Shown here one piece after another: positions 1 through 64,000 of a DNA stretch of 64,000 bases. This stretch comes from Bifidobacterium breve DSM 20213 = JCM 1192 (lineage in GTDB: Bacteria; Actinomycetota; Actinomycetes; Actinomycetales; Bifidobacteriaceae). Every line of letters begins with the position of its first letter. Position 1 is the first letter of the stretch. Both the position numbers and the translations under genes were made by a program. Location of the stretch: the NCBI RefSeq assembly GCF_001025175.1, contig NZ_AP012324.1:124001-188000 (forward strand). The letters run 5' to 3'. The notes under the pieces were generated by a model that was given only the letters and a program-made list of their open reading frames with translations, was not told the origin of the DNA and made no database searches.

Positions 1-1
1 G

Positions 2-793
2 TTCGACTCCTTCACGCCGTTTGCCTACACCGCCGTGCTGTTTGCGGTTTCCGGCATCCTGACCGTGATCATGCTGCCCAAGGAGCCTTCCAGCCAGGAG
101 CAGCCACATCAACGATTCGAGTCGAGCCAGGTGTTTGACCAGCTGCGTCCGCCGGCACATGCGCCTGCATTCGCCCGTGTGTTCGCCGCTCGCGTGTGCA
201 TGATGACGGGCGTTGGACTGACCGGGGTCTTTCTGTGGTATCTCGTGCGCTTTTGGGTGTATGGCAAGGCTGTGGTGTTCACTTCCGCGCCATTGACCAT
301 TCCCGCGGGCCTCCTCATCGCCGGCATGGCCGCGGCAACGCTCATCGGTGCTGCGCTCGCGTCCTGGGCCGCTGGGCCGATCTCCGAGAAGATCGAGGAA
401 CGGAACATCGCCACCACTGCAGTGGTGGCGGCATCCTGCCTGCTGTATGCCATCGGCGTGGCGGTGGCATGGGGGCTCGGCGTCTGGTCCACCGGCACGG
501 CACGCGAAAACGGCATGCTGCTCTTCGCGCTGATCTCCGGATTCGCCTTCGGCGTCTACGATGCGTTAGGCCTTGAACTGGTAATGAATGCCCTACCCGA
601 TCCGCGCAACGCCGGTCATGATCTTGGCATCTATGCACTGGCCAATTCGGTCGGACTGGCGCTCGCCGCCATTATCGGAGCCGTGCTGGTCAGCGCATTT
701 GCGAGCAGCTTCGGCTACTACCTGCTGTTCCCCTCCGCCATCGTCATGGTGTTCCTCGCCGGAATCATCACGCTCTCTTCCAAGGCAGAGTAA
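2..793 (+). CDS. MFS transporter, C-terminal part (5' end outside window)
   Basis: The reading frame is open from base 2, so this is the C-terminal 263 residues of a longer protein whose start lies upstream. It is strongly hydrophobic, with about six membrane-spanning segments separated by short loops and a typical MFS half-repeat pattern, including an ALANSVGLALAAI helix near the end. A LacI-type regulator gene follows 69 bases downstream on the same strand, which suggests a sugar transporter with its local regulator. The substrate cannot be read from the fragment. The membrane-transporter call is firm and the sugar specificity is inference. Confidence 0.8.
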   Translation, partial: FDSFTPFAYTAVLFAVSGILTVIMLPKEPSSQEQPHQRFESSQVFDQLRPPAHAPAFARVFAARVCMMTGVGLTGVFLWYLVRFWVYGKAVVFTSAPLTIPAGLLIAGMAAATLIGAALASWAAGPISEKIEERNIATTAVVAASCLLYAIGVAVAWGLGVWSTGTARENGMLLFALISGFAFGVYDALGLELVMNALPDPRNAGHDLGIYALANSVGLALAAIIGAVLVSAFASSFGYYLLFPSAIVMVFLAGIITLSSKAE

Positions 794-812
794 CAGCGCG
801 ATAAACCGGTTC

Positions 813-847
813 GAGTACACTGGTCGTCAGTAATCCAGCTAGTACTC
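813..847. promoter_or_regulatory. Inverted repeat upstream of the LacI gene
   Basis: The arms GAGTAC and CTGG (813-823) pair with CCAG and GTACTC (835-847). The repeat lies between the MFS gene and the LacI gene and ends 15 bases before the LacI start. It could be an autoregulatory operator or an mRNA hairpin, and there is no T-tract to make it a terminator. Confidence 0.4.
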
Positions 848-862
848 ACGGGGGAGCAAACC

Positions 863-1915
863 ATGGTCGGTATGCGCGACGTAGCCAAAACGGCAGGAGT
901 GTCGCTCAGCACCGTTTCGCTGGTGGTCAATAACACCGGCTATGTCTCGGACGATATGCGCGCCAAAGTCGAGGCCGCGATGCGCCAGCTCAACTATATT
1001 CCCAACGAGCTGGCCCGCAATCTGTACCGCAATCGCACCAACACCATCGGTGTGATTATGCCGACTATCGCCCACCCGTTCTTCGCCACGCTCACTGCGC
1101 ATCTGCAGCGTGAGTTCGCCGCGCGCGACCTCAAAACCCTATTGTGTTCCATCGCTGATGCAGACAAAGGCGAGGGTGAATATGTCGACATGCTGCAGCG
1201 GCACATGATGGACGGCATCGTCATGGCGGCCCACACCGAGCATCCGGGCGGCTACTGGACATCCATTCATCGTCCGATTGTTGCTTTTGATCGCACGTTG
1301 GGCGAGGGTGTTCCGGCCGTTCGATCCGATCATGAACAGGGCGGCCGGCTGATTGCCCGTCAGCTCATCGATTCCGGAGCGCGTCATGTGGTGCTCGTCG
1401 GTGGTCCGCGCTCCCAGTTCGCGGAAGCCACCACGTTCCCCACGATTCGCTATCATCTCACCGTTGAACGGATGCTGGCTGATGCCGGCATTGCCTGCGA
1501 TTACGTGGAAGCCGGCATTGTGGCCGATATTTGCGCACACGAGGCCACCGCCCGTGCCATCTTTGAGAGATATTCCGATGTCGATGCCATCGTCGGATCG
1601 GACCTGGTGGCATCCGTGGCGTTGCAGGAGGCGCTGCGCCGAGGAATTTCAGTTCCCCGCGATCTGCAGATCATCGCCTACGACGGCACCTTCATGGCCG
1701 AGACCGCCGGCATGCGCCTGACCGCGGTGCGGCAGGATTTCCCCGCCGTCGCCGCCGCCCTCGCCTCCCGCATGGACTCCCAAATCGCCGCCGATAACGG
1801 AACCACGAGTGCCGCTGCAGCTGAGGGCGGGAATGCAGTTGCGGCCAATGGCGGCCAGTCTACTTCCGAAGACATCATCTCCGTAACCCTCATCCCCGGA
1901 GAGACTACCCGGTAG
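863..1915 (+). CDS. LacI-family transcriptional regulator
   Basis: A 350-residue protein. The N-terminal LacI helix-turn-helix is clear (MRDVAKTAGVSLSTVSLVVNN, roughly residues 4-24) and is followed by the hinge and a periplasmic-binding-protein-like effector domain (about residues 60-310) with the usual GSDLVASVAL and IIAYDGTF segments. The last ~40 residues are low-complexity Ala/Gly/Asn. The start was chosen at the ATG behind GGGGGAGC; a second ATG nine bases on is an alternative. It probably controls the MFS gene just upstream and perhaps itself through the inverted repeat at 813-847. The effector sugar is unknown. Confidence 0.9.
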   Translation: MVGMRDVAKTAGVSLSTVSLVVNNTGYVSDDMRAKVEAAMRQLNYIPNELARNLYRNRTNTIGVIMPTIAHPFFATLTAHLQREFAARDLKTLLCSIADADKGEGEYVDMLQRHMMDGIVMAAHTEHPGGYWTSIHRPIVAFDRTLGEGVPAVRSDHEQGGRLIARQLIDSGARHVVLVGGPRSQFAEATTFPTIRYHLTVERMLADAGIACDYVEAGIVADICAHEATARAIFERYSDVDAIVGSDLVASVALQEALRRGISVPRDLQIIAYDGTFMAETAGMRLTAVRQDFPAVAAALASRMDSQIAADNGTTSAAAAEGGNAVAANGGQSTSEDIISVTLIPGETTR

Positions 1916-1930
1916 CTGTATCGTGGCTTT

Positions 1931-2043
1931 TTCCCCATCCTCCCGATGAGAGGAGCTGTCTCACCACGACGGAAGCCGTGACGTTCTCCATCGTGGCTTC
2001 CTCTCCGAGGGGGAGCTGTCGCCGTAGGCGACTGAGGGGAGTT
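1931..2043. repeat. REP-like palindromic intergenic repeat
   Basis: This stretch carries the window's common intergenic motif (TCTCCGAGGGGGAGCTGTCGCC followed by GACTGAGGGG) and two nested inverted repeats, for example GGAAGCC (1971-1977) with GGCTTCC (1995-2001). It sits at the 3' end of the LacI gene and could act as a transcription terminator or mRNA stabiliser. Related copies occur at 4341, 7255, 21735, 27848, 35321, 38141, 39303 and 49950. Confidence 0.6.
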
Positions 2044-2083
2044 CGGCAGAACTACTTGGTAACCGATTTGCGGTGCAATCTTG

Positions 2084-2552
2084 TCAGTATTTGGCGGGTT
2101 AACTTCGCTGGGGAAGCGGCCGGCGAAGCCAAACTGCCAGTTACTGGTGGTTTTGCTCCGCTGGCGCGTTGTTAGCGGTGCTTCTTTACCAGCTCTTGGC
2201 GGGATAGCTCCGCTGAGGAGCTGTCAGCGGTGCAAAACTTCCAGTTATTGGTAGTCTGGCCTCATTGAGTATTAGTAAGCGGTGTAGAGCTGCCAGCTAC
2301 TGGTGGTTTTGCCCCGCTGAGGGGTTGTGGATGGTGCGGAGCCCCCATGTACTGGTGGTTTTGCCCCGCTGAGGGGTTGTGGATGGTGCGGAGCCCCCAT
2401 GTACTGGTGGTTTTGCCCCGCTGAGGAGCTGTCAGTGGCACGAAGTTTCCAGTTACTGGTGGTTTTGCGTCGTTGAGGGGTGCTGAGCAACGCTTTTATG
2501 CCAATTGCTGGCGATTTTGCGCCGCACAGGGCATACATGCCGTCCACAATGT
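2084..2552. repeat. Array of nine degenerate 52-bp tandem repeats
   Basis: Units begin with CCAG, CCAT or CCAA at 2137, 2189, 2241, 2293, 2345, 2397, 2449 and 2501, an exact 52-base step each time. A more diverged first unit starts near 2084. The core reads CCAGTTACTGGTGGTTTTGC followed by CCCCGCTGAGGGG, a small hairpin. Units at 2293, 2345 and 2397 are nearly identical, while the outer ones are degenerate. 52 is not a multiple of three, so the array is not coding. The spacing has no variable spacers, which excludes CRISPR. Confidence 0.85.
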
Positions 2553-2645
2553 GAACCCTTGCTGGATTAGTGAGATGACCGAACCTATGTTTACATTCCA
2601 GTTCGGGTCGAACGGCCCGAGAAGATACCGAAAGGAGGCCACGCG

Positions 2646-2714
2646 ATGACTGGATTCAATGTTTCTGCGTCTGTATCCGCACGAATTATTAGCCCGTCTT
2701 CGCTGGCGGACTAA
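2646..2714 (+). CDS. Putative 22-residue leader peptide
   Basis: An ATG follows a strong ribosome-binding site (AAAGGAGG, 8 bases upstream) and opens a 22-codon ORF reading MTGFNVSASVSARIISPSSLAD before TAA. A strong terminator hairpin starts 19 bases after the stop codon, and the MHS transporter gene starts 146 bases beyond that. This is the arrangement of a transcription attenuator. The peptide is rich in serine (6 of 22) and has consecutive Ile codons, but no long run of one amino acid identifies the signal. It could also be a chance ORF, although the ribosome-binding site argues against that. Confidence 0.5.
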   Translation: MTGFNVSASVSARIISPSSLAD

Positions 2715-2732
2715 TTCGGCACTGATGCTTGA

Positions 2733-2807
2733 AGCCCCGTCAACGAAGGCAGGGCCAATCAAGCTGACACAATCGGCACGGCCCTGCATGATGCGGGGCT
2801 TTTTTTG
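2733..2807 (+). terminator. Strong two-part terminator/attenuator hairpin
   Basis: AGCCCCG (2733-2739) pairs with CGGGGCT (2794-2800), and inside it GCAGGGCC (2749-2756) pairs with GGCCCTGC (2780-2787). Eight T residues follow at once. It lies between the leader ORF and the MHS transporter gene, so unless it is conditional it would cut off transcription of that gene from an upstream promoter. Confidence 0.75.
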
Positions 2808-2952
2808 TTGCGCTCACAAGGCTTACGGCAAAATCCCGCAGACGGAAACGGTAGCGACGGTACTCGGCAACAACAGCAACAGAACAGCAAACCTCCCGCA
2901 GGCGTCAATCACCTGCCGATGAGAGTGAACAGAGAACACACAGGAGTTACCA

Positions 2953-4320
2953 ATGACTGCAACAGTCGAAGAGACTGGCCTGGGACAGGCGGCAAGTAAG
3001 GCCACTGCCATGGTTCGCGATTCGGTCAAGACCGTGATCGCTGCATCGATGGTTGGAACCGCCATCGAATTCTACGATTTCTACGCCTACGGCACTGCCG
3101 CGGCAAACTACTTCCCGCACATCTTCTTCTCCGACAAGGCCAACCCGACCGTCGCCCTGCTGATGAGCTTGCTGACCTTCGCCATCGCCTTCATTGCCCG
3201 CCCATTGGGCTCGCTGGTGTTCGGTCACTTCGGTGACCGTATGGGCCGCAAGACTACGCTGGTCGTCAGCCTCATGACCATGGGTGTCGGCACGTTCCTC
3301 ATCGGCTGCCTGCCCACCTATGACCAGGTCGGCGTCGCAGCAGTCGCCATCCTCTGCCTGCTGCGCTTCATCCAGGGCATCGGCCTGGGCGGCGAATGGT
3401 CCGGTGCGGCACTGGTCGCCACCGAGAACGCGCCTGAAGACAAGCGCGCGCTGTACGGCTCCTTCCCGGAGCTTGGCGCACCGATCGGCTTCTTCCTGTC
3501 CAACGGCACCTACTTCGTGCTCGAGTCCTTCAATGACCAGAGCGCGATGCTGGCGTGGGGCTGGCGCGTGCCGTTCCTGCTGTCCGCCATCCTCGTGATT
3601 GTCGGCCTCGTGGTCCGCGTTCACATGGAGGAGACCCCGATCTTCCGTATGGCCCAGGAGCAGAAGAAGGTCGTCAAGTCCCCGCTGACCGAGGTTTTCC
3701 GCAAGTCCTGGCGTCAGGTGCTGCAGGCCACCTTCCTCGTGGCCGTGACCTACACGCTGTTCTACACGCTCGCCACTTGGTCCCTTGCTTGGGGCACCAA
3801 GGACACCGCGAACGGCGGCGGCAGCCTCGGCTTCACCAACCAGGAATACCTGCTCATGCTCATGATCTCCATCTGCGTGTTCGCCCTGTTCATCGTGCTG
3901 TCCTGCCTGTACGCGGACAAGCTCGGCCGTCGTCGCGTGCTGACCTTCTCCTCCTGCGCACTCGTGGTGTTCGCCGTGCTGTTCCCGTTCCTGCTGGACG
4001 GACAGGTCGTCGGCCAGCACAACTTCTTCGCCAACATGGTGTTCCTGTGCGTCGGCTTCGCCCTGATGGGTATCGCCTTCGGCCCGATCGGCGCCTTCCT
4101 GCCTGAGCTGTTCGACGCCAACGTGCGCTACTCCGGCTCCGGCATCGGCTACAACCTGGCCGCCATCGTCGGCGCGGCCTTCGTGCCGACCATCGCCACC
4201 TGGCTCGCCCACAACTGGGGCGTCCACTCCGTGGGCCTCTACCTCGCTGTGATGGCCGTGTGCTGCTTGGTCTCCGTGCTCACCTGCAAGGAGACCAAGG
4301 ACGTTGACTTTACTAAGTAA
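2953..4320 (+). CDS. MHS-family MFS transporter (metabolite:H+ symporter)
   Basis: A 455-residue integral membrane protein with about 12 predicted membrane segments. The metabolite:H+ symporter signature is clear: GTAIEFYDFYAYG near residue 36, then the MFS loop motif GHFGDRMGRKT (about 92-102) and RFIQGIGLGGEWSGA. MHS relatives carry proline/betaine, alpha-ketoglutarate, citrate or shikimate with protons. The substrate here is unknown. The next genes are ilvC paralogues, so a branched-chain 2-oxo acid is a speculative possibility. The start follows CAGGAGTTACC. Expression may depend on the leader and terminator upstream. Confidence 0.85.
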   Translation: MTATVEETGLGQAASKATAMVRDSVKTVIAASMVGTAIEFYDFYAYGTAAANYFPHIFFSDKANPTVALLMSLLTFAIAFIARPLGSLVFGHFGDRMGRKTTLVVSLMTMGVGTFLIGCLPTYDQVGVAAVAILCLLRFIQGIGLGGEWSGAALVATENAPEDKRALYGSFPELGAPIGFFLSNGTYFVLESFNDQSAMLAWGWRVPFLLSAILVIVGLVVRVHMEETPIFRMAQEQKKVVKSPLTEVFRKSWRQVLQATFLVAVTYTLFYTLATWSLAWGTKDTANGGGSLGFTNQEYLLMLMISICVFALFIVLSCLYADKLGRRRVLTFSSCALVVFAVLFPFLLDGQVVGQHNFFANMVFLCVGFALMGIAFGPIGAFLPELFDANVRYSGSGIGYNLAAIVGAAFVPTIATWLAHNWGVHSVGLYLAVMAVCCLVSVLTCKETKDVDFTK

Positions 4321-4328
4321 AGTCAACG
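4302..4328 (+). terminator. Perfect 12-bp hairpin spanning the stop codon
   Basis: CGTTGACTTTAC (4302-4313) and GTAAAGTCAACG (4317-4328) form a perfect inverted repeat with a three-base loop. The stop codon of the MHS transporter (TAA, 4318-4320) lies inside the right arm. No long T-tract follows, so it may mark the transcript end or protect the mRNA 3' end. Confidence 0.5.
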
Positions 4329-4340
4329 GCTGGTTTCCTA

Positions 4341-4494
4341 CCCCTCACTCAGCTATCGCTTCGTTCGGGCGTCGCCTACAGACAGCCTAGTGGGCTGTTC
4401 GTAGGCGAAGGTGAGCCGAGAGGCGAGCAGACAGGCCGCGGACGGTAGTCCGTCCATAATTGCGGCCGAGCTGTTGCGGAGTGACTGAGGGGAG
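4341..4494. repeat. REP-like palindromic repeat with nested hairpin
   Basis: The outer parts are CCCCTCACTCAGC (4341) and GTGACTGAGGGG (ending 4494). Inside is a hairpin with arms TCGCCTAC (4372-4379) and GTAGGCGA (4401-4408), plus ACAGCC/GGGCTGT. It belongs to the same family as the other REP-like repeats in the window. Apart from this element and the C-tract that follows, I see no gene between 4321 and 4715. Confidence 0.55.
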
Positions 4495-4499
4495 TTCAT

Positions 4500-4509
4500 C
4501 CCCCCCCCC
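4500..4509. repeat. Ten-C homopolymer tract upstream of ilvC
   Basis: Ten consecutive C residues lie about 200 bases upstream of the first ilvC start, directly beside an AT-rich stretch (ATAACTGAATATCG). Such tracts slip during replication, and here a length change could alter promoter spacing. It is not in a coding frame. Confidence 0.7.
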
Positions 4510-4715
4510 ATAACTGAATATCGCCAAGTTCACAACGTGAAAAATCTCAATTCCACGAAGTGAACCCCTGCGAGGCTTTTCCGGTGCAACAGGACTAAAC
4601 CTGCATATCGGAAAAGCCCACAAGGAAAGCCACAACAGAATATCGCTCAGCGAAACCCCGCAGAGCACAAGAAAATTTCAACCCCATAAATAAACAAATA
4701 AAAGGAGCGCCGAAA

Positions 4716-5768
4716 ATGGCAGCAACTATCTGGTACGAGAAGGACGCCGATCTGTCCGTGTTCGATGGCAAGAAGGTGGCCATCCTGGGCTACGGTTCTC
4801 AGGGTCATGCCCACGCGCTGAACCTGCGTGACTCCGGTGTCGACGTGGTTGTCGGCCTGCGTCCGTCCTCCAAGTCCGTCGAGTTCGCCAAGGAGCAGGG
4901 CCTTGAGGTCAAGCCGGTTGGCGAGGCTGTCGCTGAGGCTGACGTTGTTATGATCCTTCTGCCTGACCAGTACCAGGCCAAGGTCTACGAGGAAGAAGTT
5001 GAGCCGAACCTGAAGCCGGGCGCTGCTCTGGCCTTCGCTCACGGCTTCAACATCCACTACGGCTACATCAAGCCGTCTGAGGATCACCCGGTCTTCATGG
5101 TCGCTCCGAAGGGCCCGGGCCACATCGTTCGTCGTGAGTACGCCGCTGGCCGTGGCGTTCCGGTCGTCGTCGCTGTTGAGCAGGACCCGGACGGCAAGAC
5201 CTGGCCGCTGTGCCTGGCTTACGCCAAGGCTCTGGGCGCTCTGCGTGCAGGCGCCATCAAGACCACCTTCACTGAGGAGACCGAGACTGATCTGTTCGGT
5301 GAGCAGGACGTCCTCATGGGCGGCATCAACCACCTGTGCGACCTCGGCTTCGACGTGCTGACCGAGGCTGGCTACCAGCCGGAGATCGCCTACTTCGAGG
5401 TCTTCCACGAGCTGAAGATGCTGGTCGACCTGGCTAACGAGGGTGGCCTGAACAAGGCTCGTTGGTCCTGCTCTGACACCGCTCAGTACGGCGACTACAC
5501 CTCCACCGTCATCACCGACGAGACCAAGAAGCGCATGCAGTACCAGCTCAAGCGCATTCAGGACGGCTCCTTCGCCAAGGAGTTCATGGACGACCAGGCT
5601 GCTGGCGCCCCGAAGTTCAAGAAGCTGCAGGAAGAGTTCTCTCACCCGCACCTTGAGACTGTTGGCCCGAAGCTGCGCGCTATGTTCTCCTGGAACAACG
5701 CCGAGGCCAAGGACAAGGATGAGGCTGAGTCCTTCAACGGCAAGATCGCTCGTACCCAGGTTCAGTGA
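4716..5768 (+). CDS. ilvC: Ketol-acid reductoisomerase, first copy
   Basis: A 350-residue, class I (short) ketol-acid reductoisomerase. This cytoplasmic NADPH-dependent enzyme converts 2-acetolactate or 2-aceto-2-hydroxybutyrate to the dihydroxy acid in valine, leucine and isoleucine synthesis. The Rossmann motif [17 protein letters not shown] is near residue 26, followed by the phosphate-binding region GLRPSSKS. The KARI metal-binding region includes ETDLFGEQ (about 188-195) and the C-terminal domain includes the [10 protein letters not shown] segment. The start follows AAAGGAGCGCC. A second copy, roughly 80% identical by eye, follows 427 bases downstream. Codon use is strongly biased, as in highly expressed genes. 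Confidence 0.97.
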
Positions 5769-5798
5769 TTGCCGCCCCTGAAGGGGATTTAAGCTAGC

Positions 5799-5835
5799 AA
5801 ACCGCCGTCCCCGCCCATACGGGAGCGGCGGTTTT
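5799..5835 (+). terminator. Rho-independent terminator after first ilvC
   Basis: AAACCGCCG (5799-5807) pairs with CGGCGGTTT (5826 onward), followed by T residues. It separates the two ilvC genes into independent transcription units. Confidence 0.8.
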
Positions 5836-5847
5836 GTGTTGTTGCGC

Positions 5848-6005
5848 GCAGCGAATCATTCTCAATAACAACTATGCGCTGATTTCTTGCAGGCAAACGA
5901 ACACCGAATATGCAAGATCGTTGATATCTCAGCCTTTCCCCATATGTGCGATTGTGCGATTCTGTTCAAAAGGGTGCAGAGTTGTTATCGAGAATCGTTC
6001 TCTGC
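5848..6005. repeat. Inverted pair of 32-bp sequences between the ilvC genes
   Basis: The sequence at 5848-5879 and the reverse complement of 5974-6005 match at about 26 of 32 positions, with the core ATTCTC(A/G)ATAACAACT shared. Each copy is also partly self-complementary, for example GCAGAG with CTCTGC. The pair lies in the 427-base gap upstream of the second ilvC. The rest of that gap holds no gene I recognise. The pair may be regulator sites or ends of a decayed small element. Confidence 0.5.
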
Positions 6006-6195
6006 ATACGGCTGTCCATACTCCAATAGTGACCTAGCTCACGTTGTGGACTCCAGCGGGGCTGCGACGGCGTTCTCGGTAGGATTGATTTCGGTTTGAA
6101 GGACACAATCCTCGCAACACAGGACTTATCTGCACACCGTAGATACCCCGGCGCCCAGCGGCGCCACACCCCACTACTGAAAAGGAGTGCCAATA

Positions 6196-7248
6196 ATGGC
6201 AGCACAAATCTGGTATGAGAACGACGGCGATCTTTCCGTCCTCGAAGGCAAGAAAGTCGCAATCATCGGCTACGGCTCCCAGGGCCACGCCCACGCGCTG
6301 AACCTGCGCGATTCCAGTGTCGACGTGGTTGTCGGCCTGCGTCCGACCTCCAAGTCGGTTGATTTCGCCAAGGAGCAGGGCCTCGAGGTCAAGTCCGTGG
6401 CCGAGGCTTCCGCCGAAGCCGACGTGATTATGATTCTGGCCCCCGACCAGTACCAGCGCACCATCTGGGCCAACGACATCGAGCCCAACATCAAGCCGGG
6501 TGCCGCTGTCGCCTTCGCTCACGGCTTCAACATTCACTACGGCTACATCAAGCCCACCGAGGATCACCCGGTGTTCATGGTTGCCCCGAAGGGCCCGGGC
6601 CACATCGTTCGTCGTGAGTACGCTGCTGGCCGTGGCGTCCCGGTCGTCGTGGCCGTCGAGCAGGACCCGCGCGGTGACGGCTGGGCCCTGACCCTCGCCT
6701 ACGCCAAGGCCCTCGGTGCTCTGCGCGCCGGTGCCATTAAGACCACCTTCAAGGAAGAGACCGAGACCGATCTCTTCGGTGAGCAGAACGTGCTCATGGG
6801 TGGCGTGAACAAACTCGTCGAGATGGGCTTCGAGGTCCTCACCGACGCCGGCTACCAGCCGGAGATTGCCTACTTCGAGGTCTGCCACGAGCTCAAGATG
6901 CTCGTTGACCTGATGAACGAAGGTGGTCTGAACAAGGCTCGTTGGTCCTGCTCGGACACCGCCCAGTACGGCGACTACACCAACACCGTCATCAACGAGG
7001 ATTGCCGCAAGCGCATGGAATACCACCTGCAGCGCATCCAGGACGGCTCCTTCGCCAAGGAGTTCATCGATGACCAGGATGCCGGCGCCCCGCACTTCAA
7101 GGAACTGCAGGAGAAGTACTCCAACGAGCGTATCGAGACCGTCGGCCCGAAGCTGCGCGCCATGTTCTCCTGGAACAAGGACGGCGTCAAGGACGCCGAC
7201 GAGGCCAACTCCTTCACCGGCAAGATCGCCCGCGCCCAGGTACAGTGA
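6196..7248 (+). CDS. ilvC: Ketol-acid reductoisomerase, second copy
   Basis: A 350-residue paralogue of the preceding gene with the same domains: Rossmann [33 protein letters not shown] and [10 protein letters not shown]. Identity with copy one is highest in the cofactor-binding and metal-binding regions and lowest around residues 85-95 and 220-270. The ATG at 6196 follows AAAGGAGTGCC, matching the context of the first copy; the GTG at 6187 is inside the ribosome-binding site and is not a likely start. Terminators flank it on both sides, so it should be expressed separately from copy one. Both copies look intact. Confidence 0.97.
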
Positions 7249-7254
7249 TTCTTC

Positions 7255-7368
7255 CTTGGCTCCCCTCGGGTGAGATGCGAACGGACAGCGAGCCGGCAAT
7301 CGCAGCCTTCATGCTGTCCGTGTTTGCAGGACGCTGGCGCGTAAGCGCCTGAGGGGGAGTCCCCCCAG
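7255..7368. repeat. REP-like palindromic repeat
   Basis: It begins TTGGCTCCCCTCGGGTGAG and ends CTGAGGGGGAGTCCCCC, with further partial inverted repeats inside (GGACAGC ... GCTGTCC). It occupies the gap after the second ilvC and just before the shared terminator. Confidence 0.55.
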
Positions 7369-7378
7369 TGCATACCAA

Positions 7379-7416
7379 AAGGCCGCCGCTCCGATTCATT
7401 CGGAACGGCGGCCTTT
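7379..7416. terminator. Bidirectional terminator between ilvC and the alpha-glucosidase
   Basis: AAGGCCGCCGCTCCGA and the facing TTCGGAACGGCGGCCTTT form a long GC-rich stem with A residues on one side and T residues on the other. Convergent genes end on either side, so it can serve both strands. Confidence 0.8.
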
Positions 7417-7433
7417 CGCTTATTCCAAGGGAT

Positions 7434-9248
7434 CTACTTGATAACCCACGCAGAAGTGTCGGTGGGGAGCTGGCCGTCGGGGGTCAGCGGGCCGGACGTC
7501 AGCACGACGGAGCCTCCAGGCAGCTCCACCGGCTCGGTGCCGAAGTTGGTGATCGAGGTGAACGTGCGGCCACCAACCGCCGCGCGGGTGTAGGCCACCA
7601 CGTCCGGCCCCATATCCACCTGCTCAGCGGTGGTGTCACGCGTGGCGGTCAGCGACTCCTGACGAATCGCCAACGCCGCATGATACAGCGCGAGCATTGA
7701 ATCCGGGTCGGCCTGCTCCACGTCCACCGCGTAATCCTTGAACCACAACGGCTGCGGCAGGTGCGGGTCGGCGGCCGGCGTCACGCCCTCAGCGCGCGTA
7801 GCCGGCGAGAAGCCGAAGGAAGCGCCCGTGCCGAACTGGCCGGCGGCGCACAGCGGCACGTGGTTCTCGCCGGTGCCGTCATCGGCCGGGATCGGGCGGC
7901 TGAAATCAGCCAAGGTCGGTTCGTTTGCAGCGGTCCACGGAATCGGCACGCGGCAGCCGTCTCGGCCCTTGTCCATCGTGGCCTGAGCGGTGTGGAAAGC
8001 GGTCGGATCTTCCAGTCGATCCCACGGAATATCGGCCACTTCAAACAGGCCCAGCTCCTCGCCCTGATAGATATAGGCGGCGCCGGGCAGGCCGAGCTCC
8101 ATCAAAGCGGCGGCGCGGGCGCGGCGGGTGCCAAGCTCGCGATCCTCGGGATACGTGGTGCCGTTGCGCAGCAGCCAGTCGTGCGGCAGCTGGTGGTAAG
8201 GCGCGCCCTTGACCTGCGGTAGACCATAGCGGGAGGGGCTGCGCGGCACGTCATGGTTGTTCATCACCCACGTGGTGGTGGAACCGCCGGTTTCGGCAGC
8301 GGCCTTGAGACCCGCGGCGATGGCTGCGCGGAACTCATCGGCATACCAGCTGGCCTGCGCAAAGTCGAAGTTGAAGGACTGCCCCAGCTCATCCATCGAG
8401 GCATACAGGTGCTGGTGCTCGGGTACCACCCACGCCTCGGCCACGGCAAAGCGCGGCGGGTCGTACTCGTTGAACACCTTGCGCCATTCGCGGTAGATGT
8501 CGTGCACTTCGCGGCGGTCGAACAGCGGATGGCTGAAGTCGTGATTCAGCACGCCGACCACGCTGTATTCGCGGCCGAGCTCCTCCAGCGGCTTGGATTC
8601 AAGGTCTTTGGCCAGACCGTGCGCCACGTCGATGCGGAAGCCGTCGGTGCCGTGGTCGGACCAGAAGCGCAGGGTTTTCTTGAATTCCTCGTGGATGTCC
8701 GGGTTCTTCCAGTTGACGTCCGGTTGCGCCTTGTCGAACAGGTGCAGATACCACTGGCCGTCGGCCACGCGAGCCCAGGCCGGGCCGCCGAAGAAGGACT
8801 GCCAGTCGTTGGGCGGCAGTTCGCCGTGCTCGCCGCGGCCGTCGCGGAAGATGTAGCGGTCGCGCGCCGGGGAGCCGGGCTCGGCGGCGAGGGCTTCCTT
8901 GAAGAACACGTGCTTGTCGGCGGTGTGATTGGGCACGATGTCCACGATCACCTTGATGCCGGCCTCATGCGCGGCTTTGGCCATGGCGTCGAAGTCGTCC
9001 ATGGTGCCCAGTCGCGGGTCGACGTTGCGGTAGTCGATCACGTCGTAGCCGCCGTCCGCCAGATCGGAGGGGTAGAACGGGGAGAGCCAGATGGCGTCCA
9101 CGCCGAGGTTTTTCAGGTAGTCCATTTTCTCGGTAACGCCGGCGATGTCGCCGATGCCGTCGCCGTTAACGTCCTTGAAGCTGCGCGGGTAAATCTGGTA
9201 AACGACGGCCTGCTTCCACCAGTCGTCATTGAGGTTGTTGGCGGTCAT
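7434..9248 (-). CDS. GH13 alpha-glucosidase / oligo-1,6-glucosidase
   Basis: A 604-residue cytoplasmic glycoside hydrolase family 13 enzyme, the length typical of bifidobacterial alpha-glucosidases (Agl type) acting on isomaltose, panose, palatinose and short maltodextrins. The (beta/alpha)8 signatures are all present: DIVPNHTA near 103, GFRIDVAH with the nucleophile Asp207, FAVAEAW with the acid/base Glu271, and MNNHDVPR later. There is no signal peptide. The start was chosen at the ATG after AGAAAGGAATCGGC; the frame extends a further 58 codons upstream without a ribosome-binding site. A LacI-type operator lies 134 bases upstream and a LacI gene lies next on the same strand. The exact linkage preference cannot be read from sequence. 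Confidence 0.93.
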   Translation of the reverse strand: MTANNLNDDWWKQAVVYQIYPRSFKDVNGDGIGDIAGVTEKMDYLKNLGVDAIWLSPFYPSDLADGGYDVIDYRNVDPRLGTMDDFDAMAKAAHEAGIKVIVDIVPNHTADKHVFFKEALAAEPGSPARDRYIFRDGRGEHGELPPNDWQSFFGGPAWARVADGQWYLHLFDKAQPDVNWKNPDIHEEFKKTLRFWSDHGTDGFRIDVAHGLAKDLESKPLEELGREYSVVGVLNHDFSHPLFDRREVHDIYREWRKVFNEYDPPRFAVAEAWVVPEHQHLYASMDELGQSFNFDFAQASWYADEFRAAIAAGLKAAAETGGSTTTWVMNNHDVPRSPSRYGLPQVKGAPYHQLPHDWLLRNGTTYPEDRELGTRRARAAALMELGLPGAAYIYQGEELGLFEVADIPWDRLEDPTAFHTAQATMDKGRDGCRVPIPWTAANEPTLADFSRPIPADDGTGENHVPLCAAGQFGTGASFGFSPATRAEGVTPAADPHLPQPLWFKDYAVDVEQADPDSMLALYHAALAIRQESLTATRDTTAEQVDMGPDVVAYTRAAVGGRTFTSITNFGTEPVELPGGSVVLTSGPLTPDGQLPTDTSAWVIK

Positions 9249-9381
9249 GCCGATTCCTTTCTGTGCGTGCGTGATTGTGTGGCTCACGTGGTGTGTTGCG
9301 CCCGATTGCTGTGGGTTAGTGGTTATTGGGTTCAGCAGGACTCGAACTGCAACGGTGAACCCATGCTTGCTTATCACATTG

Positions 9382-9397
9382 ATGACAACGGTATCAT
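9382..9397. promoter_or_regulatory. LacI-type operator upstream of the alpha-glucosidase
   Basis: ATGACAACGGTATCAT is a near-palindrome with a central CG, the form of LacI-family operators. The same 16 bases plus GC recur at 10647-10662 in front of the neighbouring LacI gene, which makes chance unlikely. Confidence 0.75.
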
Positions 9398-9519
9398 GCA
9401 AATGATTTATGTGAAAGTACAAGCATCGGCGTTTCGTGGTGGTAACGTGGTCACGCTCACCTTAGTCCACACAGAAAAGACATTGAGGGCAGAGGTGGGA
9501 CGCGGTGCACCGTGCCCAA

Positions 9520-10551
9520 TCACCCCTGCGCGGGCACGGGCGCGGCAGGAGGCGCAGTGGTCTCACGCAGCACGAGCGGCGCGTCGGGCTGAATGAACGC
9601 CGGTTCAATCGGCTCGCCCGCAATGGCCTCCAACGCCATGCGCCCAGCGTCGGCACCCATGGCAAACGGATCCTGATGCATGGTGGTTAGCCCCACGGCC
9701 TGAGACATTTCAACGTCGTCAAATCCCACAATCGAAATATCCTGCGGCACGCGTTTGCCGTACTGGCGCAGGCGATACAGCACCGGCAGCGCCAGCTCAT
9801 CGTCCTCAAAACAGAATGCAGTGGTGCCGGCCGGGGCGGTCAGTACCGCGTTCAGAGCCGCGCTGGTCTCCGTTGCGCCGCGGGGCACCTGAAGGTTGGT
9901 CACGGTGAGCTCCGGGTGCGCGGCCTGCGCGTCCAGCACGCCCTGCAGTCGCGATTCGGCGCTATATCGCATATTGGTTTCGGCGGGAGTGCCGCCAACG
10001 AATGCGATGCCCCGATGCCCCAGCGCGATGAGGTGTTCGACGGCCGCGCGGGTGGCGGTACGATCATCAATGCTTACGCCGGAGTCGAACCCGTCCGTGG
10101 AAGGGATGTTAATGCCGATGATCGGCACATGCATATGCTTGAGGCGCTCCACCTCGGCCGGCTCGATGTTGAACGAGCTGACGATTACCGCATCTGCATT
10201 GCGGCGCACGGGCAGGTCCGCAAAGAAATCGTGACGCTCTTCGGCGTTGCGCATGGGGTAGGCCACGGTGTCATAGCCAGCAGGGCGCAGCACCGAGTCG
10301 AGCCCTGCAAAGATGTTCGCATTGAACCAGGTGGTGATGGTCTCGCTGGCCAGCAGTGCGATGCGGAACGACTGGCCGGACTTCAGCGCGGCGGCCGATC
10401 GGGAGATGGAATAATCGAGCTTTTCGGCGGCGGCCATTACTTTGTCACGAGTTTCAGGGAGTACCAGGTCGGGCTTGGCGAAGGTTCGGGACACCGTGGA
10501 TACGGAGACGCCGGCTTCCTTTGCCACCGCTTGAATGCTTGCTTTTGCCAT
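9520..10551 (-). CDS. LacI-family regulator of alpha-glucosidase (MalR-like)
   Basis: A 343-residue repressor. The N-terminal LacI HTH (SIQAVAKEAGVSVSTVSRTF) covers residues 4-23, the hinge has SRSAAALKSGQ, and the effector domain follows with FVGGTPAE and SIVGFDDVEMS near the C-terminus. The start follows AGAGGATAAAGACT. It lies upstream of the alpha-glucosidase on the same strand. Both genes share the operator ATGACAACGGTATCAT, so it probably represses both the enzyme gene and itself. It resembles the regulator at 28826-29851, including ITSWFN/ITTWFN and DLP(I/V)RRN(V/A)DAV, so the two are paralogues. The inducer is probably an alpha-glucoside, which is an inference. Confidence 0.9.
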   Translation of the reverse strand: MAKASIQAVAKEAGVSVSTVSRTFAKPDLVLPETRDKVMAAAEKLDYSISRSAAALKSGQSFRIALLASETITTWFNANIFAGLDSVLRPAGYDTVAYPMRNAEERHDFFADLPVRRNADAVIVSSFNIEPAEVERLKHMHVPIIGINIPSTDGFDSGVSIDDRTATRAAVEHLIALGHRGIAFVGGTPAETNMRYSAESRLQGVLDAQAAHPELTVTNLQVPRGATETSAALNAVLTAPAGTTAFCFEDDELALPVLYRLRQYGKRVPQDISIVGFDDVEMSQAVGLTTMHQDPFAMGADAGRMALEAIAGEPIEPAFIQPDAPLVLRETTAPPAAPVPAQG

Positions 10552-10646
10552 AGTCTTTATCCTCTGCTGCTGTGCGGATGCGTGTTGCCTTGTTCTTGTG
10601 TATGTTGCGCTGCGCCGTCGGTGTGTGCGTTTCGATTGTCATTGCT

Positions 10647-10662
10647 ATGACAACGGTATCAT
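10647..10662. promoter_or_regulatory. LacI-type operator upstream of the LacI gene
   Basis: It is identical to the operator at 9382-9397 over 18 bases (ATGACAACGGTATCATGC) and lies 96 bases upstream of the regulator start, which suggests autoregulation. The rest of the gap 10552-11279 holds no gene; it has a CCCCCC-GTAT-GGGGGG hairpin at 10894-10909 and the pilus promoter region. Confidence 0.75.
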
Positions 10663-11015
10663 GCCCGGTGGCGGTAATGCCGTCGATTGCTCGGCAGCGG
10701 GAATCTGCTTCGCGCTGCGTGACGTGTCGAAAGCGGCGGTGAGGAAATTCGCCGACATGGGGTGTGTTGTACATATTGACATCGTTTGCATAATAGCATG
10801 GGACAATTCGCTGTTGATTCCCGATGGCGGGGTCCTGGCCTCTGCCGTTCCCCTTTGAATAGATGGTAATGCATATGCATGCAATACGTAGATCCCCCCG
10901 TATGGGGGGTAAATGTTTTCGACACGCCGGCGTATAGTGTCAACATATTCAACGCATTTCCCCTTTTGCTATGCGGGAAGAGAACCCATACCCCCTTAAT
11001 TAGAGGGCATGCGGG

Positions 11016-11045
11016 TTGAAATAATGACAACCTTTGTAGTATGAT
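11016..11045 (+). promoter_or_regulatory. Putative promoter of the sortase-pilus operon
   Basis: TTGAAA (11016-11021) and TATGAT (11040-11045) are separated by 18 bases in an AT-rich island. The pilus tip gene starts 235 bases further on, leaving a long leader. Confidence 0.45.
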
Positions 11046-11074
11046 GTTGTGCACACGAGAGAAGTGATGCACGT

Positions 11075-11116
11075 CGAAGTCGACCAGTGGTAAGTGGTTG
11101 TTTGGAGTCGACTTCG
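11075..11116. promoter_or_regulatory. Perfect 10-bp inverted repeat in the pilus leader
   Basis: CGAAGTCGAC (11075-11084) faces GTCGACTTCG (11107-11116) across 22 bases. It lies downstream of the putative promoter, inside the untranslated leader of the pilus operon. It could be a repressor site or an RNA hairpin. Confidence 0.5.
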
Positions 11117-11279
11117 GGGAGGCCAAAAGCCAACGTGTGCAAAACCGATTTCGCTAATGAAGTGGGCATATTCCGCAAAGCTGCGTGCTCGCTCCACGAC
11201 CCGTGAGCATAACGAGCGCGCTGTAGCGATACGCCGATATCGACGCGTTAGACGACGGTTCGCCGGAGACGAGGAAAGC

Positions 11280-14200
11280 ATGATGATAGCGAGAAGTTTC
11301 GGGGGGGGGGGGCGAAATTCAAGGCTGCCGCCGCTGCCCTGCTTGCCGCTGCCGTGCTGGTGACGTCAACTGGCTCACTCGCATTTTCCAATAACAAACT
11401 TGCCTATGCCGCCGATCTGAGCGACGGCGCATTATGCACTCCGACCAGCCAGTCGATGGGCACTGAAGCAAATCCCGCAACTGAGAGGGATTCCGGCGTT
11501 GCCACTTGGGTTGGCGGCGATATGTATGTCGGTAAGAAGTCCGACAACCTGACCAATGCTGACGGTCCTGATGCTTCATATTCCGCAGAAGCCGAAGGCT
11601 TGACTGTGGTCAACGGCAAGCTCATGCTGCATCCTCAGAAGAATTCGTGGAACGGCCAGGGCTTTCGTTTCGGCGTTGCCGGCTTCGGTACGCAGTATCG
11701 TCCCGCCGAAGGCAGCACCGCATTGGTAGTTGGCGGCAATACCGGAACCGTAATGGATAGTGCCACTTCCACCGCTGCTGTGAAAGCGTGGAATAAGCCT
11801 GGTTTTATTGATGGACATTCGCACGTCGGCTCACTCTCCGGTAGCCAGTCGGATGTATGGGACAGGGGCGGCACGTCGTCGATTGGCAGCTATAACGGTG
11901 CTTCCGTCAACTGGCAGAAGGACAAGTCCGGGAATACTCAGAACCAAGACGCCGGCAATCTGACCAAAGTTTCAGTCAAGGCTACCGATGGCGGTGCCGC
12001 CACTGACAAAGATTTTTCGAAGGATACGTTCTATCAAGGGTATGTGGTCGACGATATCGTTAGCCCGCTGGCCAAGCAAAATAAAACCGGTACAGTGAGT
12101 TCAAGCATCTCCACGTTGTCTGAGCTCCCTCGCCATAAGTACAACTATTACAAGGAAGGCACCAACGCCGCTAGCGGCATATCTTACACTTTCAAATACG
12201 ACTACACCACCAAGTACGGTACCGGCCGCGGCATTGCTCCCACAACGTCGTACACCAATCGCGAAAAGCTCATCACGTTCACCGGCACGAACAATGCCAG
12301 CATGGAGGTATTCAATCTCGATGCCAGCATGCTCAGCGACACCGATGAGAATGGCACCCTCTACCGTGGCGTAGGTTTCGCCTTTACGAACATCGCCGAC
12401 ACTGCATCTGTCGTAATCAATGTGACCGGCAACGCCAGTAATATCTCGTTCCACAACGGTTGGCAGTTCTGGTGGAACGGTGCGGAAATCTCCGATGGCT
12501 ACTCCAACTACAACAACACCGACGAGTTGAAGAAGAAGTCGGCTGCATACGACAAAGCCTCCCAGAAGATTCTATGGAACTTCAGCAATACCGATAACCT
12601 CACCATCTACGGTGGCGTGGCCAATGAGGACGGTACGAACACCAATGCCGATAAAATTACCCAGGATGATGCCGCCGCCGCGATGATGGGCAGCATTATC
12701 GTCAGGGGCAACTTCGAATCGCATGTTTCCACCAACGGCCGTGTGTACACGGGTGGCGACTTCTCCATGTACAACCCGTACAAGGCATGGACGTTCAATC
12801 AAGCCGGTGCGAACGATGGTGATTCCGCCTCTGTGCTCGACATGGATCAGGAGCGTCACAACTTCCCGTGGAACGGTTCGTACACCGAGTCCTGTTCCGC
12901 TATCGCGTGGCAGAAGGCCGATGAAAGCGGCACCCTGCTCGGTGGCACGACGTGGGCTGTGTACGGTAAGTACGATGATGCCGCAAGCGGAAAGAACGCA
13001 CTGCTTACCGTGCAGGATAACGCGTTCTACGACAAGGACTCTGCCGATGGCCGGTTCACTGTGGAAGGTCTGAAGCCCAACGCAACCTACTACATCAAGG
13101 AAGTCTCCGCCGGCAACGATTACCAGCTGAATACGAACGTCTATTACGTAGCGACTGGGGACTCATCGGCAACGCCGGTCAATGTCACGCAATCGGTGAC
13201 AAAGACGGACGGTGCTTATACGTACGGCAGCGCCGACATGACCGATGGCAAGATCGTCAACAAAAAGAACGGCCATGAGGTTTCTTGGTCGAAGGTCGAT
13301 GCCGACACTAACAAGGAGCTTGCTGGCTCTGAGTGGCAGATTCAGCAGGTGAAAGATGGCGCGGCCACTAAGAGCTGGAACGTCACAGACAACACCAGCA
13401 AAGCAACCGGCGTAACGGTCAATCCGACCTCAGCCACGTTGGATTCTACCAATGGGTGGAAGACCGATTTGACCGCAGCCGTCGATCCGAAGGATGCCTT
13501 GCAAGAGGTTGCATGGACGTTCACCGATAAAGATGGCAATGCTGTCGATTCGTCCACTGTTGCGGTATTGACCCGTACGGGTAATCTGAAAACCACCGTC
13601 ACCGGTATCAGCAGCATTGATACCACTGTGTATGTGAAGGCATGCTCGGTCTCCAATCCTGAGGTGTGCAGCGCCCTGGTCACCATCAAGGTGAAAGCTA
13701 TGAGCGTCAAGGATTTCACCGTCAAGGATTCCTCGAACCGGACTGTTGAGAACAATTCCACCATCACCGCTGCTGCAGTGGATAGCACGCTGACGTTCAC
13801 CGCTTCCTCCACTCCGGCTGTCCCGATTACTTGGGAGTCGAGCAACAAGAGCGTGGCAACGGTTACTTCCAGCGGCGAGAACGGTCAGAAAGCAACCGTG
13901 ACGATGACGGGATTCGGCTCTGCGGTCATCACCGCGAAGGCCGGCGACAAGAAGGTTTCGTTCACGGTCAAGGTGCCGTCTACCACGGTGTACTTCAAGA
14001 AGTCGTTGATGAATTGGTCGAAGTACTACGTGTACTACAACGCTGGCAACAATAACTGGAAGTTCGTGGAGATGAGCCAGAGCTGCGGTGATTATGTGTA
14101 TGCCATATTGCCGAAGCAGTCGCCTGGTACGGAATTTTTGTTCCACGGTGACGATGAAAACACGAGCACCAACAAGTGGTACCAGGGGTCGAATAAGAGC

Positions 14201-15862
14201 GATTTCAAGTTCACGGGCAACGAAGTGCAAGTCGTGAACCTGTATAACGATTCACAGGTCTCCACCGCTCCGACCGGCTGCCCTGCATCTGCCGCAGCTG
14301 CTGCCCAGTCGAATGATGCGGCGGTGCTCAACGAGAACGCGACGCCCGCCGATGACCCGCAGCCCAGTGATGCTGACGGTGTTGCCGAAAACGCTATTGA
14401 CGATGGTGCAAAGGCCATTTCCTGCACGGCAGCCGACGGCGAGAACGGTCGGCCCGGCGTGAAGTGCGATATGGACACCGCGGCCGGCAAATTCAAGGTC
14501 GGTGGTCTGGATGCCGGCACGTACTGGCTCCATGAGACCACGGCTCCGGACGGATACACGATCAATAAGACCTTGTACCAATTCACGATTGATGCCAATG
14601 GCAACGTCACGTGGAACGGCGGTTGGGCCAGCGGCGAGGCGACTGGCGCCATCGATGAAAAGCTGAAGCCCGGTGACAACAACGCAATCTCGGACACCCC
14701 TACCGAAGTGATCTGGAACAAGGTCGACACCAAGGGCGGCAAACTTGCCGGTTCCCAGTGGAAGATCGTTGGTCCAAGCCCTGCAACGGACGTGTACTGC
14801 GTGGCCGACAACGTGACGGTTGATGCCAATGGCGCCACCACGCCGGCAGGCATCGAGTTCACAGGCTGCACTGGCGAAAAGCTGTCCGATGCCGCGAACA
14901 CCGCAGACGAGGCCGGCGTCATCACGGTCAGGGGGCTGCCGGTCGGCACGTACACGCTAACCGAGACTAAGGCTCCAGACGGCTACGTGGCAACAACCAC
15001 GGTCTACACGCTTACCATCTCTGACACCGAAGCTTCCACCGTTGTGGCTCAGACCGCGACCGATAGGCCCACGACCCGTTCTGGCGGCAATCGCGAAGCT
15101 GCGGCCAATGTCCCCAACGCTTCGGCTCCGGTGAACATCCAAATCCCGGTAAAGAAGAGCGTGAAATACACGTCGTGGCCAAAGGACAGCAACGGCAACT
15201 ACGTCAACTTCAACTTCAAGATTGAAGCGACCAAGTCGACTGTGGACGCGAACCCCGCCGCGCCGATGCCTGCCGAATGCAGTAGCAGCGACGCGACCAA
15301 GAATGACTGCACCATCTCCTTGGCTCCGAAGTCTGACGCTGATGATCTGTCCAACGTCATAGCCAAGTTCGGCAAGATGACGTTCACCGACGCGAACCTC
15401 GCGGCGGCAGCTGGCGACGCCAGCGACTACGCCAAGACCTACACCTACAAGATCACCGAGATTGTGCCAGATTCCGCCGACGCGGTGGAAAACCTGCGCT
15501 ACTCGAAGGCGGAGTACCAAGTCGTAGTCACGCTCAAGCAAGCCAAGGATTCCAGCGGAAAGCTGTCCGGCTTGTCCGTCTCCGCCACGATGACACGCAT
15601 CAAGGATGACTCCGGCAATGCCGAAGCTGGCGGCGGAAAGGTGATCGGCACATGGTCATCAACGTCCACCGGCAGCAGCGCCGGAACTGCCGTCGAAGCA
15701 ACCTTCGTGAACACCAAGGTGCTCACCGGCCTGCCCACCACGGGCGCCGACTGGACCGGACGCCTAGTGCTTCTGGTCGGCGACGGATTCATACTTGCTG
15801 GCGTTCTCATCGCCGGCGGATATCAACTGGCCAAACGTCGACGGGAGGAGGACTCCGACTGA
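11280..15862 (+). CDS. Sortase-pilus tip/adhesin subunit, frameshifted at a poly-G tract (phase OFF)
   Basis: Large LPXTG surface protein of about 1527 residues when in frame. The start ATG (11280, after GAGGAAAGC) is followed by MMIARSF and then a run of 12 G. With 12 G the frame ends at a stop by 11363. With 13 or 10 G it runs into KFKAAAAALLAAAVLVTS, a classical signal peptide ending AYA before ADLSDG. The downstream frame is then open to 15862. The N-terminal third looks like a choice-of-anchor-A adhesin domain, followed by SpaA/Cna-B isopeptide domains with E-box segments such as GTYWLHETTAPDGY and GTYTLTETKAPDGY. There are also Ig-like modules and a C-terminal LPTTG, hydrophobic helix and RRREE tail. 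The major pilin and sortase genes follow. Confidence 0.88.
11301..11312 (+). repeat. Poly-G (12 G) slipped-strand phase-variation tract
   Basis: Twelve consecutive G residues lie eight codons into the pilus tip gene, before the hydrophobic core of the signal peptide. The upstream and downstream frames differ by one base, so adding one G or losing two restores the full protein. Confidence 0.92.
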
Positions 15863-15966
15863 TTTTTCTCCCTAGGCCACTCGATTGGCCGCCTACCAAC
15901 ACTCATAACTGAATAACCAATATTCAACACAATCTTCTTCTCCATTTCAGAGAAAGGAAAAGAGAA

Positions 15967-17802
15967 ATGAACACCATATTCAAGAGGGTGATCTCCGGAG
16001 CCGCCGCTCTGGGCATCGCCGTCAGCGGTCTAGCCATAGGCGTCTCCACCGCGTATGCTGCGGATCCGGCCACCGGCAGCATCACCATCAACAAGTCAGA
16101 CGCTGGTCAGGTGGATCACAGCTTCGATGGCTGGCACCTGGCATCGTTGACCAACGTCACCAAGGATAGTACTAACAAGATCAACGGCTTCCTCATCGAT
16201 ACCGATGACAATATGGTCAGAACCATTGTTGCCGCGATGACTAGCGATCAAAAGGTTGCATACGAGAAAGACGCCAACTACTACAGCACCGACAACGCCG
16301 TCGCCAACCCGATGGGGTACTTGGTCGAGAAGGTATTTAAGGATAAATCTGGCAAGGCGCTGAGCGAGCTGACCAGCCCGTGGGGCGGCGATAGCTCCAC
16401 GCTGCGTGTGTTCGCCAAGTCGCTGTCCAAGGAACTTGCCAAGGTCGGTGCTCCCGCTGCCGATAAGACCGGTGACAGCGCACTGAAGACCGGTGAGAAC
16501 AAGGAACTCAAACAGGGCCTGTGGTTCCTCAAGGATGTCACGACCACGGATGACACCAAGGGTACCAACTCCATCCCGATCATCACGCCGACCACCTTCG
16601 ATGGCGCCGACAGCTGGGGCACGGTGACGCTGAAGAACACCACCCCGACCATCGACAAGAAGCTGGTTGATTCCAAGGACGACGGCACCTACAAGCCGAA
16701 CACTCAGCCGGATTACGCAGTTGGCGATGATGTCTACTATGAGCTGACCTCCACCGTGCCGGTCTACACCGGCTACGACATCGATCCGACGATGAAGGAC
16801 GCAACCAAGACCCGTATCTTCAAGATCAATGACACCGCCAGCAAGGCGCTGACCGTGTCCGCCGGCACCGTCATCGAATCTGTCAAGCTGACTCCTGCTC
16901 AGGGTACGGCCGTCACTCTGGTCAAGGACAAGGACTACACCGTTACCGTCGCTGGCTATGGCGATGTGAACACTCCTGACACCGATGCCTACAAGGGCGG
17001 ACACGTGACCACTATCGACCTTGGTAAGTACGTCAACAAGGCCAAGGGCTCTAAGTCCGCTACTGACGGCATCCTCGAAGGCGCCACCGTCACCGTGATC
17101 GTCAAGGCTAAGCTCAACAAGGATGCGCTGATTTCCGAGCCCGGCAATCTGCAGAAGAACCCGAACAAGGTCGACCTCGAATACTCCAACCACCCGGAAG
17201 AAGTGAACCACGCCCATAAGGTTCCTGGCCCGGAAGTGCCCGTGTATGCCTATAAGTTCGACATCTTGAAGACCGATAAGGCTGGTACCACTAAGCTGCC
17301 CGGCGCTAAGTTCACGATCAAGGCAGTCTCCGGTACCAGCAAGCACGACGGCAAGTACCTCGGTTCTTATGGCAAGGATGGCTGGAGCTACCTCGATAGC
17401 GAGCCGGCGGTCACTGATACCGATGGTGTGTTCACCACTGGCAAAGACGGTAAGATCAACGTCTCCGGCCTCGATGCCGGCACCTACGAGGTCCATGAGA
17501 TTGCACCGCCGGACGGCTACACCGCGATTAGTCTGCCGAAGTTCCAGTTCACCATCACGCCGACCGTCGGCGATGACGCCGGATGGAAGACCATCACCGT
17601 CGTGGCGCTGAGCCTCGCGAAGGGCGCCGACGAGCGTGCCTCGCTGTCCCAGGGCGGCAAGACGCTGAACATCTGGAACGCCAAGAACATCACCGAGCTG
17701 CCGAAGACCGGTGGCGCTGGTCTGGCCATGATTGTGGCCGTCGGCGCACTGTTCATCGCGGCCTCCGGTATCTTCGCCCTCCGCGCTCGCCGCAAGGCCT
17801 GA
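15967..17802 (+). CDS. Major pilin of the sortase-dependent pilus (FimA/SpaA-like)
   Basis: A 611-residue secreted backbone pilin. The signal peptide covers residues 1-31 (KRVISGAAALGIAVSGLAIG, then STAYA before ADPATG). Isopeptide-bond D1/D2-type domains fill roughly residues 35-440 and a Cna-B/SpaA domain lies at about 440-560 (FDILKTDKAGTTKLPGAKFTIKA, with the E-box GTYEVHEIAPPDGY). The sorting signal is LPKTG (578-582) plus a hydrophobic helix and RARRKA. I could not place a classical WxxxVxVYPK pilin motif; the VPVYAYKFD segment is the nearest. The ATG follows AGAAAGGAAAAGAGAA. Subunits should be joined by the sortase C encoded next. The gene is intact, unlike the tip gene upstream. Confidence 0.9.
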   Translation: MNTIFKRVISGAAALGIAVSGLAIGVSTAYAADPATGSITINKSDAGQVDHSFDGWHLASLTNVTKDSTNKINGFLIDTDDNMVRTIVAAMTSDQKVAYEKDANYYSTDNAVANPMGYLVEKVFKDKSGKALSELTSPWGGDSSTLRVFAKSLSKELAKVGAPAADKTGDSALKTGENKELKQGLWFLKDVTTTDDTKGTNSIPIITPTTFDGADSWGTVTLKNTTPTIDKKLVDSKDDGTYKPNTQPDYAVGDDVYYELTSTVPVYTGYDIDPTMKDATKTRIFKINDTASKALTVSAGTVIESVKLTPAQGTAVTLVKDKDYTVTVAGYGDVNTPDTDAYKGGHVTTIDLGKYVNKAKGSKSATDGILEGATVTVIVKAKLNKDALISEPGNLQKNPNKVDLEYSNHPEEVNHAHKVPGPEVPVYAYKFDILKTDKAGTTKLPGAKFTIKAVSGTSKHDGKYLGSYGKDGWSYLDSEPAVTDTDGVFTTGKDGKINVSGLDAGTYEVHEIAPPDGYTAISLPKFQFTITPTVGDDAGWKTITVVALSLAKGADERASLSQGGKTLNIWNAKNITELPKTGGAGLAMIVAVGALFIAASGIFALRARRKA

Positions 17803-17823
17803 GCGGACACGCCTGGATAGCTA

Positions 17824-17873
17824 AGGAACGGCGGCCAGCGCACCGCACTTACCCCTCGCAAACCGCCGTTCCT
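17824..17873 (+). terminator. Stem-loop between major pilin and sortase
   Basis: AGGAACGGCGG (17824-17834) and CCGCCGTTCCT (17863-17873) form a perfect 11-bp stem with a 28-base loop and no strong T-tract. It probably lowers read-through into the sortase gene so that more pilin than sortase is made. Confidence 0.6.
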
Positions 17874-18058
17874 GCTCCGTCTCCGGCCGCATCGTCTTGT
17901 TCCCGATCGATGCGCCCGGAGACTTTTTCCATATTCCTTTATTTTTGCTGATTCTGGAGAACCGAATGATGCAAACAATTATCATGAAGTCCCGTATCCG
18001 CAGGGTTTTCTTAGCTCTTGGGGTAGTGTCGTTTATTGAGCGGAGATGAGTCCATCCA

Positions 18059-19018
18059 ATGCGAAGCAGCACCGGAGCAAAACAAAGTGGTACGCGCACA
18101 CAGTCGCGCGTGTTTACTGTGCTGTCGGTGCTGTTTTTGCTGATCGGGTTTGCCATCATCACCACGCCGTTCGTCATGCGCGCCATCAGCGAATACCAGC
18201 AGAACGCCACCGTGCAGCAGACGCAGCGCGAGGTGGATGGCTGGCCGTACCCACAGGCGGAGAACCAGCTCAAAACCGCCCGCGAGTACAACAAGAAACT
18301 CGTGGCTGGCGGCCAGGCCGCCATCGGCGAGGTCAAAGATCCTTTTGCCAGCAATGCCGGCCAGTCCACCACTTCCGGCGCGGATGATTCGATGGCCGCC
18401 AAAGATCAAGAATATCAGAGTCTGCTCGACGCCGGCCAAGGCGTGATGGGCTCCATCCGCATTCCTAAAATCGACGTCAACCTGCCCATATACCACGGCA
18501 CCAGCGAAGATGCGCTCGCCGTGGGCGCGGGACACCTTTATGGCACTTCATTGCCGGTCGGCGGCAAATCCACACACTCTGTAATCACCGGCCATCGCGG
18601 TTTGCCGAACTCGTTGCTGTTCACTCGCCTTGATGAGATGAAGAAGGGTGATTCCTTCTACATCGAGGTCATGGGCAAGACACTCGGCTACAAGGTCGAT
18701 CGCATTACCGTGATCAAGCCCGACGATTCCAGCAAACTGCGCATCACCAAAGGCGAGGATCGCGCAACCCTCATGACCTGTACGCCTTATGGTGTCAATT
18801 CTCATCGCCTACTGGTCTCCGGTGTGCGTGCCGAAATCCCGGAGGAAGTGCCTGACCCGGACGATGTGCATGGCATCAACACCACATGGCTGGCACTGGG
18901 GGCCATAGTGTTTTTGGCCGTGCTGTTCGCTTTCATCGTCATATTGATGCGGCGTAAGCAAAAGCGCGATCGGGAATTTGCCGGCCTCGCCCGGCACGCC
19001 GCACGTCCGACAAAATAA
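18059..19018 (+). CDS. Class C pilus-polymerising sortase
   Basis: A 319-residue membrane transpeptidase that links pilin subunits through LPXTG signals. An N-terminal membrane segment (residues about 20-42) and a C-terminal one (about 275-298) frame the catalytic domain, as in class C sortases. The catalytic residues are His179 (TGHRGLPN) and Cys241 (TLMTCTPYG), with Arg a few residues later in SHRLLVSG. The segment PFASNAGQ with nearby Asp/Pro residues may be the lid loop. The gene follows the major pilin with a stem-loop between them. The start is uncertain by a few codons, because an ATG lies 13 bases upstream in another frame. It is clearly related to the orphan sortase at 54824-56047. 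Confidence 0.93.
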   Translation: MRSSTGAKQSGTRTQSRVFTVLSVLFLLIGFAIITTPFVMRAISEYQQNATVQQTQREVDGWPYPQAENQLKTAREYNKKLVAGGQAAIGEVKDPFASNAGQSTTSGADDSMAAKDQEYQSLLDAGQGVMGSIRIPKIDVNLPIYHGTSEDALAVGAGHLYGTSLPVGGKSTHSVITGHRGLPNSLLFTRLDEMKKGDSFYIEVMGKTLGYKVDRITVIKPDDSSKLRITKGEDRATLMTCTPYGVNSHRLLVSGVRAEIPEEVPDPDDVHGINTTWLALGAIVFLAVLFAFIVILMRRKQKRDREFAGLARHAARPTK

Positions 19019-19108
19019 GCGCCCCGCGCGTCTGCGATTCCGCGTTGGGAATATGAACGGTTTCGGGTGCCGGACTATTCAAAAAGCGGCCAGATTGTCG
19101 TAACTCGA

Positions 19109-19298
19109 TTTCGAGGGGCTGATTTGGCGTGTTCCGGAGGTCTACTTCCGTTTCGAGGGGCTGGTGCCAAAGTAGACACAGCTGCAAAACGGCAGAATGA
19201 CGTTGGTGCAAAACCGTTTCTACTTCCGTTTCAACGGATGAGGAGCCCCTTGAAGTGGAAGTAGACCTCTGGCAAACGCGAAATCAGCCCCTCGAAGT
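19109..19298. repeat. 190-bp palindromic intergenic element, copy 1
   Basis: The left arm starts TTTCGAGGGGCTGATTT and continues to GGTCTACTTCCGTTTCGAGG. The right arm mirrors it (AGCCCCTTGAAGTGGAAGTAGACC ... AAATCAGCCCCTCGAA). The element therefore has two nested hairpin arms with CGAGGGGCT boxes at both the outer and inner ends. The same layout and length recur at 59419-59608. It fills the gap between the sortase gene and malQ. I see no ORF in it. Confidence 0.8.
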
Positions 19299-19321
19299 TG
19301 ATTTAGGCAGTCTTTCTGCCA

Positions 19322-21538
19322 TCAGGAAGCGTTTCGGCGCTTCTCGCGGCGCATTACGGCGGACAGAGACTGCACGCGCGGCAGATTGAAGACCTCGTTG
19401 GTGTGCACCACGTGCCCTTCGCCATCGGCCAGCGGCACTCGCCAGTTAGAATACTCGCTGGACGTGCCCGGCTGATTCTGCGAGCGGCATTCGCCCACGC
19501 CGTCCACCAGCGCAGCCTGCAACAACAGCGACGGCGTATCAGTGAGCATGGCGTGCATGGCTTCAACGATCTCCTGCACATGACCTTCCGCGTCATCGGC
19601 CACAGCCTGCGTGATGTAACCGCCCTCCACCAGTCGGTTCATCATCGCGGTGCGCTCGGCCATGGCCGAAGCGGCAAACACCTCCACCGGCTCGCTGAGC
19701 AAATGCAGCTCCTCGCGCAGTTTCACATGCTCGAAGTTCAGATAGCCGGCGGTTGGCGGCAGATCGTGTGTGGTGACCGATGCCAGTGCCTGCTTGCGGT
19801 ACTCCTGCGGCGTGCGGTAGGGATCGCCGGCGTTCGGCGAATCGTCCACACGGTTGAACCACTCCACATCGGTGCCAAGCACGCCATGATCGGCCAGAAT
19901 GCGGCGCACATAATCCGGCACGGTGCCCAAATCCTCGCCGATCACCATGCCGCCGGCGCGCGTGGCCTCGATGGCCAGTACGCCGAGCATCGCCTCGTGG
20001 TTGTACATCACGTAGGCGCCATTGCGGGCGCCAAGTCCCTGCGGAATCCACCACAGGCGGAACAGTCCCAGCACGTGATCGATACGCACCGCGCCCGCAT
20101 GCTCATACATGGAATGCACCATTTCGCGGTACACCTGGTAGCCGGTGGCTTCCAGATAACGCGGGTTGAACGGTGGCTGGCCCCAATCCTGGCCCTGCTG
20201 GTTGTAGAAGTCCGGCGGGCAGCCGACCGTGACGCCACCGGAGGCGAAACGCTCCGGGTTGGCCCACGCGTCAGCGCCGAGGCCGTGCACGCCAACGGCC
20301 ATATCCTGCATAAGGCCAAGTGTCATGCCATGATCCAAGGCCGTGTGCTGAGCGTCGTTCACCTGCTCGGCGGCGATCCACTGCAGCCAGCGGTTGAACT
20401 CGAACAGATCATGATGGTCCTTGACCAGCGTCTGCACGGTCGGGTCGTCGATGGTCTTCTCGAAGAACCAGCGGTTCTCGCCCCAAGGTGCGCCCCACAC
20501 CTCGAAGCACAGGCACCAGGTGGCGAAGGAATTGAGGTCCGGGCCGGCCGTGGCCTTGAAATACTCGAACTCCAGCTCGCGCTTGTTGTTGCGGTCCGCA
20601 TCGAAGATCAGGCGCAGGGCCGGGCGCTTGGCCTCCCACGCCGCGTTGATATCCATCGGCGTGGATTCATCATTGCGTGCGGCCACCGAGGCATGCAGTG
20701 CATCCACCTGGGCGCGCACGTCATCCGGCAGGGTGGCGTATTCGGGAATGTCTTGTGGACGAATGTACGTCACGTTGAGGAACCGGCGCGATTCCGGCAG
20801 ATACGGCGAAGGCTCGAGCGGCGGAATCGGCGCACCGGCGTGAATCGGATTGATGAGCATGAAGTCGGCCTTGGACTTCTCGGCGGCATTCGCCAAAAGA
20901 CGCTTCAGATCGCCGTAGTCGCCGATGCCCCAGGAATCATGGGAGCGTACCGAATACATTTGCGTCATCCAGCCCCAGCGCTGATGCTCCTCGACCGCCT
21001 TCGGCACGGCGATGCGTGCGGGGGCGGCGATGATGGTCGCCTTGCCTCCGCGCCCGTCAACCGTGACGGTCAGCGTGTGGTAACCCATCGGCAGGTCGGG
21101 GGCGATGGCGAGATCCGGCTGGCCGGAGTTGAGATTCGGCAGTAGGGAGAAGCGGTCGAATGCGGTGCCGTCTTCCAGCATGATGGCGGCGGTGATGTCC
21201 GCGTCCGACGGGCAATTCAGGGTCAGGCTTGTCGGCTTGCCGGTGATGGCCACGATGGTGGGCGGTAGCAAACGTTTGCTGTTTTCGGCCTCAAGTTCGG
21301 TCATGGAACGTTTTATGGCCTCGTCGCTGGAGGCATCCACATCGAGGGCCTTGAGCACGGCGACCAATGCGTCATCGCTGATTTCGGTGTAGGTGCCGAG
21401 CTGGTCGATGAACGAGGTCGCAAGCCCGGATGCTTTGGCCAATTTGATCAGCGGTCGAGCAAGGCGTTCGGCGCTTTCCGTTCGCTGTGTGGTGTCTGGT
21501 GCATTGGTTGCCGCTTCATTGCTGCGCGCCTCGGTCAT
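19322..21538 (-). CDS. malQ: 4-alpha-glucanotransferase (amylomaltase, GH77)
   Basis: A 738-residue cytoplasmic amylomaltase that transfers maltosyl units between maltodextrins and releases glucose. It is the actinobacterial long form, with a ~170-residue N-terminal extension containing a small beta domain before the GH77 barrel. GH77 features are present: SHDSWGIGDYGDL, the nucleophile region AVRIDHVLGLFRLWWIP, the acid/base in GMVIGEDLGTVPDYVR, and THDLPPTAGY. The ATG follows CAAGGAGCTATT; an upstream in-frame ATG lacks a ribosome-binding site. A LacI-type operator lies about 130 bases upstream, consistent with MalR control along with malE and apuB. Confidence 0.95.
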   Translation of the reverse strand: MTEARSNEAATNAPDTTQRTESAERLARPLIKLAKASGLATSFIDQLGTYTEISDDALVAVLKALDVDASSDEAIKRSMTELEAENSKRLLPPTIVAITGKPTSLTLNCPSDADITAAIMLEDGTAFDRFSLLPNLNSGQPDLAIAPDLPMGYHTLTVTVDGRGGKATIIAAPARIAVPKAVEEHQRWGWMTQMYSVRSHDSWGIGDYGDLKRLLANAAEKSKADFMLINPIHAGAPIPPLEPSPYLPESRRFLNVTYIRPQDIPEYATLPDDVRAQVDALHASVAARNDESTPMDINAAWEAKRPALRLIFDADRNNKRELEFEYFKATAGPDLNSFATWCLCFEVWGAPWGENRWFFEKTIDDPTVQTLVKDHHDLFEFNRWLQWIAAEQVNDAQHTALDHGMTLGLMQDMAVGVHGLGADAWANPERFASGGVTVGCPPDFYNQQGQDWGQPPFNPRYLEATGYQVYREMVHSMYEHAGAVRIDHVLGLFRLWWIPQGLGARNGAYVMYNHEAMLGVLAIEATRAGGMVIGEDLGTVPDYVRRILADHGVLGTDVEWFNRVDDSPNAGDPYRTPQEYRKQALASVTTHDLPPTAGYLNFEHVKLREELHLLSEPVEVFAASAMAERTAMMNRLVEGGYITQAVADDAEGHVQEIVEAMHAMLTDTPSLLLQAALVDGVGECRSQNQPGTSSEYSNWRVPLADGEGHVVHTNEVFNLPRVQSLSAVMRREKRRNAS

Positions 21539-21667
21539 AATAGCTCCTTGCTGTGCGTCCATGTACTGCTGTTCGTTTGCATTGCTGTTTGAGGGCCGCT
21601 CTACGTTGAGGATCCGGCAATCTGACAGACCAATGTTGAACCTGTTCTGCTCTTACCGTAGCTCATA

Positions 21668-21683
21668 TTGACAACGATTGCAA
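21668..21683. promoter_or_regulatory. MalR-type operator upstream of malQ
   Basis: TTGACAACGATTGCAA, which on the other strand reads TTGCAATCGTTGTCAA, closely matches the sites in front of apuB (TTGCAAACGTTGTCAA at 30076) and malE. Confidence 0.65.
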
Positions 21684-21734
21684 TAGGGCGGTGAGTTGGG
21701 CCGGTTCGGAGGCGTCGGGGGGCGCCGGCCTGTT

Positions 21735-21776
21735 GCCCCCAGTCGGCTTTGCCGACAGCCCCCGCCAGCGGGGGCG
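21735..21776. repeat. REP-like palindrome between malQ and the GH13 gene
   Basis: The stretch contains AGTCGGCTTTGCCGACAGCC followed by CCCGCCAGCGGGGGC, the reverse-orientation form of the common repeat. It lies just past the 3' end of the GH13 gene. Confidence 0.6.
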
Positions 21777-21791
21777 AGGCTGAGCGGGTCT

Positions 21792-23678
21792 CTAACCGAG
21801 GATGGCGAATGACTGGGCGGGGAGTGTCAAGGTGCGACCGGATACGGTGGGGGAGCCGAGGGCTAGCAGCATTGATGCATCGGGACGGAGTTCGCTCGGC
21901 AGTTCCACGGTTTCAATCCCTCGACCGGGGTTCATGGCTATGAGCAACGGCCGGGCCGTAGCGCCATTTCGGTCTGAGACATCATCGCGAGTGGCGGCGG
22001 GGGCAGGGGCCGAGCTGGAATCCGCGGTCGTGCGTGGGTGGGTGGACGCGTGACCATCCGCAGGAGTGCGTATGTAGGCAAACGCGCGGCCATCCACTGG
22101 CGCTGCCACCACGTCGAATCGGGCATCGGAAGCCAATGCGGGCTGCTCGGTGCGCAATGCCAGCACCTCGCGAACCCAGTTGAACAGTGAATCCTCGCGT
22201 GCGGCTTCGCTGGCAACAGTCGGCGCATCGGCGGCCGAATCGACCGGCAGATATAACGACTCGGATGGTGCGCAGGAGAAGCCAAGATTCGGCTTATCGG
22301 CATCCCACTGCATCGGCGTGCGACTGCCGGTGCGCACATAGCCGCCCTCCTTGGTGGGCAGCGGCCGGTATCGCATGCCGATTTCGTCGCCGTAGTAAAG
22401 GAACGGGCAGCCGGGCATGGTCAGCAGCATGCCGTACGCCACCTTGAGCTCGCGCTCGGTAAGCCTCTGTGCCACGCGCAATGTGTCGTGATTGCACGTG
22501 ATGAGGTTGAAGGTGCCGCTGGCTCGTTCGCAGTCGTGCAGCTGCGGCAGATATTGTTCGAGGAACGGTGCGATAGAAGTGCCGGAATCGGCGTTGAAGT
22601 AACTGGCGTCACTCTCGTGGTCCAGCGGCGTATCCGTATTACGCAGCAGCATGTTGTACCCGTTCGGATGGCCGTCCCAGCGCCAGTCGAGGTAGAAATC
22701 CATGTCGAAGCCGGCCTGCATCGACTCATAGGGGCGCCCCCATTCGGCAACGAATGCTGCCTCGGGGAATTCGGGGCGGATTCTCGAGAAGATGTATTGC
22801 CAGGTGCGGATGGTGAAAGGCTTGCCGTCGTCGTCGTGTTTGACGAGGCTGTCGGCCATGTCCACGCGGAAGCCGTCTGCCCCGCGGGAGAGCCAGAAGC
22901 GCATGACGTCGAGCATCGCCTCGCAGGTGGCCAGTGCTTCGGGGCCGAGTGCGGGCTTCTGCCATGGGTGTTTGGGGTGGGCGAAGCCGTAGTTGAGGGC
23001 GGGCTGGCATTTGAAGAAGTTGATGATGTAGGTGCCGTCGCGCTCGGTTTCGCCGCCAATGAAGGGCAGGCCGTCGCCGCGGGAGATCCACGAGTCGGTC
23101 CAGATGTAGCGGTCGGAGACGGATTCTTGGGTGTCGGATTCCTGGGCCACCCTCCGGATTGTTTCACAATCCGACCCCCGCCGGCGGGGGTCGGAGAGCG
23201 AAGCGATTCGGGGGGTGGTTTGTCCGACGGGGGTAACACTCTCGACGGGGATAGTTCGATCGGCATCAACGGGGGTAACGCGCTCAGTAGGGTCAGGACG
23301 TGAGCTGGCCTGGAACCAAGGGTGCTCCTCGCTGGTGTGGCCGGGGACCAAGTCGAGCAGCACGTGCATGCCGAGCGTGTGGGCGTGCTCGAACAGGGCG
23401 GTCAGGTCATCGTTGGTGCCGTAGCGCGGTGCGACCTTCGTGTAGTCGCGCACATCATATCCGGCATCTTTGAACGGTGAATCGAAGCAGGGATTGATCC
23501 ATAGTGCGTTGCAGCCCAGGTCATGGATATAGCCAAGTCGTTCGGTCAGTCCGCGAAGATCACCGATGCCGTCGCCGTTCGAGTCGGCGAAGCTTTGGGG
23601 GTAAACCTCGTAAAAACGGGCGGAACTCAGCCAGGATGGACGGGGGGATGCTTCGGCGTGTCGTACGCGGCCTGACAT
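21792..23678 (-). CDS. GH13 glycosidase (alpha-glucosidase/amylase-like) with repeat-derived insertion
   Basis: A 628-residue GH13 enzyme without a signal peptide. Motifs: LLDLVPGHTS near 107, GFRVDMAD with the nucleophile Asp273, AFVAEWGRP with the acid/base Glu312, ITCNHDTLR, and a C-terminal beta domain. Close GH13 relatives pass quickly from HPWFQAS to a DWYIW-like motif. Here about 60 residues (roughly 127-187) intervene before DRYIW, and residues 158-178 are encoded by a REP-like palindrome (23147-23218). A second low-complexity insertion (Ala/Pro/Thr/Ser) lies near the C-terminus. The ATG follows AAAGGAGTTTCC. It is divergent from malE and shares its regulatory gap, so a maltodextrin role is likely. 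The exact specificity is unknown. Confidence 0.85.
   Translation of the reverse strand: MSGRVRHAEASPRPSWLSSARFYEVYPQSFADSNGDGIGDLRGLTERLGYIHDLGCNALWINPCFDSPFKDAGYDVRDYTKVAPRYGTNDDLTALFEHAHTLGMHVLLDLVPGHTSEEHPWFQASSRPDPTERVTPVDADRTIPVESVTPVGQTTPRIASLSDPRRRGSDCETIRRVAQESDTQESVSDRYIWTDSWISRGDGLPFIGGETERDGTYIINFFKCQPALNYGFAHPKHPWQKPALGPEALATCEAMLDVMRFWLSRGADGFRVDMADSLVKHDDDGKPFTIRTWQYIFSRIRPEFPEAAFVAEWGRPYESMQAGFDMDFYLDWRWDGHPNGYNMLLRNTDTPLDHESDASYFNADSGTSIAPFLEQYLPQLHDCERASGTFNLITCNHDTLRVAQRLTERELKVAYGMLLTMPGCPFLYYGDEIGMRYRPLPTKEGGYVRTGSRTPMQWDADKPNLGFSCAPSESLYLPVDSAADAPTVASEAAREDSLFNWVREVLALRTEQPALASDARFDVVAAPVDGRAFAYIRTPADGHASTHPRTTADSSSAPAPAATRDDVSDRNGATARPLLIAMNPGRGIETVELPSELRPDASMLLALGSPTVSGRTLTLPAQSFAILG
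23147..23218. repeat. REP-like palindrome inside the GH13 coding region
   Basis: The outer arms CCACCCTCCGGATTG and CGATTCGGGGGGTGG enclose a perfect 24-bp palindrome (23171-23194, CCGACCCCCGCC and its mirror). It is read in frame as IASLSDPRRRGSDCETIRRV. Confidence 0.75.
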
Positions 23679-23747
23679 GGAAACTCCTTTGTTTATGCGG
23701 GTTCAAGGCTATGCCTATCGATTGCAATAATACCAGCAAAAGCAAAA

Positions 23748-23763
23748 CTGCATACGTATGCAA
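23748..23763. promoter_or_regulatory. MalR-type operator in the malE/GH13 divergent gap
   Basis: CTGCATACGTATGCAA contains the perfect palindrome TGCATACGTATGCA with a central CG. It lies 70 bases from the GH13 start and 187 from malE, so one repressor could control both. Confidence 0.65.
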
Positions 23764-23802
23764 AATGCATGTTATGCTAAAAACCAACGATGTTCAGCAA
23801 TG

Positions 23803-23818
23803 TTGCAAACGTCAAACA
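23803..23818. promoter_or_regulatory. Second MalR-type operator upstream of malE
   Basis: TTGCAAACGTCAAACA has one perfect TTGCAAACG half and a weaker second half. It lies 55 bases after the palindrome at 23748. Confidence 0.5.
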
Positions 23819-23934
23819 TTTCAAGGGCTAACCACGATAATGCGAGCGTATGCATCATTCGTTTTCCTATAGAACTGAAAACGTGTGCATCGGAATCATC
23901 GGATTAGGACACCGAATCAGGAAAGGACAGATCA

Positions 23935-25176
23935 ATGAAGATCGATTGGGAGAAGGCTATCGGCCTCACTGCTGCCGCAGCTATGTTGCTGCCCCTCGCC
24001 GCATGTGGTGGCTCCAACAATGCCGGCGACGCAAAGTCCGGCGGCACTGAAGATGTGACCCTGAGCGTGTGGGCCCCGCAGGAGGACCAGGACGGCGGCA
24101 ACGACTCCTGGCTGAGCCAGGTCGAGGCCAACTTCGAGAAGGAGCACCCCGAGTACAAGATCACTTGGAAGAACGACGTGCTCTCCGAGGGCGACGCTGC
24201 CACCCAGGTCCAGACCGATCCGACCGCCGCCGCGGACGTCTACATGTTCGCCTCCGATCAGCTCGGCGCTTTGATGAAGGCCCAGGGCATCGGCGAGCTC
24301 GGCTCTGACGCCGAGAAGCAGGTCAAGGAGCAGAACGGCGACCTGGAAGTCGCCTCCGTGACTGGCTCCGACGGCAAGATGTACGGCGTTCCCTACACCG
24401 ACAACACCTGGTTCATGTACTATGACAAGTCCACCTTCTCCGAGGATGACATCAAGAGCCTCGACACTATGGTCTCCAAGGCTGCGGTCGCCTTCCCGCT
24501 CAACGATTCCTGGTACATCGGTGGCTTCTACGATGGTCTGACCCTCTTCGGTGAGGACGGCACTGACGAGGATGCCGGCATGGTGTTCCCGAAGGACGCC
24601 GGCGACATCACCAAGTACCTGGTCGACCTTGCCGCCAACCCGAACTTCCACAACAGCGCCGACAACTCCGGCCTGTCCGAGATGCAGGCCGGCACCGTCA
24701 AGGCCTTCTTCTCCGGCTCCTGGTCCGCTGCCGACATCAAGGAAGCCCTCGGCGCCAACATGGGCGTCGCCCAGCTGCCGACCTTCACCGTGAACGGTAC
24801 ACCGAAGCAGATGAAGTCCTTCGCCGCCACCAAGGCCGCCGCCTACAACCCGAACGCCAAGAACCCGAAGGCCGCTGCCCAGTTCGCCGCTTACCTCGGC
24901 TCCACCGAGTCCCAGAAGCTGCACTACACGGTGCGCAACATCATCCCGACCGACAAGACCCTCACCGATCTGACCGCCGATGACCCGGTGGCCATCGGAC
25001 AGACCGATACCATGGCCAACACCGCCATTCTGCAGTCCGGTCTGGCCGGCATGGCTGATTGGTGGGATCCGGCCAAGGCCTTCGGCGACGCCATCCTCAA
25101 CAAGGAAGTCACCGTAGACAACGCTCAGGCCAAGACCGACGCCTGGGTCGAGCAGGTCGGTTCCTACGCCAAGTAA
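23935..25176 (+). CDS. malE: Maltodextrin ABC transporter substrate-binding lipoprotein (MalE-like)
   Basis: A 413-residue family 1 extracellular solute-binding protein. The lipoprotein signal peptide ends with the lipobox LAAC (Cys25), followed by a Gly/Ser/Asn linker (GGSNNAGDAK). The mature domain has the family segments VTLSVWAPQEDQ, AADVYMFASDQL, YGVPYTDNTWFMYYDKS and AGTVKAFFSGSW. It would be anchored to the outer face of the membrane and deliver malto-oligosaccharides to the permeases encoded downstream. The ATG follows AGGAAAGGACAGATCA. Codon bias is strong, suggesting high expression. Sugar specificity is inferred from the malQ/GH13/apuB neighbours. Confidence 0.9.
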   Translation: MKIDWEKAIGLTAAAAMLLPLAACGGSNNAGDAKSGGTEDVTLSVWAPQEDQDGGNDSWLSQVEANFEKEHPEYKITWKNDVLSEGDAATQVQTDPTAAADVYMFASDQLGALMKAQGIGELGSDAEKQVKEQNGDLEVASVTGSDGKMYGVPYTDNTWFMYYDKSTFSEDDIKSLDTMVSKAAVAFPLNDSWYIGGFYDGLTLFGEDGTDEDAGMVFPKDAGDITKYLVDLAANPNFHNSADNSGLSEMQAGTVKAFFSGSWSAADIKEALGANMGVAQLPTFTVNGTPKQMKSFAATKAAAYNPNAKNPKAAAQFAAYLGSTESQKLHYTVRNIIPTDKTLTDLTADDPVAIGQTDTMANTAILQSGLAGMADWWDPAKAFGDAILNKEVTVDNAQAKTDAWVEQVGSYAK

Positions 25177-25267
25177 TCGCTTGACGGCTCGCAGCACTTG
25201 GCCGGCGCGGACCACTCCTCTGCACTGGCCAACCCAACCTATAACTGAATAACCAACAATCAAATAT

Positions 25268-25336
25268 GAGGGGTCCGTAAGGTACGCCAGCTGCGGGCGG
25301 ATGATGTGAAGCCGTTGCATCCGCTCGCAGCCCCTC
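25268..25336 (+). terminator. Long hairpin between malE and malF
   Basis: GAGGGG (25268) and GCTGCGGGCGGATG (25290-25303) pair with CATCCGCTCGCAGC (25318-25331) and CCCTC (25332-25336). It stands about 90 bases after malE and 180 before malF. No T-run follows at once. The position fits a stabiliser of the malE message or partial attenuation. The rest of the 340-base gap shows no ORF. Confidence 0.6.
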
Positions 25337-25516
25337 ACCTATCGACGGTTTCAACCTTCTTTGTTTCTCCTTCTTCATTGCCGGCAGAGCTCGGGCAACG
25401 TGTATGCGGTGTCCGGGCTTTGAACGGGTTTAAGCGAAGACAAACAAACAACAAGCCGGGCATCGCGGCCTGGAGCAACGGTTTCCATCATTTACAGTGA
25501 GAGGCGGTAGGGTGCG

Positions 25517-26920
25517 ATGACAGCAGCAGCACTTTCCCCGCGCGAGATGAAGCGCCGCCGCAAAATGGGTGCAGATTATGTGGCGCCCTCGCCATACTCG
25601 GTAGGCAACGCGCTTACCAAGGGCGATGTGTTCACCAAACTATCCGCAGTCGTATTCGGACTGGGCAACATCGTTCGCAAGCAATACGTCAAGGGCGTGG
25701 CACTGCTGGTCCTTGAAATCGCATTCTTCGTATTTCTGTTCACCAACGGCATCACGTGCCTGTCCAAGCTCCCCAGCCTGGGCGACCAGAAGCAGGGCAA
25801 GGTACTCGTCGACGGCTTCTGGGAGTACACCCAGGGCGACAACTCCGTGGTCATTCTGCTGTACGGCGTCTGCACCGTGGTGCTCTGCCTGCTCTTCGTC
25901 TATCTGTGGACGGTCTCGCTCAAGTCCGCATACAAGGCCGAGTGCCTGACTCGAGAACAGGGCAAGGCCCCGAGCCTGGGCGACGATCTGCATGAGCTGA
26001 CCAATGCCAAGGTGCACCGACTGCTCATGTTCCTGCCGACGCTCGGCATTCTGGTCTTCACTGTTCTGCCGTTGATCTTCATGATCTCGATGGCATTCAC
26101 CAGCTACGACCGCAACCATCTGGTGCTGTTCGACTGGGTGGGCTTCGACAACTTCGCCAAGGTGTTCTCCAACAGCGGCGGCACCGTCAACGCCCGCCTG
26201 TTCCTGCAGGTGACCATCTGGACGCTGGTCTGGGCGTTTTTCGCCACCTTCCTGAACTTCTTTATCGGCATGTTCTTCGCGATGGTCATCAACCGCAAGA
26301 CCACGCGCTTCAAGGGCTTCTGGCGTGCGTGCTTCTCCATGTCCATCGCCGTGCCGCAGTTCGTCTCCCTGCTGGTCATGCGCACCATGCTTCAGCCCAC
26401 CGGCGCCATCAACCGCCTGCTCATGGAGTGGGGTTGGATTGATCAGGCTCTGCCGTTCTTCACGGATGCCACTTGGGCTCGCGTCACGGTCATCGTGATC
26501 AACCTGTGGGTTGGTATTCCGTACACCATCATGCAGGTCACCGGTATTCTGCAGAACATCCCGACCGATCAGTACGAGGCGGCCAAGATCGACGGCGCGA
26601 ACTGGTGGCAGATCTTCACCAAGATCACCATGCCGTACATCATCTTCGTGCTTACCCCGTACCTGATCACCACGTTCACCGGCAACGTGAACAACTTCAA
26701 CGTGATCTACCTGCTGTCCGGCGGCAACCCGGTGCCGGTCGGCGATTCCGCAGGCAAGACCGACCTTCTGATCACCTGGCTGTACAAGCTGACCGTCGAT
26801 AAGAACGATTACAACCTCGGTGCCGTGATTGGCATCATGACGTTCATCGTCCTCGCGGTGGTGTCGCTGATCACCTACCGCAATTCCGGTTCCTACAAGA
26901 ACGAGGAGACATTCCGATGA
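25517..26920 (+). CDS. malF: Maltodextrin ABC transporter permease (MalF-like)
   Basis: A 467-residue inner-membrane permease. The N-terminal 170 residues carry an extension with extra membrane segments (VKGVALLVLEIAFFVFLF and VVILLYGVCTVVLCLLFVYL), as in large MalF proteins. The conserved permease core follows, including MAFTSYDRN and the ATPase-contact EAA loop YEAAKIDGANWWQIFTKITMP. It overlaps malG by four bases (ATGA), so the two are translationally coupled. No ATPase gene is nearby; in actinobacteria a shared MsiK-type ATPase often serves such importers. The start follows a weak GAGGCGGTAGGGTGCG. Confidence 0.92.
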   Translation: MTAAALSPREMKRRRKMGADYVAPSPYSVGNALTKGDVFTKLSAVVFGLGNIVRKQYVKGVALLVLEIAFFVFLFTNGITCLSKLPSLGDQKQGKVLVDGFWEYTQGDNSVVILLYGVCTVVLCLLFVYLWTVSLKSAYKAECLTREQGKAPSLGDDLHELTNAKVHRLLMFLPTLGILVFTVLPLIFMISMAFTSYDRNHLVLFDWVGFDNFAKVFSNSGGTVNARLFLQVTIWTLVWAFFATFLNFFIGMFFAMVINRKTTRFKGFWRACFSMSIAVPQFVSLLVMRTMLQPTGAINRLLMEWGWIDQALPFFTDATWARVTVIVINLWVGIPYTIMQVTGILQNIPTDQYEAAKIDGANWWQIFTKITMPYIIFVLTPYLITTFTGNVNNFNVIYLLSGGNPVPVGDSAGKTDLLITWLYKLTVDKNDYNLGAVIGIMTFIVLAVVSLITYRNSGSYKNEETFR

Positions 26921-27837
26921 GCAGGCATTCCGAGCAGGCCGTACAGGCTTCCCGTATGAAGCAACCTGAATCGCACGGTCTGATGCATGACACCAAGAAG
27001 CGTCGTATTCTTGGCGACGTCCTCTCCTATCTCTTCCTGGGAGTCATGGCCATCATCTGGCTGATTCCGATTGTCTGGGTGTTTGCGGAGAGCTTCAACA
27101 AGAACACCGCACCCTACACCAAGACGTTCTTCCCCACCGAGTTCTCGCTCGACAACTACATCACGCTGTTCACCGACCGCTCGGTGCTGAACTTCCCGAA
27201 GATGTTCATGAACACGTTCATCGTGGCGTGCTTCGTGTGCCTCATCTCGGTGGTGTTCGTGCTGTCCGTGGCCTACTGCATGAGCCGCATGCGCTTCCGC
27301 GCCCGCAAGACCTTCATGAACGTGGTGCTGGTGCTTGGCATGTTCCCCGGCATCATGGCCGTTTCCGCCATCTACTTCATCTTGAAGGCCGTGGGTCTGA
27401 CCAGCGAAGGCATGACCACCATCGCCCTGATTCTGGTCTACTCCGCCGGTACCGGCGCGGGCTTCTACGTGATGAAGGGATACATGGATACGATTCCGAC
27501 CTCGCTTGACGAGGCCGCGCTGCTGGACGGTTGCACCCGTCTGCAGGTGTTCACCAAGATCATCATCCCGATTTGTAAGCCCATGATCGTCTACCAGGCC
27601 ATCATCGGCTTCCTGACCCCGTGGCTCGACTTCGTGATGGCCAAGGTGATTTGCCGCACGCAGTCCAATTACACAGTGGCCCTCGGCCTGTGGCTCATGC
27701 TGCAGAAGGAATACATCCAGAACTGGTACGCGCGCTTCGCCGCAGCAGCCGTGGTGATTTCCATCCCGATCGCCATCCTATTCATCGTCATGCAGCGCTT
27801 CTACCAGGAATCGATGTCTGGTTCGGTTAAGGGCTGA
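26917..27837 (+). CDS. malG: Maltodextrin ABC transporter permease (MalG-like)
   Basis: A 306-residue permease with six predicted membrane segments and the EAA loop LDEAALLDGCTRLQVFTKIIIP near residue 195. The N-terminal cytoplasmic stretch is followed by AIIWLIPIVWVFAESFNKNTAPY, typical of MalG proteins. The gene starts inside the last codon of malF, so both permeases are made from one message as the heterodimeric channel. The malE gene upstream supplies the binding protein. A 10-bp hairpin (27848-27868) follows the stop codon. Confidence 0.92.
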   Translation: MSRHSEQAVQASRMKQPESHGLMHDTKKRRILGDVLSYLFLGVMAIIWLIPIVWVFAESFNKNTAPYTKTFFPTEFSLDNYITLFTDRSVLNFPKMFMNTFIVACFVCLISVVFVLSVAYCMSRMRFRARKTFMNVVLVLGMFPGIMAVSAIYFILKAVGLTSEGMTTIALILVYSAGTGAGFYVMKGYMDTIPTSLDEAALLDGCTRLQVFTKIIIPICKPMIVYQAIIGFLTPWLDFVMAKVICRTQSNYTVALGLWLMLQKEYIQNWYARFAAAAVVISIPIAILFIVMQRFYQESMSGSVKG

Positions 27838-27847
27838 CGCGTTAAGC

Positions 27848-28002
27848 AGACAGCCCGGTGGGCTGTCTGTAGCGTCAGCCTGAGCGAGGCGATAGCCGGG
27901 CGAAGGTCGGATTGAGCCTCGCCGCAGGCGAGTTCGTAATTGCAGGACTGAGCCGTTAAGTAGTGGGGTTTAACTTGGCTCCCCTCTGAAGAGGGGGGCC
28001 AG
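27848..28002. repeat. Hairpin and REP-like repeat after malG
   Basis: AGACAGCCC (27848) faces GGGCTGTCT (ending 27868) with a three-base loop, close to the hairpin inside the repeat at 4372-4408. Further on lies TTGGCTCCCCTCTGAAGAGGGGGGCC (27977-28002), another family motif. The first hairpin probably ends the malEFG message. Confidence 0.55.
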
Positions 28003-28021
28003 AACAGGAAGGCGCAACCTT

Positions 28022-28825
28022 ATGAACGAAGTGGAGATGGCAAAGCAGCGGCGTGGTGAGAAGCGCCGCCGCAAGGGCCTGTCCGTATTCCGTCTCAAGA
28101 TGATCGGCGCCCTATTCATGGCATTGGGCGTGGCCGGCGTCTCGGTCCTGCCGGCCATGTTGGGCGACCCGACTCAGGACATGGCTGCACTGACCGTGGT
28201 GGTGGCGTGCACGGCGGCTTCATGGTGCGCCATCCCCATCTACTCATGGCTGCTGTTCGACGGCTACCGGCATACGGGCAGCATTGGAAAATATGTGCTC
28301 CGTCTGTTCATCGTCGCGGTGGTCAGCGATGTGCCGTACGACCTGATTATGACCGGCAAGCCATTCGACTTGAGCGCGCAGAACTCGGTGTATGGCTTGG
28401 TCATCGCCCTGGTCGTGCTCATGCTGGTGGATTGGATTGCATACCAGTACGGCGGGGAGAGTCTGCGCCCGTGGTCCGGTGCTCAGCGAGGTGGTGCGGC
28501 TGCGGTGCGTTGGCTGCTGACCATTGTAGTCATTCTGGCCGGACTGCTGTGGGCGTTGCTGCTGCGCGTGGGCGTGGATCAGCGGATTATGTATACCGGT
28601 GTGCTGACGCTGCTGTTTGTGCTGGTGTTCTACTTCCTGAACGCGCGTGAAAATACGATGATGTTCACCGCCGGGCTGCTGGGTGCCGTGATGTGCATTA
28701 CGCCCGGTATTGGTGTGGCCTTCCTGCACTACCGCAATGACGAAGTCGGGTTCAAGCAGTCTTGGACCAAGTGGGCCTGGTACGCGGTCTATCCAGTGCT
28801 TTTGATTATCGGCGCGCTGGCCTAG
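28022..28825 (+). CDS. TraX-family membrane protein
   Basis: A 267-residue integral membrane protein with about eight predicted helices. The middle motif RLFIVAVVSDVPYDL and the C-terminal YPVLLIIGALA are typical of the TraX family (PF05857), whose founding member acetylates F-pilin; related chromosomal proteins have no proven role. The N-terminus is very basic (KQRRGEKRRRKG), an inside anchor. It follows the maltodextrin permease genes on the same strand but after a hairpin, so it may not belong to that operon. I cannot assign a substrate. Confidence 0.7.
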   Translation: MNEVEMAKQRRGEKRRRKGLSVFRLKMIGALFMALGVAGVSVLPAMLGDPTQDMAALTVVVACTAASWCAIPIYSWLLFDGYRHTGSIGKYVLRLFIVAVVSDVPYDLIMTGKPFDLSAQNSVYGLVIALVVLMLVDWIAYQYGGESLRPWSGAQRGGAAAVRWLLTIVVILAGLLWALLLRVGVDQRIMYTGVLTLLFVLVFYFLNARENTMMFTAGLLGAVMCITPGIGVAFLHYRNDEVGFKQSWTKWAWYAVYPVLLIIGALA

Positions 28826-29851
28826 TTACGCCATTTCCCCGAATGGAATATCGGTGCTGCGCGGCACTAGCTGTGCCTCGAGCACCTCGTGCGGGTCATA
28901 GAGCGTCTTGCCGCTGATGAGCGTCAACGCCTTATTGGCAGCTGCGCGGCCCATCGCATACGGATCCTGACGCATGGTCGTCAAGTTGATGGTGTCGGCA
29001 TAGGGGCTGTCGTCAAAGCCGACAATCGAATAATCGCGCGGCGTGCGGTGTCCGTAACGCTCCAGCTTGAGCACCAGCGGAATCGCCATCATATCCATCT
29101 GGCAGCAGATTGCGTCCGGGAACTCATCCATCGCCAGCAGCGCGGATAATGCGGAGTCGGCGAAGGCCGGGCCGCGCGGCACGGAGAGCACTTCCCAATT
29201 GATGTCATGCTTGCCTTCGGCGTCCTTGCAGGCGTTGATGAAGCCCTGTGCGCGTGCGTCAATCGAGGAATCCAGCCCGGCTGCCTCGGAACAGGGGTAG
29301 ACGATGTGCTTGTGACCGAGGTTGATGAGATGCTGCGCGGCCGTGTACATGCCTTTTTCGTCGTCGATGCTGATGGTGGCGTCAAAGCTTTCGGAAGACG
29401 GCGTATTGATGCCGATGATCGGCACATGAATGCGCTGCAGCTGCTCGACCTCGTGCGGATCGATAGCGAACGAGGCCACGAAAACGGCATCGACATTGCG
29501 GCGAATCGGCAGGTCGGTGAAGAACTCATGACGGTTTGCGGCGGTATCGATGTGCTGGAACAGCGAGATGTCATAGCCGGCCGGATGCATCACCGATTCG
29601 ATGCCCGCGAACGTTTGCGTATTGAACCAGCTGGTGATCTCCTCATTCATCAGCATCGCCACACGGTAGGTCTGTCCGGACTTCAGGGCGGTGGCGGAGC
29701 GGGAGATGTTGAAATCGAGCTTATCGGCCACATCCAGCACCTTGCGGCGGGTCTTCGCCGAGACGAGTTCCGGTCGGGTGAAGGCGCGCGACACTGTAGA
29801 AATGGAGACTCCGGCCTCCTTGGCTACTTGGTAGATGTCTGCCTTGCCCAT
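28826..29851 (-). CDS. LacI-family regulator of the maltodextrin/apuB block (MalR-like)
   Basis: A 341-residue repressor with a LacI HTH at residues 5-24 (IYQVAKEAGVSISTVSRAF), a hinge (ISRSATALKSGQTY) and a sugar-binding core ending with DYSIVGFDDSPYADTINLTTMRQDP. The ATG follows GAGGAGGAAC; the frame continues 33 codons upstream without a ribosome-binding site. It is divergent from apuB, and three TTGCAAACG-type operators lie in the shared gap, so it probably represses apuB, malE and malQ and itself. It is a paralogue of the regulator at 9520-10551 with a nearly identical HTH recognition region. Confidence 0.9.
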   Translation of the reverse strand: MGKADIYQVAKEAGVSISTVSRAFTRPELVSAKTRRKVLDVADKLDFNISRSATALKSGQTYRVAMLMNEEITSWFNTQTFAGIESVMHPAGYDISLFQHIDTAANRHEFFTDLPIRRNVDAVFVASFAIDPHEVEQLQRIHVPIIGINTPSSESFDATISIDDEKGMYTAAQHLINLGHKHIVYPCSEAAGLDSSIDARAQGFINACKDAEGKHDINWEVLSVPRGPAFADSALSALLAMDEFPDAICCQMDMMAIPLVLKLERYGHRTPRDYSIVGFDDSPYADTINLTTMRQDPYAMGRAAANKALTLISGKTLYDPHEVLEAQLVPRSTDIPFGEMA

Positions 29852-29944
29852 GTTCCTCCTCGTGCAATTCGTGGTATCGGCTATGCCACGTAATCCCCCT
29901 AACGGGTTGCGCCATCCACGATGTGTAATCATTTGTATCATATA

Positions 29945-29960
29945 CTGCAAACGTTAGCGC
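29945..29960. promoter_or_regulatory. MalR-type operator, apuB gap site 1
   Basis: CTGCAAACGTTAGCGC has the GCAAACGTT core centred on CG. It lies 94 bases upstream of the LacI start, in its probable promoter. Confidence 0.55.
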
Positions 29961-30010
29961 GAAGCTGGGGGAAGTGTTGCTTGGTGTGGTATGCTGATTG
30001 GGACATAGTG

Positions 30011-30026
30011 TTGCGAACGTATGCAG
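30011..30026. promoter_or_regulatory. MalR-type operator, apuB gap site 2
   Basis: TTGCGAACGTATGCAG matches the TTGCAAACGTTTGCAA pattern at most positions and is centred on CG, midway between the divergent genes. Confidence 0.55.
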
Positions 30027-30075
30027 TCTGTCAACTGTGCTGCATGCCGTTTCTGCAGGAGTGGTGCTGAAAGTG

Positions 30076-30091
30076 TTGCAAACGTTGTCAA
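30076..30091. promoter_or_regulatory. MalR-type operator, apuB gap site 3
   Basis: TTGCAAACGTTGTCAA is the best match among the sites and lies 77 bases upstream of the apuB start, where it could block the promoter. Confidence 0.7.
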
Positions 30092-30167
30092 CGGTCTGAC
30101 CGTGCGATAGGGGGGTTCCCTTCATGGTTCGTGCGGTCAATGCTCAAGGATGAGAGAAAGGACTCAT

Positions 30168-33100
30168 ATGGCCGTACGACGATTCAGCTCGCTCGCCAAA
30201 CGCCTTGCCGTAACCGGCATAGCGGTGGCAATGTCTGCCACAACACTGGTAGCATTGCCGGCTTCTGCGGACGAGGCCGAGGCCAATGCACAGGCGCGCA
30301 CATCTGTTGGCGCGCCGGGCGATGTGATCGCCATCGCATTCCAAACCAACTGGAATTCGGTGGCCAAGGAGTGTACCGAGGCTTACGGCCCCGAAGGTGT
30401 GGGCTACGTACAGGTCTCCCCGCCGATGGAGTCCATCCAGGGCACTGAATGGTGGACCTCCTACCAGCCGGTCAGCTACAAGCTCGACTCCAAGCTCGGT
30501 ACGGAAGCCGAGTTCAAGACCATGATCGCCACGTGCAACGCGGCGGGCGTCGAGATCATCGCCGACTCGGTCATCAACCACACCACCGGCGCCGATCAGG
30601 GCGAGGGCACCGGCGTCGCCGGCAGCAAGTACGACGGCGAGGGCAACTTCCCCGCAATCCCGTACGCCAAAGAGAACTTCCACGACTGCACCAAGAACAT
30701 CGGCGACTACACCAACGCCGACGAAGTACAGAACTGCCGCCTGACCAGCCTGCAGGACCTCGACACCAGCCAGGAATACGTGCAGGACAAGCTCGCCGAC
30801 TACATGAACCGCCTGCTCGACCTCGGCGTCTACGGATTCCGCGTCGACGCGGTCAAACACATCGCCACGGCCGACGTGGCCGCCATCAAGGCCAAGCTCG
30901 CCGAGAAGTCCGGCCGCAACGCCGACGATATCTTCTTCGAGCAGGAAGTCATCGGCAACGCCTCCGAAGCCGCGGAAATCCAGCCGAGCAACTATGTGGC
31001 GAACGGCAAGGTCTCCGAATTCAACTTCACCAACCACCTGTCGGTCGCCTTCGCCGGCGACATCACCGACGCCAGCAAGGGCCTTGCGAAGGTCGGCGGC
31101 GACGGCTGGGTGAGCTCCGACAAGGCCGCAGTGTGGGTGACCAACTGGGATACCGAGCGCGGATCGGCCATCACCTATAAGAAGGGCTCGAAGTACCTGC
31201 TCGCGAATGCGTTCATGCTCGCGTACGACTACGGCCAGCCGCACATCTACTCCGGCTACTACTTCGACAACTCCGACGACGGCGCTCCCGGCGCCACCGA
31301 AACCTCCGTGCCCGACATGGAGTGCCCGACCGACGGCTCGATGACCTCCGGCACCTGGCAGTGCGCCGAACGTTGGACCGCGATCCGCGGCATGATCGGC
31401 TTCCACAACGCGGTCAACGGCACTGACGTCACCAACTGGAAGGCGTACGACACCAACGTGCTCGGCTTCGGTCGCGGCGACGTCGGCTACCTCGCGCTCA
31501 ACAACAGCGCCGACGACTCCAAGCAGACGTTCCAGACGTCACTGCCCGCCGGCGAATACTGCAACGTGTACGCCACCGGCGACTGCTCTGCAACTGTGAC
31601 CGTGAAGGACGACGGCACGTTCGACGCGACGCTCGCGAAGAACTCCGCCATCGCGATCTACGCGGGCGCGACCAAGGATTCCTGGACCGGCACGACCAAG
31701 TCCGATCCGTCCGATCCGGACCTGTCCGTCAACGACGAGACCAAGAAGGCCGCGGCCGACACGAGCCGCACCATCTACTACAAGCTGCCCGACGGCTGGA
31801 AGCAGGCGTACCTCCACTACGGTATCGACGGCTGGGCCGAGCAGGGCCACGAGCTGATGGCCGACGCCGGCAACGGCTGGGTCAAGTTCACGGTCGATCC
31901 GAAGGGCAAGTCCTTCGAATACGTATTCACCGACGGCGGCGACAACTGGGACAACCCGAATGGCGGCGGCAACTACACCGCGCAGGGCCACTGGACGGCG
32001 GTCGCCGACCACGAGGCCAGCGCCGGCGTGCCCTCCGATGTGCAGTCGTACCAGCCCAAGACCAAGGTGATCGTGCACTACAAGCCCGCCGAAGGCGACG
32101 CCGTCGCCGATCGCGGCGTGTACATGTGGGGCACCGACAAGAACGGCGCCACCCTGAACGGCGCGTGGCACGCCTTCACCGGCGAGGACTCCTACGGCAA
32201 GGTGTTCGAGACCACCATCGATGGTGCGTACGACGCCGCCAAGATCGGTGTGATCGTCACCACCGAAGGCTGGGACAAGGTCGGCGGCGACCGTACCATC
32301 GACGGCTCCACCGGCACCGCCGAAATCTGGGTCGACGGCGCCAATCCGGACGAAACGCTCACCGAAGCCCCCGACGGCTACAAGAAGGCCGCCAACCAGA
32401 TCGACGTGACCATCCACTACCACCGCCTCGCCGACGACTACACCAGCGAAGACGGCATGAAGGCATGGGACATCTGGGGCTGGGCCGACGGCGTCAACGG
32501 TGCTGCCTACCCGTTCACCGAGCACGACGACTACGGCCTGATCGCCAAGTACACGCTCAAGGGCAGCGGCATGAGCACTCCGCAGTTCATCGTGCGCTAC
32601 GGCGGCGACAGCTGGGAAGCCAAGGATCCGAACGACGAGAACCGCACGATCCCGCAGTCCGCCATCACCGTGAACGCCGACGGCACCGCATCCGCCGAAA
32701 TCTGGCTGGTGCAGGGCGACACGACGATCTACACCAACGGCACGCTCTACGACGCCAAGGGCATGATCGTCTCCGCCGAAATGACCGACTTCAACACCAT
32801 CACGGTCAAGCTCAACAAGGCGCTCACCATCGACAAGCCGGCCGACGCGGTGTCGGTCGAGGGTGTGAAGATCAAGGACGTGAAGGCTAGCGGGAACACC
32901 GTGACCATTACCACGTCCGACAATCTTGACGTGACCAAGGCCTACAAGGTGACGATCGAGGACTACGGCGCACAGAACGTGTCGCTCGGCGCCGTCGTGC
33001 GCTCTGACGCGTTCGACAAGAAGTACGCCTACGACGGCGATGATCTCGGCGTGACCTACAAGGCCGAGAAGTCCACGTTCAAGCTGTGGGCGCCGACCGC

Positions 33101-35294
33101 CACCAAGGTGACGCTGCGCCTGTACGCCGACTCCACCGATCCGAAGGCAGCGCAGACCGACGCCGTGACGCTGGAGAAGTCCGGCAAGAAGGGCGTGTGG
33201 ACGTTCGCCGTGGACAAGGATCTCAAGGATTACGCCTACGACTACGAGCTGACCTTCGCCGACGGCACGGTCAACACGTCCGCCGACCCGTACGCGACCG
33301 CCGCCGTGGCCAACGGCGAGCGATCCGTCGTGCTCTCCGGCAAGGAGAAGGGCGATGCCGGCAAGCGCATGGCGTCGTTCAGCAAGCCGACCGACGCGAT
33401 CATCACCGAGGCGAACGTTCGTGACATGACCATCAACCCGAACTCCGGCGTCTCCGAAGCCAATCGCGGCAAGTATCTCGGCTTCGTCGAGGAGGGCACC
33501 ACGGTCGACGGCAAGCAGGGCGCGGCGTCCACCGGCATCGACTACCTCAAGTCGCTCGGCGTGACGCATGTGCAGATCATGCCCGTCTACGACTACGGTT
33601 CCGTGGACGAGACCGGCGATCTGAGCTACGGCGCGCAGTACAACTGGGGCTACGATCCGGAGAACTACAACGTGCCGGAAGGCTCGTACTCCTCCGACCC
33701 GAGTGACCCGAGCGCTCGCGTCAAGGAAATGAAGCAGATGGTCTCCGGGCTGCACAAGAACGGCCTGTACGTGGTGATGGATGTGGTCTACAACCACGTC
33801 TACAACGCCTCCGAACACGCCTTCAACAAGACCGTGCCTGGCTACTACTTCCGCTACGACGCCAATGGCAACCTGACCAACGGCTCCGGCTGCGGCAACG
33901 ACGTGGCTTCCGAGCGTGCGATGGCCCGTAAGTACATCGTCGATTCCGTGAAGTACTGGGCGACCGAGTACAACGTGGACGGCTTCCGCTTCGACCTCAT
34001 GGGTCTGATTGACCAGACCACCATGAATCAGGTGCGTGCGGCGCTTGACGAGATCGATCCGTCGATTCTCGTCATCGGCGAAGGCTGGGATATGACTGAC
34101 GCCATTGGCAACCAGGAAACCACGCAGCCCAATGCCTCCAAGGTCAAGGGCGTGGCGTTCTTCAACGACTCCCTGCGCGACGCGATCAAGGGCAGCGTGT
34201 TCTCCGACGAGGACACCGGCTTCATCGCCGGCAAGGCCGACAAGGAGAACCTCATCGCCACCAACGTGCTCGGCTGCAACAACAAGCGCGAGGGCATCGA
34301 TGAGAACGGCCACTGCAACAACGGCACCGCCGACACGAACTACGGCGGCGCGGATCAGGTGGTGCAGTACGTCGAGATCCACGACAACCTGACCTTGTAC
34401 GACAAGCTGGTCAAGAGCGCGCCCAACGACTCCGAGGAGACGCGACTCGCTCGCGCCAAGCTCGCCGACTCGCTGATTCTGCTCTCGCAGGGCATCGCCG
34501 ACATGCAGTTCGGCCAGGAGTTCCTGCGCACCAAGGGCGGCAATGGCAACAGCTACAACGCCGGTGACGCGGTGAACGCCATCGACTGGAACCGCACGGT
34601 CGAGCAGGCGGGTTCCGTGAACTATGTGAAGGGCCTGATCGCCCTGCGCAAGTCCATCAAGAACCTGCACCTGAGCAGCTATGATGACATCGCCAAGAAC
34701 ATGACGGTGCTGCAGCAGTCCGACGGCGTGGTGGCCTACCAGCTGAAGGACGGCGGCGACACGTATGTGGTGGTGTTCAACGCCAACGAATCGGCCGCAA
34801 CGGTCGAGGCCGTGCCGGCTGGCAAGTACACCGTGCTGGCCGCCGATGGCAAGGTGACGGAGACGCAGGATAAGAATGCTGCAACCACCGTGGGCGCTGA
34901 CGGCTACCAGGCCGGAGCGCTCGCCGCTGCCGTGCTCAAGGCCGGCGCCGACGATGATTCGACCAAGCCTGATGGCGGCAAGGACGATTCCTCCAAGCCG
35001 GGCAACAACGACGGCAAGGACGATAACCAGTCGGGCGGCACAGCCACCCCGGGTACTCCGGGCGATAGTGGCAACGGCAATGGTCAGACCGGTGACGGCA
35101 ACGCCTCCAACGGCGCATCCGACACCGCGGCCGGCCAATCCCAGCAGTTCGGCGCTGCCGCTCTGCCCAACACCGGCGTAGCCCTGTCCGTCATGGCGGT
35201 CGCCGTATTGGTGATGACCGCTGCCGGCATGCTGTTGCAGCGGTTCTCCAAGGGCGGCAATGTCGTCAACAGTAAGGAGGGCTCCGAACAGTAG
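30168..35294 (+). CDS. apuB: Cell-wall amylopullulanase (two GH13 domains)
   Basis: A 1708-residue extracellular bifunctional enzyme that cuts alpha-1,4 and alpha-1,6 links in starch, glycogen and pullulan. The signal peptide ends at LPASADEA (~36). An N-terminal GH13 alpha-amylase (~45-500) has nucleophile Asp227 in GFRVDAVKH and acid/base Glu in FFEQEVIG. Starch-binding modules follow: CBM25/26-like (~530-620) and two CBM41-like (~630 and ~745). Next come an Ig-like stretch (~865), CBM48-like (~960) and a GH13 pullulanase (~1080-1560) with YNWGYDP, nucleophile Asp1276 (GFRFDLMG), Glu1305 (GEGWDM) and EIHDNLT. The tail is Gly/Asn/Asp-rich, then LPNTG (1666-1670), a helix and Lys/Arg, so it is sortase-anchored. 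The ATG after AAAGGACTCAT is preferred over the ATG at 30150. Confidence 0.96.
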   Translation: MAVRRFSSLAKRLAVTGIAVAMSATTLVALPASADEAEANAQARTSVGAPGDVIAIAFQTNWNSVAKECTEAYGPEGVGYVQVSPPMESIQGTEWWTSYQPVSYKLDSKLGTEAEFKTMIATCNAAGVEIIADSVINHTTGADQGEGTGVAGSKYDGEGNFPAIPYAKENFHDCTKNIGDYTNADEVQNCRLTSLQDLDTSQEYVQDKLADYMNRLLDLGVYGFRVDAVKHIATADVAAIKAKLAEKSGRNADDIFFEQEVIGNASEAAEIQPSNYVANGKVSEFNFTNHLSVAFAGDITDASKGLAKVGGDGWVSSDKAAVWVTNWDTERGSAITYKKGSKYLLANAFMLAYDYGQPHIYSGYYFDNSDDGAPGATETSVPDMECPTDGSMTSGTWQCAERWTAIRGMIGFHNAVNGTDVTNWKAYDTNVLGFGRGDVGYLALNNSADDSKQTFQTSLPAGEYCNVYATGDCSATVTVKDDGTFDATLAKNSAIAIYAGATKDSWTGTTKSDPSDPDLSVNDETKKAAADTSRTIYYKLPDGWKQAYLHYGIDGWAEQGHELMADAGNGWVKFTVDPKGKSFEYVFTDGGDNWDNPNGGGNYTAQGHWTAVADHEASAGVPSDVQSYQPKTKVIVHYKPAEGDAVADRGVYMWGTDKNGATLNGAWHAFTGEDSYGKVFETTIDGAYDAAKIGVIVTTEGWDKVGGDRTIDGSTGTAEIWVDGANPDETLTEAPDGYKKAANQIDVTIHYHRLADDYTSEDGMKAWDIWGWADGVNGAAYPFTEHDDYGLIAKYTLKGSGMSTPQFIVRYGGDSWEAKDPNDENRTIPQSAITVNADGTASAEIWLVQGDTTIYTNGTLYDAKGMIVSAEMTDFNTITVKLNKALTIDKPADAVSVEGVKIKDVKASGNTVTITTSDNLDVTKAYKVTIEDYGAQNVSLGAVVRSDAFDKKYAYDGDDLGVTYKAEKSTFKLWAPTATKVTLRLYADSTDPKAAQTDAVTLEKSGKKGVWTFAVDKDLKDYAYDYELTFADGTVNTSADPYATAAVANGERSVVLSGKEKGDAGKRMASFSKPTDAIITEANVRDMTINPNSGVSEANRGKYLGFVEEGTTVDGKQGAASTGIDYLKSLGVTHVQIMPVYDYGSVDETGDLSYGAQYNWGYDPENYNVPEGSYSSDPSDPSARVKEMKQMVSGLHKNGLYVVMDVVYNHVYNASEHAFNKTVPGYYFRYDANGNLTNGSGCGNDVASERAMARKYIVDSVKYWATEYNVDGFRFDLMGLIDQTTMNQVRAALDEIDPSILVIGEGWDMTDAIGNQETTQPNASKVKGVAFFNDSLRDAIKGSVFSDEDTGFIAGKADKENLIATNVLGCNNKREGIDENGHCNNGTADTNYGGADQVVQYVEIHDNLTLYDKLVKSAPNDSEETRLARAKLADSLILLSQGIADMQFGQEFLRTKGGNGNSYNAGDAVNAIDWNRTVEQAGSVNYVKGLIALRKSIKNLHLSSYDDIAKNMTVLQQSDGVVAYQLKDGGDTYVVVFNANESAATVEAVPAGKYTVLAADGKVTETQDKNAATTVGADGYQAGALAAAVLKAGADDDSTKPDGGKDDSSKPGNNDGKDDNQSGGTATPGTPGDSGNGNGQTGDGNASNGASDTAAGQSQQFGAAALPNTGVALSVMAVAVLVMTAAGMLLQRFSKGGNVVNSKEGSEQ

Positions 35295-35320
35295 TCCACA
35301 CCGCGTCAGTTGCTGAGTGG

Positions 35321-35370
35321 CCCCCGCTGGCGGGGGCTGTCAGCGAAGCTGACTGGGGGTGGCTCAGAGC
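35321..35370. repeat. REP-like palindrome after apuB
   Basis: GGCCCCCGCTGGCGGGGGCTGTCAGCGAAGCTGAC in two hairpins (GCCCCCGCTGGCGGGGGC and GTCAGCGAAGCTGAC), then GGGGGTGGC. It probably ends the apuB transcript. Confidence 0.65.
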
Positions 35371-35383
35371 CGCTCCAAAAAAC

Positions 35384-35404
35384 CTGAGCCTACATCGCTC
35401 AACT
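35384..35404. promoter_or_regulatory. HAIR operator 1 (HspR site) upstream of dnaK
   Basis: CCTGAGC-N7-GCTCAAC fits the HspR-associated inverted repeat CTTGAGT-N7-ACTCAAG. It is almost the mirror image of site 2 at 35444, including the seven-base spacer. Confidence 0.75.
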
Positions 35405-35443
35405 TTTGTGATGAATTTGGGAATAGAACTTGCCAAACAGAAG

Positions 35444-35464
35444 TTGAGTGATGTAGGCTCAAGT
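35444..35464. promoter_or_regulatory. HAIR operator 2 (HspR site) upstream of dnaK
   Basis: GTTGAGT-N7-GCTCAAG is the better HAIR match. It lies 78 bases upstream of the dnaK start. A further half-site, ACTTGAGCG, occurs near 35492. Confidence 0.85.
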
Positions 35465-35541
35465 TTTGGAAGGCCCAAGAACCAACCAAGGAACTTGAGC
35501 GAACAACGTAAGAACAAACGAATAATTAAGGAGCACACATT

Positions 35542-37421
<1,880 letters not shown>

Positions 37422-37422
<1 letters not shown>

Positions 37423-38105
37423 TGTCCGAGTTCAACAAGGACGACTACCTGAACGACCTGCCGGATCCCTCAGATGCTGAGGCTGCCGGCCAGGCCGCTC
37501 AGGCCTCTTCAGGGGCTGACGCCTCCGCCGAGTCTGGCTCTGCGCAGGATTCGGCTGCCCAGGCTCCTTCCAATGAAGGAGCCGACGCGGCTCCTGCCGC
37601 AGCTGAGGGAGAGAAGTCGGATGCCGGAAAGAAGACTGGCGAAGGCCAGTCTGATTCTGAAGACACCCTCACCCCTCTCGGCAAGGCCAAGAAGGAAGCC
37701 GCCGACTACCTCGAAGCCCTGCAGCGCGAACGCGCGGAGTTCATCAACTACCGCAATCGTGCGCAGAAGGAGCAGGAGCGCTTCCGCCAGCATGGCATTA
37801 TCGACGTGCTGACCGCGCTGCTGCCGGCCCTTGACGACATCGACCGCATTCGCGAGAACAGCGAGATGGACGATTCGTTCAAGGCGGTGGCTGCCAAGAT
37901 CGACAAGGCTTTCGAGAAGTTCGGCGTCGAGAAGTTCGGCGAAAAGGGCGAGGACTTCGACCCCACCAAGCATGAGGCAATCCTGCACAAGCCGGATGCC
38001 GATGCCGACAAGGAAACCGTCGACACCGTGGTGGAAGCCGGCTACCGTATCGGCGACCGCGTAATCCGCGCCGCCCGAGTAGTAGTAGCCTCCCCGCAAA
38101 ACTGA
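37422..38105 (+). CDS. grpE: Nucleotide exchange factor GrpE
   Basis: A 227-residue DnaK cofactor that releases ADP. The first ~85 residues are an acidic Ala/Ser/Glu-rich disordered region. The core starts at AKKEAADYLEALQRERAEFINYRNRAQKEQERFRQHGIID, the long GrpE coiled coil, and ends in the beta domain VVEAGYRIGDRVIRAARVVVASP. The ATG shares its A with the dnaK stop codon; a GTG just before it is not needed. It is followed by a 110-bp palindromic repeat before dnaJ. Confidence 0.96.
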
Positions 38106-38140
38106 TAACGGCCAGCTCGCTAACGAGCTGACATTATCTT

Positions 38141-38250
38141 GGCTCCCGCTGGCGGGAGCTGGCAGCCGAAGGCTGACTGAGGGTGGTCAAACACTGAATA
38201 TAAACCACCCTCAGTCTCGCTTCGCTCGACAGCTCTCGCCAGCGGGAGCC
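38141..38250. repeat. Large REP-like inverted repeat between grpE and dnaJ
   Basis: GGCTCCCGCTGGCGGGAGCT with ACTGAGGGTGGT (38141 onward) faces ACCACCCTCAGT and CAGCGGGAGCC (ending 38250) across a short AT-rich centre. Two oppositely oriented family units thus make a single 110-base hairpin inside the operon, possibly setting the grpE:dnaJ ratio. Confidence 0.7.
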
Positions 38251-38283
38251 AACCATAAAGACTTTTCAAGAAAGGAGACATGA

Positions 38284-39297
38284 ATGGCTGAAAACGAATG
38301 GCTCAGTAAAGACTTCTACAAAGTCCTTGGTGTCTCCAAGGACGCTTCGGACGACGACATCAAAAAGGCGTACCGCAAGCTCGCCCGCAAGTACCACCCT
38401 GACGTCAACAAGACCAAGGAAGCCGAGGAGAAGTTCAAGGACATCTCCGAAGCTTACGACGTGCTGAGCAAGAAAGAAGATCGCCAAAAGTACGACGCGA
38501 TTCGCCAGTTCGGTATGGGCGGCGCCCGCTTTGCCGGTGGTTCCGGTGCCGGCGGCTTCGACGCTTCCGGCTTCTCCGACATCTTCGGCTCCATGTTTGG
38601 CCAGGGTGCCGGTGGCAACGGTTCGCGTATCCGCTTCTCCACTTCGGGCGGCGGCAACCCCAATCTCAACGACATCTTCTCGATGTTCGGTGGAGCCGCG
38701 GGGCAGGGTGCTGGCGGCTACGGCCAGCAGGCATACGGTAACGCCGGTGGCTACGGCTATGAGGAAGCCCCGCGCCCCGAAAACGGCGAGGACCGCAACT
38801 CCAAGATCAGCTTGACCCTTCGTCAGGCGGTCAAGGGTGCGACCGTGTCCCTGTCCGTGGATGGCAAGAAGTTCAAGGCTCATGTGCCCGCCGGCGTCAA
38901 GGACGGTCAGAAGATCAAGCTGGCCGGCAAGGGCAAGCCGGGCATCAACGGCGGCAAGGCCGGCGATTTGTACCTGCACGTCACCGTCAATCCGGATTCC
39001 ACGTTCTCGATGCGCGGTCGTGACATCGTCATGAACCTGCCCGTCACCGTAGGCCAGGCCGTGGCCGGCGGCAAGGTTGACGCCAAGGACATCGACGGGA
39101 ACCTGGTTACCTTCAAGGTGCCCGCGGGCTCCAGCTCCGGTGCCGAGGTCAAGTTGGCCGGGCTGGGCGTCAAGCGTGGCAACCAGCCGGGCGACCTGAT
39201 CGGCCGTGTGCAGATCATGGTCCCTGCCAAGCCGGGTCTGGCGGTCAAGCACGCCGCCAAAGAATTCGACGAAAAAGCCGGCGACTATCTCAACTAA
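38284..39297 (+). CDS. dnaJ: DnaJ-type co-chaperone (no zinc finger)
   Basis: A 337-residue J-protein. The J domain (residues 9-75) has the HPD motif in [10 protein letters not shown] Gly/Phe-rich linker ([20 protein letters not shown] and on to ~160) follows, then the substrate-binding beta domains ([20 protein letters not shown] ...). The CxxCxGxG zinc-binding repeats are absent, so it is the type II / CbpA-like form usual for the HspR-linked copy. It should activate the DnaK encoded upstream. The ATG follows AAAGGAGACATGA. Confidence 0.95.
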
Positions 39298-39302
39298 CAG
39301 GG

Positions 39303-39454
39303 GCTCCGCTGGCAGAAGCTGAATGAGCGCAATCTTGGCTCCCGCTGGCAGAAGCTGAATGAGCGCAATCTTGGCTCCCGCTGGTGGGAGCTGTCAGCCA
39401 AAGGCTGACTGAGGGTGGTCTTGGCTCCCCTCTCTGAGGGGAGCCGGGAGTCGA
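39303..39454. repeat. REP-like repeat cluster with 36-bp tandem duplication
   Basis: The segment GCTGGCAGAAGCTGAATGAG ... CTTGGCTCC occurs twice with a 36-base step (39303 and 39339). A normal family unit follows (GGCTCCCGCTGGTGGGAGCT GTCAGCC...GACTGAGGGTGG) and then a hairpin TTGGCTCCCCTCTCTGAGGGGAGCC. All of it lies between dnaJ and hspR. Confidence 0.7.
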
Positions 39455-39487
39455 ACCGAAGGCTCTCAAAATCACAGGAGGTGAACA

Positions 39488-40075
39488 ATGGCGCGGTTAG
39501 CCAACCAGATGAAGCAGTTGTACGCGATGTGCGCAACCGCGCTCGTGATGGGCAGGGCCGATCTCGACGGAGCCGATGACGTCGGCTTCGACATCGAACT
39601 GCCCATCTTCACCGTCGGCCAGACCGCCGAGTTGGCCAACATTCACCCCCAGACCCTCCGTCAGTACGACCGCCTCGGTTTGGTTCGTCCGCAGCGCACG
39701 GATGGCGGCGCTCGCCGCTATTGCCTGCGTGACATTGCCCGCCTGACTCGCGCTCAGCGCCTGAGCCAGGACGAAGGCATCAATCTTTCCGGCATCGCAC
39801 GCATTTTGGTCCTCGAAGAGGAGAATCGCCAACTGCGCCGCGAAGTCAAACGCATGCAAACCGGCGACCAGGAGAGCGTTTTCGCCGCAGGCCGTGACGG
39901 CAATATTGTGGAGGTACAACGCTCCAACCGCGCCCGCCTCTGGCGCAACGCCATCCGCCGCGAAACCCGCGAACTGCCCGGCCGCGATACTGCCGCCGAT
40001 ACCGCTGCCGGCGCCACCGGCGACTCCAACTCCACTCCCGCCGACTTCAAGTCCATGGTCCTGTGGGGTTGGTGA
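39488..40075 (+). CDS. hspR: Heat-shock repressor HspR (MerR family)
   Basis: A 195-residue MerR-type repressor. The HTH region is FTVGQTAELANIHPQTLRQYDRLGLVRPQRTDGGARRYCLRDIARL (about residues 40-85), typical of HspR. A coiled coil with Glu/Arg repeats follows (EEENRQLRREVKRM). The N-terminal ~38 residues and the C-terminal tail are less conserved. HspR binds HAIR sites and, with DnaK as co-repressor, shuts the operon. It is last in that operon here. The start has a strong CAGGAGGTGAACA site. Confidence 0.94.
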   Translation: MARLANQMKQLYAMCATALVMGRADLDGADDVGFDIELPIFTVGQTAELANIHPQTLRQYDRLGLVRPQRTDGGARRYCLRDIARLTRAQRLSQDEGINLSGIARILVLEEENRQLRREVKRMQTGDQESVFAAGRDGNIVEVQRSNRARLWRNAIRRETRELPGRDTAADTAAGATGDSNSTPADFKSMVLWGW

Positions 40076-40164
40076 GTCTGGCCGCGTTGCTTCGATTCCT
40101 TCTCCATTCGTAAAACTGTTTGTTATCTCACATCGGGCAGCTGCCGAAAGAAGCACGAATTTTC

Positions 40165-40193
40165 TTGACGGAGATGTCAAGGTTTGTTACGGT
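40165..40193 (+). promoter_or_regulatory. Putative promoter of the TPP-riboswitch transcript
   Basis: TTGACG (40165-40170) and the weak TACGGT (40188-40193) are 17 bases apart. They lie directly upstream of the riboswitch aptamer. Confidence 0.4.
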
Positions 40194-40210
40194 GACGTGC
40201 GAAAACCGAT

Positions 40211-40290
40211 TCGTAAGGGGTGCTTTAGGCTGAGACGGTATGTGCCGAACCCTTCGAACCTGTGAGCTAACACTCGCGTAGGGAATGCGA
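40211..40290 (+). ncRNA. TPP riboswitch (THI element)
   Basis: The aptamer core is clear: GGGGTGC, GGCTGAGA, then GAACCCTTCGAACCTG and GCGTAGGGAA, in the fixed order of the thiamine pyrophosphate riboswitch. P1 is formed by TCGTA (40211-40215) and TGCGA (40286-40290). It should shut down the downstream gene when thiamine pyrophosphate is abundant. The gene it controls is only a stump. Confidence 0.92.
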
Positions 40291-40347
40291 CGGTTGAACT
40301 CCTCTGTTCGGCTCGGCATCCCATATGCGCGTTGAGAGAGGAAGCGT

Positions 40348-40512
40348 ATGTCAATACGCAAGGAGCTGACCGCCCAGAACGTACTGCTGGGTTTTCAGCA
40401 CGTGTTCGTTTCCAATGTTTGGCTTGATCCGGTATTCGTGGCAGGAGCGATTGGCTTACCTATCGCCCTGTCGTCGAACATGATTACGGTTCTTCGCAGA
40501 CTACCAAATTGA
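40348..40512 (+). pseudogene. Truncated permease (5' stump) behind the TPP riboswitch
   Basis: The ATG after GAGAGAGGAAGCGT opens a 54-codon frame. It begins MSIRKELTAQ and continues QNVLLGFQHVFVSNVWLDPV and FVAGAIGLPIALSSNM, which looks like the start of an uracil/xanthine-type or related multi-helix permease. The frame then reads ITVLRRLPN and stops. A normal family member has 400 or more residues. Given the riboswitch, the intact gene probably took up thiamine or a precursor; this is inference. The break lies near 40460-40485, where LuxC-like sequence starts in another frame. Confidence 0.7.
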
Positions 40513-41261
40513 TTGCGGGCAAAGTCGCCGGATCCAAGCCCTGTCTAGGTTACGGAGCAAAAGTCGGGTTGGCGTTCATTGGCCGAGAGGCTTTGCGCCC
40601 TGATACCTATGCCGATACCGTGCATCGTGTGGCTGTTGACATCGCCACATATGACCAGCAAAGCTGCCTGGCTCCGCAGACCGTGTTCGTGGAGACTAAT
40701 GGAGCCCTCACCCCTCGTGAAGTGGCTCAGCTGCTCGGTGGCGAGCTTGAGAATCAGCGGCGCAAATATCCGCGCTCCGTATTGAGTGACGCCGAGAACG
40801 TGGCCATTCAGCGGGTGCGCACCGACACTGAGATGAGAGCCTTGATGGGCGGGAAGGCCGCGGTGTTCGCCAGTGGCCATAGCACGGCATGGTCGGTGCT
40901 GTATCGAGAACTTGACGGTAGCGGTGCCGACGAGGATGTTGCTTCGCTGATGTCGCCGTTGAACCGCACCGTCAACGTGGTGGCGGTGCCAGATTTGTTG
41001 GACGCTGCCAGAAGACTGACTTCCTGCCGTGGCTGGCTGCAGAGCTGCGGTGTCGCTGTGGATTCAACCAGACTGTTTGGTCTTGCAGATATATTGGCCG
41101 CGGTCGGTGTGAATCGCATCTGTCCGCTCGGTGAGATGGATCGGGCGAAATCCGGCTGGCATCATGATGGGGGCTTCAACCTCATCGATCTGTTGCGCGC
41201 GGTGGATGTCGAACGCGGCAGCGACGCGTACAGCGATTCGTTCGATATGGATATGGAATAG
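40428..41261 (+). pseudogene. Truncated LuxC-like acyl-CoA reductase (C-terminal part)
   Basis: The frame is open from 40428, with the family resemblance starting near YGSSQTTK (40485) and an annotatable TTG start at 40509. It carries the C-terminal half of a LuxC-type long-chain acyl reductase: CLGYGAKVGLAFIG, then VDIATYDQQSCLAPQTVFVE with the likely catalytic Cys, and CPLGEMDRAKSGWHHDGGFNLIDLLR near the end. Family members have 400-480 residues; here about 260 remain, without the N-terminal NADPH-binding part. The 5' end is replaced by the riboswitch and permease stump. An SDR gene follows 53 bases later, which fits a former acyl-aldehyde cluster. Probably non-functional. Confidence 0.7.
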
Positions 41262-41314
41262 GCCTGTGCTGTTGCGGGCAGCAGGGGCTGGTAGCAGGGC
41301 GAAAGGCAAGGGCA

Positions 41315-42118
41315 ATGACAGAGCAAAGCGATATGGCACGGCGTCCAATGGTGAATCTGGATGGCAGAACAGCGATTATCACCGGTTCCGGCAAGGGCAT
41401 AGGAGCGGCCGTGGCGAAATGCCTGGCATCGCACGGAGCCGCTGTCGTCATCAATTACGTACATGACGCCGCCAGCGCGCAGCGCACTGTTGAAGACATC
41501 CACTCACTGGGAGGCTTGGCTATAGCTGTACAGGCGGATGTTTGCGATGAATCGCAATCTTCCAAGCTGGTGGGTACCGCTGTCGGCTCATTCGGCGGCG
41601 TGGACATCTTAGTGAATAATGCTTTCGGACGCTTCTCCTTTGATCCGCGTCGCCGTTCCACTTTTGCTGGAGGCGATTGGGATGAGTTTGGCGCACAGAT
41701 CGAGGGATGCCTGCATGGTGCATATCTGATGTGCTCACATGTGGTGCCGCTGATGCGAGCCCAGACCTCCGGGCGTATCATCAACATCTCCAGCAATCTG
41801 GTCGATTCGCCCATCGTGCCCTACCATTCGTATATCACTGCCAAAGGCGGCTTGGTCGGCATGACCCGCTCTCTGGCCCAGGAGCTGGGCGGCTTCGGCA
41901 TTACCGTTAATGCCATTGCCGCAGGTTTGACGGCCGGAACCGCATCCAGCGCAGCCACCACCGAGGATGTTCGTGAACGAATCATTGCCATGACGCCTCT
42001 TGGCCGCCTTGCCCGTCCCGATGACATCGCCGGAGGGGTCGCGTTGTTGGCGTCCGACATGGCCGGCTTCATTACCGGGCAATGTCTGCACGTCGATGGT
42101 GGTTTGACCATGCGCTGA
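41315..42118 (+). CDS. Short-chain dehydrogenase/reductase (FabG-like)
   Basis: A 267-residue cytoplasmic NAD(P)-dependent oxidoreductase. The cofactor motif TGSGKGIG is at residues 27-34 and NNAFG near 102. The catalytic Ser-Tyr-Lys triad is in NISSNLV and YHSYITAK. The C-terminus has GRLARPDDIAGGVALLASD and GQCLHVDGG, as in 3-oxoacyl-ACP reductases. It follows the LuxC remnant on the same strand and probably belonged to the same acyl-reducing cluster. The first ATG is used; a second (codon 6) is possible. The substrate is unknown. Confidence 0.88.
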   Translation: MTEQSDMARRPMVNLDGRTAIITGSGKGIGAAVAKCLASHGAAVVINYVHDAASAQRTVEDIHSLGGLAIAVQADVCDESQSSKLVGTAVGSFGGVDILVNNAFGRFSFDPRRRSTFAGGDWDEFGAQIEGCLHGAYLMCSHVVPLMRAQTSGRIINISSNLVDSPIVPYHSYITAKGGLVGMTRSLAQELGGFGITVNAIAAGLTAGTASSAATTEDVRERIIAMTPLGRLARPDDIAGGVALLASDMAGFITGQCLHVDGGLTMR

Positions 42119-42230
42119 AGTGCCGGAGCGGTGTGCTGACGCGCTATGGTTGTCGCATCCGGTTGGTGCAATGGAATGCAGCAAGAGTAAAGGCGCCGAT
42201 TGGCGTGCGGTCATGCGAACGGAGGTAACC

Positions 42231-42902
42231 ATGCTGCTCAAAGCCGTGTTCTGGGATTTGGACGGTACTCTCATCGATTCTGAGCCGCTCTGGCATGACG
42301 GTGAGATTGAGATCGCGCACAACAATGGCGGCGAGTGGAACGAGGACCTCGGTTGGGAGTGCTCCGGCACTCCGGTGCCACACGTGGCGGAGGTCATGAT
42401 TGCGCATGGCTGCACATTGAGCATTCCCGAAATCGACAAGCAGCTCAAGGATTATGTATTCAAGGCGGAGGTCGAACGTCTGCCGTGGATTCCTGGTGTG
42501 CAAGACGTGCTGCGTTCGCTCAAGGAAGCCGACATCCCATCCATGCTGGTCACTACTTCGCCTCGCCGCATGGCCGAGAACATCATGAAGCAGGCTGATG
42601 GATTGCTTGCCGGCTACGTCTGCGGCGATGATCCGTACGAGCACAAGCCGAGCCCTGCCCCATATCTGGCCGCGGCTGAGAGACTCGGCATCGCGCCTGA
42701 AGACATGGTCAAGTGCGTGGTAATGGAAGATTCCTCATCCGGCCTGCGCTCCGGCGCCGCCTCGGGGGCCACACTAATTGCGCAGACTGGCTGGATTCGC
42801 ACCGACACTTCCGGCCTTGGTCAGTTTGCCTCCATCGACTCGTATGAGGGCATCGATGCGGCCGCGCTGGACGCCTTTGTGCGGCAGCGTTTGGGGGAGT
42901 AG
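42231..42902 (+). CDS. HAD-family phosphatase (beta-phosphoglucomutase-like)
   Basis: A 223-residue HAD hydrolase. Motif I is WDLDGTLIDSEP with the nucleophile Asp, motif II is VTTSPR, the Lys of motif III is in HKPSPAPYLAAAERLG, and motif IV is VVMEDSSSGLRSG. The helical cap lies between motifs I and II. This pattern is common to phosphatases of sugar phosphates and to beta-phosphoglucomutases; the substrate cannot be told. The ATG after CGGAGGTAACC is clearly the start, although the frame extends 37 codons upstream. Confidence 0.9.
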   Translation: MLLKAVFWDLDGTLIDSEPLWHDGEIEIAHNNGGEWNEDLGWECSGTPVPHVAEVMIAHGCTLSIPEIDKQLKDYVFKAEVERLPWIPGVQDVLRSLKEADIPSMLVTTSPRRMAENIMKQADGLLAGYVCGDDPYEHKPSPAPYLAAAERLGIAPEDMVKCVVMEDSSSGLRSGAASGATLIAQTGWIRTDTSGLGQFASIDSYEGIDAAALDAFVRQRLGE

Positions 42903-43053
42903 AAATTTCGTTTGTATTGCGGAGTTTGTGTGGGAAACCCCCAGTCGACCTGATGTTATAGGCCGGCTGGTAGGGTGTTTGACGGTTTGCATATAACTGT
43001 CTGGTTCATTGGGCTGGCAGCTCAATACAAGATTTAGTACTCATAGGAAACAC

Positions 43054-43779
43054 ATGGGCTTCGTTAATTTCATCCTCGAACTGCTGAAGGATCCGCGTGC
43101 CGCGATTGCCGGTTGGATTGCCATGGGTGTGGCGCCGACCCTCGGCTTCATCTTCCTCATCGTATTTATCGAAACGGGTGTGGTGTTCTTCCCATTCCTG
43201 CCGGGCGACTCCCTGCTGTTCGCTGCCGGTGTGTTCGCCGCTCCCGATGCCGCGACCGGCAAGGCTGCGCTGCCGCTGTTCTGGCTGCTGCCGGTGGTCT
43301 GGTGCGCCCCGATTGTCGGTGACCAGTGCAATTACTTCATTGGCCACTTCTTCGGCCGCCGCATTATCCAGTCCGGCAAGGTGAAGGCCTTGACCCCGGA
43401 GCGTTTGGCCAAAACTGAGCACATGATTGAGAAGTGGGGCCCGCTGGCTGTGTTCCTGGGCCGTTTCTTCCCGTTCATTCGTACGTTCATGCCGTTCATC
43501 TCCGGTATTTCCGGCATGCGTTGGAGCCGATTCACCCCGTTCTCGGTGGCTGGCGGCCTGTGCTGGTCCACGCTGTTCACGCTGCTGGGTTACTTCTTCG
43601 GCAATATTCCGGCCGTGCAGGATCACTTCGAATTGGTGATCGTGCTGATTCTGCTGGTTTCGCTGGCGCCCACCATCATCGGTTTGCTGAAGGCCAAGTT
43701 CGGCAAGAAGAAGCCGGAGTCGGTTGCCGATTCCCAGCTGGATACGATGGAATCCGGTATCGAGAACCTTAATAAGTAG
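43054..43779 (+). CDS. DedA-family membrane protein
   Basis: A 241-residue membrane protein of the DedA/VTT (SNARE-associated) family. Conserved segments: ETGVVFFPFLPGDSLLFAAG, GDQCNYFIGHFFGRRI, and FLGRFFPFIRTFMPFISGISGMRW, with the family Arg and Pro residues. About five membrane segments are predicted. Family members act in lipid-carrier (undecaprenyl phosphate or phospholipid) flipping. The ATG follows ATAGGAAACAC; an in-frame start 45 bases upstream has no ribosome-binding site. A terminator follows the gene. Confidence 0.92.
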   Translation: MGFVNFILELLKDPRAAIAGWIAMGVAPTLGFIFLIVFIETGVVFFPFLPGDSLLFAAGVFAAPDAATGKAALPLFWLLPVVWCAPIVGDQCNYFIGHFFGRRIIQSGKVKALTPERLAKTEHMIEKWGPLAVFLGRFFPFIRTFMPFISGISGMRWSRFTPFSVAGGLCWSTLFTLLGYFFGNIPAVQDHFELVIVLILLVSLAPTIIGLLKAKFGKKKPESVADSQLDTMESGIENLNK

Positions 43780-43810
43780 TTTTTGGTGCTGTAGGGTTCG
43801 TTTCTTTTCC

Positions 43811-43848
43811 AAGCCCCGTTCCGCATGTGATGTGCGGAACGGGGCTTT
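43811..43848 (+). terminator. Rho-independent terminator after the DedA gene
   Basis: AAGCCCCGTTCCGC (43811-43824) pairs with GCGGAACGGGGCTT (43834-43847), followed by TTGTTGTGTT. It separates the DedA gene from the Tad locus. Confidence 0.8.
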
Positions 43849-43854
43849 GTTGTG

Positions 43855-43916
43855 TTATCCACATTGTTGGTGGACAACATGCCGGGGTGTGGATAATTCG
43901 GCAAGCTGGAACCACA
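43855..43916. promoter_or_regulatory. Tad-locus upstream element, copy 1 (inverted DnaA-box-like sites)
   Basis: TTATCCACA (43855-43863) and TGTGGATAA (43888-43896) are perfect DnaA-box sequences in opposite orientation. They are followed by GGCAAGCTGGAACCACA. The 62-base block recurs at 47422-47483 with about 80% identity and the same 33-base spacing. Confidence 0.75.
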
Positions 43917-43965
43917 GAACCTGATTTCGGTTGAAATAGGTTGGCTCGCACGGTTCAATCTCCCT

Positions 43966-44904
43966 ATGAATATCGACACATCCTCTCGCACTGTTCGCGT
44001 TGCTCGCTCTCCGGCAGCGGCCGTTTCGTCCCCTCCCCAGTCCGCTGGGGTCGGGCCCTCCCCGCCGCCGCGCTACTACACCCCTCCTCCGCAACCAATG
44101 GCTGCGTATGAGAGAAAACGGTCGAACAGGACTCCGGAAGAATCGTTCTCCACGAACGTGGCATTGCACAATATTGTGACCGTGACCTCGGGTCACGGTG
44201 GCGTGGGGCTCAGCGTCATGGCCTCTATGCTTGCGCTGACGCTCACGGAGCGTGGGCAAAGCTGCGTGCTGGTCGATGCCGATTTCGTGGCGGGATGCTT
44301 GGATCTGCTGCTTGGCCTCGAGCGTGAGCCGGGTCTGCGTTTCAGTCAGATAGACGCTCCGTTGGGCCGTATTGAAGGAGCGGCACTGCGTCATGAGCTC
44401 ATTGACTGGGAGGGTATTCGTGTGCTGCCGTGCGATCCCTGGAGCACGCGGCAGCCTGAATGGTGGGAAGTGCAGGCCGTGATTCGGGCACTTGCCGAAA
44501 CGCACGATATTGTCATCGTAGATGCCGGCCAGGGAGGCCTGATTGAAACAGTGAGTGACTTGCGCCATGGAGTGCAGGTGATGGCCGCGGAACTTTCAGT
44601 AATCGGTTTGGCTCGGGCCAAAGCCCATCGGCTCAGATTGTCCGCATGGGAATGCGGGATTCCCCATATTGGCGGCATCGAACCGAGAGGTACGCCGCGA
44701 GGTCGCGGGAGCGTGGATGTTGCCGAAGCCGAAGATTATCTGAGCGCTGCAGTGGTGGGTCCCATCCGTCTGACTTCCAGCTTGTGCGGTGATGTGCTTG
44801 AGGGATTAGGCATCCGATCCGTGCCCAAGGGAAGTCGTAAGGCCATCGAGGCGCTCGCCGATGCGGTGGAGCGGGATATTCGCGCTGGTGCTCGGGCTGC
44901 CTGA
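43966..44904 (+). CDS. tadZ: TadZ/CpaE-like MinD-family ATPase of the Tad pilus
   Basis: A 312-residue protein with a Pro/Ser-rich N-terminal ~60 residues and a MinD/ParA-like domain. The deviant Walker A region reads TSGHGGVGLSVMAS, with Leu where a Lys normally precedes Ser. The switch region has VLVDADFVAGCLDLLLGLE, and HDIVIVDAGQGG is the Walker B strand. TadZ proteins localise the Tad secretion machine at the membrane. It is first in the run tadZ-tadA-tadB-tadC. The start has no good ribosome-binding site, so a later ATG (44098) is possible. Confidence 0.85.
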   Translation: MNIDTSSRTVRVARSPAAAVSSPPQSAGVGPSPPPRYYTPPPQPMAAYERKRSNRTPEESFSTNVALHNIVTVTSGHGGVGLSVMASMLALTLTERGQSCVLVDADFVAGCLDLLLGLEREPGLRFSQIDAPLGRIEGAALRHELIDWEGIRVLPCDPWSTRQPEWWEVQAVIRALAETHDIVIVDAGQGGLIETVSDLRHGVQVMAAELSVIGLARAKAHRLRLSAWECGIPHIGGIEPRGTPRGRGSVDVAEAEDYLSAAVVGPIRLTSSLCGDVLEGLGIRSVPKGSRKAIEALADAVERDIRAGARAA

Positions 44905-44920
44905 TTGAAGTGGGGATATC

Positions 44921-45940
44921 ATGACGGCATTGCATCGCGCAGGCATGTTTTTCGGGTTATTGGATGAGCTTGCTTCAGATGATCGAGTCACTGATATTGC
45001 GGTGACTTGTGAGGGCCGCGTCTGGGCGGATCGTGGCAGCGGTATGCGGGAGCATATCTTGCAAGTGCCATTCCGATCGCCGCAAGTGGTGCGTGATTAT
45101 GCGGTGCAGTTATGCGCGCAATTGGGGCGCCGCCTGGATGATGCGTGCCCTATTGCCGATGCTTCCAATATGCATGGTGTGCGTGTCCATGCGGTGATAG
45201 CGCCGTTAGTGCCGCAGGGGGCGTCGATTTCCATACGATTCCCCGGCAGCGAGGTGGCATCGTTGCAGCGGCTTGCCCAGTTGGGCATGTTTCCTGCCGG
45301 CTGGATTTCGGTACTAAGCGGGCTGGTGAGCAAGAGAGCCGCCGTGCTGATTACTGGCGGTACCGGCGTGGGCAAGACCACCCTGGCAAAGGCGTTGCTT
45401 GCGCAGTGTGATGCGAATGACCGTATCGTCACCGTGGAAGAGGTGCGGGAGCTTGTCGATTTTGGCCATGGGAATCATGTTTCCATGGCGGCGAGGGAAG
45501 CGAACGTTGAAGGCGAAGGTGCGGTGGGCCTTCCCGATTTGGTGAAAGCCACGCTGCGCATGCGCCCCGACCGGGTGGTGTTGGGGGAATGCCGTGGCGA
45601 GGAGATTGTGGATCTGCTGAGGGCGTTCAATTCCGGCCACCGGGGCGGCATGACCACCTTGCATGCGAACAGCGTGGCGCAAGTGCCGCAGCGTTTGATC
45701 GCACTGGGATTACTGGCCGGGGTGGCTCCTCGTGCATTGGCCATGCTTGCCGAAGGCGCCTTCGATGCGGTGCTGCATCTTGAACGAGTGGACGGCCGTA
45801 GGCATATTGCACAAATCGGCACTTTGCACGCCTCGTATGGTGAATTGCAAGGCGTTCCATTGGTGGCTTGGGACGGTTCGGCCGAGCCTCGATATTCACC
45901 TCAGTGGCGTGATTTCGCGGCATTGTGGGGCTGTAGCTAG
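44921..45940 (+). CDS. tadA: Tad pilus assembly ATPase TadA (CpaF)
   Basis: A 339-residue type II/IV secretion ATPase. The N-terminal domain carries TDIAVTCEGRVWADRGSGM, followed by Walker A ITGGTGVGKTTLAKALL (about residues 145-160), the Asp box VEEVRELVD, Walker B in RPDRVVLGECRG and the His box SGHRGGMTTLHANS. It is shorter than many TadA proteins because it lacks a long N-terminal extension. It powers polymerisation of the Flp pilin encoded at 47634. It starts 16 bases after tadZ. Confidence 0.94.
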   Translation: MTALHRAGMFFGLLDELASDDRVTDIAVTCEGRVWADRGSGMREHILQVPFRSPQVVRDYAVQLCAQLGRRLDDACPIADASNMHGVRVHAVIAPLVPQGASISIRFPGSEVASLQRLAQLGMFPAGWISVLSGLVSKRAAVLITGGTGVGKTTLAKALLAQCDANDRIVTVEEVRELVDFGHGNHVSMAAREANVEGEGAVGLPDLVKATLRMRPDRVVLGECRGEEIVDLLRAFNSGHRGGMTTLHANSVAQVPQRLIALGLLAGVAPRALAMLAEGAFDAVLHLERVDGRRHIAQIGTLHASYGELQGVPLVAWDGSAEPRYSPQWRDFAALWGCS

Positions 45941-45952
45941 GGGGGTGGGATA

Positions 45953-46663
45953 TTGCTCTGGTGTGTGATGCTGACAATGGTCGCTGTGCTGATATGGCCT
46001 AGTCGCCAATCTGGGGTTGTTGATCGTCTGCGTGATGTGCGGAGTCTTTCTGGAAGGCTCAATCGAGGTGCTGGTGGAGGTTTCGTGAGCCGGAATGGGT
46101 GGGACTCGAACGTCGGAGGTGGTGCTGGGCGTAGAACGACAGCAGCATTGCCGAGGAACGGAATCGCTCAGGTATTGGCCTCCGCCATTGCTCGCATGGC
46201 AGGTGGAGGAACGCTGGTGGAAGCGTTCGAGGAGCAATTCGGCGGACGTTTTGCCGTGCGCAGGCTGACCCCACAACGCCTGACCGACTTGTTTGAGCGG
46301 CGACGATTGCCGGACGAATCACGCGCGCAGTCCGTGCGTGCCGCCATGGGCGCTGCTGCGGCAGCGACAGTCAGCGAGGAATTGGGCTGCCGTGCCGTGC
46401 CCTGCTTGGAGGCGGTATTGGATGTCTACTCGCATATGAGATTGATGCAGAACATGAGGGCGCAGGCCTTCGCCGTGCCTCAAGCCACGGTTGGTTTGCT
46501 CAGCGCGTTGCCGGCAATCGCGGTTGTGTTGGGGGAATTGATGGGAGCTCACCCCTTGCTATTCTTGTTCGGTTCTCAACGCGGCCTAGTGTGTTTGGTG
46601 TCGGGCGGATGCTGCTATGTGGTCGGTCTGGTTTGGATGCGCGCCCTGATGCGAGACGGCTGA
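45953..46663 (+). CDS. tadB: Tad pilus membrane protein TadB
   Basis: A 236-residue membrane protein of the GspF/TadB class. A short N-terminal hydrophobic segment (MLTMVAVLIWPS) is followed by a cytoplasmic part with RMAGGGTLVEAFEEQFGGRF. Two C-terminal helices (TVGLLSALPAIAVVLGELMG and LVCLVSGGCCYVVGLVWM) end it. The start is TTG 45953 behind GGGGGGTGGGATA, or ATG 45968. Together with TadC it forms the inner-membrane platform. Recognition rests on position and topology more than on strong motifs. Confidence 0.8.
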   Translation: MLWCVMLTMVAVLIWPSRQSGVVDRLRDVRSLSGRLNRGAGGGFVSRNGWDSNVGGGAGRRTTAALPRNGIAQVLASAIARMAGGGTLVEAFEEQFGGRFAVRRLTPQRLTDLFERRRLPDESRAQSVRAAMGAAAAATVSEELGCRAVPCLEAVLDVYSHMRLMQNMRAQAFAVPQATVGLLSALPAIAVVLGELMGAHPLLFLFGSQRGLVCLVSGGCCYVVGLVWMRALMRDG

Positions 46664-46685
46664 CAGCTATCGGGGTGAGGCGAAG

Positions 46686-47342
46686 ATGATTGGAACATGC
46701 ATTGCATCGGGGTGCGCGGCGTTCGCATGCTGGCTGAGCATGGTGAAGCCGCGTGCAGCCAGTCGTCTGCCTGACATTGGGCAATGGGCGAATCATGACG
46801 AGCCTGTTGTGGTTGCCGATGCGGCATGGGCCATGCTGGTGCTGCGGATGGTGCAAGTGTCTCTGCGGCAAGGAGCCTCGGTTCCGCGGGCCCTTGATGT
46901 TGTGGGCCGCGCTGTTGGAGGCGCATACGGTCAATGCTTAAGCCGCGTGGGCGAATCATTATTGCGCGGCGTCTCATGGTCGGACGCATGGTGTGCCGCC
47001 TTAGCCGGGACGGATGCTTCGGCGGGGATGAACCATTCCGCTCGTTTGGGTGGCGCAAAACGGCGAGGCCGGTCAGGGCAGCATGGCGATACGGATGGCG
47101 GTGCTGGTGACATCGCACTGGGCATGATCCGCGAGTCTTTGGAACCGGCTTGGTTGCAAGGGGATTCTCCCGGAGTGCTTATCGATGCTGCTGTCGAACA
47201 GCTTGATAAGGATGAGCGAGCGCGTATAGAACGTGCCGCTGCCCGTTTGTCCGTGCGTTTGCTGATGCCGACTGGCTTGTGCTTTTTGCCGGCGTTTGTC
47301 ATTGTCGGAGTACTTCCAGCAATTGCTTCTTTCCTGATGTAG
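46686..47342 (+). CDS. tadC: Tad pilus membrane protein TadC
   Basis: A 218-residue GspF-like membrane protein: an N-terminal hydrophobic segment (CIASGCAAFACWLSMV), a cytoplasmic region with MLVLRMVQVSLRQGASVPRALDVVGRAVGG, and a C-terminal hairpin (RLSVRLLMPTGLCFLPAFVIVGVLPAIASFLM) typical of TadB/TadC. It overlaps nothing and follows tadB by 22 bases. The middle contains an Ala/Gly/Ser/Asp-rich stretch poorly conserved in such proteins. It is the last gene before the second Tad transcription unit. Confidence 0.82.
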   Translation: MIGTCIASGCAAFACWLSMVKPRAASRLPDIGQWANHDEPVVVADAAWAMLVLRMVQVSLRQGASVPRALDVVGRAVGGAYGQCLSRVGESLLRGVSWSDAWCAALAGTDASAGMNHSARLGGAKRRGRSGQHGDTDGGAGDIALGMIRESLEPAWLQGDSPGVLIDAAVEQLDKDERARIERAAARLSVRLLMPTGLCFLPAFVIVGVLPAIASFLM

Positions 47343-47421
47343 GTTTCTTCTGGCCTGTTTTGGTTGTCTCGTCTTGCGTTGTGCCATCGTCTTGCGTTGT
47401 GTCATGACGCATGGCTGGTGG

Positions 47422-47483
47422 TTATCCACTTTTGTTGTGGATGACACGCCGCGGTGTGGATAACTTGGCAAGCTAGAACCACA
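47422..47483. promoter_or_regulatory. Tad-locus upstream element, copy 2 (inverted DnaA-box-like sites)
   Basis: TTATCCACT (47422-47430) and TGTGGATAA (47455-47463), then TTGGCAAGCTAGAACCACA. It matches the element upstream of tadZ in sequence, orientation and spacing. It stands 150 bases upstream of the Flp pilin gene. Confidence 0.75.
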
Positions 47484-47633
47484 TGTGCTGTTCGCTGATG
47501 CGCCGCACGCCGGATTGCTTCACAGTGGAACTCACCTCGCGTCACAGTGTTCGGCGCGAGGGCCAAACGCTATCGCACGGAGTCAGGAGAGCGCACGATT
47601 GATGTGGGCCTTCCCGTGGGGAAAGGAATACCG

Positions 47634-47921
47634 ATGGACACGCACATTCCCATCATCGTTGATGGTCAAGCGGGCATATTTGCCCACAGCAAAGCCAAAA
47701 TCGCCGAGCTCAATGCCCGTGCCAAAGAACGACTATGCCTCATGGATGCACGGATGCGCACGCTTATGGCTGAGCCGGAAGAAGGAGCGGCCACAGCCGA
47801 GTACGCGGTGGTGCTGATTGCCGCCACCGGGTTCGCGGCGCTTTTGGTCACCATTCTGAAGTCGGATGCCATTAAGACGTTGCTGACAAATCTGATCAAA
47901 AAGGCGTTGAACGTCGGGTGA
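47634..47921 (+). CDS. flp: Flp-type prepilin (Tad major pilin)
   Basis: A 95-residue type IVb prepilin. A 51-residue leader ends in EPEEG, and the mature part begins AATAEYAVVLIAATGFAALL, with the diagnostic Glu5-Tyr6 of Flp pilins and a hydrophobic helix. The mature pilin would have 44 residues. The leader is unusually long; ATGs inside it (for example at 47742) could be the true start. The chosen ATG follows GGGGAAAGGAATACCG. The prepilin peptidase (TadV) is not encoded nearby and must come from elsewhere. Confidence 0.88.
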   Translation: MDTHIPIIVDGQAGIFAHSKAKIAELNARAKERLCLMDARMRTLMAEPEEGAATAEYAVVLIAATGFAALLVTILKSDAIKTLLTNLIKKALNVG

Positions 47922-47937
47922 GCGACTCGGGAGGGCA

Positions 47938-48318
47938 ATGAACATGAGAAAAGGTCTCAGCAGATGGCTCGCCCGTTTGCCGCCTGTGCACAATGAGGGT
48001 GCGGCCACGGCCGAGTTCGCGGTAGTGCTGCCCAGCGTCATTGCAATAACGGGGGTGTTGCTGACGCTTACCCGAGTGGTTGCGGTATCCATGGATTGCC
48101 AAAGTGCCGCAACGGCATCCGCGCGTGAATTGGTGGTTTCTGATGATGAATCCGCAGCACAACAGGCTGCCGTGAATATTGTGGGAAGCCGAGTGGATGT
48201 GACTGTGCATCAGGAAGGCAGCTTGGTGCGAGTGGCGGTCGAATGCCCCGTTTTGCCAGGGCCTTTGAATGTGACTCCTACTCGGGTGCATGGTGAAGCT
48301 GTGGCTGCGCGGCAATAA
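47938..48318 (+). CDS. tadE: TadE-like minor pseudopilin
   Basis: A 126-residue TadE-family protein. The processing site NEG at residues 19-21 is followed by AATAEFAVVLPSVIAITGVLL, so the mature form has Glu5-Phe6 and a hydrophobic helix. The C-terminal ~70 residues form a small soluble domain. It starts 17 bases after flp with GGGAGGGCA in front. TadE acts with TadF as minor pilins or initiation factors of the Flp fibre. Confidence 0.85.
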   Translation: MNMRKGLSRWLARLPPVHNEGAATAEFAVVLPSVIAITGVLLTLTRVVAVSMDCQSAATASARELVVSDDESAAQQAAVNIVGSRVDVTVHQEGSLVRVAVECPVLPGPLNVTPTRVHGEAVAARQ

Positions 48319-48350
48319 CACACACGGTCGGTCGGGAGGGGGGAACGGCG

Positions 48351-48740
48351 ATGGCGGCATGTATGCCACGTATGTCACGTCTTGAAGAAGGGTCAGGCAC
48401 AATGGCCGGTGTCATGCTGGTCATGCTGGTTGGGGTGGCTCTTTCGGCAACGGCGTGCATTGGCAATCTGGTGGTTTGCCAAAACCGGGCACGTTCCCTA
48501 GCTGACCTCATCGCTTTCGATGCCGCCTATGCCGCATGGCATGGGTGGGCGGACGATCCATGCGCGTTCGCAGGTCAGCTGGCCGTATCCAATAGCGTCG
48601 CATTGCCCGATTGCATGGTGCAGTCGGATGATGTGCAGGTCACCGTGGCAGTGGATACTGCAGTCCCATTGACGCCGCGCGTGCAGCGAACGGCTCTTGC
48701 CGGACCGGCGGAATGCGATAAGGGAGGTGCTAGTGAGTAA
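48351..48740 (+). CDS. tadF: TadF-like minor pseudopilin / helicase-secretion neighbour protein
   Basis: A 129-residue protein with a short N-terminal part ending in LEEG, then SGTMAGVMLVMLVGVALSAT, a pilin-like hydrophobic helix without the Glu5. Two Cys residues in the C-terminal half could form a disulfide. The location directly after tadE and the pseudopilin layout support a TadF/TadG-like or Rv3654c-like role. It is the last gene of the Tad locus. Confidence 0.75.
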   Translation: MAACMPRMSRLEEGSGTMAGVMLVMLVGVALSATACIGNLVVCQNRARSLADLIAFDAAYAAWHGWADDPCAFAGQLAVSNSVALPDCMVQSDDVQVTVAVDTAVPLTPRVQRTALAGPAECDKGGASE

Positions 48741-48804
48741 CCACACAGCATAAAACAGGGCCGCATTCTAGCGGACTTTCGCCATCCTTGGCTAAGGTAA
48801 AAGC

Positions 48805-49935
48805 ATGAGCGAGAGTGAACACAACGAGCGCCGCAGCATCGTGGCAATGGTGGGAAACCCCACCTCCGATAAAGGACGCGGTGCCAAGGTGGATGCGCAG
48901 GTGCTGAATCTGCTGGAAGAGGCAGGTCGCTCCCATAATTTTGAAGTCATCGACATTACCGGTACGAGTTTCGAGGATTCATTGCATCAGGCTCGTGAAC
49001 GGTCGCATGAGTATGACTACTTGGTGGTGGTCGGTGGCGACGGCATGATAGCGCTTGGCGCCAATGCGGTTGGGTGCAGCGGCAAGCCTTTGGGTATTGT
49101 GGCCATGGGGTCGGGCAACGATTTCGCTCGCGGGCTCAAGCTGCCGGTGAACCGTATTGAAACCGCGGTGGAAGGCATCGTGGGCGCCATCGTGCGCGGT
49201 TCGCATATCGATGTGGACATGGGCCGTGTGACTTCCTTGGAAGGTGGTTATGCGGTAGATACGTCCACCGGGGAGGAATACGAGTGCGAGGGCGACAGGT
49301 CCGCTGAGTATCCGATCGATCGCTACTATGCCGGCATGCTCTCCTGCGGTCTTGATGCGAGCATCAATGACCGTGCGAACCATTCGCGTCTGCCGACCGG
49401 CACCATGCGCTATTTCTCGGCGGTACTGGTGGAGCTGACGCATATGAAGCGTTACGGATACCACATCAAGGCCACGTTGGCCGATGGTTCCGTGGACGAG
49501 AGGGACATCATCACCCCGCTGTTGACAGTCGCGAATTCACGGCATATCGGTGGTGGTATCGAGGTGTCGCCATACTCCTGTTTCTCCGACGGATTGCTGG
49601 ATTTGGTGTGGATGGATCATGTGCCGAACGTGCGGGAGTGCGCAGTGGCTCTTGCGAATGCGTATAACGGCAAGCTGCTTGCCTCCGACGTATTTGGGTG
49701 GGAGCGGATTCGAGAAATCGAGGTCACTCGCGCAAACGAAGGCGATGAGCCTCCGGTGCTGATGGCTGATGGTGAATACATCGGGCATTTGCCGGTTCGT
49801 GTGGTGGCGGAGAATTGCGCGCTGCGCGTGCTGGTGCCGCCGGCCGTGGCGGCACGTGAGGTCGATTCCAGGCAGCAGGTGCTCGATGCCATCACCCGCG
49901 ATGGCCGTGATCCCGTGACCGGACGCTTTAACTAG
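48805..49935 (+). CDS. Diacylglycerol/lipid kinase family protein
   Basis: A 376-residue DAGK catalytic-domain protein (PF00781, YegS/DgkB class). The nucleotide motif VVVGGDGMIALGANAV is at about residues 72-87, and the GSGNDFARGLKLP segment at about 102-114 is diagnostic. The C-terminal domain carries VANSRHIGGGIEVSPYSCFSDGLLDLVW, also typical. It phosphorylates a lipid such as diacylglycerol, which would recycle diacylglycerol in membrane metabolism. The start ATG has no strong ribosome-binding site (AAGGTAAAAGC). The exact substrate is unknown. Confidence 0.92.
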   Translation: MSESEHNERRSIVAMVGNPTSDKGRGAKVDAQVLNLLEEAGRSHNFEVIDITGTSFEDSLHQARERSHEYDYLVVVGGDGMIALGANAVGCSGKPLGIVAMGSGNDFARGLKLPVNRIETAVEGIVGAIVRGSHIDVDMGRVTSLEGGYAVDTSTGEEYECEGDRSAEYPIDRYYAGMLSCGLDASINDRANHSRLPTGTMRYFSAVLVELTHMKRYGYHIKATLADGSVDERDIITPLLTVANSRHIGGGIEVSPYSCFSDGLLDLVWMDHVPNVRECAVALANAYNGKLLASDVFGWERIREIEVTRANEGDEPPVLMADGEYIGHLPVRVVAENCALRVLVPPAVAAREVDSRQQVLDAITRDGRDPVTGRFN

Positions 49936-49949
49936 ACGAAAATGCTTTG

Positions 49950-50001
49950 GCTCCCCTCTCCGAGCGGAGCTGTCGGCGAAGCTGACTGAGGGGAGGTCTG
50001 C
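49950..50001. repeat. REP-like palindrome after the lipid kinase gene
   Basis: TTGGCTCCCCTCTCCGAGCGGAGCTGTCGGCGAAGCTGACTGAGGGGAG: both family hairpins are present. It lies between two convergent genes and may terminate both. Confidence 0.65.
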
Positions 50002-50013
50002 CGCTGGCAGCGG

Positions 50014-50613
50014 TTATGCGATGTAGCTTTCGATGTGTAGCGTCTGTGCAATGACTTCCTTGATGGTGCGATCGCTGACACCGGGGTGTGAGCGGATCAG
50101 GGAGATCAGTCCCACGTTGAGCGTGAAGAACGTCTCGTGGACGTTGGTGATTGGCAGCCCATGCATCTGCTCGAAGTCGCGCACTGTGGTCTGGGCGATG
50201 TAGTCTGCGATGCGGTCGGCGGCCTGGTCGATGAATTTGATGTACAGTTCGGCGTTGCCGTCCTGGATCATCCGGTTCGAGAACGGGCTTTCGTCGGCAA
50301 TGAGCGAACGCAGTACGAGAACGATTTCGTCAAGCGCCTTGTTCACGTTGCCGATTTCGCGGGCCTGGTTCCATTCCTCGAGCTTGGTGAGGATCTCATC
50401 GATCACATCATCCAGCACGGCGTCGGCCACGGCGTCCTTGTCGTTGAAGTAGTGGTAGAACAGCGATCGCGTCATGCCGACCTTGCTGGCGATGTCGGAG
50501 ACGGTGATCTTGGAGAAGCCCTTTTCCAAGCAGATTTCGCGTGCGGCGCGCACAATGGACTCGCGGCGAGTGTCTCCGCGGTTGGCGCGCTTGTCCTTGA
50601 GAATCCGGCTCAT
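50014..50613 (-). CDS. TetR-family transcriptional regulator
   Basis: A 199-residue regulator. The N-terminal TetR HTH is clear: RRESIVRAAREICLEKGFSKITVSDIASKVGMTRSLFYHYFNDKDAV (residues about 15-60). The C-terminal helical ligand domain has no recognisable specificity. The ATG follows CAGGAGGCACCC. The gene is divergent from dnaX with 221 bases between, and convergent with the lipid kinase gene. The regulated gene is unknown; itself is the simplest guess. Confidence 0.9.
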   Translation of the reverse strand: MSRILKDKRANRGDTRRESIVRAAREICLEKGFSKITVSDIASKVGMTRSLFYHYFNDKDAVADAVLDDVIDEILTKLEEWNQAREIGNVNKALDEIVLVLRSLIADESPFSNRMIQDGNAELYIKFIDQAADRIADYIAQTTVRDFEQMHGLPITNVHETFFTLNVGLISLIRSHPGVSDRTIKEVIAQTLHIESYIA

Positions 50614-50834
50614 GGGTGCCTCCTGAATGTAACTGATGTTGACACTATGTTAAACAAACGGGAGTACGAGGAAATACCGAACAAAATAACGTCAATTCCG
50701 AAACCGTGTGGTGCATGTCGCCCATGAGATCGCCAATATATCAACGAAGCAATGAACTGCTCGGAATGGTATATACCGAAACGATCTCTGTTATTTACGA
50801 AAAATTGAGTGAGGGGCAAGGTAGGTTAGTAGCT

Positions 50835-53489
50835 ATGGCACTTGCACTGTATCGTCGCTATCGTCCGGACACCTTTGAAGGTGTGATCGGCCAGGACCAG
50901 GTCACGGTTCCTCTGATGCGAGCCCTTGACGAGGGCAGGCTCACGCATGCCTATTTGTTCTCCGGCCCGCGAGGCTGCGGCAAGACCAGTTCCGCGCGTA
51001 TCCTGGCCCGTTGCGTCAACTGCGCCAAGGGCCCAACCTCGCATCCGTGCGGCGAGTGTGAAAGCTGCAAGGATCTGGCCACCGGAGGCCCGGGATCCAT
51101 CGATGTGGTCGAAATCGATGCCGCCTCACACAACGGTGTGGACGATGCCCGCGAATTGCGCGAACGCGCCGGGTTCGCCCCCGCCCGCGACCGCTACAAG
51201 ATTTTCATCCTCGACGAGGCTCACATGGTCACGCAGCAGGGCTTCAACGCGCTGCTCAAGATCGTTGAGGAACCGCCCGAGCATGTGATGTTCATCTTCG
51301 CCACCACCGAACCGGACAAGGTGATTGGCACCATCCGTTCGCGTACCCATCATTACCCGTTCCGTCTGGTGCCGCAGGAGGTCATGGGCCCCTATCTGGA
51401 AACGATCTGCGAGAAAGAGAGCATCAAGCCTGAGCCCGGCGTGCTGAAACTCGCGATGCGTGCCGGCGGCGGCTCCATGCGAGACACCCTGTCCGTGTTG
51501 GACCAGCTCATGGTCGGTTCCGTCGAGGGCGTCATCACCCATGATGCCGCCGTGGCTCTGCTTGGTTTCACTCCTGAAGCGTTGATCGGTGAGGCCATCG
51601 ATGCGGTCATCGATCATAACGGCGAGGCCCTGTACGGCGTGATCCAGAAGGTCGTGGTCGGCGGGTTCGACCCACGACGATTCGTGGAGGATCTGCTGGC
51701 CCGCGTGCGTGACCTGCTGGTGCTGACTTTGGCGGGCGACCGCGCGGAATCCGTGCTGTCAGACACGGCCGAGGCCGAGGACATGGACGACCTGCACCGC
51801 CAGGCCAAGGCCCTTGGACTGAGCGCGCTCACCGCCATTGCGGATATCATCAACACCACGCTGGGTGCCATGACCGGTGCCATCTCTCCGCGTATGCGAC
51901 TCGAATTGCTGGCGGCCCGACTGCTGGCCGGCAGCGAAAACGGGTTCGTTGCACCCGCTGCCGCTCCCGCATTGGGAGCTCCCGCGTCAGCCACAGGAGC
52001 TGTAGCCTCTGCCGCTCCCGCTGCGGGAGGTGCAGCAGGTGGTTTTGCCGGCGCATCTCGTGGCGGTTTCGTCGGGGCCTCACACGGTGGATTCGCCGGC
52101 GCTGCACGAAATCAAGCACAGACGCAGACCGCGCCCGCAGCCGCCGCCCCTGCTGCGCCTGCATCTCCTGCTACGAATGCTGCGGCTCCAAGCTCCGACT
52201 CCCGATCCATTGATGAAAAGTGGAATGCAGCCGTTACAGCATTGCCGCAGGCCATCCGCGAATACGTCACCAGAGACAAGGTGCCGACGGTGGCATTCGG
52301 CCCCAACCGTAAGGGATTGCCCTGCCTGTCCATGACCTTCGACAAGCCGCTCAGCCAGCATGCGTTTGCGCTCGCGGTGGATAACAGCGGCAAAAAGGCC
52401 GCAATCGTGGTGATGGATGCCGTACGCCAGGAATTCGGTGCCGATGCGGTTATCGCTCCTGCGTCCGTTGCAGCCAACGGTGAGCGAGTGGAATCCGTCA
52501 AGCGCCTGAGCCCCGAACAGTTGGCCAAGGTCAAGCAGCAGATTGCGATGGCCAAGGCGGGTCTGGCCGCTTCGAGTCTGGGAGCTGGCCTGGGCATGCA
52601 TTCCGGCAGTGAGCCAAAAGCTCAGAAGCCGGCTGCTGAGGGGAACGCCGAAGATGCGGATGGCAGCCACCGTGCCTCTGGCGTAACGCCGGGAGGCACT
52701 TCGAACAAGCCCGATTTGGATGATGACGATCCATGGGCCAAACCTGCCGCATCGTCTGAGGCTGTGGTCGAGCCATCTGCGTCTGCAGGTGAGCCGTCTG
52801 TTGATGGTTTTGCTCCGAGCAATCCAGACCCTGCATCTGCACAGGCGCCTGAAGAGCACCACAAGAAGCATGTCGCCGTGCCGGACATGAGCGATGACGT
52901 GGACCCATGGGCAACGCCGGCAGCACCTGTCGCACACGCACAAGATGCGACCGCCAATACCCAGGCCGGCCAAGCTGAGCAATTCACCGCGTCTACTTCC
53001 TCGAACGTGGGTGCCCCGGCTGCGGATTCTGCTGCCTCAACGGCATCCGCTGACCCGTGGAACCAGCCGGTGCCTCCGCCTGCCGAACCGATGGGTGGCC
53101 CGTGGAACCAGCCTGCTGCGTCTGCGCCGCAAGCTGCGCCGGATCCATGGAATCAACCAGCTCCTCCGCAATCGGAACCGGATCCGTGGAATCAACCGCA
53201 GGGTCAGGCTCAGCGGCAGACCCCATCACAGAGTCAGGGTATGCCGCAAAGCCAGAACTCGGGCGCTGCTGACCCGTGGAACCAGCCAATGCCACCGAGC
53301 CCTCAGCCGCAGGTTGCGGCCGAGGACGATGAGTATTCGATGAGCGACCAGTCGCTTGGCGATGCCACGGCCATGAAGATGGATGATCTCAAGAAGCTGT
53401 TCGAGGTCAAGAAGGTCGAGGAGTTTGCGGCCGATGACCCAAAGAACCCGAAGAACATCCAGCCCGCCAAGAAGCATACGGATGACTGA
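50835..53489 (+). CDS. dnaX: DNA polymerase III subunit gamma/tau
   Basis: An 884-residue clamp-loader subunit. It opens MALALYRRYRPDTF, with Walker A GPRGCGKTSSAR near 44, a four-Cys zinc site (CVNCAKG ... CGECESC), Walker B ILDEAHM and sensor FATTEPDKVIGTIRSR. Domain III ends near residue 370. A long disordered C-terminal half follows with three GGF(A/V)GA repeats (~405-430) and seven (D/G)PW(N/A)xP units, mostly DPWNQP. The last ~60 residues (MKMDDLKKLFEVKKVEEF) look ordered. Length is well above the ~640 of E. coli because of this tail. The ATG at 50835 is chosen by family start; the frame opens 43 codons earlier. Confidence 0.95.
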   Translation: MALALYRRYRPDTFEGVIGQDQVTVPLMRALDEGRLTHAYLFSGPRGCGKTSSARILARCVNCAKGPTSHPCGECESCKDLATGGPGSIDVVEIDAASHNGVDDARELRERAGFAPARDRYKIFILDEAHMVTQQGFNALLKIVEEPPEHVMFIFATTEPDKVIGTIRSRTHHYPFRLVPQEVMGPYLETICEKESIKPEPGVLKLAMRAGGGSMRDTLSVLDQLMVGSVEGVITHDAAVALLGFTPEALIGEAIDAVIDHNGEALYGVIQKVVVGGFDPRRFVEDLLARVRDLLVLTLAGDRAESVLSDTAEAEDMDDLHRQAKALGLSALTAIADIINTTLGAMTGAISPRMRLELLAARLLAGSENGFVAPAAAPALGAPASATGAVASAAPAAGGAAGGFAGASRGGFVGASHGGFAGAARNQAQTQTAPAAAAPAAPASPATNAAAPSSDSRSIDEKWNAAVTALPQAIREYVTRDKVPTVAFGPNRKGLPCLSMTFDKPLSQHAFALAVDNSGKKAAIVVMDAVRQEFGADAVIAPASVAANGERVESVKRLSPEQLAKVKQQIAMAKAGLAASSLGAGLGMHSGSEPKAQKPAAEGNAEDADGSHRASGVTPGGTSNKPDLDDDDPWAKPAASSEAVVEPSASAGEPSVDGFAPSNPDPASAQAPEEHHKKHVAVPDMSDDVDPWATPAAPVAHAQDATANTQAGQAEQFTASTSSNVGAPAADSAASTASADPWNQPVPPPAEPMGGPWNQPAASAPQAAPDPWNQPAPPQSEPDPWNQPQGQAQRQTPSQSQGMPQSQNSGAADPWNQPMPPSPQPQVAAEDDEYSMSDQSLGDATAMKMDDLKKLFEVKKVEEFAADDPKNPKNIQPAKKHTDD

Positions 53490-53533
53490 TCGCAGCACAC
53501 CATACGAAACAAAGAAAAACATGAGGAGCACAC

Positions 53534-54136
53534 ATGGCATTGGCCTATGACGGCGCCATCCAGCGGTTGATTGACGCATTCGGGCACCTGCCCGGAATCG
53601 GTCCCAAAGGAGCTCAGCGCATTGCTTTCTACATGCTGTCCGCCCCCGAAGATGAGGCCCGCGAGCTGGCCGAGGCCATCGAAGAGGTCAAGGCCAAGGT
53701 TCGGTTCTGTGAGATTTGTGGCAACGTGTGCGAGACGAGCCCTTGCCCGGTGTGCGCGGACCCTCGCCGCGACCGCAGCGTGATCTGCGTGGTCGAGGAG
53801 CCTAAGGACGTGATGAGCATCGAGCGCACCCGCGAATACCGCGGCCTCTACCATGTGCTCGGCGGCGCCATCAACCCGATGGCCAACGTTGGCCCTGCGG
53901 ATTTGCGCATCCCCGGCCTGCTCAAGCGTTTGGAAGGCGATGAGGTCAAAGAGGTGATCATGGCGCTTGACCCGAACATCGAAGGCGAAGCCACCACCAG
54001 TTACCTGACCCAGTTGCTGCGTCCGGTAGGCGTCAAGATTACGCGTCTTGCCAGCGGTCTGCCGGTCGGCTCCGACCTCGAATACGCCGACGAAATCACC
54101 CTCGGCCGAGCCCTAGCCGGCCGCCGCGAAGCTTAA
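53534..54136 (+). CDS. recR: Recombination mediator RecR
   Basis: A 200-residue RecR. The helix-hairpin-helix [24 protein letters not shown], the zinc finger [16 protein letters not shown] (about 58-73), the Toprim domain with [15 protein letters not shown], and the C-terminal [28 protein letters not shown] are all present and of normal length. With RecF/RecO it loads RecA on gapped DNA. It follows dnaX by 44 bases on the same strand, the widely conserved dnaX-recR arrangement. The start follows ATGAGGAGCACAC. Confidence 0.97.
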
Positions 54137-54167
54137 GCGGCATCTCTCTCCTTGAGAGTATCGTATT

Positions 54168-54823
54168 TACAGGGAATTTCCATATGCGGCAATTGCCGAA
54201 CCGTCGTTGCCGTCCGCTCTGCAGATTGCCGTTGATCATGGGTTGCTTGCGACTAATATGACGATTATTTTGGCCGGCAGTAATGAAGGGTTCATGGAGA
54301 GCGAGGTGCTTGGCCGTAAAAGCCGATTGTATGGCCGACGCACTGCCCAAATCAGGTTGTTGCCGTTCGATTACGCTGACGCAGCGAAATTTCTTCCTAA
54401 CACGAAGTCGCAGGATTTGGTTCGTTATTACGCGACTTTTGGCGGTACTCCGTACTATCTTGCGCGTATCAATGAATCCGATGGATTCGAAGATAACGTA
54501 CTTCGACTGTTGTTCGACAACCTTTTAGCAAATGGTGGTGTAATGATCCGATTGCGCGGGAACAGACCGATATTGATGTGATTGCGGCTGATTCTCTGAG
54601 TAAGCAGATATTGATAGGCGAGTGCAAGTGGCGTAACTCATTTAATGAGACGGAAGCCGTTGAGCGGCTGCGTGGGAGGGCCGGATTAATCCGTGGTTAC
54701 TTGCCGGAGACAGCTCGGTTTGTGCTGTTTTCAAAAAATGAGGTAGGTGAATCTATCCGAAATCGATACTGCGAGGATGAACGTATGTCGTTTGTGTCTG
54801 TGGACGACATGTATGCCGGATGA
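54168..54823 (+). pseudogene. Remnant of an archaeal-type AAA ATPase (ATPase + DUF234)
   Basis: The remnant starts abruptly at YREFPYAAIAEPSLPSALQI (54168), the part just after Walker B in this family, continues as MTIILAGSNEGFMESEVLGR and RRTAQIRLLPFDYADAAKF, and reaches LRLLFDNLLANGG. Near 54540 the frame changes and the DUF234-like C-terminus follows: DPIAREQTDIDVIAADSLSK, ILIGECKWRNSFNETEAVERL. The N-terminal P-loop part and the middle are both missing, so at least two deletions occurred. These proteins are usually about 450 residues. Not functional. Confidence 0.8.
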
Positions 54824-56047
54824 TTATACGGATGGTGGCAACTCGCCTACTGGCTTCTTGACTGGCTCGGCAAGCACTCTCAACGTATCGTTGGCGCTTT
54901 CTCCGTCGCGGCGATGCCAGGGCCAGAAAGCGGTGTGATGCATGATGCGTGCGGGCTTGTGCCGCCGCAGTAGCCAGATGATGAACAGTCCAGCCAGCAG
55001 TATGCCGACACCGACCGCGATGCCAATGGTCCGCCCGTCGTGCACGTCGCGTGGTTCGGGGGCAGGCACAGGAATCGAGACACGGTGCCCGGAAATCAAC
55101 AGTCGGTGCGTGTTCACACCGTACGGCGTACAGGTCATCAGCGTGACGCGGTCCTCGCCCGGCGCGATGCGCAACTTTGAGGTGTCGTCCGGCAGAATCA
55201 CTGAGATGTTATCCACCTTGTATCCCAAGGTCTCGCCCATGACTTCGATATAGAAGAAGTCGCCCTTCTTCACCTCGTCCAGGCGGGTGAACATCATGGC
55301 CTCCACCAGACCGCGGTGTCCGGTGATTACCGAATGAGTGGACTTGCCGCCCACGGGAAGCGATGTGCCGTAGAGATGCCCGGCGCCAGAGGCAAGTGCC
55401 TCCTCGGAGGTGCCGTGGTAAATCGGCAGGTTGATGGATTGCTTGGGGACTTTGATGGTGCCCATCACGCCGTTGCCGGCATCCAGTAGCGATTGGTATT
55501 CCTTGTCTTTCTTGGAGGCTGAGTCCTCGCCGCTGGCGCGTGACCCACCCTGCGCGGCCGAGAACGGATCGACCGCCTCGCCCAGTACGGGCTGACCGGA
55601 ATCGGCAAGCTTCTTGTTGTAGGCGCGTGCGACTTTCAGCTTGTCCTCTGCCTGCGGGTAGGGCCATCCGGCCACTTGCTTGGCACTGGTAGCAGCAGTG
55701 GCGGCCAGCTCCTGGCTGGATTGGAATTGCAGAGCCAGCGGGAAACAGGCTGCGCCGATGGCGGCGATGAGCAGAAGGATGGTGATGATGCGCATCGCCA
55801 GCAGATTGCGCTGGAGGCGGCGGCGTTCGGCTGCCAGATCGGAGACGTCGACGACCTCGTTGAACGGATCTTGGGTGAAAGTGTTGCTGGCTGCTGCCGC
55901 ATCGGCTGCTGCTGAATTGTTTGTTGTTGTATCGACTGCTGCTGTATCGACTGATGCGTCGGCTATTGCTGCGGCGGATGCGTCGGCGGGTGCATTAGCG
56001 CGGGAACGGGCATGCTTGCTCTTCGGGCGTCTATGCAGAAAAGCCAT
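54824..56047 (-). CDS. Orphan class C sortase
   Basis: A 407-residue sortase. The N-terminal ~85 residues are cytoplasmic (basic, then Ala/Asp/Thr-rich), followed by a membrane segment (LLAMRIITILLLIAAIGAACFP). The catalytic domain has TGHRGLVEAMMF (His) and TLMTCTPYGVNTHRLLISGHRV (Cys and Arg), and a C-terminal membrane helix (TIGIAVGVGILLAGLFIIWLL). The catalytic core is very close to the pilus sortase at 18059-19018, including GWPYPQAE, INLPIYHGTSEEAL and GTSLPVGGKSTHSVI. No pilin or LPXTG gene is adjacent. It may serve pilins encoded elsewhere or be the remainder of a lost pilus locus. Confidence 0.92.
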   Translation of the reverse strand: MAFLHRRPKSKHARSRANAPADASAAAIADASVDTAAVDTTTNNSAAADAAAASNTFTQDPFNEVVDVSDLAAERRRLQRNLLAMRIITILLLIAAIGAACFPLALQFQSSQELAATAATSAKQVAGWPYPQAEDKLKVARAYNKKLADSGQPVLGEAVDPFSAAQGGSRASGEDSASKKDKEYQSLLDAGNGVMGTIKVPKQSINLPIYHGTSEEALASGAGHLYGTSLPVGGKSTHSVITGHRGLVEAMMFTRLDEVKKGDFFYIEVMGETLGYKVDNISVILPDDTSKLRIAPGEDRVTLMTCTPYGVNTHRLLISGHRVSIPVPAPEPRDVHDGRTIGIAVGVGILLAGLFIIWLLRRHKPARIMHHTAFWPWHRRDGESANDTLRVLAEPVKKPVGELPPSV

Positions 56048-56065
56048 TTTCTGTGTTCCCTCTCC

Positions 56066-56455
56066 CTATGCCTGCTGCCAGGGTGTGCGCATGCGTGTTT
56101 GCCTGTTGGCTGCCCCGAGTCTTGCTGTCACGTATGCCATCGAGTGTACGCCATCAATCACATAACAATTTTCGCGGTACAAGGTACTCCGGAGAACCTG
56201 ATTGCGCGACTCCCCGTCATGGGCCCCGCCGACCTTTTTGGGGAACAGCACGCGGTAGGCGGCGAGCTTGTAATAGTACGTGTTCGCGCGCAGGTACTCC
56301 AGTGCCTCCTGCTCGTCGCATAGTTCGAACGCGACGCCCCTGGCCTTGAGATGCGCTATCTGCCCCTCGGTTGACAGCATCGGCTTGGGCGAGGCGCCTG
56401 AGGTGTCGTCTTCTTGCGGTGGCCCTTCCGAGTGAATGGGATGTTGGTCAGGCAT
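56066..56455 (-). pseudogene. Truncated Abi_2-type (abortive infection-like) gene
   Basis: 129 codons from the ATG after AAAGGACATACC. The segment KPMLSTEGQIAHLKARGVAFELCDEQEALEYLRANTYYYKLAAYRVLF is the typical N-terminus of Abi_2/AbiD-F proteins. After KKVGG the family sequence is lost and the rest does not fit. Family proteins have about 300 residues. It lies in the debris zone between recR and lysC. Confidence 0.7.
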
Positions 56456-56626
56456 GGTATGTCCTTTCTCGCTGCGTCGCCCGGCCTCGGTGCCGGGCGA
56501 CGGCGTAGACGGGAGCATACCGGATTAAGTGCGTCCACCACCATGTTTTCGGACAATGTGGTTCCAGCTTCCCCGATCTTAGGGAGTTTCTCGCTGAGGA
56601 TTGGACGGCAACGGTGTTGAATGTAG

Positions 56627-56667
56627 TTTTTGTACATTCAATGCACTAATTTTTGTACATTCAATGC
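56627..56667. repeat. Short direct repeat near the Abi fragment
   Basis: TTTTTGTACATTCAATGC occurs at 56627-56644 and 56650-56667. Between the Abi and the ATP-binding fragments (56456-56747) I see no other gene. The pair may be a deletion scar or regulator site of the former gene. Confidence 0.6.
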
Positions 56668-56747
56668 GCAAAATTGATGGGTTCAGAATCGGAATCAAAA
56701 ATGGGCGCAATCACTTTCGTGACTTCGCCCTACAAAAAAATGGAATT

Positions 56748-57740
56748 CTATGCAGCATTGGTCAGACGATACCGCTGGTACTTGCTCTTGGGCTTGTCCG
56801 GGAGCGTCAATGACAGTTTCCCGGCCTCGACCATCGGCCGAATGTACTCTCGTCGCGTATATTGCAGGCTTCGGCCTACATGATTTGCGATTTCCTGCGC
56901 CAATCGCGGTTTGGCGCAATACGCAAGAATAGTATTTTCGACGTCGGCCGGGCGCGGGCTGTTCTTGTCTTGGCCGGGCGTGGCGTCATGGTCGCTAGCA
57001 TTCGTTTCCGCGCTGCTGTTGAAGAACCGTACGAGGAATGAACCTCTCTGGTCGATAAATTCCGGCTGCCGGACTCCGTGTGTCCTAGCCTCATCCCGAA
57101 TAACGGGGATCCCCGAGTGGCGATTTTCCGCGATTTTCTCAATTTCCAAAATTGAAACTAACGTGGGATTTCGCGTCGGCATGTTGGCATAGCCCAAATC
57201 GTTGATGCTTTGGCCGCCGTATACGCCGCCCGGATTCCAACATTCCAGCCGATCCGAAAACATAACAAGTCGGATGGGCGTGCCGTTGCAGTATGGGCCA
57301 TAATCGCGGTGCATGAGAGCATTAGTGATTATTTCTCGTACCGCGGTTTCCGGATATTCGGGGATGTCGGTGCGTTTTCCGTCGCGAATCACGACTCTCG
57401 TTTTCCCGTTGCGGGCAACGAACCCCAGTGCGCCTTCGAGCATCTCTGCGATAGTGCCCTCGTACCGCTTGTTGTCGATGAAGCGTTCTCCACCGTCATC
57501 GGGCTGCAAAACAGTGCCATTGACTGCAATAGCGGTAATGCAAAGGTTGGGGTAGATGCGTTGCGGGTAATCGCCGAGCGTCATCATTCCGGCAAGCGTC
57601 GGCTTATTGTTTTGCATGGCCCCGGTCAAAGACAGAATCTCATCGTCCGAGCGGCGGGGGAGTAGCCTCAAAGAACACCCGGCGGAATCCTGAATGTTTG
57701 CTGGTTGCGGGTTCACCGTCGTGGTGCGACAGGGCGGCAT
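56748..57740 (-). pseudogene. N-terminally truncated AlbA_2/HATPase_c_4 regulator-like protein
   Basis: 330 codons. The conserved C-terminal half of the ATP-binding (HATPase_c_4, PF13749) family is visible: EYPETAVREIITNALMHRDYGPYCNGTPIRLVMFSDRLECWNPGGVYGG and NPTLVSILEIEKIAENRHSGIPVI, then a winged-helix-like end (ENTILAYCAKPRLAQEIANHVGRSLQYTRREYIRPMVEAGKL). The N-terminal AlbA_2 domain is missing apart from its last part (LSLTGAMQNNKPTLAGMMTLGDYPQ). The annotated start lies in unrelated sequence. It may still be translated, but the protein is incomplete compared with relatives of about 480-550 residues. Confidence 0.65.
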
Positions 57741-57963
57741 ATCGGTTCAGCGGCACAGCGATTTAGCGGTGGCTATGCGGTGCCACCGAACATCGGGTGT
57801 GCGGGCGGTGTACGGCGGAAGCGCGCGGGAGCATAATCGCCAAGGCTATTACGGTGTCCATATGCCGGCGATGGTTCGCTTCGCGAACGCGGCAACTTTT
57901 ATAATCGTTGCGTTTGCGTAGAATAATCGGCAAATACTCCCAAGAGAAGAACAAAGGACAGCA

Positions 57964-58728
57964 GTGGCTCTCATCGTGCAGAAGTACGGCGGCTCGTCGG
58001 TCGCCGATACCGAATCGATTAAACGTGTGGCCAAGCGCGTTGTCGAGACGGAGAAGAAGGGCAACAAAGTGGCCGTGGTGGTCTCCGCCATGGGCGACAC
58101 CACCGACGACCTCATCGATCAGGCCCTCAGCATCGACTCCAACCCGCCCGAGCGCGAGATGGACATGCTTATGACCGCTGGCGAGCGAATTTCCATGAGC
58201 CTGCTCGCCATGGCCATTCACGCCGAAGGCAGCCGTGCGCACTCCTTCACCGGTCAGCAGGCCGGCTTCCTCACCGACGCCCGTTACGGCGCGGCCCATA
58301 TCAAGGCCGTCAAGCCGGATCGTGTGAAGAACGCGCTATCGCTGGGAGACATTGCCATCGTCGCCGGCTTCCAGGGCATCAACGCCAAGGGCGATGCCAC
58401 CACGCTCGGCCGTGGCGGTTCCGACACCTCCGCCGTGGCGCTCGCCGTGGCCCTTGGTGCCGACGTTTGCGAGATTTACACCGACGTGGACGGCATCTTC
58501 ACCGCCGACCCGCGCATCGTGACCTCCGCTCGTCGCATTCCTTCCATCGGCTACGAAGCCATTCTGGAAATGGCCTCCTGCGGTTCCAAGGTGCTGGCGC
58601 TGCGCTGCGTGGAATACGCTCAGCGCTTCAACATGCCGCTGCACGTGCGCTCCTCGTTCTCCCGCCGCCCCGGCACGTTGGTGGTGCCTGACGGTGTGGA
58701 TCCGCGCACGCTGCCGAACATCGACTGA
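57964..58728 (+). CDS. lysC: Aspartate kinase, catalytic subunit
   Basis: A 254-residue amino-acid-kinase domain that phosphorylates aspartate, the first step to lysine, threonine, methionine and diaminopimelate. It has [20 protein letters not shown] at the start, then [42 protein letters not shown] and [17 protein letters not shown]. The usual ACT regulatory domains are not fused; they are encoded by the next ORF, 67 bases on. The start codon is GTG after AAAGGACAGCA. In most actinobacteria one gene of ~420 codons encodes both parts. The frame is clean, so this looks like a gene split and not a broken gene. Confidence 0.94.
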
Positions 58729-58795
58729 GCGAGACCGAACCGAACCCGAATAACCGACAAAATCGTTAGCAATATCAAGCAAGACAAGGCAAGAC

Positions 58796-59362
58796 ATGAC
58801 TGAAGAAGAAGCGAAATCCATGGGCGACCTGTTCCCCGACCTGGGTCCTGAAGCTCCGGTGATTTCCGGCATCGCCCACGACCGTTCTGAGGCGCTGGCC
58901 ACCGTGCGCGGCGTGCCGAACGAGCCGGGCATGGCCGCCAAGGTGTTTACCGAGCTGGCCACCGCCGGCGTGAATGTGGACATGATTGTGCAGGCCGGTG
59001 CGTCCGTGGGTACTGCGGACATCTCCTTCACTGTGCCGGAGGCCGCCGTCAAGCAGGTGCAGAACACGCTGCTCGACAAGCAGGACGTGCTGGGCTACCA
59101 CTCCTTCGATGTGAATACCAACGTTGGCAAGGTGGCCGTGGTGGGCGTCGGCATGAAGACTCACTCCGGTCTGGCCGCCAAGTTCTTCCAGGCCCTGAGC
59201 GATGAGGACATTAACGTGCTGATGATTTCCACTTCCGAGATTCGTATCGCCGCGCTTGTGCCGCTCGACCAGCTGAACGACGCCGTCAAGGCTCTGCACA
59301 CTGCCTACGGTCTCGATGCCGACCAGATTGAAGCCGTGGTGTACGGCGGAACCGGTCGCTGA
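58796..59362 (+). CDS. Aspartate kinase regulatory subunit (tandem ACT domains)
   Basis: A 188-residue protein made of two ACT domains: ALATVRGVPNEPGMAAKVFTELATAGVNVDMIVQ (about 39-72) and VAVVGVGMKTHSGLAAKFFQALSDEDINVLMISTSEIRIAALV (about 121-165). These correspond to the C-terminal half of aspartokinase and bind lysine/threonine for feedback control. It should associate with the catalytic subunit encoded just upstream. A 38-residue N-terminal tail precedes the first ACT domain. The operon ends at a terminator. Confidence 0.92.
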   Translation: MTEEEAKSMGDLFPDLGPEAPVISGIAHDRSEALATVRGVPNEPGMAAKVFTELATAGVNVDMIVQAGASVGTADISFTVPEAAVKQVQNTLLDKQDVLGYHSFDVNTNVGKVAVVGVGMKTHSGLAAKFFQALSDEDINVLMISTSEIRIAALVPLDQLNDAVKALHTAYGLDADQIEAVVYGGTGR

Positions 59363-59389
59363 GCCGCGATACGTGCATTAAATCCGATG

Positions 59390-59413
59390 AAAGCCCTCCT
59401 TGTGGAGGGCTTT
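59390..59413 (+). terminator. Terminator after the aspartokinase operon
   Basis: AAAGCCCTCC (59390) and GGAGGGCTTT form a perfect stem with a four-base loop. It is followed by the palindromic element at 59419. Confidence 0.8.
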
Positions 59414-59418
59414 CTCGG

Positions 59419-59608
59419 TTTCGAGGGGCGGATTTGGCCTCTTCCGGACGTCTACTTCCATTTCGAGGGGCTCCTCGAATGCGAAACTCCAAGTATAAAC
59501 GGCATTGCAGCAACATCATTTCGCCATTATTGAGCCACGGCTACTTGCCCATCAGCCCCTTGAAGCGGTAGTAGACGTCCGGAGAAAGCTAAATCAGCCC
59601 CTCGAAAC
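59419..59608. repeat. 190-bp palindromic intergenic element, copy 2
   Basis: It starts TTTCGAGGGGCGGATTTGG and ends AAATCAGCCCCTCGAAAC. In between are GACGTCTACTTCC with TTTCGAGGGGCT, and the mirrored AGCCCCTTGAAG with GTAGTAGACGTC. Length and box order match the copy at 19109-19298, while the central loop differs. It is the main content of the gap between the aspartokinase operon and the asd terminator. Confidence 0.8.
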
Positions 59609-59694
59609 GCGATTTGGTGCTGAAACACGATGCGAGAGACTTTTTTGGGTGGGGAAAAGTCAGGAAAGGCATATGCGATAGTTGGCTTCAACGC

Positions 59695-59740
59695 AAGAGC
59701 CCGTTATTTCGTCGCGCGAGCGACGAAATAACGGGCTCTT
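59695..59740. terminator. Perfect 21-bp stem terminator of asd
   Basis: The arms 59695-59715 and 59720-59740 are perfect reverse complements with a GCGA loop. The stem starts AAGAGCCCG and its mirror ends CGGGCTCTT, so it works on the minus strand (asd) and possibly on the plus strand. Confidence 0.85.
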
Positions 59741-59759
59741 CTGCAAAGCAGTATGGCAG

Positions 59760-60854
59760 CTACTTCTTGGTGATGTAGCCGAGGGCCTTGAGCATTTCGG
59801 CGCACTCGAGGGCGCCGCCGGCGGCACCGCGCAGGGTGTTGTGGGCCAGACCTACGAACTTCCAATCGAAGATGGAGTCCTCGCGCAGACGGCCGATGGA
59901 AACGCCCATGCCGCCCTCGTAATCCACGTCAAGCTTGACCTGCGGGCGGTCCTCCTCAGTGAGGTACTGGATGAAGTGCTTCGGCGCGTGCGGCAGGCCG
60001 AGCTCGGACGCCTTGGAGGTGTAGTTCACCAGACGATCAATGAGCTCTTCCTTGGTGGCCTTCTTGCCGAAGTTCAGGAACACGGTGGCGGTGTGGCCGT
60101 TGAGCACGGGCACGCGGATACACTGGGACGTGATCTTGAGGTCGCCGTCGAACGGCACAATCTTGCCCTTGTCGGCGTCCACATGGCCGAACACCTTGAG
60201 CGGTTCCTTCTCGCTCTTTGCTTCCTCGCCGGAAATGAACGGGATGATGTTGCCCACCATCTCAGGCCAATCCTGGAAGGTCTTGCCCGCGCCGGAAATC
60301 GCCTGATAGGTGCTGACGACCACCTCGCGTGGCTCGAATTCCTTCCACGCGGCCAGCGCCGGAGTGTAGGCCTGAATCGAGCAGTTCGGCTTGACGGCGA
60401 TGAAACCGCGTGTGGTGCCAAGGCGCTTGCGCTGGTGCTCGATCACCGCGAAGTGTTCGGGGTTGATCTCCGGCACCACCATCGGCACGTCCGGGGTCCA
60501 GCGGTGGGCGCTGTTGTTGGATACCACCGGGGTCTCGGTCTTGGCATAACGCTCTTCGATGGCGCGAATCTCGTCCTTAGGCATGTTCACCGCGGAGAAC
60601 ATGAAGTCCACGTTCGCGGCCACGGACTCGGCGTCGTCGCCGTCCGCAACCACCATGTGCTTGGCGTATTCGGGCATCGGCGTTTCCATCTTCCAACGGC
60701 TGCCGACGGCCTCCTCATACGTCTTGCCGGCGCTGTGTGCGGAAGCGGCAAGCGTGACCACTTCGAACCACGGGTGGTTTTCCAGCAGCGTGATGAAACG
60801 CTGGCCGACCATACCGGTGGCGCCGAGAATGCCGACCTTTATCTTTTCGGGCAT
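59760..60854 (-). CDS. asd: Aspartate-semialdehyde dehydrogenase
   Basis: A 364-residue NADPH-dependent enzyme converting aspartyl phosphate to aspartate semialdehyde, the step after aspartokinase. The Rossmann motif GILGATGMVGQRF starts at residue 8, the catalytic Cys is in VKPNCSIQ, and RVPVLNGHTATVF and the VKLDVDYEGGMGVSIGR segments are in the C-terminal domain. The length and the NSAHRW/PEINPEHF segments resemble the archaeal/fungal-like branch rather than the E. coli branch. The ATG follows AGAGGTCATC; the frame goes 64 codons further upstream without a ribosome-binding site. It is convergent with the aspartokinase genes. Confidence 0.95.
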   Translation of the reverse strand: MPEKIKVGILGATGMVGQRFITLLENHPWFEVVTLAASAHSAGKTYEEAVGSRWKMETPMPEYAKHMVVADGDDAESVAANVDFMFSAVNMPKDEIRAIEERYAKTETPVVSNNSAHRWTPDVPMVVPEINPEHFAVIEHQRKRLGTTRGFIAVKPNCSIQAYTPALAAWKEFEPREVVVSTYQAISGAGKTFQDWPEMVGNIIPFISGEEAKSEKEPLKVFGHVDADKGKIVPFDGDLKITSQCIRVPVLNGHTATVFLNFGKKATKEELIDRLVNYTSKASELGLPHAPKHFIQYLTEEDRPQVKLDVDYEGGMGVSIGRLREDSIFDWKFVGLAHNTLRGAAGGALECAEMLKALGYITKK

Positions 60855-61087
60855 GATGACCTCTATGACCTTCGGGTTTCGATGGGCTGATACGTTCAAG
60901 CGACCGTCTTGCAATGGCCGCAAACACACGGTAATTGTACGAAACATGCAGAACAACAGTGGCCGTCTTCCCATATGGTGGCTCGGCGGCGCACCCCATG
61001 GCGTACCCCGCGCCGCGCAGCTCGATATCCTCTCCATAACTGGCAAAGTGACTAGCGAAGAGACGGCAGTGTTCTACACTGGTAGCC

Positions 61088-61708
61088 ATGTCTATCGCAT
61101 CAGTAGAGGCGCAAAAGCAACTCGACCGTATCGTGGCCCTCGGCTACCCGGACGTGGCGGATATGAGTGCCGCCGCATTCCGCGCGCTTGCCGAGCCGCT
61201 CATCGGCGCGCTCGAGCATTCCGATCTCGGCTCGAACATCCTACTGGTGCCTACGCGCGAGCTAGTCTCGCCCGAATCGCTGATTGCGCGAACCTCCATC
61301 AACCGCATGGCCGGCTTTACCACCATGCCTCCGCGAGACATCGCCAGCTTCCTGCCGCAAGACGGATTCATGCCGCCCGAAGGCCCGTTCTATCTGGTGG
61401 TCGATCCGCATACCGGCACCTGCTACATCAACCGCGAGCCCGACGTGGCCCGCAAGCTGATTGATTCCGACGAGCGTCTGCCGCTCACCCTCGAAGAAGG
61501 CTTGGCCATCGCCACCCAGCACCCTGAATGGCTGTTGGAAAAGAACGGTTTCAACCTGCTCGGCTCGCGCAGCGCGGACGGGCGCGTGCCGAGCATCTGG
61601 ATGAGTCAGAACGCGCCGAGGCTCGGCGCCGTGTGGCCGAATTCCAAGCACACGTGGCTCGGCAACGCGTTCTGCATGGCCCGCCGCGGGGTGTCGCTGT
61701 TCCGATAG
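61088..61708 (+). CDS. DUF5701-family protein
   Basis: A 206-residue protein of a family common in actinobacteria without known function. Characteristic stretches are NILLVPTRELVSPESL, FLPQDGFMPPEGPFYLVVDPHTG and GRVPSIWMSQNAPRLGAVWPNSKHTWLG. It has no signal peptide, membrane segment or catalytic motif I can name. It is alone on its strand, divergent from asd, and followed by the third copy of the large hairpin element. Confidence 0.8.
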   Translation: MSIASVEAQKQLDRIVALGYPDVADMSAAAFRALAEPLIGALEHSDLGSNILLVPTRELVSPESLIARTSINRMAGFTTMPPRDIASFLPQDGFMPPEGPFYLVVDPHTGTCYINREPDVARKLIDSDERLPLTLEEGLAIATQHPEWLLEKNGFNLLGSRSADGRVPSIWMSQNAPRLGAVWPNSKHTWLGNAFCMARRGVSLFR

Positions 61709-61727
61709 GGCCGGTGGGGCGTTTTGC

Positions 61728-61873
61728 GGACATCTACTCGCCTTTCCGAGGGCAGTCGCATCGGCGCGTGGGGGCGTGCGGGGGCGCCCCGCCGTTGGAA
61801 TATGGCGCAATATGAGGGGCCGATGCCCGTGGCGCGCCCGTTGAGGTGCCCTCGGAAGGCGGAGTAGATGTCC
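61728..61873. repeat. Palindromic intergenic element, diverged copy 3
   Basis: GGACATCTACTCGCCTTTCC and GAGGGCA (61728-61754) pair with the mirrored segment at 61847-61873 with about two mismatches over 27 bases. The TCTACT and CGAGGG boxes match those in copies 1 and 2, and a further CGCCCTCGGAAAG box follows to 61901. Nothing else is seen in the 322-base gap apart from the promoter below. Confidence 0.6.
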
Positions 61874-61964
61874 ACAGCGGCGGAGATCCGCCCTCGGAAA
61901 GTCAAGTGGCGGTCGAAGCGCGGGCCGACGGAACACGCTCGTTGAGCGGCGTTAACAGATTGGA

Positions 61965-61980
61965 CATCAGACGTCTGATG
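61965..61980. promoter_or_regulatory. Perfect 16-bp palindromic operator (GntR-like)
   Basis: CATCAGACGTCTGATG is a perfect palindrome. It lies between a possible -35 (TTGGAC, 61960) and -10 (TAGAAT, 61985-61990), 50 bases upstream of the DUF4862 gene. The form resembles operators of GntR-family regulators; the regulator gene is not in the window. Confidence 0.7.
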
Positions 61981-62030
61981 ATAGTAGAATAGAAATGCTC
62001 AGGCACCGGCATTTCAAGGAGGAAACCAGC

Positions 62031-62939
62031 ATGCCATCATTCGTCGTCGGCGCATACGCGTCATTGCCCCAGGGGCGTGAAGCCCAGGAAACCTACTACG
62101 ACCTGCTCGGCGAGCAGCCGTGGATCGAGGGCACCGAGCTGCCCTTCCCCGGCGACCTCGCGGACACCACCGACCGCATCTGGCTGGCCGGCCACCTGCC
62201 CAAGCGCTGGCGCGGCAACACCGTCACCGTCATCCCCGGCACCATGCAGCACGTGTGGAAGGACCCGAACTTCGGCCTCGCCAGCCCGGACGAGGACGGG
62301 CGCAAGGCCGCGCTCGCGTTCATGAAGCAGCTGCGCGAGGCGCTCGCCGACCTCGCCCAGTGGAGGGCCAGCCAGGACGTCAAGTTCATCGAAATCCACT
62401 CCGCACCCACGAGGATCGCCAGCCGCGACGCCATGGCCGCCTCGCTCGAGGCCCTCGCGCAGCTGGATTGGTCCGGTGCCAAGCTGGTGATCGAGCACTG
62501 CGACAAGTACGTCGAGGGGCAGAAGCCGGAAAAGGGCTTCCTGTCGATTGAGGACGAGATCGCGCTGTGCGGGTCGGCCGGCATTGGGCTCACCGTCAAC
62601 TGGGGACGCTCGGTGGTGGAGGGGCGCACGCCCGAAACCGCCGTGGCGCACGTGGAGGCCGCCGCGAAGGCCGGCGTGCTGAGCGGCCTCATGTTCTCCG
62701 GCGCCGGCCCGGAGGAGACCCAGTACGGCTACGGCTGGATCGACGGCCACCTGCCCATGAACCCGGACGAGCCGACCTCGCTCATGGACGCCGCCGCCAT
62801 CAAGGCCGCCGTGCACGCCGCCGGGACGCAGGAGCGCCCGCTCGACTATCTGGGTGCCAAGGTGTGCGTGCCCAAGGACGCGACGGTCGAGGAGCGCCTC
62901 GACTATCTCGCGCGCATCCACGAGGCGGTCGTCGCATGA
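62031..62939 (+). CDS. DUF4862-family protein
   Basis: A 302-residue cytoplasmic protein resembling the DUF4862 family, probably a TIM-barrel of the xylose-isomerase-like type: EIHSAPTR, LVIEHCDKYVEG and GLTVNWGRS could be strand ends with metal or sugar ligands. It overlaps the ROK kinase gene by four bases (ATGA), so the two are co-translated. The context suggests a role in amino-sugar or sialic-acid use; this is inference. The ATG follows CAAGGAGGAAACCAGC. GC content is visibly higher than in the rest of the window. Confidence 0.75.
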   Translation: MPSFVVGAYASLPQGREAQETYYDLLGEQPWIEGTELPFPGDLADTTDRIWLAGHLPKRWRGNTVTVIPGTMQHVWKDPNFGLASPDEDGRKAALAFMKQLREALADLAQWRASQDVKFIEIHSAPTRIASRDAMAASLEALAQLDWSGAKLVIEHCDKYVEGQKPEKGFLSIEDEIALCGSAGIGLTVNWGRSVVEGRTPETAVAHVEAAAKAGVLSGLMFSGAGPEETQYGYGWIDGHLPMNPDEPTSLMDAAAIKAAVHAAGTQERPLDYLGAKVCVPKDATVEERLDYLARIHEAVVA

Positions 62940-63949
62940 GCGCGGGGGCGGCGCCCACCTACCTCGCCTTCGACATCGGCGGCACCAAGGTCGCCTCGGG
63001 ATTCGTGACGTTGCCCGCAAGCGCAAACGCAAACGCGGGCGCGAACGGCAGGCCTGAGGTGACGGCCCGCTGCGAAATCCCGACCGAGGCCGCGCGCGGC
63101 GGCGAGGACCTGAAGAACCGCATCGTCGCCTTCGCCGTCCGCCAGCTTGAGCGCGCCGAGGCCGAGGGCGTGGCGATCGCCGGCGTCGGCATCGCGGCGG
63201 CGGGCGTGCCGGACAGCGAAACCGGCGAGATCGTCTCCGCCACGGACATCCTGCCCGGCTGGCGCGGCCAGCGCATCTACGACGCGTTCGCGGCCGTGAC
63301 CGACCTGCCGGTGCACATGATCGGCGACGTGGGCGCGCACGGTCTGGGCGAGGCGACGTACGGCGCCGGACGCGGCAGGGGCGTGGTGCTCTCGATCGGC
63401 GTGGGCACCGGCATCGGCGGCGCGATCGTGGTGGATGGCGCCCTGTTCACCGGCGCGCACGGCGTGGCCGGCCACGCGGGGCACGTGCCGAGCGCGCTGG
63501 GCCGCGGATTCCTATGCTCGTGCGGCACCCTCGAGGGGCACATCGAGCCGGTCGCGTCCGGCACGGGGCTGAAGGACCTCTACAATCGGCGCTGCGAGGA
63601 GGCCGGCGACGAGAACCTCCCGGCTGCGGACGGCGCCGAGGTGGCCGCCCGCGCGGCCGCGGGGGAGGAGCTAGCCCGCCGCACGCTCACCGACAGCGCC
63701 CGTGCGCTCGGCGAATGCGTCGGCGGCATGGGCAACCTCATCGACCCGGACGTGATCGTGGTCTCCGGCTCGGTCGTCAAGGCCGGTCCGATCTGGTGGG
63801 ACGCCCTGCGCGCCGGGTTCGCCGATTCGGCGCTCGCGCTCGTCAAGCCGACGCCGCTCGTCGAGGGCGAGCTCGGAGGGGCGGCGCCGCTGATCGGCGC
63901 GGCGGCGGCTGTCCACCGGCGCATCGGCGCGCCGGACGACGCGCGATAG
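62936..63949 (+). CDS. ROK-family sugar kinase (ManNAc/GlcNAc/glucose kinase-like)
   Basis: A 337-residue ROK kinase. The N-terminal ATP motif AFDIGGTKVASG is at residues 10-21, the active-site region is GDVGAHGLGEATYGAGRGRGVVLSIGVGTGIGGAIV, and the ROK zinc region is GHAGHVPSALGRGFLCSCGTLEGHIEP. In that last motif the usual third Cys is replaced and His/Glu follow, a form seen in some actinobacterial members. It probably phosphorylates an N-acetylated hexosamine or hexose as part of the operon starting at 62031. The sugar cannot be assigned from sequence alone. Confidence 0.87.
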   Translation: MSAGAAPTYLAFDIGGTKVASGFVTLPASANANAGANGRPEVTARCEIPTEAARGGEDLKNRIVAFAVRQLERAEAEGVAIAGVGIAAAGVPDSETGEIVSATDILPGWRGQRIYDAFAAVTDLPVHMIGDVGAHGLGEATYGAGRGRGVVLSIGVGTGIGGAIVVDGALFTGAHGVAGHAGHVPSALGRGFLCSCGTLEGHIEPVASGTGLKDLYNRRCEEAGDENLPAADGAEVAARAAAGEELARRTLTDSARALGECVGGMGNLIDPDVIVVSGSVVKAGPIWWDALRAGFADSALALVKPTPLVEGELGGAAPLIGAAAAVHRRIGAPDDAR

Positions 63950-63978
63950 ACAAGATACGACAACAGGAAGGAACCAGC

Positions 63979-64000
63979 ATGCATCAGGCAATCGAGAAGA
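63979..64000 (+). CDS. Start of a further gene, cut by the window end
   Basis: An ATG after ACAGGAAGGAACCAGC opens MHQAIEK and runs off the window. Spacing and strand put it in the same operon as the ROK kinase. The product cannot be identified from seven codons. Confidence 0.5.

Follow-up and report, generated by a model that had tools for sequence, protein, structure and literature searches.

A G12 Tract in the Signal Peptide of a Bifidobacterium breve Pilus Adhesin Is Consistent with a Known Phase Switch in Its OFF State

Introduction

Why does the first gene of a sortase-pilus cluster in Bifidobacterium breve DSM 20213 (= JCM 1192) begin in one reading frame and continue in another, and what would a cell in this state lack? 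The question is raised by a run of twelve G residues at the front of a large adhesin gene in the window, by which we mean the whole 64,000-nucleotide stretch analyzed here (positions 124001 to 188000 of a 2,269,415-base genome in one contig). An earlier interpretation made from the DNA letters (the sequence-only reading) described the run as a phase switch that takes one subunit away from an otherwise complete pilus.

Poly-G switching of sortase pili was said in that reading to be known in B. breve, and the literature agrees. In strain UCC2003, Penno 2022 (PMC9187656) described an ATG at 164585, a G11 tract at 164606-164616, and an adhesin frame that extends to 169169. The available part of Bottacini 2014 (PMC4007704) reports that most B. 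breve strains carry a frameshift in the opening gene of pil1 and pil3, within a run of 10 to 11 Gs, compared to the 12 found here. Tracts at the start of such clusters, inside the first gene or close to it, are also described, in the available portions, for other species: a G9 frameshift in fimB (BBPR_1822) of Bifidobacterium bifidum PRL2010 (Foroni 2011, PMC3231923), tracts of G11 and G13 in B. bifidum R0071 (PMC10757668), and G tracts in Bifidobacterium dentium (PMC12104195). The questions for the present genome are where exactly the tract falls, which subunit it controls, and how much of the pilus would disappear along with it.

Results

The pilus cluster lies on the forward strand (+) of the window. 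A Shine-Dalgarno-like GAGGA (11271-11275) precedes an ATG at 11280, which is followed by a second ATG at 11283, and the putative slippage tract of twelve Gs (11301-11312) begins 21 nt from the first of these, a feature recognized by its sequence, by comparison with shuffles, and by a position common to relatives. Translation from ATG 11280 yields 27 residues and stops at TGA 11361-11363, giving as the OFF product of the sequenced form a short frame (11280-11363) that is the counterpart of bbr_0113a. The adhesin frame, according to the open reading frame list, is open from before the tract through position 15862. Translation and hydropathy of this frame place the rest of a signal peptide at 11315-11410, in the order KFK, a hydrophobic core made of a run of Ala, Leu, and Val (11324-11362), and AYA, after which the peptide is presumably cleaved. 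Because K-F-K come after the tract, the Gs fall in the charged n-region, 5' of the hydrophobic core. This agrees with the sequence-only reading, in which twelve Gs part the start codon and ribosome-binding site from the adhesin, the upstream frame ends at 11363, the frame 3' of the tract holds the hydrophobic core, and the start and adhesin frames differ by one G; its placement of the tract within the signal peptide can now be narrowed to the n-region.

A start 3' of the tract was also considered. The first one listed is GTG 11354, which has no Shine-Dalgarno-like sequence before it. The best 15-residue Kyte-Doolittle mean is 2.2 across the 40 residues that directly follow the tract and 0.6 across the opening 40 residues of the GTG product. 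We rejected GTG 11354 as the true start because the Shine-Dalgarno sequence and nearly all of the hydrophobic core are missing.

The interrupted frame encodes a FimB/SpaC-like adhesin of about 1,500 codons (11315-15862), assigned by profile matches and an LPTTG motif, that retains all of its domains and its anchor: a choice-of-anchor A/ice-binding-like N-terminal region, four SpaA stretches, and the LPTTG anchor at 15731-15745. SpaA scored 133 bits, and TIGR04215 (33.7 bits; cutoff, 29) and pAdhesive_15 (24.7; cutoff, 23.8) were just over their cutoffs. Searching 11420-12900 alone returned no Pfam match, and an AlphaFold2 model of the N-terminal adhesive region built with five sequences had a mean pLDDT of 41, too poor for use. 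Directly in row follow two intact genes, as had been claimed. The first encodes a major pilin of 611 amino acids (15967-17802), recognized by backbone-domain profiles and motifs; it has its own ribosome-binding site-like GAAAGGAAAAGAGAA and contains LPKTG, a pilin-motif-like PTIDK, and an E-box-like YEVHEIAPPDGY, with SpaA, GramPos_pilinBB, and RrgB_K2N_iso_D2 over their cutoffs and NF033902 (80.9 bits) under its cutoff of 95. By simple patterns, the pilin motif is present in the major pilin and absent from the adhesin. The second encodes a class C (pilus) sortase of 319 amino acids (18059-19018; NF033745, 283 bits; cutoff, 160).

LPXTG proteins with SpaA-type domains beside a class C sortase identify a sortase-assembled pilus of the Spa/Fim type known from Gram-positive bacteria, from which this cluster differs by the homopolymer switch at its front. 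Reading frames, domains, and anchor all point to the large first-gene LPXTG adhesin as the switched subunit, as the sequence-only reading had it; we regard this protein as a putative tip or minor pilin, presumably located at the tip. The arrangement is that of bbr_0113-0115 in UCC2003, where a first-gene adhesin is likewise split by a G tract 21 nt after its ATG and is followed on the 3' side by a major pilin and a sortase. The span from ATG to stop is nearly equal (4583 bases here versus 4585), and tract lengths are within one (12 versus the 11 annotated there). Homology to bbr_0113 rests on these coordinates and this gene order, by which we assign the window cluster to pil1 (the bbr_0113-0115 type). 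As in the switch defined by Penno 2022, the tract is in the first gene and separates the start from the frame with the secretion signal and LPXTG motif; the B. breve entries in Table 1 of that paper (PMC9187656) do not include the tract position of the window strain.

Chance seldom gives a tract of this length: of 100 dinucleotide-shuffled versions of the window, one contained a run of G12 or C12 (mean, 0.01). Shorter runs are less exceptional: the 8 overlapping matches to G or C runs of at least 8, versus a shuffle mean of 2.9, were equaled or exceeded in 5 of 100 shuffles. The 2.27-Mb genome contains 11 distinct G or C runs of at least 10, two of them at least 12 long, and inspection of the open reading frames around all 11 found a Shine-Dalgarno start parted from a signal peptide only at the pilus tract.

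With the N-terminal region of the adhesin as the query, 39 of 112 genomes of the genus gave a match, the window's own included. Eight of the 58 loci collected (L029 to L086) were dropped, five judged to be copies by equal match figures and three being repeat fetches of the same place, which left 50 distinct loci. A scan of each that reached 400 nt upstream and 50 nt downstream of the GTG 11354 position (22,329 bases in total) found 11 G runs of at least 8 and no C run of that length, and a coding control of 19,287 bases had neither. Within 130 nt upstream, the 50 loci had nine runs of length 5, three of length 10, two of length 9, and one each of lengths 6, 8, and 12, with none of 7; a coding control of equal size had a single run of 5.

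Tracts of at least 8 Gs occupied the n-region in 8 of the 50 loci. Six of these, in the window (12 Gs), L032 (10), L034 (9), L065 (10), L066 (9), and L069 (8), begin inside a 6-nt span, and at all six the ATG with the Shine-Dalgarno sequence is out of the adhesin frame (OFF). The other two, L049 and L086 (10 each), are in frame (ON). This in-frame-start test is crude, because six loci with no tract (L036, L044, L051, L078, L079, and L085) also failed it. At the locus from B. simiiventris (L062), a long open frame matches residues 17 to 1496 with 57% identity, and there is no tract of 7 or more.

Three other relatives have tracts at a second site, about 190 to 240 nt 5' of the start: L043 (11 Gs), L057 (9), and L058 (8). 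In these three, a TGTTTCA...GATTTTCA-type sequence follows 21, 22, and 41 nt after the first base of the tract, respectively, and a motif search found it in none of the other loci among the 50. The upstream tracts may represent a transcriptional switch. Runs farther out are present at -454 in L051 and at -539 in L068.

A separate observation from these upstream regions concerns GCAAACGT, of which there are 23 copies in 21,643 bases of upstream sequence, at 20 of the 50 related loci (the window's not among them), and none in 18,967 bases of coding control. We take GCAAACGT to resemble half of a LacI-family operator, and its presence upstream of the relatives hints at sugar-linked control of pili.

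Upstream of the switched gene in the window, a consensus scan predicted a promoter-like TTGAAA-18-TATGAT (11016-11045) in a fitting position. This was the one sigma-70-like site in 10800-19400, and the same scan found none between the cluster genes; because the count is below the shuffle mean of 4.0, it lends a single promoter for the cluster little weight. Inverted repeats are present in the 5'-untranslated region (11046-11145 and 11075-11116), and the predicted fold of 11050-11330 gained nothing over shuffled sequence (z = -0.37; 62 of 200 shuffles equaled or surpassed it).

Between parts of the SpaA-like region, the adhesin carries an insert (13982-14290, about residues 877 to 980 in the 1,502-amino-acid open reading frame) for which the predicted structure weakly suggests a carbohydrate-binding-module-like fold. 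The AlphaFold2 model had a pLDDT of 71.6, and the best Foldseek match was CBM56 (E = 0.0094). VIA Z reached 6.4, with CBM56, CBM25, CBM26, and Sas6 among the best rows, a range (below 8) that may reflect merely a common arrangement. The insert had no Pfam CBM match at E up to 10, and in comparisons with PDB sequences the best E value was 0.23, none convincing.

Discussion

The reading we favor, and hold to be very probable, is that the pil1 cluster of this strain was caught with a replication-slippage switch in the OFF position and that, through polarity, such a cell would be bald for this pilus. DNA polymerase slippage at the G tract would alter the number of Gs. For lengths in one residue class modulo three, the start codon and n-region would be read on into the remaining signal peptide and the adhesin (ON); for the other two classes, translation would stop before about 30 codons had passed (OFF). 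With the switch OFF, mRNA left untranslated past the stop would most likely be subject to polarity, so that pilin and sortase would also fall and the cell would be left without the pilus. ON and OFF cells would coexist, with the host selecting between them.

Much of this model is carried over from UCC2003, which we expect the window strain to resemble in behavior. In UCC2003 cultures, 59% of tracts were G12, 37% were G11, and 3% were the frame-joining G10, which increased to about 30% in the faeces of mice; transcription was strongly reduced 3' of the bbr_0113a stop, an effect ascribed to polarity, although by the paper's own account direct evidence is lacking for the pilus proteins (PMC9187656). 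A strain with the frames joined had pilus-like structures, unlike its parent, and adhered to HT29 cells at >20% versus about 7% (PMC9187656). By analogy, polarity most likely acts at the window locus as well.

An error in sequencing or assembly, with the gene in frame in most cells, would account for the broken frame in another way, and we think it unlikely. Homopolymer lengths are error-prone, Penno 2022 warns of assembly errors at such tracts, and the UCC2003 reference itself has a length different from the commonest (PMC9187656). Against an artifact, relatives share the tract and its position, with similar lengths, and the tract recurs in published B. breve genomes (PMC9187656 and, in its available part, PMC4007704). 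A mistake of one G would alter the state assigned to this genome, not the switch. A length fixed in all strains, which would have spoken against the sequence-only reading, is not seen at species level: the published lengths at this locus are 11, 11, 11, 10, 9, and 9 in six B. breve strains (PMC9187656, Table 1), and the length is 12 here.

The sequence-only reading went on to propose that only the adhesin is switched, the second and third genes being expressed at any number of Gs, so that an OFF cell would build a shaft without it. Both downstream genes are intact, and the ribosome-binding site-like sequence before the pilin gene would suit such an arrangement. Foroni 2011 (PMC3231923), as far as its available text goes, reports for PRL2010 that RT-PCR gave no product spanning the sortase and pilin genes and that the sortase was induced differently; a separate sortase promoter is therefore possible. 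The drop in UCC2003 transcripts past the early stop, with pilus-like structures in the in-frame strain only, is difficult to reconcile with this proposal (PMC9187656), and the lack of promoter-like sites between the genes in the scan of 10800-19400 weakly points the same way. We judge a switch confined to the tip improbable. Of the earlier interpretation, the poly-G phase switch on the first-gene adhesin is supported, and the loss of the adhesin subunit alone is not.

Long G runs can slip during transcription. If RNA polymerase slipped at G12, each cell would make some in-frame mRNA, and the gene would be dimmed rather than off. Transcriptional slippage was the explanation suggested for the G9 tract in PRL2010 fimB, to judge from the available text of Foroni 2011 (PMC3231923). 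In UCC2003, the lengths vary in the DNA itself, the in-frame length becomes commoner in mice, and the parent has no visible pili (PMC9187656). We judge this reading improbable, although a low leak may occur. A decaying pseudogene is scarcely credible: the start frame is broken, but about 1,500 further codons remain open with all domains and the anchor retained, and other species share the tract position with open downstream frames.

The window places a real and already known B. breve switch in another genome and confirms the published system; its OFF state is probably better seen as loss of the whole pilus than of the tip alone. What is new is modest: a length of 12, an n-region position for the tract that relatives in the genus share, and the upstream tracts as a lead. 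Glycines added in the n-region should be harmless, which may explain why this site recurs, as length could drift in steps of three with no harm to export. Genes broken in this way should not be called pseudogenes by annotators.

A broader scheme would have homopolymers switching these pili at two sites, translationally in the n-region and perhaps transcriptionally 190 to 240 nt upstream, with a carbohydrate-binding-module-like insert in the switched tip of the window cluster, such that the number of Gs toggles binding to glycans such as starch. We regard this combination as doubtful.

Other homopolymers and pilus genes in the genome

Several other homopolymers deserve mention. C10 tracts at genome positions 1295643 (L013) and 1866036 (L017) lie about 60 and 35 nt 5' of the starts of a transporter-like and an oxidoreductase-like gene, respectively, and are candidates for promoter-tract variation. 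A C13 run at 225021-225033 (L007) and a G9 run 19 nt ahead of it form an intergenic inverted repeat, and a further tract (1772107) is positioned past the end of a transporter gene. In the window, a C10 run (4500-4509) is upstream of one member of a tandem pair of ketol-acid reductoisomerase (ilvC-like) genes, at 4716-5768 and 6187-7248, names that were given by reading.

An Rfam search over the window, in which there is no tRNA, returned a TPP riboswitch at 40206-40302 (+; 59.3 bits; cutoff, 54.3) and no other match. A second class C sortase in the window (54824-56047, -; 265.7 bits at genome 179082-179780) had no recognized pilin gene among the neighboring genes inspected. A second pilin pair, of 1,238 and 515 amino acids, at genome 385745-391216 (L087) has no tract in the signal peptide and no class C sortase match nearby, and is probably pil2. 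At genome 2212867-2214938 (L088), a fimbrial-looking protein of 348 amino acids adjoins a transposase-like fragment and a class C sortase fragment that covers profile positions 167 to 220, perhaps the remnant of pil3 (the bbr_1889 type).
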